Shown: positions 1-35,308 of the stretch, piece after piece
Numbering within the stretch: the stretch's first letter is position 1
How the letters are laid out: the number at the start of each line of letters is the position of its first letter
Assembly: GCA_021776315.1 (NCBI GenBank)
Contig: JAJFGD010000036.1
Location: 1-35,308 of the forward strand
From: Hyphococcus sp.
GTDB lineage: Bacteria; Pseudomonadota; Alphaproteobacteria; Caulobacterales; Parvularculaceae
DNA length: 35,308 bases
Direction of reading: 5' to 3'
The notes under the pieces: generated by a model
What the model was told of the DNA's origin: nothing
What the model saw: the letters and a program-made list of their open reading frames with translations, nothing else
Database searches by the model: none
Made by a program: the position numbers and the translations under genes

Positions 1-82
1 CTTGCAGTAGTTTCGGTATTGCAGTGCGGTCTTATGTCAGAGATTGTATTGAAATAACCGCTTTCGCGGCGCTTCACGGTGA

Positions 83-108
83 CCCAATCTAGTATCGTAG
101 ATTGTGGG
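83..108. repeat. Inverted repeat upstream of yjhX
   Basis: CCCAATCT at 83-90 is mirrored by AGATTG-t-GGG at 99-108, with an 8-base spacer and one bulged T. It ends 48 bases before the yjhX start codon. It could be an operator or a leader hairpin. The sequence alone cannot tell these apart. Confidence 0.4.
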
Positions 109-156
109 ATGGCCTGTTGACGCGCCCGGTTTTTGATTTCAATCGGACAATTTTCA

Positions 157-417
157 ATGAACATTTCGAAGGCGGAGCAGCGAACGCTCCATGTACTCGC
201 GCGTGGGGGTGCGATTTTTGTAGAGAAGAACGAAAAAGGTAAAATCGTTAAAGTCGATTGCGCAAGCCCGGAAGGGTGGGTGCTTGCTGACTGCACATTG
301 GCGGTGTTTTTAAAACTCAAAAGACGACGGCTGGTCTGCTCCACGAATAGTGGACCATATCGTGCAACCATGAAGGGAAGAAAATCCGTGCGCGCGCAAT
401 TGGATAACCGTGCTTGA
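157..417 (+). CDS. yjhX: YjhX family (UPF0386) toxin-like protein
   Basis: This is an 86-residue protein of the YjhX/UPF0386 family. The family hallmark EQRTLHVLA lies near the N-terminus (residues 7-15). LADCTLAVF in the middle and VRAQLDNR at the C-terminus are also typical. I chose the ATG at 157 because family members begin M-N-x-S-x-x-EQRTL; a TTG at 133 in the same frame would add eight atypical residues. In E. coli, YjhX is described as the toxin of a pair with YjhQ, a GNAT-type antitoxin. No acetyltransferase gene lies next to it here, although the left side is cut by the window. The length equals the usual family length. The physiological role is not known with certainty. Confidence 0.88.
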   Translation: MNISKAEQRTLHVLARGGAIFVEKNEKGKIVKVDCASPEGWVLADCTLAVFLKLKRRRLVCSTNSGPYRATMKGRKSVRAQLDNRA

Positions 418-434
418 GGGGTTAGAAAAAAGGA

Positions 435-459
435 AGGGTGCAATCGGGTATTGCGCCCT
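435..459. terminator. Stem-loop after yjhX, possible terminator
   Basis: AGGGTGCAAT pairs with ATTGCGCCCT (one G-T wobble) around a 5-base loop, starting 18 bases after the yjhX stop codon. On the plus strand no T-run follows. Read on the minus strand the stem is followed by TCCTTTTTT. Its orientation as an intrinsic terminator is therefore uncertain. Confidence 0.4.
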
Positions 460-570
460 CTCAAAAAAGTAACATCCGTTCCTCATATCATTGGATCGCG
501 CACCCTGATATTGAGAATAGGCCGAATGCTCGGTTCGTAAGCCGTGTTGGTGTTTGAATGGGAGTATTTT

Positions 571-1524
571 ATGCTGGTGAGAATTGTTAGTGTATGGTGC
601 ATAGTGACAAGTTCATTGTTGCTTTCCTCCCCTTCAATCGCACAAGACCAACGTTGTCCTAGCCAACTTTATGCGAGTGGGTTTGATGGCAAGCCCCTTG
701 GCGGATCCAAGCAGCGCCTTATCGATGCGGTTCAACGCGGTGAGGCTATTCGTATCGGTTGGGACATTGATTTTGACGAGGATGGAGAAAGCGACCTTTC
801 CCATTGGGCAGACGCTGAATTTTTATCCGTATGGGAAGGGGAGGTATTTACACAAGTCACCGCCATACATCGTCAACGCCCCATTCGTGGTGAGGGTGAG
901 GTCCGCCTGCCAGGCCCATTTACTGAGTGGCGTGGGCTGCTCGGAACAAATGGGTTAATCATGGGATCGTTGAGCGATTCAGAGCCGGGGGCGGGTCGTT
1001 CTGTGCAAATGTTTTGGTGCGCCGCCCGACCTATAAAACCTACGTGGACGCCTGTTTATAAAAATGGGCGTAATGGGGAGGCCCTTGAAGGCTCAAAGAA
1101 ACGTTTGTTTGCTGCTATACGCGCAGGTCATCCAATACAAGTAGGATGGGGATTAGCGCGGGATGTCGCGGGTGCACAAAAGTCCGTTGAACATATAGTG
1201 TCGCCGGTTTTTCTGACAATTGTTGATGGGCAAGAAATTTCCGCACAATTGCCGGAACACATTGCTGCAAAGAGTTATTGGGACATTGATCAAGCGCTCT
1301 TTGACGAACCCGCCGTCATGTGGCGTGGCATGTTGACGTCCAAAGGTGTTTTCGATGCGGTGTGGGTCAATCGCGCCACTGGTAGTATCGTGCGCCGTGC
1401 GCCGCAACGTGCAGTGATGACGTGGTATGTACAAGATGTGGCTCCTCAATCGACGCCGTCACTTGCAATTCCAGATGGTGTCACGGCCGATCCTGAAAGA
1501 CGTGACGACCGATTGCCGCAATGA
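571..1524 (+). CDS. Secreted protein with two tandem repeats, unknown function
   Basis: I do not recognise this 317-residue protein. The ATG at 571, preceded by GGGAG, gives a clear signal peptide (residues 1-24, ending SIAQ), so the product is probably periplasmic or exported. The mature part is an internal duplication. Residues 33-64 and 162-193 share the pattern Y-x-x-G-x-x-G-x-x-L-x-GSK-x-RL-x-x-A-x-x-x-G-x-x-I-x-x-GW. Each copy continues with a strand-like stretch, then WRG-[LM]-L (120-124, 251-255), and ends in an aromatic FW or TWY element near 148 and 284. Repeat 1 has an acidic DFDEDGESD segment (67-75) that could bind a cation; repeat 2 lacks it. A GTG at 544 is in frame but would spoil the signal peptide. 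The next gene follows in the same direction but has its own candidate promoter. Confidence 0.75.
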   Translation: MLVRIVSVWCIVTSSLLLSSPSIAQDQRCPSQLYASGFDGKPLGGSKQRLIDAVQRGEAIRIGWDIDFDEDGESDLSHWADAEFLSVWEGEVFTQVTAIHRQRPIRGEGEVRLPGPFTEWRGLLGTNGLIMGSLSDSEPGAGRSVQMFWCAARPIKPTWTPVYKNGRNGEALEGSKKRLFAAIRAGHPIQVGWGLARDVAGAQKSVEHIVSPVFLTIVDGQEISAQLPEHIAAKSYWDIDQALFDEPAVMWRGMLTSKGVFDAVWVNRATGSIVRRAPQRAVMTWYVQDVAPQSTPSLAIPDGVTADPERRDDRLPQ

Positions 1525-1564
1525 CTATTATCACCATGATCCGTTGAGTGCCGTTTTGGCAGGC

Positions 1565-1592
1565 TTTGGAAAGACGCGTTCTCTGCTATATT
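1565..1592 (+). promoter_or_regulatory. Candidate sigma-70-type promoter of the serine hydrolase
   Basis: TTTGGA (1565-1570) and TATATT (1587-1592) are separated by 16 bases and lie 27 bases before the ATG at 1619. The match is by eye only. Confidence 0.35.
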
Positions 1593-1618
1593 AATTTTGT
1601 GATTGATTGAGGTTTCAA

Positions 1619-3559
1619 ATGAGAAGTTTGTTTTTTTTGGTAGCGATGTCATTGCTGCCAGGGTTGAGTGTTGCGCAGGTACCGGATGCGGCACCTTCTG
1701 TGCCAGTCGAATTGGTAGAGCTTGTGGCTTTTGAACCGACCCGGGAAGAGGCTGTGTTCGAGGCTTTTGTCGATGGCGTCGTTGCTGCCCATATGCGTGA
1801 GCATGATATTCCGGGAACCTCGGTCAGCATTGTCAAAGATGGAAAAGTTCTTTTTGCCAAGGGGTATGGATATACTGACCTTGAGGCGGCGTCGCGTGCT
1901 AACGGTGAGGAATCACTCTTTCGGATTGGCTCAGTTTCAAAGACTTTCATCTGGACCGCGGTCATGATGTTGGTTGAGCGCGGTGCCATCGATCTGGATG
2001 CAGATGTAAATACTTATTTGGATGGGATTGTTATCCCTGAGAAATTTGGTGCGCCAGTGACCATGAACCATTTGATGGCACACCGCGCTGGTTTTGAAGA
2101 CTCATTTGGCGTTTTCACGATCCCACGAGAGGGCGATATTTCACTAACGGAGGCGTTAAATAAAAATATGCCAGCGCGGGTTTATGCGCCGGGCGCGCGT
2201 ACGTCCTATTCGAATTGGGGCTCGGCTCTTGCTGCAAAAATTATTGAGGATGTCACCGGTGAAACTTACGCAGATTTTCTTTTTCTTGAAATATTAAATC
2301 CGCTGGGCATGTCATCCACAGCGCTTTCCGGTCCAGCCACAATGCCCAGCGCTTTGCGCGCAAGGTTATCGAAGGGATATGAACTAAAGGCGGGCGGGCT
2401 TGTCGAGGCTGAGCTGATGAATATCGGTCCCTATGCCCCAGCAGGGGCGATGAGTATGTCTGCAGCAGATATGGCCCGTTGGATGCAACTACATTTAGGC
2501 GCTGGGTCACTAGATGGTGTGCGTCTGATGACACCACAAACTCATGCAACTATGTGGTCACGGGCATTCACAGACCGCGCCGCCGGAGCAGATCTCGCCC
2601 ATGGTTTTTTCTCTCGGAATTATCGCGGTTATGACGCATATGGACATGGTGGTGCGACGGCCGCGTTTTTTACCTATATGGATTTGATACCGAGCTTGAA
2701 TGTCGGTATTTATATTTCACAAAATGCGACGACAGACCGAACCTTGGTGTCCGACCTTTCTCAACTGGTCATTGATCACCTGGTGGATCATAGCGAGACC
2801 ACTGTCGTCGATGCCGATGATCTGGCCATTGCCCGCGCAGGCGATGCGGCGGGGAGTTATTTGGCAAACCGGCGCAGCTTTACGCAGTTTGAAAAAGCAT
2901 TCGCATTAACCGCGGCAACAAAAGTCAGCGCAGGCGACAATGGCTCAATAATCGTAACGAATGGCAACGGGCCGATGCTTTATGAACCGGTACGCAATGC
3001 ACCAGACATTTACGAGAATCGTCATGGTGGACGCGTGAGTTTTGGGCGAGATGACAGTGGGAAGGTCACTCACCTTTCGGGAACTATGGGTGTGCATTCC
3101 TCGGATCGTATTTCGTTTTTGGCGCAATCGATTTTGTTCAATGTCACCGTTGGCGCTGCAGTGTTTTTTGCTTTGACCACTCTAGTTGGTGCCTGGCGGC
3201 GTCAGGGTCGCGAAGTGGTGCAAACAAATACTGGAAAAATGTTAGGTCTTGGAGCCTTTGCAGGCACCATCATTCTATTTGGCTTGGTTGCTGGCTTCGC
3301 CGCCATGCTAGCGAGAATGGGTTCACTTGGAGTTGCTGATTTGGTCAATTATCCGTTGCCGATAATCACGATGTTTCGCATGATTGCTACACTGTTTGTT
3401 GTGGCCACGGTTGTCGCAATAGGCAGCTTATTTCCCGTTTGGCGTGGATCAGGCTGGAGCGTTTGGCGCAAAAGTCATCACACGGTGTTTGTATTGGCGC
3501 TTGGGGCGCTCGCCTTTATGCTGATCCAATGGAAGTTTGTTTTTGCTGCGACCGCCTAA
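1619..3559 (+). CDS. Serine hydrolase, class C beta-lactamase fold, with C-terminal membrane domain
   Basis: This 646-residue protein has a signal peptide (1-20, ending VAQ) and a beta-lactamase/D-Ala-D-Ala peptidase domain (PF00144) over about residues 45-390. The catalytic signatures are present: SVSK at 105-108 (nucleophile Ser105, Lys108), YSN at 197-199 and HGG at 343-345. After a linker of about 110 residues the C-terminus carries four predicted membrane helices (about 505-525, 543-564, 582-605, 621-640). The catalytic domain would then sit in the periplasm, tethered to the inner membrane. Such proteins are usually peptidases or esterases; true beta-lactamase activity cannot be inferred. 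The ATG at 1619 has a TGAGG ribosome site. An upstream in-frame TTG at 1607 overlaps that site and is less likely. The gene converges on the YmdB-like gene with a 10-base gap. Confidence 0.88.
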   Translation: MRSLFFLVAMSLLPGLSVAQVPDAAPSVPVELVELVAFEPTREEAVFEAFVDGVVAAHMREHDIPGTSVSIVKDGKVLFAKGYGYTDLEAASRANGEESLFRIGSVSKTFIWTAVMMLVERGAIDLDADVNTYLDGIVIPEKFGAPVTMNHLMAHRAGFEDSFGVFTIPREGDISLTEALNKNMPARVYAPGARTSYSNWGSALAAKIIEDVTGETYADFLFLEILNPLGMSSTALSGPATMPSALRARLSKGYELKAGGLVEAELMNIGPYAPAGAMSMSAADMARWMQLHLGAGSLDGVRLMTPQTHATMWSRAFTDRAAGADLAHGFFSRNYRGYDAYGHGGATAAFFTYMDLIPSLNVGIYISQNATTDRTLVSDLSQLVIDHLVDHSETTVVDADDLAIARAGDAAGSYLANRRSFTQFEKAFALTAATKVSAGDNGSIIVTNGNGPMLYEPVRNAPDIYENRHGGRVSFGRDDSGKVTHLSGTMGVHSSDRISFLAQSILFNVTVGAAVFFALTTLVGAWRRQGREVVQTNTGKMLGLGAFAGTIILFGLVAGFAAMLARMGSLGVADLVNYPLPIITMFRMIATLFVVATVVAIGSLFPVWRGSGWSVWRKSHHTVFVLALGALAFMLIQWKFVFAATA

Positions 3560-3569
3560 ATGGACGGCG

Positions 3570-4403
3570 TCAAAAATCTGGCCGGATTTCTCGTAGGCGG
3601 CCACCTGTACGCAGAGCGCTAACGGATGTGGCGAGACCGGTTTTTGAATCGGTCTCCGTCACAACACCACAAATGGTGGCGGCACCTGCTGCTGGTGTAA
3701 ATCGACCGCCCGGAATTTTGGTTACAAAGCGATGAAGCGGTTCTGTTTTCTCCATCCCAATGACGCTGTCATAGTCGCCACACATGCCTAGGTCAGTGAT
3801 ATAGGCTGTGCCGTGGGTGAGGATCTGGTCATCGGCGGTCGGAACATGGGTGTGTGTGCCAACTACCAAGCTGACCCGACCATCTAGATGATGTCCCATG
3901 GAATATTTCTCGGACGTGGCCTCGGCATGAAAATCGACGATGACGGCGTCGGCTTCGCGGCCCAATTGTACGGCTGCGAGTTCACGGTCAACAGCGGCAC
4001 ACGGATCATCTACGGGGAACATCCCGCGCTGTCCTTGCACATGAATGACCAGAATATTGCGGCCTTGTGAATCTTGAAACATCGCACTGCCACGGCCGGG
4101 ATTTGATGGTGCGAAATTTGCCGGTCGCAACAATCTAGGTTCCCGGTCAAAGATCGCGATATCATCGCGTTGGTCATAGGCATGGTTGCCGGTCGTCAAA
4201 ACATCGGCACCTGCATCAAAAAGTTCTTCACATATCCGTGGTGTTACGCCAAATCCACCAGCGGCGTTTTCTGCATTCACGACAATGAAATCGAGATTTA
4301 GATCACGGCGCAAACGCGGCAAACGCTCAACAACGGTCGTACGCCCGCTGCGACCTACGATGTCGCCAAAAACTGCAATTCGCAAACCGTGCCCCGCTTT
4401 CAT
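3570..4403 (-). CDS. ymdB: YmdB-family (TIGR00282) metallophosphoesterase
   Basis: This 277-residue protein belongs to the YmdB/TIGR00282 calcineurin-like phosphoesterases; the B. subtilis member hydrolyses 2',3'-cyclic nucleotides. Metal-binding motifs are visible in order: FGDIVG near the start, VNAENAAGGFG, TTGNHAYD, a DFHAEATSEK segment, and GTHTHVPTAD followed by YITDLGMCGDYDSVIG. The ATG at 4403 places the conserved R-I-A-V-FGD strand at the usual distance from the start; a longer in-frame reading to 4454 would run into the upstream gene. It lies 31 bases behind the 5-formyl-THF cyclo-ligase gene on the same strand. That pair, downstream of 6S RNA, is an arrangement I associate with alphaproteobacteria. 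Co-transcription is likely. Confidence 0.9.
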   Translation of the reverse strand: MKAGHGLRIAVFGDIVGRSGRTTVVERLPRLRRDLNLDFIVVNAENAAGGFGVTPRICEELFDAGADVLTTGNHAYDQRDDIAIFDREPRLLRPANFAPSNPGRGSAMFQDSQGRNILVIHVQGQRGMFPVDDPCAAVDRELAAVQLGREADAVIVDFHAEATSEKYSMGHHLDGRVSLVVGTHTHVPTADDQILTHGTAYITDLGMCGDYDSVIGMEKTEPLHRFVTKIPGGRFTPAAGAATICGVVTETDSKTGLATSVSALRTGGRLREIRPDF

Positions 4404-4434
4404 TACCCACTTTTGGTCCGGAAACTGCTTTAGG

Positions 4435-4998
4435 TTAGCAGCGGTTCGCCCCACGTTCCGTGACGACCCAGTCCAGTGGTTGATCTAGGGGGGAGAGGGG
4501 GAGGTCGTCAACTTCTTGCGCCCCAAATGCATAGCCGACTGCTAAAACTGGACCGGCATCGCGTGCTGCTAAGAGCGTTCGGTCATAATATCCGCCGCCA
4601 TAGCCAAGCCGCCCACCATCTCTTGTGAATGCCAGGAGGGGGGCAATGATGATTTGCGGCGCGACGACGGCCGCTGATTCATCAGGAACAAGCTCCCCAT
4701 AAGCACCATCAATAAGCGCATCACCAGGTGAATAGGCACGAAAGGCTAGTGGTTGATTTTTTTTGACGACCACGGGAAGCGCGATTTTTAAGTCCCGTTC
4801 AAGCAGCGCTGCCGCAAGGGGTTCTGTATCGAGCTCATCACCAATGGGGTAATAGAGGGAAACCGTGCTCGCATCGTTCAAAGGTATCGATGCAATGAAA
4901 TTTCGTGCCGCATGGTTTGCCGCATCAGATCTTGCTTTCGCCGCTTCGCGACGTTCAGCTTTCATGCGTTCACGCAATAGCTGTTTCGGATTAAACAT
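4435..4998 (-). CDS. ygfA: 5-formyltetrahydrofolate cyclo-ligase
   Basis: The protein has 187 residues and catalyses ATP-dependent conversion of 5-formyl-THF to 5,10-methenyl-THF in one-carbon metabolism. The N-terminal basic helix (K-x-x-LR-x-x-M-K-A-x-R), the VSLYYPIGDELDT segment and the signature LGYGGGYYDRTL near the C-terminus are diagnostic. The ATG at 4998 was chosen. A TTG at 5019 would add MLPPITP, which the family does not need, and no clear Shine-Dalgarno separates the two. The 6S RNA gene lies immediately upstream on the same strand, the classic ssrS-ygfA linkage also found in E. coli. The YmdB-like gene follows after 31 bases. Confidence 0.93.
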   Translation of the reverse strand: MFNPKQLLRERMKAERREAAKARSDAANHAARNFIASIPLNDASTVSLYYPIGDELDTEPLAAALLERDLKIALPVVVKKNQPLAFRAYSPGDALIDGAYGELVPDESAAVVAPQIIIAPLLAFTRDGGRLGYGGGYYDRTLLAARDAGPVLAVGYAFGAQEVDDLPLSPLDQPLDWVVTERGANRC

Positions 4999-5047
4999 TG
5001 GCGTGATGGGCGGCAGCAACGCAAAAACCCTTGGGTAGATTTAGTTC

Positions 5048-5203
5048 AAAAAACGCCGCCCTGGCCGTCGGATCTATTGTTCGCCCTGGACCCTAAGGTA
5101 CAGGTGGGCACCGCATGAGAAGGGCCACGGCCCAAACCAGAGACAGCTCCCGATAGAAGAGATAAGGCCCCGGGGAATGTCATCCTGACGGGCCGGGCAG
5201 CCA
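5048..5203 (-). ncRNA. ssrS: 6S RNA
   Basis: Read on the minus strand, the 5' part (CTGCCCGGCCCGTCAGG, ending near 5203) pairs with the 3' part (CCGACGGCCAGGGCGG, near 5056-5071), giving the long closing stem of 6S RNA. Between them are elements I recognise from alphaproteobacterial 6S: ACATTCCCCGGGGC, CTTATCTC, GGGAGCTGTC, then GCGGTGCCCACCTGTACC and GGTCCAGGGCGAAC. The closing stem is followed by T6 (5048-5053), a plausible terminator. 6S RNA binds the housekeeping RNA polymerase holoenzyme and mimics an open promoter. Its place just upstream of 5-formyl-THF cyclo-ligase supports the call. The exact ends are estimates. An open reading frame overlaps the region but is not credible. Confidence 0.88.
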
Positions 5204-5207
5204 ATTG

Positions 5208-5236
5208 AAAATAGGGTGCGTAATGCTTGTCGTAAA
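5208..5236 (-). promoter_or_regulatory. Candidate promoter of 6S RNA
   Basis: On the minus strand TTTACG (5231-5236) and TATTTT (5208-5213) are 17 bases apart. Transcription would start close to the 5' end of the 6S closing stem. Each hexamer matches consensus at 4 of 6 positions. Confidence 0.45.
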
Positions 5237-5289
5237 GAGGTGCCGGTCGGAAATATATTCCGAAACAGTCCCTGATCATGGGTGTGGTT

Positions 5290-5586
5290 TCAGTTTGGTG
5301 ACTTAACGGACCGAGGCGCAGGGCTTTTTGTGCTTGTTGGGGACTGACCCATATTGCGCCAGCTCGGATACAGCAAGCAGCCAAGAAACGAAAAAGACGC
5401 CGCGACAAGAAGAGCTAACGCGAAAATTCCGCCACCGAGGTCGCCTAACCAATTCGCTACAAGGCACGTCGAGGCGATAATCAGGTAAGGGTAAACTGGC
5501 GGATCTTGGGTAATGTGTCGATGAACGAATAACGACATCGATGCCACCAATAAGGCCAATGAAAATACGTCAAAAATCGAAACCAT
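5290..5586 (-). CDS. Small membrane protein, possibly XrtV-sorting-accessory-like
   Basis: This 98-residue protein has an ATG at 5586 preceded by GGGAG at good spacing, so it is probably translated. It has two or three hydrophobic segments (about residues 4-20, 32-46, 50-72). The pattern I-[FY]-D at the start, LF-x-x-R, then acid-P, YL, and C-x-VAN-[WY]-LG-[DN] resembles small proteins annotated as XrtV sorting system accessory proteins, as I recall them. No exosortase or PEP-CTERM-type gene is in the window to support this. The C-terminal tail (from about residue 78) is polar, rich in Ser, Pro and Lys, and may be non-conserved. The gene lies about 55 bases upstream of the 6S RNA promoter; the more usual neighbour there would be zapA. 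Confidence 0.55.
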   Translation of the reverse strand: MVSIFDVFSLALLVASMSLFVHRHITQDPPVYPYLIIASTCLVANWLGDLGGGIFALALLVAASFSFLGCLLYPSWRNMGQSPTSTKSPAPRSVKSPN

Positions 5587-5812
5587 GACTCATACTCCCG
5601 AAAGAAGACAGTAGAGCAATTAATGTTGAATATTCTCTAAATTGCGAACAGCGCATCATGCCGTCATTTGCCGAATAAGCAGAGAGAAATATGGAAAGAA
5701 AAACAGGAATTTGGATGATTACCGAAAAATGAATTTTCGTTGTCGCATATCGGTGATAACTAAGACGGGTCGGACACAATTGCGTTAGTGAAATATATTC
5801 CGTCGGCTTACA

Positions 5813-6379
5813 CTAAGATTCTTGGAAACGATAAAAGCCGATTTGTGTGTCGCCATATTTGCGACGGTCGAATTCATCAAACCCGCCACATTGAACGGGC
5901 GTTTCAGTCGCCGCCTGCTCAACGATGATAAGTGCCCCTGGCGAAAGCCAGCCACCACTATCCAACGTTTCCAAAGCAGGTGCCGCCAGCTCTTTGTGGT
6001 AGGGGGGATCAAGAAAAGCGAGATTAAAAGGTTGACCGCTGCTGGCTGGTTTATCACCGAGTGCTGATGCTGAGCGCCGGTGAATGCGTGTGCACCCAAA
6101 TAGGCCAAGGGCCTCGATGTTATCGCGAATAGCACCGCGCGCAGCGGTGTCTGTGTCAACAAATAAACACCATGCGGCACCGCGAGAAAGCGCTTCAATT
6201 CCAAGGGCACCCGAGCCGGCAAATAAATCGATGACCCGCGCGCCGTCGAAATCGATATCGTCGCGCGACGATAAAATATTGAAAAGGGATTCGCGTGTGC
6301 GGTCAGTCGTTGGCCTCGATACCGTGCCTTTTGGTGCGATGATCCGCCTACCGCTGAATGAGCCGCCGATAATTCGCAT
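5813..6379 (-). CDS. rsmD: 16S rRNA (guanine(966)-N2)-methyltransferase RsmD
   Basis: This 188-residue protein methylates G966 of 16S rRNA with S-adenosylmethionine during 30S assembly. Signatures: MRIIGGSFSGRRI at the start, RPTTDRTRESLFNIL, SAM-binding motif I DLFAGSGALGIEALSRGA, and the catalytic motif DPPY (N-methyltransferase type). Its length is typical. The ATG at 6377-6379 shares one base with the TAA of the upstream DUF4169 gene (TAATG), so translation is probably coupled. It is the last gene of the rluB - DUF4169 - rsmD unit. About 230 bases without an identified gene follow before the small membrane protein gene on the same strand. Confidence 0.95.
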   Translation of the reverse strand: MRIIGGSFSGRRIIAPKGTVSRPTTDRTRESLFNILSSRDDIDFDGARVIDLFAGSGALGIEALSRGAAWCLFVDTDTAARGAIRDNIEALGLFGCTRIHRRSASALGDKPASSGQPFNLAFLDPPYHKELAAPALETLDSGGWLSPGALIIVEQAATETPVQCGGFDEFDRRKYGDTQIGFYRFQES

Positions 6380-6564
6380 TAGGTTTCGTCATTATCTAGT
6401 TTGTGCGCGTCAAGATGATGAGATGTTTCGCGGGCGTCACTTTCATCTTTTCTCTTCTGCTCTTTTGTGCGGCCAAATTTTGCGCGATTCTCTTCGGCAA
6501 GGATATCTGATTTCTCGCGTTTTTTCTTTTTCCGAAACTTATTGAGATTGACAACATTGTTCAC
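6379..6564 (-). CDS. DUF4169 family small basic protein
   Basis: This short, highly charged protein has about 61 residues and resembles DUF4169. It has VVNLNKFRKKKKR near the N-terminus, NRAKFGRTK in the middle and LDAHKLD at the C-terminus. The GTG at 6564 is the best start. It is preceded by GGAGA about 8 bases upstream and overlaps the stop of the rluB-type gene as GTGA, a standard coupled junction. A TTG at 6582 would start inside the upstream gene without need. The stop overlaps the rsmD ATG by one base. The molecular function of DUF4169 is not known. Its basic charge and position between two rRNA-modification genes fit an RNA- or ribosome-associated role, which is inference. Confidence 0.8.
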   Translation of the reverse strand: MNNVVNLNKFRKKKKREKSDILAEENRAKFGRTKEQKRKDESDARETSHHLDAHKLDNDET

Positions 6565-7328
6565 AATCCGATCTCCGTGCAAATTTTCTTGCCCAACTGT
6601 TCGCGCAGCTGTTTCCCAGGAATTTCCTCGATTGCTTCTTTGTTGAGTTTGCCAAGCTGGAAAGGCCCATAGGCGGTTCGGATTAGTCGGTTCACGTGAA
6701 GGTCAAGGTGGCGCATGAGTGTGCGCACTTCCCGATTTTTTCCTTCATTGATGGATAGGGTGATCCAAACATTGCCACCTTGATATTGGTCGAGCGTCGC
6801 CTTCACCGGTCCATATTCGATACCGTCGATTTCAACACCGTCTTTCAATCCATCAAGGCTGCGTTGTGAGGCTTTACCGTAAGCGCGCACGCGATAGCGT
6901 CGGGCCCAACCGGTTGAGGGGAGTTCTAGGCGACGGGCCAAATCGCCAGCATTGGTCAAAAGTAACAACCCTTCGGTGGTTAAATCGAGGCGACCAACAG
7001 AAATGACGCGTGGCAAACGCCCTTCAACCGCATCAAACACAGTTCTGCGTCCTTGCGGATCCTTGTGGGTTGTGACCAGACCGTCTGGCTTATGATATCG
7101 CCAAAGTCGCGGCGCAGCGGGCTTACTGATACGGGTCCCGTCGACACGGATGTCCATGTCGGGCGTGACCTTAAAAGCAGGCGTTGTCAGGACGTTTCCG
7201 TTGACCGAAACGATCCCTTGCTCAATCAGCTTTTCCGCCTCACGACGCGAGGCGACACCAGCACGAGCGAGGTATTTCGCAATACGTTCCCCGTCGCGTA
7301 GGTCGGCCTTTTGGTCATCATGCGTCAT
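6561..7328 (-). CDS. rluB: RluB/RsuA-family rRNA pseudouridine synthase
   Basis: The protein has 255 residues. An N-terminal S4 RNA-binding domain (about 14-60, RIAKYLARAGVASRREAEKLI) is followed by the RsuA/RluB/RluE/RluF catalytic domain. That domain contains the active-site motif GRLDLTTEGLLLLTN and the C-terminal signature NEGKNREVRTLMRHL. RluB in E. coli makes pseudouridine 2605 of 23S rRNA. Length and S4 domain fit RluB, but the exact target cannot be read from sequence. The ATG at 7328 has AAGGA 7 bases upstream. It heads the coupled unit with DUF4169 and rsmD and is divergent from the methyltransferase gene. A CtrA-like box overlaps its ribosome-binding region. Confidence 0.92.
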   Translation of the reverse strand: MTHDDQKADLRDGERIAKYLARAGVASRREAEKLIEQGIVSVNGNVLTTPAFKVTPDMDIRVDGTRISKPAAPRLWRYHKPDGLVTTHKDPQGRRTVFDAVEGRLPRVISVGRLDLTTEGLLLLTNAGDLARRLELPSTGWARRYRVRAYGKASQRSLDGLKDGVEIDGIEYGPVKATLDQYQGGNVWITLSINEGKNREVRTLMRHLDLHVNRLIRTAYGPFQLGKLNKEAIEEIPGKQLREQLGKKICTEIGL

Positions 7329-7342
7329 TAAGAAGTCCTTAA
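7328..7342. promoter_or_regulatory. CtrA-like box TTAA-N7-TTAA
   Basis: TTAAGAAGTCCTTAA fits the full CtrA recognition pattern. It covers the rluB ribosome site and lies 46 bases upstream of the methyltransferase ATG at 7389. Binding is not shown. Confidence 0.5.
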
Positions 7343-7388
7343 GTCTATCCGCTGTTTAGTGATGCTAATTGAACCTGGCGATGAGGCA

Positions 7389-8129
7389 ATGGACCTTAAA
7401 GAGCAAAAAGCGATAAATGGCGATCCAGCCGACCATTGGTACTACATTTCCAAAGGGCGTGCGATCAAGTCTCTTTTGGGCCGCAGACCCATTAAAAAGC
7501 TTCTGGATGTCGGTGCTGGGTCTGGTGTTTTCTCGAAAATGCTGACCGCGGAAGGACGCGCCGACCACGCGACATGCGTAGATCCCGGATATGAAGCGGA
7601 CTTCGTAGGAGGACGCCGCACGGATAGAATTGATTTTGTGCGTAATGTCGAGACCGTTGAAGCCGACACTGTATTGATGATCGACGTCATTGAGCATGTT
7701 GATGATGATGTGGCGTTGATACGAGATTATGCGGATCGTGCTCCAACGGGAACCCGATTTTTGATTTCGGTTCCGGCATTTCAGTTTTTGTGGTCTTCCC
7801 ATGACGAATTCCTTGATCACCGTCGCCGATACAATTTGAACAATCTGCGCCGGTCGGTTGAGAGCGCTGGCCTTGAGCCCGTGCAAATGCGATATTTTTT
7901 TGGGTTATTATTCCCAGCAGCAGCGGCGATGCGCCTTGTGGATAAAAAACAAGATCCGGAAGACGCAGCAAGCCAGCTCAAACCGGCCCCTAGCTGGCTT
8001 AACGCGTCACTTGTCGCCGTTCATGATTTAGAGAGAATGGCTCTGTTTCCGTTTAATCGCCTTGCTGGTGTGACGGCATTCTGTCTGGCGGAAAAACCAG
8101 TGCTGGCGGAAACCAAGGTCGCAGCGTAA
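7389..8129 (+). CDS. Class I SAM-dependent methyltransferase
   Basis: This 246-residue cytosolic methyltransferase has motif I LLDVGAGSGVFSKML (about residues 37-51), an acidic CVDPGY after strand 2, and the motif DTVLMIDVIEHVDDD typical of the Methyltransf_23/UbiG-like class. The later WSSHDEFLDHRRRYN segment and a hydrophobic LLFPAAAAM stretch resemble methyltransferases that act on lipid-linked or polyprenyl-type substrates. The substrate is unknown. I chose the ATG at 7389 because relatives, as I recall them, begin M-D-L-K-E and soon have HWYY-x-SK. A GTG at 7359 and an ATG at 7362 are in frame, and ribosome-site evidence is weak for all. The gene is divergent from rluB and followed by tadA after 11 bases, so the two are probably co-transcribed. 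Confidence 0.85.
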   Translation: MDLKEQKAINGDPADHWYYISKGRAIKSLLGRRPIKKLLDVGAGSGVFSKMLTAEGRADHATCVDPGYEADFVGGRRTDRIDFVRNVETVEADTVLMIDVIEHVDDDVALIRDYADRAPTGTRFLISVPAFQFLWSSHDEFLDHRRRYNLNNLRRSVESAGLEPVQMRYFFGLLFPAAAAMRLVDKKQDPEDAASQLKPAPSWLNASLVAVHDLERMALFPFNRLAGVTAFCLAEKPVLAETKVAA

Positions 8130-8140
8130 AACGCCTATCT

Positions 8141-8593
8141 ATGATTGATGATGATGCCATGATGCAATGCGCTCTTGAACAGGCGCGCGCTGCCGCGAAT
8201 GCCGGTGAGGCACCAATCGGCGCTGTGCTTGTTGGTGATGATGGTAAAATCATTGCCGCGGCCGGAAATGCACCAATCGCAACTCATGATCCGTCGGGGC
8301 ATGCAGAAATAAGGGTTTTACGGGAAGCGGCCCAAAGGCTTGGAAACTATCGGCTACCGAAAACAACTCTTTTTGTGACCTTAGAGCCATGTGCTATGTG
8401 TGCTGGGGCAATCTCTCATGCCCGAGTGGCGCGTCTGGTTATTGCAGCATCAGACCCGAAAGGTGGCGCTGTGTGGCATGGCCCGAAATTCTTCGAACAA
8501 TCGACCTGCCATTGGCGTCCAGATATCGTCGCGGGTCCTTTTCCCAAAGAAGCTGGGCAGCTGCTGAAGGATTTCTTTCGCGCGCGTCGCTAA
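8141..8593 (+). CDS. tadA: tRNA adenosine(34) deaminase TadA
   Basis: This 150-residue zinc deaminase converts A34 to inosine in tRNA-Arg(ACG), which is needed to read CGN codons. The zinc and catalytic residues are present: HAE (His54, Glu56) and PCAMC (Cys84, Cys87). The tail DPKGGAVWHGPKFF with the later TCHWRP segment is typical of bacterial TadA rather than guanine or cytosine deaminases. The ATG at 8141 lies 11 bases after the methyltransferase stop. The next gene begins 70 bases downstream with its own strong ribosome site. Confidence 0.92.
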   Translation: MIDDDAMMQCALEQARAAANAGEAPIGAVLVGDDGKIIAAAGNAPIATHDPSGHAEIRVLREAAQRLGNYRLPKTTLFVTLEPCAMCAGAISHARVARLVIAASDPKGGAVWHGPKFFEQSTCHWRPDIVAGPFPKEAGQLLKDFFRARR

Positions 8594-8663
8594 ACGCTGC
8601 ACTCAACTCTTTCCCCCGGTTTTATCGTGGTTATGATGGCTCTCAGAAAAGGAGAGCCCCCTC

Positions 8664-9887
8664 ATGGAATTTGCCTATTCCGACCGCTGCAATGATTATC
8701 TAAAACGCGTCAGCTCATTCATGGACAGATATGTTTATGAAGGTAATGAGATTTACGAAAATCAGCACAATGAATTTGGGCCAGGTGAGGGGCGTTGGAA
8801 AGTTCCGCCCATCATTGAAGAACTAAAAGACAAAGCAAAGTCTGAGGGGTTGTGGAATATGTTCCACCCGGACCCAAAATTTGGGCCTGGTCTTTCCAAT
8901 GCGGATTATGCACCCATCGCAGAGTTAACCGGGCGCTGCCTCATTGCCCCTGAGGTGTTTAATTGTGCCGCACCAGATACAGGCAATATGGAAGTATTGT
9001 CACGTTATGGCTCACCCGAACAACAAGAGCAGTGGTTACATCCGCTGCTTGAAGGAAAAATTCGCTCCGCGTTCTTAATGACAGAGCCGCAAGTCGCATC
9101 CTCTGATGCAACCAATATCGAAACAGAAATAACACGTGACGGTGATGACTATGTCATCAATGGGCGCAAATGGTGGTCGTCTGGTGCGGGCGATCCGCGC
9201 TGTAAAATATTTATTGTGATGGGCAAGACAGATAAAACTGCTCAGCGCCATGTGCAGCAAACTCAGATTTTGGTGCCGGCTGATGCGCCGGGCGTGAATA
9301 TTATTCGCCATCTTCCAGTGTTTGGCTATGACGATGCGCCGCATGGGCATATGGAAGTTGAACTCAAAGATGTGCGGGTGCCCAAAGAGAATATCATTTT
9401 GGGCGAAGGCCGTGGATTTGAAATTGCACAAGGACGGCTTGGGCCAGGGCGCATTCATCACTGCATGCGCACGATTGGGGCAGCGGAAGTGGCCCTCGAA
9501 AAAATGGTCAAGCGCATTTTGACCCGCGAAGCCTTTGGCAAGCCAATTTTCAAACATTCGATTTGGGAACAACGTGTTGCCGAGGCGCGTATCGACATTG
9601 AAATGACGCGCCTCCTGACACTAAAGGCCGCTTGGATGATGGACACTGTCGGCAATAAGGTTGCTCAAGGGGAAATCGCCATGATCAAAGTTGCAGCACC
9701 ACGTGTCGCCCTGAAAGTCATTGATGATGCGATCCAGGCCCATGGTGGTGCTGGTGTGACAACTGACTTTGGTCTTGCCCGCATGTATTCGATGTTGCGC
9801 ACGTTGCGACTTGCTGACGGTCCTGATGAAGTCCATTGCCGATCCATCGCACGCATGGAATTTAAAAAACATTCGAATGCGGTTTAA
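8664..9887 (+). CDS. Acyl-CoA dehydrogenase (ACAD10/11-like)
   Basis: This 407-residue flavoprotein catalyses alpha,beta-dehydrogenation of an acyl-CoA, passing electrons to ETF. It has the N-terminal helical domain (about 1-125), the beta domain with [13 protein letters not shown] (FAD-binding TEP-x-x-x-S-x) and [11 protein letters not shown], and a C-terminal helical domain. The latter contains [30 protein letters not shown] and [17 protein letters not shown]. These features match the ACAD10/11-like branch. Chain-length preference cannot be read. The ATG at 8664 is preceded by AAAAGGAGAGCC, one of the best ribosome sites in the window. The DUF922 gene starts 7 bases after its stop. Confidence 0.94.
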
Positions 9888-9894
9888 GGATTGG

Positions 9895-10545
9895 ATGAAC
9901 GCTAAACGACATAATTTTTTGCAAATTAAAAGCGGTGCCAAATTTCCAAATAGCGCATTTCTTTTAGGCGCTGTTTTCTTGCTCACCTCTACAGAGGTTT
10001 CTGCACAACATGTGAGCATCAATGAACAATTGGAATTCTATGGCATTCAGGGGCGGACCCCTAAGCGTTTACTTCGTGAAATGCAGAAAAAGGCACCCCC
10101 TCCCGCCTTTGGCGGGGCCGACCGTTTTGCTAGAGCGCAATCACTTTTCTCTTGGGATCTTAGTTTTGAATTTGCAGGTGATCTTTGCAAAACGGAAGGG
10201 TCCGACGTAACGGTCGATATGCTTTATATCCTTCCAAAGTGGACGAATAAGGAACGTGGCAGCCCCGAGCTTGTGCTGTATTGGGAGGAATTTGAGAAAA
10301 ACGTTTTCGCACATGAGCAAGGGCATGGAGATGTCGCGTTGGAAGTTGCAGCAGATATGGCAAGAGCGATCTTAAACACGGCTCCCAATGAGGATTGTAA
10401 GGTCGTAATGGATGCAGCGAGGCTCGCTACGCATGAAGTGCTGAGGACCGCTAAGGATAGACAAAAAGCCTACGACAAACAGACTCAGCATGGAAAAACA
10501 CAAGGTGCTTATTTCGACGTAGTCGCTGCCAAGGGGCAACGGTAG
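9895..10545 (+). CDS. DUF922-family secreted putative zinc protease
   Basis: This 216-residue protein has an N-terminal signal or anchor segment (about 18-37, ending VSAQ), so the product is probably periplasmic. The core resembles DUF922. It has a W-x-L-x-F-E-F strand, two cysteines that could form a disulphide (Cys98 and Cys193, approximate), and the HExxH motif HEQGH at 140-144, suggesting a metalloprotease-like site. The ATG at 9895 follows AAGGA and lies 7 bases behind the acyl-CoA dehydrogenase stop. An in-frame reading further upstream would lie inside that gene. It is probably translated from the same message, though no functional link to beta-oxidation is evident. Confidence 0.8.
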   Translation: MNAKRHNFLQIKSGAKFPNSAFLLGAVFLLTSTEVSAQHVSINEQLEFYGIQGRTPKRLLREMQKKAPPPAFGGADRFARAQSLFSWDLSFEFAGDLCKTEGSDVTVDMLYILPKWTNKERGSPELVLYWEEFEKNVFAHEQGHGDVALEVAADMARAILNTAPNEDCKVVMDAARLATHEVLRTAKDRQKAYDKQTQHGKTQGAYFDVVAAKGQR

Positions 10546-10589
10546 TTTATTTTCTATTTTTCGGATATATGAAGGTGTTTTAAAAACTT

Positions 10590-11003
10590 ATGACCATTCT
10601 CACGCCAGTTCTCGCGCTGATCATTTGGACGTTGATTGTCTGGGTGTGGCTTTACACAACGCGTATTCCGGCGATGAAAAAAGCCCGGATTCATCCGCAA
10701 AAAGCCATTCATCCTGGTGCATTGTCAGAGCTTCCCTCTGAGGCGCGGGTTGTTGCGGACAATTACAATCACCTGCATGAGCAGCCGACGATTTTTTATG
10801 CGTTGGCTTTTTATGCTCATTTGGTTGGTGTTGCCGATCCGATCAATATTTGGCTGGCTTGGGGCTATGTTGGGTTGCGCATTGCGCATTCTATCGCACA
10901 AATCGTACTCCGGCGCGTCATGGTCCGGTTCAGCTTGTTTGCGGTGTCATCGCTATTGTTAATTGTGATTGCATTGCGCAATCTTTGGGCACTGGTATTT
11001 TAA
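10590..11003 (+). CDS. MAPEG family membrane protein
   Basis: The 137-residue protein has four hydrophobic helices (about 3-25, 65-82, 86-105, 115-135). The pattern R-x-P-x-x-K/R in loop 1 and A-D-N-Y-N-H-L-x-E-Q-P-T-x-F-Y fits the MAPEG superfamily, followed by GLRIAHS. MAPEG proteins are membrane glutathione transferases or leukotriene-synthase-like enzymes. The bacterial members are mostly uncharacterised, and some lack activity. The ATG at 10590 follows a 44-base gap after the DUF922 gene. Its stop codon overlaps the stop of the convergent GAF-PAS gene by four bases. Confidence 0.88.
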   Translation: MTILTPVLALIIWTLIVWVWLYTTRIPAMKKARIHPQKAIHPGALSELPSEARVVADNYNHLHEQPTIFYALAFYAHLVGVADPINIWLAWGYVGLRIAHSIAQIVLRRVMVRFSLFAVSSLLLIVIALRNLWALVF

Positions 11004-11938
11004 CTGCGGGCCGTTTTTTCCAAGCCTATGACGGTATCATGGATATCGCAAAACCCGCCGATCATCCGTTCGGGCTTACCATTTTCATCGCGCGTCACCC
11101 GTCCTCGTGATAAGTACCAACGATAAACACCCGTGTGATCGCGCAGGCGTAAACGCAGATCATAGGGGGTGCTTTCATTGATATGACGTTTTAGGGCTTC
11201 GATGTGTTTTGGACGATCGTCGGGATGCATCGCATTTTCGATATGGGTTAGATCATACGCCCCTGTCGTTTTTTCACCTGCACCCCCGAGAATTTGTTGG
11301 AACTCTTTCGACACGGTGACACCACCGGTGCGAAGGTCCCAGTCCCATACGCCGCTAAAGATATTAGAGATCGCCCATGCATAGCGTTCTAGGGTTTCCG
11401 TTGTCTCAATAACGCTACCCACGCGTTTGCGAAAATGATCCAGCAACCCTGTAACGAATTTTTCGTCGAGCAATGGATTGCACCACATGGCGACAATGAC
11501 GCCTATTGTTGCACCATTTGATCCATGCATAGATGTGCCGGCATAGCTGCAGATGTTGAGGTCAACTAAATCTTGATCCCGTGGATATTGCTCGGCAACG
11601 TTGTTTTTATGGATACAAACACCATCCTTTATGGTGTTCTCACACGGCGAGCCATCTAGATTGTAAACAAAATTTTCGGCTATATTTTCGCCTGAAACAA
11701 AACGCAGTGTACGCATGATGTTCGAAAATGGATTCAACCGCCCAAGAGCAATATAGTCCGCACCAAGCTCTTCGCCGATGCTCAACACATATTCATCGAG
11801 AAACTGGGGGGCAGTTACATTATTGAGGCGTTTTGAAATGCGCGATATCGCAGCATCTAGTGGGCTGGGTGAAGCACTTAGAACCGCCGCGGTCGCGGTG
11901 GTTTTTTCTGGTGAATCTACCGACTGGCTAACGCTCAT
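11000..11938 (-). CDS. GAF-PAS sensor protein without output domain
   Basis: This 312-residue soluble protein has a GAF-like domain (about 30-185; Y-N-L-D-GSPCE and C-x-YAGT-x-M are typical). A PAS domain of the PAS_3 fold follows (about 190-305), with GVWDWDL, MHPDDRP and YDLRLRLRDHTGVYRWYLSRG. The PAC-like segment ends in GGFCDIHD, and about a dozen residues later the protein stops. No histidine kinase, GGDEF, EAL or DNA-binding domain follows. It either works as a partner subunit or has lost its effector. Cys residues in the GAF part could matter for ligand binding, but this is not shown. The ATG at 11938 has TAGGAGTTCAGGGG upstream. A CtrA-like box lies 65 bases upstream. Confidence 0.82.
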   Translation of the reverse strand: MSVSQSVDSPEKTTATAAVLSASPSPLDAAISRISKRLNNVTAPQFLDEYVLSIGEELGADYIALGRLNPFSNIMRTLRFVSGENIAENFVYNLDGSPCENTIKDGVCIHKNNVAEQYPRDQDLVDLNICSYAGTSMHGSNGATIGVIVAMWCNPLLDEKFVTGLLDHFRKRVGSVIETTETLERYAWAISNIFSGVWDWDLRTGGVTVSKEFQQILGGAGEKTTGAYDLTHIENAMHPDDRPKHIEALKRHINESTPYDLRLRLRDHTGVYRWYLSRGRVTRDENGKPERMIGGFCDIHDTVIGLEKTARS

Positions 11939-12002
11939 CCCCTGAACTCCTATTGCGTTATCGCGGGTTATTTTCCCGGTCTGGCACCCTATATATGTAG
12001 TA

Positions 12003-12017
12003 TTAAGACTGTTTTAA
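12003..12017. promoter_or_regulatory. CtrA-like box TTAA-N7-TTAA
   Basis: TTAAGACTGTTTTAA lies in the 178-base divergent interval, 65 bases from the GAF-PAS start and about 100 bases from the next rightward gene. It fits the CtrA spacing exactly. Binding is untested. Confidence 0.5.
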
Positions 12018-12116
12018 TGATCTCTGAAATTGAGGTCGCAAATATCTGAAACGCTGGTATCTAGGGATTATGAAGCAGTCATTGGTGTCGACGATTTTTG
12101 AAAAAGGTGTCTGAAT

Positions 12117-12425
12117 ATGGAAAACTTCGAACCCTATCAAATTATCCTTCTCATGATAGCGGTCGCTTATGTAGCGTATCTTTTTGGTCGTGCGAGCGCA
12201 GGCGACGGCGAAGGCCGAGAAGAACGTCGCTTACGGGAGGCCCATGATGCAGAGCGCATTTTTTCTGCACTCGACGCGTCGAAACAGTCAGAGGTCGATC
12301 GTCTATTGGTTGATGGCAAAATTATTGCCGCCGTCAAACAGATCCGGGCCGCAAGTGGACTCGGATTAAAAGACGCGAAAATCACAGCGGACTGGCGGCG
12401 CGCCATGCTTTCAGTTTCGCGCTGA
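12117..12425 (+). CDS. Membrane-anchored protein with ribosomal L7/L12-like C-terminal domain
   Basis: This 102-residue protein has one N-terminal membrane helix (about 7-24) ending in FGR. A charged, probably helical linker follows (30-50). A C-terminal segment (about 58-92) has VDRLLVDGKIIAAVKQIR and then SGLGLKDAK. That second half is the signature of the L7/L12 C-terminal domain, which in the ribosome recruits GTPase factors. Similar short proteins with a membrane helix are found in alphaproteobacteria and actinobacteria with no assigned role. It is not ribosomal L7/L12 itself, since the N-terminal dimerisation domain and rpoB neighbourhood are absent. The ATG at 12117 was used. The DUF2461 gene follows after 15 bases and is probably co-transcribed. 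Confidence 0.8.
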   Translation: MENFEPYQIILLMIAVAYVAYLFGRASAGDGEGREERRLREAHDAERIFSALDASKQSEVDRLLVDGKIIAAVKQIRAASGLGLKDAKITADWRRAMLSVSR

Positions 12426-12440
12426 ACAGGGACCACTGCG

Positions 12441-13133
12441 ATGACACTATTTTCTGGCCTTCCGGCAGACTATTTTCGGTTTTTCAAAGAGATCAAAGAA
12501 AACAACAATCGTGAATGGTTCAATGACAACAAGCAGCGGTTTCGAGAAAGTGTTCAAGAACCCCTTGCATCGCTGGTTGAAGCCATGGCTCCGCGCTTGA
12601 AAAAAATATCAAAACATTTTGTAGCGGACCCGCGATTGAACGGTGGGTCTGTTTTTAGAATTTACAAGGATGTGCGGTTTTCTAAAGACAAAACGCCTTA
12701 TAAGACCCATGGCGCTGTGCAATTTCGCCATGCATTGGGAAAGGACGCGCATGCGCCGGGCTTTTATATCCATCTTGACCCGGCAGAAATTTTTTATGGC
12801 GGTGGTATTTGGGTGCCGCCATCGCCACAATTGCTGATGATCCGTGAAGCGATTCATAACAAGCCTGCAGTTTGGAAAAAGGCAACAACAAGTGCTGCTT
12901 TTAAAAATCGATTTGGTGCATTGCGGGGTGACGGGCTGGTTCGCCCGCCCCGTGGCTTCGATGCGCAACACCCTTGCATTGACGACATAAAACGCAAGAG
13001 TTTCTTTGCCATGGCACAAGGCAAGCCAGCTCAAACAAAGCAGCCAACATTTTGCAGCGACATTGAGAGTGCCATGAAAGACGCAAAACCGCTGATGAAA
13101 TTTTTATGTGATGCGGTAGGGGCACCGATTTGA
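12441..13133 (+). CDS. DUF2461 (TIGR02453) family protein
   Basis: This 230-residue soluble protein of the DUF2461/TIGR02453 family has no established function. Diagnostic stretches are FFKEIKENNNREWFNDNK near the N-terminus, VFRIYKDVRFSKDKTPYKTH in the middle, and GFYIHLDP with the following GGGIWVP. The length is typical. The ATG at 12441 lies 15 bases after the L7/L12-like gene. The downstream TetR gene begins about 50 bases later on the same strand, so the three could share a message. Confidence 0.9.
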   Translation: MTLFSGLPADYFRFFKEIKENNNREWFNDNKQRFRESVQEPLASLVEAMAPRLKKISKHFVADPRLNGGSVFRIYKDVRFSKDKTPYKTHGAVQFRHALGKDAHAPGFYIHLDPAEIFYGGGIWVPPSPQLLMIREAIHNKPAVWKKATTSAAFKNRFGALRGDGLVRPPRGFDAQHPCIDDIKRKSFFAMAQGKPAQTKQPTFCSDIESAMKDAKPLMKFLCDAVGAPI

Positions 13134-13184
13134 TATCGGGTCTTGGCTTTTCATTGCGCTGAATTCCCGTTAAGCCATGACCTA

Positions 13185-13868
13185 ATGTCAAGGACTGTTA
13201 AAAATACCAAACGAAGCGCCCGAGGAAAACCGGTGGCGACGACGCGGCGACGCGATCGTGCGGCGACCCAGAAAGCGTTGGTGCAAGCAGGCGAGGAGCT
13301 CTTTGCGCAATACGGATTTAATGGCGTGACGCTGGACATGGTGGCAACAGCTTCGGGCGCGAATAAAGCAATGGTATCGTATTATTTCGGGTCAAAAGAG
13401 GGGTTATACGACGCGGTTATTGAAGCCCTCGTCAGTGATGTCTTAGCCCATGTGAAGTCGATCCTTCGTACCAGCAACGATCCGGTAAAAAATTTTCGGC
13501 GTTATATTGCTGCCTTGGGGTATGCTTTCGCTGAGCGGCAATCTTTTTGTGCGATTTTGATGCGAGAATATATTGAAGGTTCGATGCAGGAACGCGAGAT
13601 TCCGTTTCGCCAGGTATTACAATTTTATCAGATGACTGAAAGTTTTTACGCGGCAGGTCGCAAGGCACGCCTATTTCGAAACTTCGATGTGCACCAACTC
13701 CACCTTTCAATAGTCGGCCCCCTTGTTCACTTTGTGCTGACACAACGGCTACGTGACCGAGCATTATCCAAGCATGCTCGCGGTTTATCTGACCCGTCCA
13801 TGGACGTTTTCACCAAACAGTTGGCGCGAATGATCTTGGACGGTGTGTGCGTGAAGGCGACGCGATAA
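13185..13868 (+). CDS. TetR/AcrR family transcriptional regulator
   Basis: The regulator has 227 residues. A basic N-terminal tail is followed by a TetR helix-turn-helix domain with AGEELFAQYGFNGVTLDMVA and ANKAMVSYYFGSKEGLYDAV (about residues 27-75). A helical ligand-binding domain follows; its C-terminal part (FCAILMREYIEGS, then PLVHFVL) resembles the TetR_C_7/CerR-like group. The ligand is unknown. The ATG at 13185 is preferred; a TTG at 13143 would add a stretch unlike the family. A palindrome and promoter lie 20-49 bases after its stop, in front of a secreted cupin gene. That cupin gene is the most likely target, either alone or with autoregulation. Confidence 0.9.
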   Translation: MSRTVKNTKRSARGKPVATTRRRDRAATQKALVQAGEELFAQYGFNGVTLDMVATASGANKAMVSYYFGSKEGLYDAVIEALVSDVLAHVKSILRTSNDPVKNFRRYIAALGYAFAERQSFCAILMREYIEGSMQEREIPFRQVLQFYQMTESFYAAGRKARLFRNFDVHQLHLSIVGPLVHFVLTQRLRDRALSKHARGLSDPSMDVFTKQLARMILDGVCVKATR

Positions 13869-13882
13869 GACGTTGAAGCGCG

Positions 13883-13917
13883 TTGACATTAATTAAACAA
13901 CTGGTTAGTTAATTGAT
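13883..13917 (+). promoter_or_regulatory. Candidate promoter overlapped by TetR-type palindromic operator
   Basis: A perfect TTGACA at 13883-13888 runs into an inverted repeat at 13888-13917. The left arm ATTAATTAAACAAC and right arm GTTAGTTAATTGAT match at 11 of 14 positions, with a 2-base centre. A -10 would fall near TAGTTA (13906-13911), inside the right arm. This is the usual geometry for repression by a TetR dimer. The cupin ATG is 90 bases downstream. Confidence 0.6.
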
Positions 13918-14006
13918 GCCAAGCAGATGGGAGCCTATGCCTGTGCGAGTGGGCGCAACGATATCTGCCCGTCTGCGCAACCGTATTTGATTGAAGGAGT
14001 AAGCCG

Positions 14007-14798
14007 ATGACCTTGAAATCGTTTATAACCCTGGGGTTTAGTCTGATTGGTCTGGCGGGAATGATAACGCCATCCTATGCATCAGAACCAACGGTGTTGG
14101 ATGTATTGCAAGGTTATGGTGATGATTACGAAAGCGATGTCACTTTCGTAACTGAGGTGACATTTGGTATTGAAGTCGGTGATGATTTTTATACCGTCTT
14201 GGCAAAACCAAAGTCAGACTTATCGGGTGCGCAAGTCACGGTTACAAAGACTGATCCCACATCTCCGGTTTTTTATTATACGTTCAAAGATGGCGCTGCT
14301 TTAGCTAAACTTGGTGATGGTGGTTTCAACGCTTTAACGCTGATGGGCAAAGCATTCTCTTCTGACGTGACGCCGATGGATATCGACTTTCAAGACGGGT
14401 TTGAGCCACCGGACAATTTTGTATCGCAGCTATTACCACTTACTTTTCATTTTTGGACCAAGGGCAAACCGGAATTCGTCAAATTTGGAGTTGATAATAC
14501 TCGTATGGTTCATGGGACAAATACGGGTGTTTTATATTACCAACCGGGATTTCGTAGCGGTTGGTTTAATATTTTGCCCGGTCATCACGTGAATGAAGAC
14601 GAAAATAGCCGTACCAACCCGTTCCCATCGATGTTTATTCTCATCAGCGGTGAAGTCACGGCTTTGGTTGATGGTGAAGAGCTAATTTTCCGTGCAGGGA
14701 ATGCGATGTTGGCACCGGCGGGTGTCTCTCACGAATTTATCAATAATGGTGATGAACCCGCTTTTGGATTTTTGTTTATGTTCGGGGATGGCGCGTAA
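14007..14798 (+). CDS. Secreted protein with C-terminal cupin domain
   Basis: This 263-residue protein has a signal peptide (1-25, ending SYAS), pointing to the periplasm. Residues about 175-258 form a cupin. Cupin motif 2 is exact, G-NAMLA-P-A-G-VS-H-EFI-N. Motif 1 is less regular, with HH and acidic residues near PGHHVNEDEN that could still bind a metal. The N-terminal half (about 28-140) contains repeated strand patterns such as VGDDFYTVLAKP and VFYYTFKDG and an ALTLMGKA segment. These faintly recall a sterol-carrier-like fold, but I cannot assign it. The ATG has AAGGAG at 8 bases. TetR regulation is likely from the operator upstream. The 3' end overlaps the convergent MATE gene by 23 bases. 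Confidence 0.82.
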   Translation: MTLKSFITLGFSLIGLAGMITPSYASEPTVLDVLQGYGDDYESDVTFVTEVTFGIEVGDDFYTVLAKPKSDLSGAQVTVTKTDPTSPVFYYTFKDGAALAKLGDGGFNALTLMGKAFSSDVTPMDIDFQDGFEPPDNFVSQLLPLTFHFWTKGKPEFVKFGVDNTRMVHGTNTGVLYYQPGFRSGWFNILPGHHVNEDENSRTNPFPSMFILISGEVTALVDGEELIFRAGNAMLAPAGVSHEFINNGDEPAFGFLFMFGDGA

Positions 14799-16164
14799 TC
14801 AGCCACAAACGCCCGCTGAGCAAAACGGCGGCTGAGAACAAGCTGGCGAGCAATCCATACCAGACACCAACAGCACCAAGCGGTGTGAACAGACCGAGCC
14901 AAGCCGCGACGGGAAATCCGATACCCCAATAGCTGAAGCCCGTAATGATCATTGGGATGCGTACATCTTTTAAGCCGCGCAAAGCTTGTGCAGCAGCAAC
15001 CTGCGTCGCGTCAAACAAAGCGAATGCAGCGGCGATCGGTAAGAACGATGCAACCAACCCAAGAACAGCAGTATTGTCTGGGTCGCTTGCGTCCAAATAT
15101 AATTCCGCAATGGCGCGCGGTGCGATCATGACCGGTATCGCCACGATCATGATGGCACCGATGCATGATACGATCGTCAACAATGAAGCACGGCGTACGC
15201 CCGCATAGTTTTTGGCCCCTTGCATCAGCCCAACACGTACCGCCCCTGCCATGGAAAGGCCAAGGGGTGTCATGAAAGCGACGGCGGCAACATTAAGAGC
15301 AACTTGATAGGCGGCAACTTCGTTGACACCGATGCGCCCCATGAGGAAGACCGCAGCATTGAACAACATGGCCTCGAACAAGATCGTGAGGCCAATCGGC
15401 CAACCGAGTGAAATGACTTCGCGCAGGCGTTCCCAATCTGGCGCCGTGAAGTTTTTAAATAGATCAAACTGCCGTGCGCGTTTTTCAATGACGATATAAA
15501 CGGCCAGTGCGAAAAACCCGACCGCATGGGAAATAGACGATGCGATGCCCGCACCAACTAAGCCGAGTTGTGGAAATCCTAAACTTCCATAAATCAGAAG
15601 ATAATTTAGGAACGCATTGAGCAAGGTCGTTAGAATGATGAAGACCAAAGGCCACCGGGTACGTTCGATTGCAGCAAGAAAATTCCGCAACACAATGACA
15701 CCGAGCGCAAACGGAAGACCCGGCGCTAAAGCTAGCACATAAGGTTCAGCAAGTTTTGCGAGCGATGCTGGTTGACCAAGGGCAAGGGCGATTTCTTCTG
15801 TGAAAAAATACATTAATGAGAGGACGGATGCGCCTATGCCGACGGCCCAAAGCCCCATCCGCACAGATCGTCGTGCATCACGGGTGTCATTGGCATCTGC
15901 ACCAAGCGCTTGGCTGACCATGGGTGAGACAGCCATTGCAGGACCCATACCCGCAACATACAAAACATAGAACATGACGATGCCGAGAGATGCAGCCGCA
16001 AGGGATTCTGAGCCCAAGCGTCCAATCATCAACACATCAATCGTGTTGATAGAAAATTGAATAAGCTGGGTTATGCCCATCGGTAAACCGATAGTCATTA
16101 AAGCGACGAATTCTCGTCGCCAGGGAGCATTCCCTGTTTCCAACTTTGTCTCAGCGGTCGTCAT
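14776..16164 (-). CDS. MATE family efflux transporter
   Basis: The protein has 462 residues and about twelve membrane helices in two homologous halves, as in NorM-type MATE antiporters. These export drugs or metabolites using a Na+ or H+ gradient. Typical motifs include GLPMGITQLIQFSINTIDVLMIGRLG in helix 1 and the following loop, MAVSPMVSQALGA, and the second-half start SLGWPIGLTILFEAMLFN. The substrate cannot be told. The ATG at 16164 fits the family start. The gene ends inside the 3' end of the cupin gene (23-base antisense overlap). It follows the ICL/PEPM gene on the same strand with a 91-base gap. Confidence 0.93.
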   Translation of the reverse strand: MTTAETKLETGNAPWRREFVALMTIGLPMGITQLIQFSINTIDVLMIGRLGSESLAAASLGIVMFYVLYVAGMGPAMAVSPMVSQALGADANDTRDARRSVRMGLWAVGIGASVLSLMYFFTEEIALALGQPASLAKLAEPYVLALAPGLPFALGVIVLRNFLAAIERTRWPLVFIILTTLLNAFLNYLLIYGSLGFPQLGLVGAGIASSISHAVGFFALAVYIVIEKRARQFDLFKNFTAPDWERLREVISLGWPIGLTILFEAMLFNAAVFLMGRIGVNEVAAYQVALNVAAVAFMTPLGLSMAGAVRVGLMQGAKNYAGVRRASLLTIVSCIGAIMIVAIPVMIAPRAIAELYLDASDPDNTAVLGLVASFLPIAAAFALFDATQVAAAQALRGLKDVRIPMIITGFSYWGIGFPVAAWLGLFTPLGAVGVWYGLLASLFSAAVLLSGRLWLITRHPRT

Positions 16165-16255
16165 GTTACCCTCAAATCCGCCCGGGATCGCACGGAGGAT
16201 TGGGTCTATCAGAAAAGCCGCGTGTGGAAACTATCGAATATAAGGTTCTTTGACC

Positions 16256-17071
16256 CTATAGGATTTGTGCAACAGTTTTAGCGCCGTCCTTATTCGCTGA
16301 AAGGCAGCTAAAATTTCCAGTCGCCAACATCTCAGCGGCATTGGCGAGTGTTCCATAGGCTGACCAGGCGAGGCCGCCACCAATGGACAGCCGAGACGCA
16401 CCAGCCGCTGCAAACTCGTCAACGGAATGTTGGGCTAGCTTGCCAATGATCAAAACATTTACTGGCTTAGAGACGGCGTCGCAAACAGCCTTCACTGCGT
16501 CAATGTTAGGCAGGCCTGGGGCATAGACGGCATCCGCGCCCGCATCGGCGAATGCCGTCAAACGGGTGATGACGTCGTCAAGATCACCGCGTCCATGTAA
16601 AAAAGCTTCCGCCCGCGCCGTGAATAGGAAATCACGGTCTGTTGATCTGGCGGCTTCAATGGCGGCGGTCACCCGATCGATGGCATGGGCTTGTTCGTAA
16701 ATGGGATTGTCTTTGTCACCAGTGGAATCTTCGATCGATCCACCGGCGAGGTTTGTTTTTAGAGCATCAAGAATTGTTTGCGCCGCTGCCTCTGGTGCCG
16801 CCCCAAACCCATTTTCCAAATCGGCGATGACGGGAATGTCGACGGCGTCAGCGACAGCGCCCCCATGATTGACGGCCTCTTTTCTGCTGACATCATAATC
16901 CTTGCGCCCAAGCGTCAGTGCAAATCCGGAGCTTGTTGTCGCAAGCGCCTTAAACCCTAACCCTTGTAGCATCCGCGCAGACCCCGCATCCCAAGGGTTT
17001 GGAATAACAAAGGGGTTACCAGGTTGATGCAAGTCTCTCAGCGCGGCGGTTTTTTCAGCGAGCGTTGTCAT
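16256..17071 (-). CDS. Isocitrate lyase/PEP mutase superfamily protein
   Basis: The 271-residue TIM-barrel enzyme belongs to the ICL/PEPM superfamily. It has VIPNPWDAGSARML, the SSGFALTLG segment, the metal-binding ADLENGFG, and GSIEDST. The classic K-K/R-C-G-H loop of isocitrate and 2-methylisocitrate lyases is absent, so the reaction is more likely oxaloacetate decarboxylation, a PEP-mutase-like or a carboxy-phosphonate reaction. This subfamily is generally uncharacterised. The ATG at 17071 has GGAG 8 bases upstream; a start at 17092 would add MTLWRLR without a ribosome site. It lies 78 bases behind the M61 peptidase gene on the same strand. Confidence 0.88.
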   Translation of the reverse strand: MTTLAEKTAALRDLHQPGNPFVIPNPWDAGSARMLQGLGFKALATTSSGFALTLGRKDYDVSRKEAVNHGGAVADAVDIPVIADLENGFGAAPEAAAQTILDALKTNLAGGSIEDSTGDKDNPIYEQAHAIDRVTAAIEAARSTDRDFLFTARAEAFLHGRGDLDDVITRLTAFADAGADAVYAPGLPNIDAVKAVCDAVSKPVNVLIIGKLAQHSVDEFAAAGASRLSIGGGLAWSAYGTLANAAEMLATGNFSCLSANKDGAKTVAQIL

Positions 17072-17149
17072 TCTCAATCTCCATAATGTCACAGAGCAAT
17101 AGCATACTGGCTAAATTTTTGGCTGCCCGGATCTTGCGGTCATTCCCGA

Positions 17150-18976
17150 CTAATCTATACCGAGCCATGCATCCCGAAAATCCTGCTGCGCTTGTGAAAC
17201 AGGAAGGTCAGCATCTTCAAATAGTATGATTTCAAGTTCGGGGTTTTCTTTAAATGTGATTTCTTGGCGAATCTCTTCACCACGCTGCTGATAGACAATA
17301 GTGACACTATCGCCAGGCTTATGACGCCCAATAACGCGATCCCAATCCCGTTTGTCGTCGAGCTTGAACCGCCCAATACGCAAGATTTTATCACCGCGAT
17401 CTAGCCCGGCAGCGTAGAGTGGGGTTCCGACGAGCGTATTTGCTGAGATCACAAGACCATCAGCATTATCATCGAACCGAGCACTGCCAAGATAGGCGCC
17501 ATCAGCCTGCGCGAGCTGTAATTTCAGTCCAGCTTGGGCGAGGAGCGGGGCATAATCTGGTAAATCACTAGCTTCAATAAAGTTTGCAAAAAACTGCTCA
17601 GCGAAATTTGTATCGCCAGTGACGTCTGCCAGCGCTTTGCGTAAATCTTCATGACGATAAGGCTTTTCTCCAACGCCATATTCCTGCCAGAGATGCTGCA
17701 TGAAACTGTCCAGTGACAGCCCGTCGAATTCTTTCCGAATTGAAAGATCCAACGCAACGGCAATCATTGCGCCATAAGAGTAGTATGACAAAAAGACATT
17801 GCGGTCGTTTGTGGGGTCGACGGACGTTGCCGCATCAGTGAAAGGTGCGCGTAAGCTCATTGCAACAGGGGCGCGATAAGTACGCCCCGGTGCATTGATA
17901 ATATAGCTAAGCGTCCCCCCAAGGTTGGACAGATAATCACTCATCGAGCTTTCACCCGCCCGCCGGATGGTGAGTGGTCCGTAATAGGAGGTGAACCCTT
18001 CTGCAAACCATAGATTGGTCGTTGGATTGGTTTTAAAAAAGTCAAAAGGTTCAAGGGCGGCGGGCCTGATGCGTTCAACGTTCCAAGCGTGGATAAATTC
18101 ATGGGAAAGCGTGCCGAGCTGAGCATATTCCGTCTCGTAAAGGCCGCTGCTGCTTGTAAGGATGGTCGAGTTGCGATGTTCCATGCCATCACCATCAGCG
18201 TAGGGTAAATAGTCAGCAATAAATGTATATTCGCCATGATCAAATTTTGGGGCTTCGCCAAAGACTTTGATCTGCTCTGCCACGACTTTCTTGGCTTTCT
18301 CCGTGAAAATATCGACGTCGCTTGCGTCGCCATCATGGTGGACGGCGAGTCGAATGGTTTGACGGTCTCCACCGTCGCCAATCGTCCATTGGCGCATGTC
18401 AAAATTACTCAGCTCTGTCGGGCTATCCAAAAAATACTGTAGGTTTGGCGCGCGAAAAGTCATCGCGCGACGCGTCGGAAGCAGTTGTGTCGCCGCTTTC
18501 CAATTTCGCATGGCGGGTTCAAAAGCGAGTGTTATCGCCGCGCCTTCTAAGCCGCGCGCCCAAACAAAGGTCGCGGGCATGTTGAGATGGGCGTGGGTGC
18601 GGTCAATTTGGCTGTATGTGCCATCGGCATGATCGGCAAACAGCGTATATGTAAAAGCGACGGTGCCATCATGATCGCTAACACGCCATGAATACGGATC
18701 ATCGGCGACGACCATCAATGATTCTCCTGAGCCATCGACTGCCGATACGCTATAAACATTCTTGGCAAACTCATGCAGGGCATAGCGCCCTGGGGACGCG
18801 CGCGACATACGCAATTCTAGTGGTGCATCACCAATATCGCTAAAAGTCGCCGTTATTTGTGCTTCATGGTGCACCGCATTTTCAAATGACACGCGATAGT
18901 CAACGGAGGCATTAGATTGGGCCCAAGCAGGTGTCGTCAAAAAGGCAATGGCGGCGAATGTGGCGCGTATGTTCAC
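17150..18976 (-). CDS. M61 family metallopeptidase with PDZ domain
   Basis: This 608-residue protein has a signal peptide ending TPAWAQS, so it is probably periplasmic. M61 (glycyl aminopeptidase-like) features: an N-terminal beta domain, then HEFIH at 292-296 within SHEFIHAWNVERIRP. The third zinc ligand Glu lies in NLWFAEGFTSYYG. A helical domain follows, then a PDZ domain near the C-terminus (about 480-570; GLVISANTLVGTPLYAAGL, then GDKILRI). Start: the GTG at 18976, preceded by GGGGGA at 8 bases, is better than an in-frame TTG at 18991 that lies inside that ribosome site. The gene is 49 bases downstream of the Tat-signal SDR gene and may be in its operon. Confidence 0.92.
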   Translation of the reverse strand: MNIRATFAAIAFLTTPAWAQSNASVDYRVSFENAVHHEAQITATFSDIGDAPLELRMSRASPGRYALHEFAKNVYSVSAVDGSGESLMVVADDPYSWRVSDHDGTVAFTYTLFADHADGTYSQIDRTHAHLNMPATFVWARGLEGAAITLAFEPAMRNWKAATQLLPTRRAMTFRAPNLQYFLDSPTELSNFDMRQWTIGDGGDRQTIRLAVHHDGDASDVDIFTEKAKKVVAEQIKVFGEAPKFDHGEYTFIADYLPYADGDGMEHRNSTILTSSSGLYETEYAQLGTLSHEFIHAWNVERIRPAALEPFDFFKTNPTTNLWFAEGFTSYYGPLTIRRAGESSMSDYLSNLGGTLSYIINAPGRTYRAPVAMSLRAPFTDAATSVDPTNDRNVFLSYYSYGAMIAVALDLSIRKEFDGLSLDSFMQHLWQEYGVGEKPYRHEDLRKALADVTGDTNFAEQFFANFIEASDLPDYAPLLAQAGLKLQLAQADGAYLGSARFDDNADGLVISANTLVGTPLYAAGLDRGDKILRIGRFKLDDKRDWDRVIGRHKPGDSVTIVYQQRGEEIRQEITFKENPELEIILFEDADLPVSQAQQDFRDAWLGID

Positions 18977-19025
18977 AATAATATCCCCCAAAATCAGTGA
19001 AGAGTCGGTGTTGAATGATCGTTGA

Positions 19026-20039
19026 TTAGTCAGTTACGGCTGCGTGCCAGGCGCTATAGCCGCCTTGCCCCAATATGGCAGCTTGGAGTTGCGTCATTGC
19101 AGCATTGGCATTTGCGGTCGCGGTAGGATTTGGATGAACTGGGCGGCGCAGTGGGCGTTTACCCGCAGGCATGGCGATAATCTCTGAAATTGCCAAAGGC
19201 ACATCCATCGGATCAGTTGAATATTGCCCATTAAGAAGCCCGCGCGACATTTGCAAGTGACCTTCATAGGCAGCGAGACGTTCAGAAGAAGCGCCACCTA
19301 GTAATGTATCCATATAGCGTGACCCATTCTCCCAAATTTTTGTTGGGTAGCCACCTGGTTGTATGATCGTAATTTCAATACCGAATGGGGCAAGTTCATA
19401 TGCCATGGTTTCAAACATCGCTTCCACCCCGAATTTGGTGGCGCAATACATACCTAAATTTGGCAATAGGATGCGACCAAGCTGTGACGAGACGTTAAAA
19501 ATTTGCCCCTGCTGCTGCGCACGCATTTTTGGCAGCACTGCACGCGCCATGCGCAAATAGCCAAACAAGTTTGTCTCAAAAATAAGGCGCGTTGCATCAT
19601 CATCATTGATTTCGACCGGGCCGGCGAGACCAATCCCTGCGTTGTTGATCAATATATCGAGCGCACCGCCGGCGATCTCTTCGGCCTTAGCGACGCCAGT
19701 GGCGATCAGTTCCTCGTCAAGCACATCAATCTCGACGACTGAGAGTTTTAAATTTTCCGCTTCTGCGATCTGCATCAATTCAACCGCTTCGGCACGTTTG
19801 CCATCATCGAGATTTCGCATGGACGCAATGACACTCGCCCCCAAACGCGCAAGATGCAGCGCTGTTAATCGTCCGAATCCGGAGCTCGTCCCTGTGATCA
19901 ATACTGACTTGCCAGAAAAATCAGCAATGGTGGTGTTGTCCTGCGCTAAGCTTGAAGTTGTTGTGGTGGCGATCGCCGCAAGGGCGGAGCCACCGGCGAG
20001 AAGAGCGCGACGGCTAGGGCGGAAAGCGACATCGGACAT
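19026..20039 (-). CDS. Short-chain dehydrogenase with twin-arginine signal peptide
   Basis: This 337-residue SDR begins with a Tat-type signal (residues 9-33: SRRALLAGG, a hydrophobic stretch, ending SLAQD). The classical SDR fold follows with the cofactor motif TGTSSGFG, NNAG, and catalytic Ser with Y-C-A-T-K. The later segment (PGGYPTKIW) and extended C-terminus are typical of classical SDRs of about 280-300 residues. The signal means the folded, cofactor-loaded enzyme may be exported, as glucose-fructose oxidoreductase is. NADP or NAD preference is unclear. The ATG at 20039 has TGGAG 8 bases upstream. A longer reading to 20135 has no ribosome site and would bury the twin arginines. Confidence 0.87.
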   Translation of the reverse strand: MSDVAFRPSRRALLAGGSALAAIATTTTSSLAQDNTTIADFSGKSVLITGTSSGFGRLTALHLARLGASVIASMRNLDDGKRAEAVELMQIAEAENLKLSVVEIDVLDEELIATGVAKAEEIAGGALDILINNAGIGLAGPVEINDDDATRLIFETNLFGYLRMARAVLPKMRAQQQGQIFNVSSQLGRILLPNLGMYCATKFGVEAMFETMAYELAPFGIEITIIQPGGYPTKIWENGSRYMDTLLGGASSERLAAYEGHLQMSRGLLNGQYSTDPMDVPLAISEIIAMPAGKRPLRRPVHPNPTATANANAAMTQLQAAILGQGGYSAWHAAVTD

Positions 20040-20182
20040 TAATGGGCTCCATGTATTTTTATTGATACGATTGAGATCCACTCTACTGGATTGATCGGTG
20101 GGGACCAATGCCCATATCCTTAGCGACTGCAACATTGGGCAGAATTAATGAGCAGATTCTGGTGATGGTCGTCAGAAAAACC

Positions 20183-20644
20183 TTATTCGAGAATTTTGGA
20201 CATATGGATGCGGGATTTGTCGCGCTTTGTCTCTGCCCAACCGAGATGCTTGTAAAAACAGATATTTTCCGTGAGTGCGATATGGGTTGCCAACCGCAAT
20301 TCATCGCGCCCGGTCTGTTTGGATTGGCTTTCAGCAAATTCGAGTAAGGCTTTGCCAATTCCAAGCCCTTGCGCCTTTGGATCAACAGCAATGATGCCGA
20401 TCAGCATGTGATCCGACTTTGGCACCAGCACAAGGCCGCCGATAATGTCGGGGCCGATTTCTGCTACCCAGACCAAATAGTCGCGAATCTCTGTTTCATA
20501 ATCCGCCACCATGGGTGGCAAGGGATCACCCCCAAGTTGAGCGCTTGGACCAGCAAACGCTTGCGCCATGCAACGCCCAAGTGCAGCGGCGTCATCTAAT
20601 TGGGCTTTTCGTATTGTCCACGCGATGTGCGGTTGATCAGCCAT
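20183..20644 (-). CDS. GNAT family N-acetyltransferase
   Basis: This 153-residue protein has the GNAT acetyl-CoA-binding motif A (IIAVDPKAQGLGIGKALLEFAE) and the ENICFYKHLGW motif B region. The substrate is unknown. The ATG at 20644 was chosen because it puts the conserved IRKAQLDDAAALG strand-helix 10 residues from the start; a TTG or other start to 20692 adds an unsupported extension. It follows the LytTR gene on the same strand after 66 bases and could be co-transcribed with it. Confidence 0.88.
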   Translation of the reverse strand: MADQPHIAWTIRKAQLDDAAALGRCMAQAFAGPSAQLGGDPLPPMVADYETEIRDYLVWVAEIGPDIIGGLVLVPKSDHMLIGIIAVDPKAQGLGIGKALLEFAESQSKQTGRDELRLATHIALTENICFYKHLGWAETKRDKSRIHMSKILE

Positions 20645-20710
20645 ATTTAAGTGTGCGTTGTGTTGAGAAAAAGTTAGAACTTCATTGCGCAATACGGCCT
20701 TTGGTTAAAG

Positions 20711-21628
20711 TCAAACCATTGGCTTCGTCCATTTTTCTTTCAACAACTTTCTCCCCTGTCGACTGGTATGAATTTGGATTCCATTGGTGGTTGTCAATGA
20801 TGCACGGCCATCACCAAGAGACGAAACTTGTTCTATGTGGTTGATGTTTACGATGCGAGATCGATGAATTCGAACAAATGCAGTTTGGTCAAGCAATGTT
20901 TCAAATTTTCGAAGCGGAAAACGAACCAGATATTGCCGCTCTTTGGCGTGAATACGCACATAGTCACGTTCGCCCTCCAATAGTGTCAAATCGGCTTGCG
21001 CAATTTTTCGTATCTTGCCCTGATCATTGACCGTGAGATGATTTTCAATCTCGTTGTCCGGTGTTGAAATCTGGGTGTTGAGAAGGAGTTGAACCCGCTT
21101 TTCCAAAGCGTCGACTTTAGTATGCGCAAAATCGGCGCGAACCGCGACAATCGCTGTTACATATACGAAGAGTCCCAGAACCCACCGAAAGGCAAGCCAT
21201 CCTGGATCTGAAGAAAAATATTCCTCAGTATTGTCGAATAAGGATTCGAGCCAATCAAAGAAGGGGATTTGTTCGATTGGTCCCTCTAAAAACCAATCGG
21301 AAAGCGCTGCGCCAGAGGCAAGGCTAAATAGCGCCCAAAATGTTGCGATACCAACGCCGGCTGCTACATGGGCAAAGACCAGGCTTTGTGTGTTTGAGCT
21401 ACCATTGGCAATATGTCCGGCGGCACTTTTCGCAAAAAGCCAAGTGGTCAGGAAAAGTAGGCCATGCCAAAGGGCTGAACGAAATGCCCCCCATGGGCTA
21501 AGTGCCGAATAGATCGAAACCAATCCAAACCAAATAATTGCGGCGCTAGCGGCAATGTAAAGGAATTGTCGGTTCCTGCTCGCAATGGCAACCCACGAAT
21601 GCAAGCTGTTTTTTATCTTCGTCAACAT
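20711..21628 (-). CDS. Membrane-bound LytTR-domain transcriptional regulator
   Basis: This 305-residue protein has four membrane helices in its N-terminal half (about 21-43, 48-68, 80-105, 145-168) and a coiled segment near 170-190. The C-terminal LytTR DNA-binding domain (about 195-300) contains LLEGERDYVRIHA, RFPLRKFETLL and FVRIHRSRIVNINHI, followed by LTTTNGIQIHTSR. This is a one-component architecture with no receiver domain, so the membrane part probably senses the signal. LytTR proteins bind pairs of 9-base direct repeats, and candidate repeats lie in the divergent promoter region. The ATG at 21628 overlaps the first of them. The neighbouring divergent hydrolase gene is the likely target. 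Confidence 0.9.
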   Translation of the reverse strand: MLTKIKNSLHSWVAIASRNRQFLYIAASAAIIWFGLVSIYSALSPWGAFRSALWHGLLFLTTWLFAKSAAGHIANGSSNTQSLVFAHVAAGVGIATFWALFSLASGAALSDWFLEGPIEQIPFFDWLESLFDNTEEYFSSDPGWLAFRWVLGLFVYVTAIVAVRADFAHTKVDALEKRVQLLLNTQISTPDNEIENHLTVNDQGKIRKIAQADLTLLEGERDYVRIHAKERQYLVRFPLRKFETLLDQTAFVRIHRSRIVNINHIEQVSSLGDGRASLTTTNGIQIHTSRQGRKLLKEKWTKPMV

Positions 21629-21713
21629 TCGTCTCTTTCATTTCTACCGTTCGTAGAATGTTAGCGTAATTTGGGCGCGGCGAACTGTTCACTGACAGAG
21701 TATTTCTGTTCGT
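21624..21713. promoter_or_regulatory. Four LytTR-like half-sites in the divergent promoter
   Basis: The LytTR half-site consensus is [TA][AC][CA]GTTN[AG][TG]. ACCGTTCGT at 21646-21654 fits fully. AACATTCGT (21624-21632) and TCTGTTCGT (21705-21713) each miss one base, and ACTGTTCAC (21684-21692) misses two. Spacings of 22 and 21 bases within the two pairs put the half-sites on one face of the helix, as expected for LytTR dimers. Confidence 0.5.
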
Positions 21714-21793
21714 TGGCAGCATATTCACTTGTCTCCTAACGCCCTTATTCTTCACTCTAGGTCGTCGATCATGCGAACAAGGAATTGGATAAA

Positions 21794-23431
21794 ATGATTA
21801 TGCGATTGTTTTGTATTGTTTTTCTGAGCTTACTTGGTGGCATCAGCACCTCTTTTGCCAATGCGTCTAGTCAGACGGCCGTGGGGGCTTGGAGAGGGGC
21901 GCTCGAATATGCGCGTGCAGACGGCGTTGTCCATCAGGTCTATTTTGGCGTCAATATTTCTGAGGATGAAGGGCAGTTCAGTGGCGTCGTCTCAGCCTAT
22001 CAGATAGGTCTTGAAGAGGAATTGAAGACTATCACCATTGCCGATGACGATGTCCTAATAAATTTCCCATTCCTTGACGATGAGGGGCACCTCTCTCTTT
22101 CCGTCATTGATCTAGATACGATGACGGGGACGTTGACCTCGATTCAGGGCCAACGGAAAGTTCGTCTGGAACGGGTATTCACTGATATCGACCATGATTT
22201 TTTAGTGAAACAAGCGGGTCTTTATGAACTTGAGAATGGGGAACAGATCGTTCTTGCCGCGCGGCGGTGGACGTTTGCCGTATACAATTTCCAATCTTGG
22301 GAATTTAGAACATATTTCCCTAGAAACGAAACGACATTCATCGCTGGCCCGGGTGCTCTTTTGCCGGCATCAGCACAATCCCAAATTACATTCCTTGCAG
22401 GAACGGATGAAACGGAAATAATCTACCGCACCAATGCTGGCGTGGAGATAAAGGGAAAAAAATCCGCCCGCATTGTTCAAGAGGAAATTTCCTTTGCAAA
22501 TGGAGACACGAAACTCGCCGGCCTTTTGATACGCCCAAGCAGTATAGAGACGCACGTTCCCGGCGCTGTCATCGCCTGGGGGTCAGGTCGGCAGGATCGT
22601 TATGGGTTTAGCGGACAGCCCTACTACCGAGCCGTGTGGCTTGCGCAAAATGGATTTGCAACAATAGTCTATGACAAGCGTGGCGTTGGTGCCTCAGGAG
22701 GTTCTTATGAAGATCGAACCCACGATGATTTAGCCGGTGATATGGCAGCGGCTGTCGATTTTCTCGCAACGCGCCCTGAAGTTGATAGCAATCGAACCGG
22801 ATTACTGGTGCACAGCCAATCGGGTATCTATGCACCCAAAACAATTTCTATGACTGATAATGTAAACTTTACGGCAGTCATTGCAGCGTCGGTTGTGCGA
22901 GGTGACATTCAAGAAATTATGCGTACAGAGCAACAACTCAGAGCGGATGGATGGCCCGATAATGATATAAATGACGCAGTTGCGACTCAGATTTTGAAAT
23001 TCTTTTATGCAAATGAACGCATCGGGTGGGAAGCATACCTACAATCATTTCAGCGGGTCGTTGATAAACCGTGGTTTGAAACAATCATTGGCTCCACAGT
23101 GGACATAGAGCGTCACTCTTGGGACTTTTGGAAACAAGGGAACAGTTTCGACCCTGCAGAGCCCTGGAATGATGTCGAGGTACCGGTTTTGTATATGATC
23201 GGTGATTTAGACCCCATCAATGACATTGATGGCAGTATAAGGGCGATTGAGAGTGCATTCTCGGGTGATAGAAGTAACCTACTCAAAATAACACGATACC
23301 CGGAAGCTGAGCACGGCCTTTTTGAAGCCAAATATGGTGGCATTTTGGAAGAGGCAGAGATTTCTCAGTTAAATCCATATCTACCAGATGTTTTGCAATG
23401 GTTGGCAGACATCGAAATTGTGCAGAAATAG
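21794..23431 (+). CDS. Secreted alpha/beta hydrolase
   Basis: The 545-residue protein has a signal peptide (1-24, ending SFANA). An N-terminal beta-rich domain (about 25-240) precedes an alpha/beta-hydrolase domain (about 255-545). The oxyanion region is AWGSGRQDRYG, and the YDKRGVGASGGSY loop is typical. The nucleophile elbow reads VHSQSG with Ser341, so the usual GxSxG is degenerate on both glycine positions. The acid is probably in GDLDPIND and the histidine in EAEHGLFEAKYGG. Family members are esterases or peptidases; the substrate is unknown. The ATG at 21794 has AAGGA about 10 bases upstream; a TTG at 21785 is too close to that site. It is divergent from the LytTR gene. Confidence 0.88.
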   Translation: MIMRLFCIVFLSLLGGISTSFANASSQTAVGAWRGALEYARADGVVHQVYFGVNISEDEGQFSGVVSAYQIGLEEELKTITIADDDVLINFPFLDDEGHLSLSVIDLDTMTGTLTSIQGQRKVRLERVFTDIDHDFLVKQAGLYELENGEQIVLAARRWTFAVYNFQSWEFRTYFPRNETTFIAGPGALLPASAQSQITFLAGTDETEIIYRTNAGVEIKGKKSARIVQEEISFANGDTKLAGLLIRPSSIETHVPGAVIAWGSGRQDRYGFSGQPYYRAVWLAQNGFATIVYDKRGVGASGGSYEDRTHDDLAGDMAAAVDFLATRPEVDSNRTGLLVHSQSGIYAPKTISMTDNVNFTAVIAASVVRGDIQEIMRTEQQLRADGWPDNDINDAVATQILKFFYANERIGWEAYLQSFQRVVDKPWFETIIGSTVDIERHSWDFWKQGNSFDPAEPWNDVEVPVLYMIGDLDPINDIDGSIRAIESAFSGDRSNLLKITRYPEAEHGLFEAKYGGILEEAEISQLNPYLPDVLQWLADIEIVQK

Positions 23432-23556
23432 TAGGCGACACGATTTAATATTGCGGGTTAAAGCGTAACAAAATTGACCTATGGCAGATTGTCACAAGAG
23501 GATGAAATCGGGAAGGGTGTACTTATCTTATCTCTACGCATCCTGGGATGAAACTG

Positions 23557-24240
23557 ATGTCTGACCACGCGACTATTGATCCCCTTGCCTCGCATCGCAA
23601 ACCTGACGATTTGCGTAGTATCATCGCGTTTTGGTTTACCAAGGTGTTGCGGTTCTTTGCCGATGCTTTCTTTTCCGGGCGCTATGGTCACCGTGCGATT
23701 GTTCTTGAAACAGTCGCTGGAGTGCCCGGCATGGTTGGTGGGATGTTGCAGCATTTTCGCTCTCTCCGGCGTATGGAAAATGACGAAGGCTGGATCAAGA
23801 TCCTACTTGATGAGGCAGAAAATGAACGCATGCATTTAATGACGTTCATCGAAATTGCCCAACCAAACTGGATTGAACGTTTAGTCGTCTTGTTTGCTCA
23901 AGGGACGTTTTTCTTCGGCTATGGATTAATTTACCTTATGTCACCAATCACTGCGCATCGCATTGTTGGGTATTTTGAAGAAGAGGCAGTCTTTAGTTAC
24001 ACCCAATTTTTGCGTCAGATTGATGATGGAAAAGTTGACAATGTTGCCGCGCCAAATATTGCAATTGAGTATTGGAATCTTGATGCAGATGCCCGCTTGC
24101 GTGATGTCGTAATCGCCGTGCGCGCCGATGAAGCCGGACATCGCGATGTCAATCATGCTTTGGCGGATGCTTATTCGGATCCAAATCGAAAGGCAGCCCG
24201 TGTCAATGTGATTACCGCGCTAGAGAGCCACGGCGTTTAA
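23557..24240 (+). CDS. aox: Alternative oxidase (ubiquinol oxidase, non-proton-pumping)
   Basis: This 227-residue di-iron membrane protein oxidises ubiquinol and reduces oxygen to water without pumping protons. All six iron-ligand positions are visible: Glu51 in [10 protein letters not shown], Glu90 and His93 in NERMH, Glu142 in EEEA, and Glu192 and His195 in ADEAGHR. The hydrophobic, membrane-associated helices fit the monotopic AOX fold. No long N-terminal transit region is present, as expected for bacteria. The ATG at 23557 has GGGA 8 bases upstream; the ATG at 23548 is in frame but lies inside that site. The gene is flanked by copies of CGCATCCTGGG at 23537-23547 and 24272-24282. No other respiratory gene is adjacent. 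Confidence 0.95.
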
Positions 24241-24404
24241 CGGCTCGCAAATAAGGGTGTATTTCCCTGACCGCATCCTGGGTTCTAGGCAACGCAGACC
24301 GCTTAGTTTTGAGCAATCAGCAAAAAACCTGCGCACTTATTGGAATTGAGTTGAAACTTACCTTTCAGCCGACATAAGATACCTCCGTGGGAAACGGGGG
24401 CAAT

Positions 24405-24726
24405 ATGGATTGGGTGGAAGGCATTGGTGCGTCAATTGTTCGGTTGACTGCACATGAACCGCTAGGGTCGGCCCGGCGATGCTTACACAGCGATTACCGC
24501 GGCTTGGAATAGCGCGTCGGCCTATGACATTGTGTCCATCACAATTGCGGCTGGCGGTGATTTCGAACCGGCCAGCGATGACAATATCGATCTGGCCGAA
24601 AACCGCGCGAAAGCGATACGCGCGGCACTTGAAAAACTTGGGGTGCCAGCCGAACGAATTTTCGTCGCGCCGTTACAAGTTGGTACAAAGAAAAGCGCAG
24701 CCCAAATATTATTTGAGCTACGCTAA
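24405..24726 (+). pseudogene. Frameshifted remnant with OmpA-like C-terminal segment
   Basis: From the ATG at 24405 (behind GGGGG) the frame reads MDWVEGIGASIVRLTAHEPLG and stops at about 24512. A different frame, open from 24466 to the stop at 24726, gives AYTAITAAWN, then IDLAENRAKAIRAALEKLGVPAERI. The latter is the helix-turn of an OmpA peptidoglycan-binding domain. Joining the two near 24460-24475 needs one frame change and gives about 106 residues. No convincing start precedes the second frame apart from a GTG at 24532 without a ribosome site. A hairpin (24382-24400) covers the GGGGG. It could be a real pseudogene or a sequencing indel; I cannot tell which. Confidence 0.5.
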
Positions 24727-24767
24727 ACTTGATAGAGATTTTGTGTATCAGTCTTTTGGTTGACCGC

Positions 24768-25685
24768 TTACGCCTCAACCTCTTCAATGTCACGTGGCTG
24801 CTTTGCTTCTTTGTCCATGCGTTTCATGGCTTTTTGCAGTTTTTCAAACGCCCGCACTTCAATTTGGCGAACGCGTTCGCGGCTGACATTGTAGACTTGG
24901 CTCAACTCTTCCAAGGTTGAAGGGTTATCCTTCAAGCGGCGTTCGGTGAGAATGTGTTGTTCCCGCTCATTCAAACTGGACAACGCATTCCCTAATAAGC
25001 CCATGCGCATTTCATATTCGTCTTCTTTGACGATCTTTGATTCCGGATTGACGGCATTTTCGTCAACCAGCCAGTCCTGCCATTCACCGCCACCATCTGC
25101 ATCTTTTGACATCGGTGCGTTGAGGGATGCTTCGCCCCCAGTCATGCGGCGGTTCATGGAAATCACATCGTCATGGGTCACGCCGAGCTTGGTCGCTATA
25201 TGTTCCACTTGATCGGGATGTAGATCGCCGTCATCGACAGCCTCAATTTGTCCCTTGATTTTGCGCAAGTTGAAAAAGAGTTTCTTCTGTGCGGCAGTGG
25301 TACCAATTTTCACCAGAGACCAAGATCGCAAGACATATTCCTGGATCGAGGCGCGGATCCACCACATCGCATAAGTTGCGAGGCGGAACCCTTTCTCGGG
25401 ATCAAATTTTTTCACGGCTTGCATCAAGCCAACATTGCCTTCTGAAATGACTTCGCCAATTGGCAAACCATAGCCGCGGTAGCCCATTGCAATTTTGGCA
25501 ACCAAGCGCAGATGGCTTGTGATCAGCTTTTGCGCTGCATCGGGATCCTCATGCTCCGCAAATCGTTTCGCGAGCATATATTCTTCGTCTTTTTCCAACA
25601 TCGGAAATTTGCGGATATCAGAAAGATATCGTGACAAACTTCCTTCCGGTGTCAGCGAAGGGGTGGTGGTTAATGCGTTGCTCAT
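24768..25685 (-). CDS. rpoH: RNA polymerase sigma factor RpoH (sigma-32)
   Basis: This 305-residue heat-shock sigma factor directs transcription of chaperone and protease genes. Region 2 (LITSHLRLVAKIAMGYRGYGLP, EGNVGLMQAVKKFDPEKGFRL, TYAMWWIRASIQEYVLRSWS) is followed by the RpoH box QKKLFFNLRK, diagnostic for sigma-32. Region 4 has a helix-turn-helix with LEELSQVYNVSRERVRQIE. The ATG at 25685 has GAGGAG about 9 bases upstream. A longer frame to 25793 has no ribosome site and unrelated sequence. The gene is transcribed leftward with a 228- to 336-base divergent region shared with the hybrid kinase. A heat-shock-type -10 and a 5' hairpin lie upstream. Confidence 0.97.
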   Translation of the reverse strand: MSNALTTTPSLTPEGSLSRYLSDIRKFPMLEKDEEYMLAKRFAEHEDPDAAQKLITSHLRLVAKIAMGYRGYGLPIGEVISEGNVGLMQAVKKFDPEKGFRLATYAMWWIRASIQEYVLRSWSLVKIGTTAAQKKLFFNLRKIKGQIEAVDDGDLHPDQVEHIATKLGVTHDDVISMNRRMTGGEASLNAPMSKDADGGGEWQDWLVDENAVNPESKIVKEDEYEMRMGLLGNALSSLNEREQHILTERRLKDNPSTLEELSQVYNVSRERVRQIEVRAFEKLQKAMKRMDKEAKQPRDIEEVEA

Positions 25686-25748
25686 CGGCGCAGTCTCCTC
25701 GGCGCGAAAAATAGACGGGTGCTTGGTGTTTGAAGTCCCCAAAGGATA

Positions 25749-25764
25749 CGCCCTGATAAGGGCG
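25749..25764 (-). other. Hairpin in the rpoH leader
   Basis: CGCCCT-gata-AGGGCG is a perfect 6-base-pair stem with a 4-base loop. If transcription starts near 25767 it would form the very 5' end of the rpoH mRNA, about 60 bases from the start codon. Confidence 0.4.
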
Positions 25765-25773
25765 CTGACCAAT

Positions 25774-25802
25774 ATATGGGGACAGGTGGCCAAAAATCCA
25801 AA
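25774..25802 (-). promoter_or_regulatory. Candidate sigma-32-type promoter of rpoH
   Basis: On the minus strand CCCCATAT (25774-25781) equals the sigma-32 -10 consensus CCCCATNT. A weak TTTGGAT (25796-25802) sits 14 bases upstream in the -35 place of CTTGAAA. The leader would be about 80 bases. Confidence 0.45.
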
Positions 25803-25958
25803 TTTTTACTCATTAATGCAGTAACTACAGACACTTAACGTCGAAATTATGGCACTGGCCGCATTAAACTGGCCTCTGGTGATGGGGGCAAAGTCCAAGT
25901 CATTGGGCCATTCATCGCTAGAAAACTTGATCGGGGTTTTGGCGATCGTACCCTCTGA

Positions 25959-26018
25959 TTAACCATTTTGCCTTAGATTTTTGAATTCGAATGTCCGACG
26001 ATTTTAAGGAATCCTTAA
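25959..26018 (+). promoter_or_regulatory. CtrA-like sites with a GANTC in the kinase promoter
   Basis: TTAACCAT (25959-25966) equals the short CtrA motif described in Caulobacter. TTAAGGAATCCTTAA (26004-26018) fits the full TTAA-N7-TTAA pattern and is a palindrome with a single-base centre. It contains GAATC, a GANTC site for CcrM methylation, and covers the AAGGA ribosome site of the kinase gene. Confidence 0.55.
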
Positions 26019-26021
26019 GCG

Positions 26022-28601
26022 ATGGTTCTTCTGACGAAATCACGTGTAGGTCACGTAAAACAGTCTAGTACACGATTGATGATCCCGGCGATTGCAGCTG
26101 GAACGCTTACCGTTCTGCTCATCTTTGGCTTTTTTACCGCCTATAACCAGGCGTCGGAAAGCTCGCTACGTCGCAAAGAGGTCAATCAATATATCGAATC
26201 TGTCGGACAATCCACGGCCTGGGGCGTTGAGAATTGGCTAACCCAACGCATCAAAATGGCTGAGGAAGTTGGATACGAAATTGAAATGACGTTGCAAATG
26301 GAAACCATTGTGGACCATTTGCGGAGTACGGTTTTTGAAGACACTTTTATTTGGACTTACTACGGCGAAGCCGACGGGACATATCATATATGGCCCCTCG
26401 ATGATGAACTACCATCTGATTATGACCCGCGTACGCGTCCTTGGTATGAGGCCGCCGCCAGTGCCGGCCAAACGACCCTAACCGAACCTTACTTTGATAT
26501 TACGACAGGTGTCGAAACTATTACTGTGGCAACGCCTATCTATCGCGACGGTAGCTTATTGGGCGTGGTTGGGGCTGATTTTTCAACAGCAAGTTTGAGT
26601 GAAGTGTTGGCGCGAACCAATCTTGGCGGATTGGGCCATGCTTTTTTGGTAACAAACCAAGGTAAGATTTTGGCGCATCCTGACCGAGGGGCAATATCTG
26701 ATAGTATCAACGCTGTTTACGCTCTTGATACACCGCAGCTCGCTTCAGATATTCAGTATTTGGACAGCCTTGACGAGCCAGAAATTGTATCCTTCTTACC
26801 GATCCCCGCAGTTGCCGCGATTGATTGGCATTTAGGGCTATCGGTCAACCAAGCTAAGGCCTTTGCAGGGTTGAATGAATTCAGGCGTAGGGCAGCGATC
26901 GCTGCGCTTGCAGCCGCATTTTTTATGATTGTTGTATTAAGCTATGTGATACATCGATTACTTGTGCGCCCACTCAACAAATCGCGAATAGAAGCTGACG
27001 CGGCCAGTGTTGCAAAATCTGAATTTCTAGCCTCTATGAGTCATGAAATTCGTACACCAATGAATGGTGTACTGGGAATGGCAGAGGTGCTCCTCAGCAG
27101 CGATTTGGATAACCGTCAAAAGGAATTGGTGTCGATTATCAATTCCTCTGGCAATGCATTGATGACCGTTATCAATGATATTCTTGACTTTTCAAAGCTT
27201 GAAGCGGGGAAACTTCGACTTAGTACAAACAGCTTCAATCTGCGCCAGACAGTTTTTGAAATGGCGACGATGATGCAAGCACGCGCGCTCGAAAAGGATC
27301 TAGAATTGATCGTGCGTTATGCGCCTCATTTGCCGGAAGGCGTTATTGGCGATGATGCGCGGTTGCGCCAGGTGCTTGGCAATTTGATCGGAAATGCCGT
27401 CAAATTTACGCAGCAAGGATATGTCCTGGTCGAAGTTGATGGCGAACATGTGGACGAGAATGTGGTGTTGCAAATTTCTGTGAAGGACACTGGAATTGGA
27501 ATCGCACCCGGTCAAATGCCAAGAATGTTTGAAAAATTCGAACAGGCCGATGGATCCCATACGCGAAAATTCGGGGGTACCGGGCTTGGTCTCGCGATTA
27601 CTAAAAATATTGTTGAATTGATGGGCGGCGAAATCTCGGCAGATAGTGAGGTTGGTAAAGGTTCACGTTTTGCATTTTCGTGCACATTGCCGATTGATGA
27701 ACAAGTCGCGGCAATGAAAGAACGCGACACTGAAGTATTCAACGGGGTTCGGGTTCTGGCTGTCGATGATAATCCCGTCAATCGGCGGGTCTTTAAAGAG
27801 TTGTTGGATGGCTGGGATATGCGTTCAACGGTTGTTGAAAGTCCTGTCCATGCATTCGCTGCTTTGGAGAAATCAGTCGCAGATGGGGATCGTTTTCACT
27901 TAGCGCTATTGGATCATCAAATGCCTGATGAGGATGGCGTCTCATTGGCTTCACGCATGAAGGCAGATCCACGATTTGCGACCATTCCGATCATTATGTT
28001 GTCCTCAATTGGTGGCATTGAAGATACGTCGCAAAGTTCAAATGGTGACATAGCCATTTCTCTTGCAAAACCGGTCCGGCCGTCACAATTGATGGATGCT
28101 ATGGCGCAATTGTTGTCGGATTCGTCTGTGTCGGCCCTTTGTCAGACCGCTCGAAAATTGCTCAACAAAAAACCAATGCCCGAGCCTGCAATCAACGAAA
28201 AGAAAAAGATCTTGATCGCAGAAGATAATGCGGTCAATCAGATGGTTTTGAAAACATTCATTTCCGCGGACGAGTTTGATATTGTTGTGGCCGACAATGG
28301 AAAAGTCGCTGTTGAGTTATTTCAAGCCCACAAACCGGCATTGGTGTTGATGGATTTGTCCATGCCGGTCATGGATGGATTAGAGGCAACGCGAAAAATT
28401 CGTGAGATCGAAGCGGAAACCGGGTTACCGGAGACCCCGATCATCGCGACAACCGCGCATGTGTTGCAAGAGGCAAGAGATCGGTGCGGTGAAGTTGGCA
28501 TGAATGACTTTTTGCCAAAGCCACTCAAAAAAGGCGCGATCGACGAAGTTTTCAAACGTTGGATTGGTGCGAACACTCAGCAGGCTGCAGCCGCTAGCTA
28601 G
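26022..28601 (+). CDS. Hybrid sensor histidine kinase with dCache domain and two receivers
   Basis: This 859-residue inner-membrane kinase has a first membrane helix at about 20-42. A periplasmic dCache-type sensor follows (about 45-285; [12 protein letters not shown] is typical, then [20 protein letters not shown]). A second helix lies at about 293-313. Next come HisKA with [10 protein letters not shown] (His341), and HATPase_c with an N-box ([11 protein letters not shown]) and G-boxes ([15 protein letters not shown]). Two receivers follow: one with LALLDHQMP (Asp631), one with [12 protein letters not shown] (Asp778). No HAMP and no C-terminal HPt domain is seen, so an HPt protein elsewhere is expected. 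The start at 26022 is weakly supported by AAGGA 11 bases upstream. Small-molecule ligand unknown. Confidence 0.94.
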
Positions 28602-28640
28602 GTATTTTGCCCCTCACTCGATCGACAAAACAGTCGATGT

Positions 28641-29711
28641 TTAAAGCGCAGCTAGAGACGCCTGTAGATTAGCAAAATCTGCAGGCGGATTACATTCAAA
28701 TCGAAGCATTTCACCAGTAAGTGGGTGCGCAAAGCCCAATACTCTTGCGTGTAACGCTTGCCGACGAAAATTTCTCAAGATGGCTATGGCGTTATCTGCG
28801 GCGGCATCTCCTGGTCGCAATCCTGCAAGGCCAGGGCCTCGACCATATAACTGATCACCAATCAACGGATGCCCATTATGGGCAAGGTGCACGCGGATTT
28901 GATGGGTGCGGCCTGTTTCCAAACGACATTGTATGAGGGACGCAAGTGCATCGCCTTTTAACTTTGCGCGCGCGCGTCCAAAGGCTTGAATGACTTTGTA
29001 ATGGGTGACTGCATGGCGCGCATTGTCATGGGTAGTTTCATCGACGACGGCCATTTTTTTTCGATCCGAGCTGGCCCGAGCCAATGCGCCCTTTATCGTA
29101 CCAAGTCCTGGGCGGGGCGCGCCGATTGCAATGGCTTCATAGAGCCGTTCAATATCATGAACAGAAAACGCCTTGGTGAGTCCCTGATGCGCCGCGTCAC
29201 TTTTAGCAACAACCAGTAAGCCAGAAGTGTCTTTGTCGATGCGATGGACAATGCCTGGTCGCGCGACGCCACCAATGCCCGACAAACTTTTCCCGCAATG
29301 ATGGATGAGGGCGTTTACAAGAGTGCCTGTCCAATTCCCAGCAGCTGGGTGGACGACTAATCCTGCCGGTTTATTGATGACGATAAGGTCCCCATCCTCA
29401 AAAATGACGTCGAGGGGAATGGCCTCAGCTTCCGGTTCCGGCTCCGCAACTGGGGGCAGCGTTAGACGATAATGCTCATTTTCACGAATTTTCCAGGAGG
29501 CATCCGTGAAAATGTCACCGTCTCGGCTCACGGCGCCATCTTCGATAAGCCCCTTAATTCGGGTGCGCGTTAGGCCTTCCACGTGATCTGACAACCATTT
29601 ATCAAGCCTTACGCCTGCATTATCGGCATCAATGTGAAATGCCGGATTGGGATCGCTGGTGGTATCACTAGCATCCGCTATGGGGTTGAGAGGTTTGTCG
29701 TCGCGCGTCAT
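28641..29711 (-). CDS. rluD: RluD-family 23S rRNA pseudouridine synthase
   Basis: This 356-residue RluA-family enzyme has an N-terminal S4 domain (about 30-85; VRLDKWLSDHVEGLTRTRIKGLIEDG). The catalytic domain has the motif HRIDKDTSGLLVVAKSD, with the Asp that attacks the uridine, and ends with RTHQIRVHLAHNGHPLIGDQLYG. In E. coli RluD modifies positions 1911, 1915 and 1917 of helix 69 in 23S rRNA. The N-terminal 20-25 residues form an extra acidic extension. The gene is divergent from the DUF6476-like gene (64-base gap) and separated from rpoH by the hybrid kinase on the opposite strand. Confidence 0.93.
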   Translation of the reverse strand: MTRDDKPLNPIADASDTTSDPNPAFHIDADNAGVRLDKWLSDHVEGLTRTRIKGLIEDGAVSRDGDIFTDASWKIRENEHYRLTLPPVAEPEPEAEAIPLDVIFEDGDLIVINKPAGLVVHPAAGNWTGTLVNALIHHCGKSLSGIGGVARPGIVHRIDKDTSGLLVVAKSDAAHQGLTKAFSVHDIERLYEAIAIGAPRPGLGTIKGALARASSDRKKMAVVDETTHDNARHAVTHYKVIQAFGRARAKLKGDALASLIQCRLETGRTHQIRVHLAHNGHPLIGDQLYGRGPGLAGLRPGDAAADNAIAILRNFRRQALHARVLGFAHPLTGEMLRFECNPPADFANLQASLAAL

Positions 29712-29775
29712 AAGCGTGGCGGTTAAGCGCCTAGAGCGACGGTGTCAAATGCGTCCGCCAATTTTTTGAGCGGAT

Positions 29776-30285
29776 ATGAGAAGGAGCATCGAGGTGGAAC
29801 TCGGATCAAATCAGCAGAACCGTAGCAACAATAATGGGTCGGGCTTTCGCGATGCGGTGCCGACACCGTCATCTGTTGCCGGGATGATTGGCACAAGGAA
29901 TCTCTTGATCGTCATCGTGACTATGCCATTTGTGTTTTTGGTTGTCGTTATGGCGATTATTTCGATTTTCGGTCGGCCCGACGATGCCGCGAGTGATGTT
30001 GGTCGTGTTGTGCAGTCGATTTCGTCACACAATGGCTCGCTTGAAGAGCCAGCCATCACTGAGCCTCAACGGGTTGTTCTACCGATTTCGGCAATGGCTG
30101 ATGGCGCCATAGGGGGGATCACCCTGCCTGTTGGCGCTGAAGCGGGTGTCATGTCTCTTGATGGCGATAGGCTCGCTTTGCGGGTCGAAACGGGTGAGGG
30201 GCCAATGATCGTGATTTACGATCTTGCGCAAAATAAAGTTGTGCAAACGGTGCCGATCTTTAACGAAAAGGGCGAGGATCAATAG
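29776..30285 (+). CDS. DUF6476-like single-pass membrane protein
   Basis: This 169-residue protein has a polar N-terminal tail (1-38), one membrane helix (about 41-66) and a periplasmic domain. The segment ITLPVGAEAG, then MIVIYDLAQNKVVQTVPIF, resembles the DUF6476 pattern found next to rluD in alphaproteobacteria as I recall it. The synteny supports the call more than the sequence, which is divergent and longer than the usual members of about 110 residues. Function is unknown. The ATG at 29776 was used; a later GTG at 29794 is possible. The gene converges with sucC, leaving 99 bases that may hold terminators. Confidence 0.6.
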   Translation: MRRSIEVELGSNQQNRSNNNGSGFRDAVPTPSSVAGMIGTRNLLIVIVTMPFVFLVVVMAIISIFGRPDDAASDVGRVVQSISSHNGSLEEPAITEPQRVVLPISAMADGAIGGITLPVGAEAGVMSLDGDRLALRVETGEGPMIVIYDLAQNKVVQTVPIFNEKGEDQ

Positions 30286-30384
30286 GTTTGGGTATTAAAG
30301 AATTTCTAGCAGCTCACTGGTAACTTTTTTTTCGGTGCTATTCAGGCGAAAGGCAGCGAAAAAATTTTCAAACGAAGCTAATAT

Positions 30385-31578
30385 TTAACCCTGAACCGCA
30401 GCAACCACCTTTTGCGCGGCATCTTCTAGATCATCTGCAGGCGTAATTTTAAGGCCAGAATTGGCTAAAATCTCTTTGCCCTTTTCCACATTGGTGCCTT
30501 CCAGGCGGACGACCAATGGATCTTCGAGACCTACCTCTTTTACGGCTGCGACAATGCCTTCGGCGATGATATCGCATTGCATAATACCGCCAAATATATT
30601 GACGAGAATGCCTTTAACACCTGGGTCAGTAGTAATGATTTTAAAAGCTTCGGTGACTTTCTCTTTCGTGGCACCGCCGCCAACATCTAGGAAATTCGCC
30701 GGCTCAGCACCGTAATGTTTGATGATGTCCATGGTCGACATCGCAAGGCCAGCTCCATTGACCATACAGCCAATATTACCGTCGAGCTTTACATAGGAAA
30801 GGTCATATTCAGACGCCTTCAGCTCCATTGGGTCTTCTTCGGTTTCGTCCCGTAGCTCCATAATGTCAGGGTGCCGGAACATCGCGTTTGAATCGAAACC
30901 AACTTTTGCATCAAGGACCTTGATATCGCCATCTTTAGTGACGATCAGCGGATTGATCTCTAGCATCGACATGTCTTTCTCGACGAATGCTTTGTAGAGA
31001 ATTGGAATTAGCTTGCCGCATTGTTTTGCTTGGACGCCTGAAAGGCCCAAGGCTTGGGCGATACGGCGCCCGTGATGGGGCATATAGCCGGTAGCCGGAT
31101 CAATCTCGACCGTAATGATTTTTTCTGGCGTTTCCTCCGCAACTTCTTCGATATTCATTCCACCTTCAGTGGAGGCGATAAAGGCGATGCGCCCAGTGCC
31201 GCGATCGATCAGGGTCGAGAGATATAGTTCTGTCTCAATATCTGAGCCGTCTTCAATATAGATGCGATTGACCTGTTTGCCCGCGTCACCCGTCTGTTTG
31301 GTGACAAGCGTCGCGCCGAGCATTTGTTTTGCGAAATCCGCAGCTTCTGCGGGTGATTTGGCGAGGCGCACGCCACCCGCCTCACCAGCGCTTGATTCCT
31401 TGAATTTTCCCTTACCGCGTCCGCCAGCGTGAATTTGTGCTTTCACTACATATAACGGCCCAGGGAGTGATTTGGCTGCTTCTTCAGCATTATCCCCGCG
31501 TAAAACAGCACGGCCGTCAGAGACGGGTGCACCGAATTGCTTCAACAATTGCTTGGCCTGATATTCGTGGATGTTCAT
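30385..31578 (-). CDS. sucC: Succinate-CoA ligase (ADP-forming) beta subunit
   Basis: The 397-residue beta subunit acts in the TCA cycle, converting succinyl-CoA to succinate with ATP formation. The start [16 protein letters not shown], the ATP-grasp [27 protein letters not shown], and the C-terminal CoA-ligase part ([27 protein letters not shown]) are all diagnostic. Malate-CoA ligase MtkA is a close relative, but the sequence looks like ordinary alphaproteobacterial SucC. The ATG at 31578 has GGGAGC upstream; a start at 31590 would add four unsupported residues. sucD is not adjacent: the next leftward gene is convergent, and upstream is a GNAT gene. That separation is unusual. Confidence 0.95.
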
Positions 31579-31652
31579 GGGGGCTCCCAAGTCGGAAATG
31601 GACAGATATGGGCGTTATAACCGTGCCGCGATGGGGCACAAGCGGGATTGGG

Positions 31653-32330
31653 CTAAAGCGCTGCACGAATATCCGCGAGCGAGTGCTTTTGGCCTCCGTG
31701 TGCATCGAAATTTGCTGGCTTAAGCCATGCCTCAAATGCGGATTTAATCCGGGGCCACTCCCGATCGGTGATAGAAAACCACGCCGTGTCTCGATTTTGA
31801 CCTTTCACCACCATGTCTTGGCGGAAAATGCCTTCGAAAGTGAAGCCCAACCTTAGCGCTGCTCTTTTGGATGACTCATTGGCATTATTGCACTTCCATT
31901 CATAACGACGATAACCGAGATCATCGAAAACATGTTTTGCCATTAGGTACATCGCTTCGGTTGCGGCCGCTGTCCGCTGGAGCTTTTTCGAGAAAACGAC
32001 ACAACCAATCTCTGTGGATCCTTGCTCAGGGCGATTGCGCATATAACTCGCCATACCGAGGAGTTCTGCCGTATTTGCGTCCCGAAAATGGTGGGTGATC
32101 CAGCCGTCATTTTCCCCATGCATTTCCATGGCTTGCCCGAAAAGTGCAGCTGATTTCCAGGGCCCTATGGCAACATGCGACCACAAATCATCGTTTTCAG
32201 GCCCACCGATGACGTCAAAAAGCATATTGGTGTGTTGGGAAAAAATTGTTGGCTCAATCGCTACATATCGCCCTCGCAAGGGGTTCAGACTGGGTTCGAG
32301 GCACGTTTTCCAGTTGGTTAAATCGTTCAT
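31653..32330 (-). CDS. GNAT family N-acetyltransferase (RimJ/RimL type)
   Basis: This 225-residue protein resembles the RimJ/RimL-like acetyltransferases. It has NPLRGRYVAIEP near the start, EIGCVVFSKKLQRTAAATEAMYLMAKHVFDDLGYRRYEWKC for the acetyl-CoA loop, and SKRAALRLGFTFEG after it. The target is unknown; some members act on proteins, others on small amines. The ATG at 32330 is chosen over a TTG at 32339. It sits on the same strand as sucC, 74 bases upstream of it. Functional relation is not obvious. Confidence 0.88.
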   Translation of the reverse strand: MNDLTNWKTCLEPSLNPLRGRYVAIEPTIFSQHTNMLFDVIGGPENDDLWSHVAIGPWKSAALFGQAMEMHGENDGWITHHFRDANTAELLGMASYMRNRPEQGSTEIGCVVFSKKLQRTAAATEAMYLMAKHVFDDLGYRRYEWKCNNANESSKRAALRLGFTFEGIFRQDMVVKGQNRDTAWFSITDREWPRIKSAFEAWLKPANFDAHGGQKHSLADIRAAL

Positions 32331-32452
32331 CGACTGCAACTTTCTGCTCAGAAAAAAGTAGTGTCAGTCATACAAAAAGAAACGCTGTCTTTAAAGTTAG
32401 AATAATTGGATACCCAAACAGAATGCCTTACACAGACGAAAAATTTACGCAG

Positions 32453-33844
32453 CTAAATTCGTGAAAGAATTTCCTTTGCAAATATTGAGAGCGTGTCGTC
32501 GCGCGCACCCATAACGACAATTCGGTCGCCAGCCTCGGCTATTTCCAATAGCCGGGCACCGCAGGCCTCGCGGTCACTCAACGCTTCGGTTTGTCGACCA
32601 GCAGCTGCGACGCCAGCAGCGATGTCACCACTCGATACAGATTTATCTGTTGTACCGCCATAATAAACTGGCTCTGGCATCAGCAAAATATCGTCCGGGG
32701 TTAGATGCTCCGAAAACGTCTCGATGAATTCATTTTTCATTTTTTTGAGGGGCCCAAACCCATGCGGTTGAAACATGACGAGAAGTCGGCCAGGGAATTC
32801 ATGTAGTGTTTTAAGTGTTGCCGTAATTTTATCCGGGTTGTGACCGAAGTCATCAATGACGGTTACGCCTTTCGTTTCACCGACATATTCCAAACGGCGT
32901 TTCACGCCATCGAAATGGTTTAGCGCAGCAGCAGATTTTTGAATGCTGACACCGGCCGCTGACGCTGCTGCCATTGCCGCAAGAGCATTTGACACATTGT
33001 GCCTGCCGGGCATTCTCAAATTAACTGAAACGCAGCATTCGCCCGCATAGACATCAAAAGAAACACCAAAGGGCGTCGGCTTAATTTTTTCAGCTCTTAG
33101 ATCACCCGGTTTCCCCTTAATGGAATAGGTGATTTTCTTCCTGGTATTATTGTTTGATAGCTGAGCTGTCTCTCCATTATCGAGATTTAGCACAGCGATA
33201 TCTGCTTTGCCGACGAAATCGCCAAACAATCTTCGCAATTCATCCATCGATTTATGATCGAGTGCTATGTTGTTCAGTACGGCGATCTTTGGATTGTACA
33301 TGGCGATGGAACCGTCGCTCTCATCAACCTCCGATACAAAGGCATCCCCGTCACCCACAAGTGCACTTGCAAATAGCGCATCCGGGCTCACAAAATTCTT
33401 CATCACAGCGCCATTCATGATGGTTGGATATTTCTCAGTATGGTGGAGAATCCAACCGATCATCGCCGTGGTTGTCGACTTTCCGCTGGTGCCGGCAACA
33501 CCAATGGGACAAGCCGCGTTGTTGAATAATTCAGCCAATAGCTGAGCCCGTGACAGTCTTGAGGCACCGACATTTTTTGCTGCGACTACATCTGAAACAG
33601 TGTCTTCGACAGCGGCCGAGGCCACTAGAATCTGACCAGCTCGAACAACGCCAGAGCCATCCTGTTGATGGAGTTCAATACCGAGAGACCGTAAATAGTC
33701 GAATTTCGCCCCCGTGCGGCCTTGATCGAGCGCCCGGTCAGATCCTTCGACATGGTGTCCTGCGGCCTTGACGATCATGGCAAGTGGCAACATGCCTGAC
33801 CCACCGATCCCACAGAAGAAAAAGTCTTTTGTTTTCGTCATCAT
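32453..33844 (-). CDS. mpl: Mpl/MurC-like Mur ligase
   Basis: The 463-residue Mur ligase has an N-terminal UDP-binding motif FCGIGGSGM, an ATP-binding GTSGKSTTT (instead of GTHGKTTT), the central DESD/HNP segment with NNIALDHKS, and a C-terminal domain with MGARDDTLSIF. The family includes MurC (adds L-Ala to UDP-MurNAc) and Mpl (adds recycled tripeptide). It lies outside any dcw cluster and is divergent from LD-carboxypeptidase, which makes Mpl-type recycling the better guess. The ATG at 33844 or 33841 is the likely start. The reading to 33871 would overlap the 48-base divergent promoter. Confidence 0.85.
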   Translation of the reverse strand: MMTKTKDFFFCGIGGSGMLPLAMIVKAAGHHVEGSDRALDQGRTGAKFDYLRSLGIELHQQDGSGVVRAGQILVASAAVEDTVSDVVAAKNVGASRLSRAQLLAELFNNAACPIGVAGTSGKSTTTAMIGWILHHTEKYPTIMNGAVMKNFVSPDALFASALVGDGDAFVSEVDESDGSIAMYNPKIAVLNNIALDHKSMDELRRLFGDFVGKADIAVLNLDNGETAQLSNNNTRKKITYSIKGKPGDLRAEKIKPTPFGVSFDVYAGECCVSVNLRMPGRHNVSNALAAMAAASAAGVSIQKSAAALNHFDGVKRRLEYVGETKGVTVIDDFGHNPDKITATLKTLHEFPGRLLVMFQPHGFGPLKKMKNEFIETFSEHLTPDDILLMPEPVYYGGTTDKSVSSGDIAAGVAAAGRQTEALSDREACGARLLEIAEAGDRIVVMGARDDTLSIFAKEILSRI

Positions 33845-33891
33845 AAAGCCGCTATAACTGGAATTAACCAATAAGTCGTAAGCATTGTTTG

Positions 33892-34731
33892 ATGAAAAAT
33901 GCTAAGAAACATGTAGCGCTGGTCTGCCCTGGTGGGCCAATCACCAGAAATCTCGCCGATAAAATCGTCGAGATTACGGCAGATCACTGTGGAACAGACC
34001 TCCAGTTACACTTTCATAACCAATGTTTCGAAATTGCTGGCCATTTTGCGGGCACAGATGCCATGCGAAGCGACGCGTTTCTTCAGGTCGCCAATGACCC
34101 TAAATATGACGCTGTTTGGTTCGCAAGGGGCGGGTACGGTGCCTGCCGACTTGATGACGCTGTTTTCGACAAGCTGAATGAATCAGCGCATCAAAAAACA
34201 TATCTTGGATACTCCGATACTGGGTTTTTGTTGGCGCGGCTTTATGGTCAAAAAACAGGACTAGCTGTGCATGGTCCAATGCCAACAGACCAACCGCGCG
34301 ATGGTGGTGATGTAGCTATAAAACGTTCGCTCGACTTTTTAACTCGCCGGAATACCGACGTTGTCGAAAGTTCCATTCGATCTGGCGCGCAATATGCTGC
34401 ATTCAACATAACGGTTCTTAGCCATCTGGTGAGCGCACCATGGATGCCCGACCTTTCAGGTCATGTGGTGATGCTCGAGGATGTCGCTGAATATCTCTAC
34501 GGCATCGACCGGTCGATGTTCACGATAATGTCCAGCCCATCATTGCAGACCGTTGCGGGTATTAAATTGGGCCGGGTCAGCGATGTCCCGAAAAATGATC
34601 GTGAGTTCGGACAATCAGAAGAAGAAATAATCCAATATTGGTGCGCACGGGCAGGGGTCCCCTATCTGGGGCGAGCCGACATCGGACATGATAGCGACAA
34701 CAAGGTCGTGCCCTTCGGCCCTTGTTCTTAA
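33892..34731 (+). CDS. ldcA: LD-carboxypeptidase (S66 family)
   Basis: The 279-residue cytosolic serine peptidase removes terminal D-Ala from murein tetrapeptides. It has an RGGYGACRL motif and the nucleophile elbow GYSD with Ser108. The acid Glu196 lies in VMLEDVAEYLYGIDR and His266 in DIGHDSDN, so the S66 triad is complete. The C-terminus ends soon after the histidine (VVPFGPCS), about 20-25 residues shorter than E. coli LdcA. The ATG at 33892 is preceded only by a TTG at 33889 in frame. With the divergent Mpl-like gene it forms a plausible recycling pair: LdcA trims and Mpl re-attaches the tripeptide to UDP-MurNAc. Confidence 0.92.
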   Translation: MKNAKKHVALVCPGGPITRNLADKIVEITADHCGTDLQLHFHNQCFEIAGHFAGTDAMRSDAFLQVANDPKYDAVWFARGGYGACRLDDAVFDKLNESAHQKTYLGYSDTGFLLARLYGQKTGLAVHGPMPTDQPRDGGDVAIKRSLDFLTRRNTDVVESSIRSGAQYAAFNITVLSHLVSAPWMPDLSGHVVMLEDVAEYLYGIDRSMFTIMSSPSLQTVAGIKLGRVSDVPKNDREFGQSEEEIIQYWCARAGVPYLGRADIGHDSDNKVVPFGPCS

Positions 34732-34868
34732 AAGTTCACCGATCAATCTTAGCCTAGAAAGCTTGATACTAATAGAAGCCCAGCATCAGAGCTGCTCAAT
34801 CTGATCTGAGATTTCCTAAACCGGTCACAAGCAACTTGGGACAATCATTAGATACGACCCATTTCACC

Positions 34869-34897
34869 TTGACACGAGCCCGACAAGGGCGTCTTAC
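34869..34897 (+). promoter_or_regulatory. Candidate promoter of asd
   Basis: A perfect TTGACA at 34869-34874 and a weak TCTTAC at 34892-34897 are 17 bases apart, 25 bases before the asd start codon. Only the -35 is convincing. Confidence 0.4.
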
Positions 34898-34922
34898 GCA
34901 CTCATCAGATGGAGTTCGGACT

Positions 34923-35308
34923 ATGCAAGTAAACGTCGCTATCGTTGGTGCCACAGGAACTGTGGGTCAGGAATTACTAACAATTCTGGATGAACGATTA
35001 TTTCCCGCACATACTGTTTTTGCTTTAGCATCTCGCCAGTCGATTGGGCGCGAGGTTTCCTTCGGTGAGAAGACATTGAAATGTTGTGACCTCGCAACGT
35101 TTGATTTTAGTAATGTTGACATTGTATTCTTTGCTGCAGGCAGCACAGTCGCCAAAGAGTGGGCACCTAAAGCAGCGAAAGCAGGTGCGATCGTAATCGA
35201 TAATTCATCACAATTTCGTATGGACCCAGATGTTCCCTTAATTGTACCGGAAGTAAATGCTGACGCGGTGTCGGGCGCTCGGAAAAAAAATATCATCGCC
35301 AATCCCAA
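34923..35308 (+). CDS. asd: Aspartate-semialdehyde dehydrogenase (N-terminal part)
   Basis: Only the first 128 residues are in the window; the gene runs off the right edge. The N-terminal Rossmann motif VAIVGATGTVGQEL, then VFFAAGSTVAKEWAPKA and IDNSSQFRMDPDVPLIVPEVN, are typical of Asd. Asd reduces aspartyl phosphate to aspartate semialdehyde on the way to lysine, methionine, threonine and diaminopimelate. The catalytic Cys lies past the cut. The ATG at 34923 has GATGGAG 8 bases upstream. Diaminopimelate also feeds the cell wall, but no operon with the peptidoglycan genes is evident; asd has its own 191-base upstream region. Confidence 0.95.
   Translation, partial: MQVNVAIVGATGTVGQELLTILDERLFPAHTVFALASRQSIGREVSFGEKTLKCCDLATFDFSNVDIVFFAAGSTVAKEWAPKAAKAGAIVIDNSSQFRMDPDVPLIVPEVNADAVSGARKKNIIANP

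Follow-up and report, generated by a model that had tools for sequence, protein, structure and literature searches.

The stretch of DNA analysed (hereafter the window, 35,308 nucleotides) is contig C205 of the G000 assembly of Hyphococcus sp. (3.3 Mb in 275 contigs, 95% complete). It includes a gene for a hybrid histidine kinase, which begins with an ATG codon at 26022 and is divergent from a gene for a sigma-32 factor. The start of the latter was chosen by us as MSNAL, which places its likely first base at 25685. The two genes and the features found or predicted between them are as follows.

24768..25685, minus strand: sigma-32 factor RpoH, divergent neighbour of the kinase gene (TIGR02392 and NF005143)
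25948..25951, plus strand: degenerate left half-site GTAC (compare TTAA), 7 bases before TTAACC, at alignment columns -11 and -10 of which T is found in 13 of 18 orthologues
25959..25966, plus strand: TTAACCAT, right half of a CtrA-type box, predicted at -27 to -20 and supported by conservation and matrix rank
25974..25979, plus strand: TAGATT, predicted -10 box (TAnnnT), with TA in 17 and the final T in 13 of 18 orthologues, at a fixed distance from TTAACC
25985..25987, plus strand: predicted transcription start, placed by its spacing from the -10 box
26004..26018, plus strand: palindrome TTAAGGAATCCTTAA, 15 bases, in the predicted 5' untranslated region, holding TAAGGA (26005-26010) and GAATC (26009-26013)
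26022..28601, plus strand: orphan hybrid histidine kinase of 859 aa, with dCache_1, HisKA, HATPase_c and two receiver domains (Pfam)

No partner gene for the kinase is evident beside it. The neighbours of the kinase gene differ between genomes: with one adjoining gene scanned per relative, none of nine relatives matched the neighbours seen in the window, and frame sizes suggest that the closest relative, G024, has neighbours in common with it. Elsewhere in the window, a 6S RNA gene is located at 5049-5206 on the minus strand (Rfam RF00013, 56.5 bits), and the Rfam scan of the window gave nothing beyond it.

An initial annotation, made from the letters of the window, had described TTAACCAT and the GAATC-containing palindrome as a double CtrA-like site in front of the kinase gene, and the letters and positions that it gave for TTAACCAT, TTAAGGAATCCTTAA and GAATC are exact. 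In the window, TTAACCAT occurs once (1.01 expected) and TTAACC 12 times (11.99 expected). The TTAA-N7-TTAA pattern is found three times against 0.54 expected, a count reached in 3 of 100 shuffles, and the 15-mer TTAAGGAATCCTTAA has a single copy in the 3.3 Mb assembly. GANTC is rarer than expected over positions 1-35308 (47 against 144.6, a threefold depletion). As these counts are mostly unremarkable, the case for function must rest on relatives.

Conservation of the TTAACC box

A search of 60 genomes revealed full-length orthologues of the kinase in 11 others besides G000, and a profile of the sensor matched 22 of 62 genomes of the family at 1e-30. The set used below consists of 18 orthologues with a readable upstream region, which come from three genera of one family: 12, including that of the window, from g1 and g5, and six from g6. 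Three distant g2 homologues, a G021 sequence covering residues 188-339 only, and a broken second copy in G008 were left out; one of the distant homologues, G077, was aligned with the orthologues and excluded from the column counts. Start codons of the orthologues were picked by us from the N-terminal translations, and other picks would shift the distances given to the start. Among the 14 organism-named loci obtained with the sensor, 12 are alphaproteobacterial (Parvularculaceae, Parvularcula, Marinicaulis or just Alphaproteobacteria) and two belong to distant Aeromonadales. An orthologue (L069) is also found in the cultured Marinicaulis flavus SY-3-19.

TTAAC is kept in all 18 orthologues, at -50 to -75 from the start codon, and is followed by C in 16 of them. 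A relative that has kept the kinase and lost the motif would speak against the CtrA-like site; for the TTAACC box none was seen among the orthologues, all 17 besides that of the window retaining TTAAC. Between -45 and +44 from TTAAC, the columns that exceed 0.5 bit are T at -11 and -10 (13/18 each), the five bases of TTAAC at 0 to 4 (18/18 each), C at +5 (16/18), T at +15 and A at +16 (17/18 each), and T at +20 (13/18). None of the remaining columns in this range reaches 12/18, and the mean pairwise identity over the remaining flank columns is 27.7%. The conserved pattern is TTnn-N7-TTAACC-N9-TAnnnT.

The core of this pattern, TTAAC-N10-TA, is present at -80 to -40 in 17 of the 18 upstream regions, as compared with a mean of 0.027 and a maximum of 1 in 1000 sets of Markov copies, and was found in none of the 18 in any of five control windows farther upstream. 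The exception is G013, which has TTAACC and lacks the -10 TA. The pattern was noted in the first 12 upstream regions before the six of g6 were read, and all six of these fit it. Among the distant g2 homologues, TTAAC is present in one of three, G077, as TTAACG-N9-TA; G082 and G083 are without the site. What sets the TTAACC box far apart from chance is its conservation and not the letter counts.

A matrix built without the genome of the window ranks 25959 first among 70552 window positions. In 10 copies of random sequence, 0.4 positions per 35 kb reach the score of the site, and hence a single site would not be significant without the relatives. With leave-one-out matrices, the best forward match in about 311 upstream bases is the site in 17 of 18 orthologues, G013 again being the exception. 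The promoter region has stayed with the kinase gene while the neighbourhood has mostly changed, and the gene is accordingly described as an orphan hybrid kinase.

Two further observations concern the same pattern. The third-best matrix match in the window, 33864-33884 (TTAACC-N9-TAAGCA), is 25 bases before a gene for an LD-carboxypeptidase and lies where a Mur ligase gene starts on the opposite strand. The second kinase copy of G008, on contig C3 (L099, L100), is broken by an in-frame stop, and upstream of it TTAAGC followed by TA at the same distance was seen by eye.

A predicted CtrA-type promoter

Setting TAnnnT as -12 to -7 puts the start of TTAACC at -27 and that of the left TT at -38. 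In Hyphomonas, ChIP-seq of CtrA gave the consensus TTAA-N7-TTAAC (PMC7200025), and TTAACCAT is on record as an ungapped variant of the CtrA site (PMC6180460). In Caulobacter, full TTAA-N7-TTAA motifs and half-activator motifs are described near -35, the P2 promoter of ctrA carrying a full motif at -39 (PMC4287350). In the alignment of the orthologous upstream regions, the check proposed with the double site, the left half is best placed at the weak GTAC at 25948, which has G and T at columns -11 and -10 and matches TTAA at two of four positions. Among the orthologues the left half shows T in 13 of 18 at each of these two columns, and its AA is not conserved.

The segment 25948-25979 is thus probably a CtrA-activated promoter of the kinase gene. 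Its conservation and spacing were computed directly, and we infer CtrA as the binding protein, its activating role and the transcription start. CtrA~P would bind over the -35 region to a box composed of the right half TTAACC (25959) and the weak left half GTAC (25948), and would help RNA polymerase to open at the -10 box TAGATT (25974-25979). Transcription would start near 25986 to give a leader of about 36 bases, within which the palindrome at 26004-26018 would serve as a Shine-Dalgarno site (TAAGGA). The kinase would then be made along with the products of flagellar and division genes, in the same cells and at the same phase of the cell cycle, and it likely belongs to the programme for cell cycle and motility. 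A scan for sigma-70 promoters found none in 25600-26200, a result that says little because a CtrA-type promoter is without a proper -35 box.

A CtrA query against the G000 assembly returned paralogues only, namely six full-length OmpR-type regulators at 25-35% identity. CtrA was found at 82-84% identity in 23 of 27 genomes of the same genus and as a partial sequence (85%) in G026, and no CtrA was found in the assemblies of G015, G018 and G027, which are 76-86% complete. In G024, ctrA is divergent beside mraZ-mraW. The mraW gene of G000 (73% identity) is on contig C118, which opens (L126, 1-33) with the reverse complement of ctrA codons 1-11, MRVLLIEDDGA; an mraZ-like frame was seen by eye between the cut ctrA and mraW, as in G024. 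Absence of ctrA from G000 was considered and rejected, since the mraW neighbour led to C118, the end of which breaks ctrA at codon 11. Hence, ctrA is cut by a contig end and not lost, and a naive search would miss the regulator. G000 also encodes CcrM, a protein of 374 aa with PF01555 and a RAMA domain. Both genes on which the initial annotation depended are therefore present, ctrA by its first 11 codons, and the depletion of GANTC in the window agrees with an active CcrM.

TTAAC-containing motifs were also observed upstream of these two genes. In G000, G024 and G004, ctrA is preceded by TTAACCA and then GTTAGC (L126, 133-138, minus strand; L101, 6279-6284), pointing to autoregulation with a spacing unlike that of the kinase promoter. 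Within 140 bases upstream of ccrM of G000 (L006, 443-693) there are five GANTC sites, TTAACC at -116 and TTAAC at -95, which would fit control by CtrA and methylation.

G000 holds 71 TT-N9-TTAACC sites, all of which were read, and 23 of them are promoter-like by a simple rule; the kinase site itself, with GT for TT, is outside this set. Such sites were found in front of ftsZ, the motB-flgE-flgK-flgI cluster and a gene for an EAL protein, as well as genes for a MotA/TolQ/ExbB protein and a polysaccharide deacetylase. The motB site is 55 bases upstream and has the top matrix score among TTA-starting positions in a 20 kb stretch. The set includes gene kinds that CtrA controls elsewhere, and for some of its genes we know of no tie to CtrA. 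The polysaccharide deacetylase gene is divergent and has TT-N9-TTAACC-N10-TAG upstream in both G024 and G000 (L121, L211). At the loci of fliX, a CtrA-driven gene, the best forward match in relatives is TT-N9-TTAAC in 7 of 17, a count in which one row (L139) is misplaced. As an illustration and not a test, 20 sites with a spacing of 9-11 were picked by hand in G004 and G024 and nine of their proteins were scanned; these include a methyl-accepting chemotaxis protein, a second hybrid kinase, a serine acetyltransferase, a ribulose-phosphate epimerase and a cytochrome.

Genome-wide tests of spacing and orientation gave no significant signal. Only two of 38 TTAACC-N3..13-YTAG occurrences in G000 have the spacing of the kinase promoter, and one of these is the kinase promoter itself. 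Among the 23 promoter-like sites, TAnnnT was found three times at +16, three times at +7 and not at +15. The orientation bias among 30 sites is not significant (16 inside frames, four with a gene forward only, two reverse only, six both and two neither). Another spacing test gave no clear signal among the matches listed, and the reversed pattern that served as its control is of a different composition.

The lack of significant support for CtrA in these tests of spacing and orientation bears on a second reading, in which the promoter is real and conserved and TTAACC is read by another OmpR-type regulator or by an alternative sigma factor that uses a short spacer. The six OmpR-type regulators of the assembly supply candidates for this role, and CtrA binding at the site is itself a prediction. 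However, TT-N9-TTAAC corresponds to the CtrA consensus of Hyphomonas, is the best forward match at 7 of the 17 fliX loci noted above, and in the form TT-N9-TTAACC stands in front of ftsZ and the flagellar cluster. The 9 bases between TTAACC and TA, too short a gap for the usual -35/-10 pair, also speak against it. We regard this reading as rather unlikely, and CtrA remains the preferred regulator of the kinase promoter.

The palindrome, GANTC and the ribosome-binding site

The palindrome is found at its place in none of the 17 other orthologues, the only similar case being a different TTAA-N7-TTAA at -104 in G027. It lies about 18 bases past the predicted transcription start. TAAGGA within it is a plain Shine-Dalgarno sequence, separated from the ATG codon by 11 bases. 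The same overlap with TTAAGGA is seen in another of the three TTAA-N7-TTAA sequences of the window (7328-7342), immediately upstream of a gene on the opposite strand. Of the proposed double site, the part at TTAACC is supported as a CtrA-type site, its TTAAC being conserved in 18 of 18 orthologues, and the palindrome as a full CtrA site is not supported.

GANTC is present within 150 bases of the start in five of 18 orthologues, at -5, -13, -13, -144 and -150, which does not amount to conservation in the kinase promoter. Three of the 18 have GANTC beginning no more than 13 bases before the start (-13 in G000, GAATC at -13 in G067 and GATTC at -5 in G063), a small excess that may be meaningful.

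Binding of CtrA to 26004-26018 as well, with CcrM methylation of GAATC tying transcription or translation to replication, is judged very improbable. The letters of the palindrome and of GAATC are there, TTAA-N7-TTAA is mildly overrepresented in the window, the matrix gives TTAA at 26015 rank 19 among 70552 positions, and GANTC, for all its rarity, recurs close to the start in the three orthologues named. Against this stand the confinement of the palindrome to one species, its place downstream of the predicted transcription start, the plain ribosome-binding role of TAAGGA, the small number of orthologues with GANTC, and the lack in its right half of the C of TTAAC.

The palindrome had also been suggested to fold in the RNA and hide AAGGA. 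The hairpin has an energy of -3.9 kcal/mol, a stability matched by 28 of 200 shuffles; the z values of folds of 101, 60 and 26 nt are -0.01, +0.77 and -1.11, respectively, not clearly above shuffles. A hairpin over the ribosome site, being near shuffle level and private to one species, was rejected.

The palindrome is most likely a ribosome-binding site, its second TTAA and GAATC being due to chance, which is favoured for these letters. That the TTAACC box and the palindrome are both functionless is next to inconceivable, for although the window counts of TTAACC and TTAACCAT equal expectation, the conservation of TTAAC-N10-TA far above the Markov sets and the control windows refutes chance for the box. 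Most likely, therefore, the initial annotation was right on CtrA and TTAACCAT and wrong on the palindrome and GANTC.

The sensor domain and comparison with known systems

The sensor of the kinase aligns over its full length with PctB (E 1.8e-56) and PctA (E 1e-51). In PctA numbering, the amino-acid motif (AA_motif) consists of Y121, R126, W128, Y129, Y144 and D173 (PMC9796306). By counting along the alignment of the sensor with PctA, these residues correspond to Y134, R139, W141, Y142, Y157 and D186 of the kinase, which has D159 as a further PctA-type residue. The window protein has all six AA_motif residues, as do 11 of 12 aligned sensors (12 of the 18 orthologues were aligned), G031 having F in place of Y129. 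As the PctA pocket is reported to bind AI-2 too (PMC7584622), the kinase is a predicted amino-acid sensor for which AI-2 or other ligands are possible.

An amino-acid-sensing kinase under CtrA could provide a nutrient input to the cell cycle, with the signal passing via a shared phosphotransfer protein such as ChpT back to CtrA or to a c-di-GMP switch. The motile or predivisional cell would in that case be where CtrA has the sensor made. We put this forward as a speculative proposal with a small chance of being right.

The kinase promoter is an ordinary but well supported addition to the predicted CtrA regulon. Through it an orphan sensor kinase joins the probable CtrA regulon of Parvularculaceae, and a predicted amino-acid sensor is linked to the cell-cycle programme. 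Parvularculales have been named the sister group of Caulobacterales (PMC7987155). In the titles and the openings of abstracts of the literature on CtrA and Parvularcula, no CtrA targets of Parvularculaceae were found, and none of the papers searched treats Marinicaulis together with histidine kinase. The promoter is predicted at the level of single bases with 18 natural variants, and the locus illustrates that a striking palindrome can mislead when a quieter adjoining motif is the conserved one.

The sensor is like the amino-acid chemoreceptors PctA and PctB of Pseudomonas in its full-length alignment and its six AA_motif residues. Where PctA and PctB have a chemoreceptor signalling domain, however, the sensor described here is followed by the hybrid histidine kinase and its two receiver domains.

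The promoter resembles the CtrA-activated promoters of Caulobacter and Hyphomonas in having half-sites 11 bases apart from start to start, TTAAC with a trailing C, a predicted place over the -35 region and a -10 box of the TAnnnT kind downstream. It differs in that 13 of 18 orthologues keep no more than TT of the left half, for which G000 has GTAC, and in that the CtrA site of the Parvularculaceae kinase is predicted from sequence. The half-site activator class of Caulobacter comprises 107 transcription starts (PMC4287350). With one good TTAA(C) half near -35 and GTAC as its left half, the promoter in the window is closer to this class, whereas its orthologues, unlike half-site activators, show traces of two halves.
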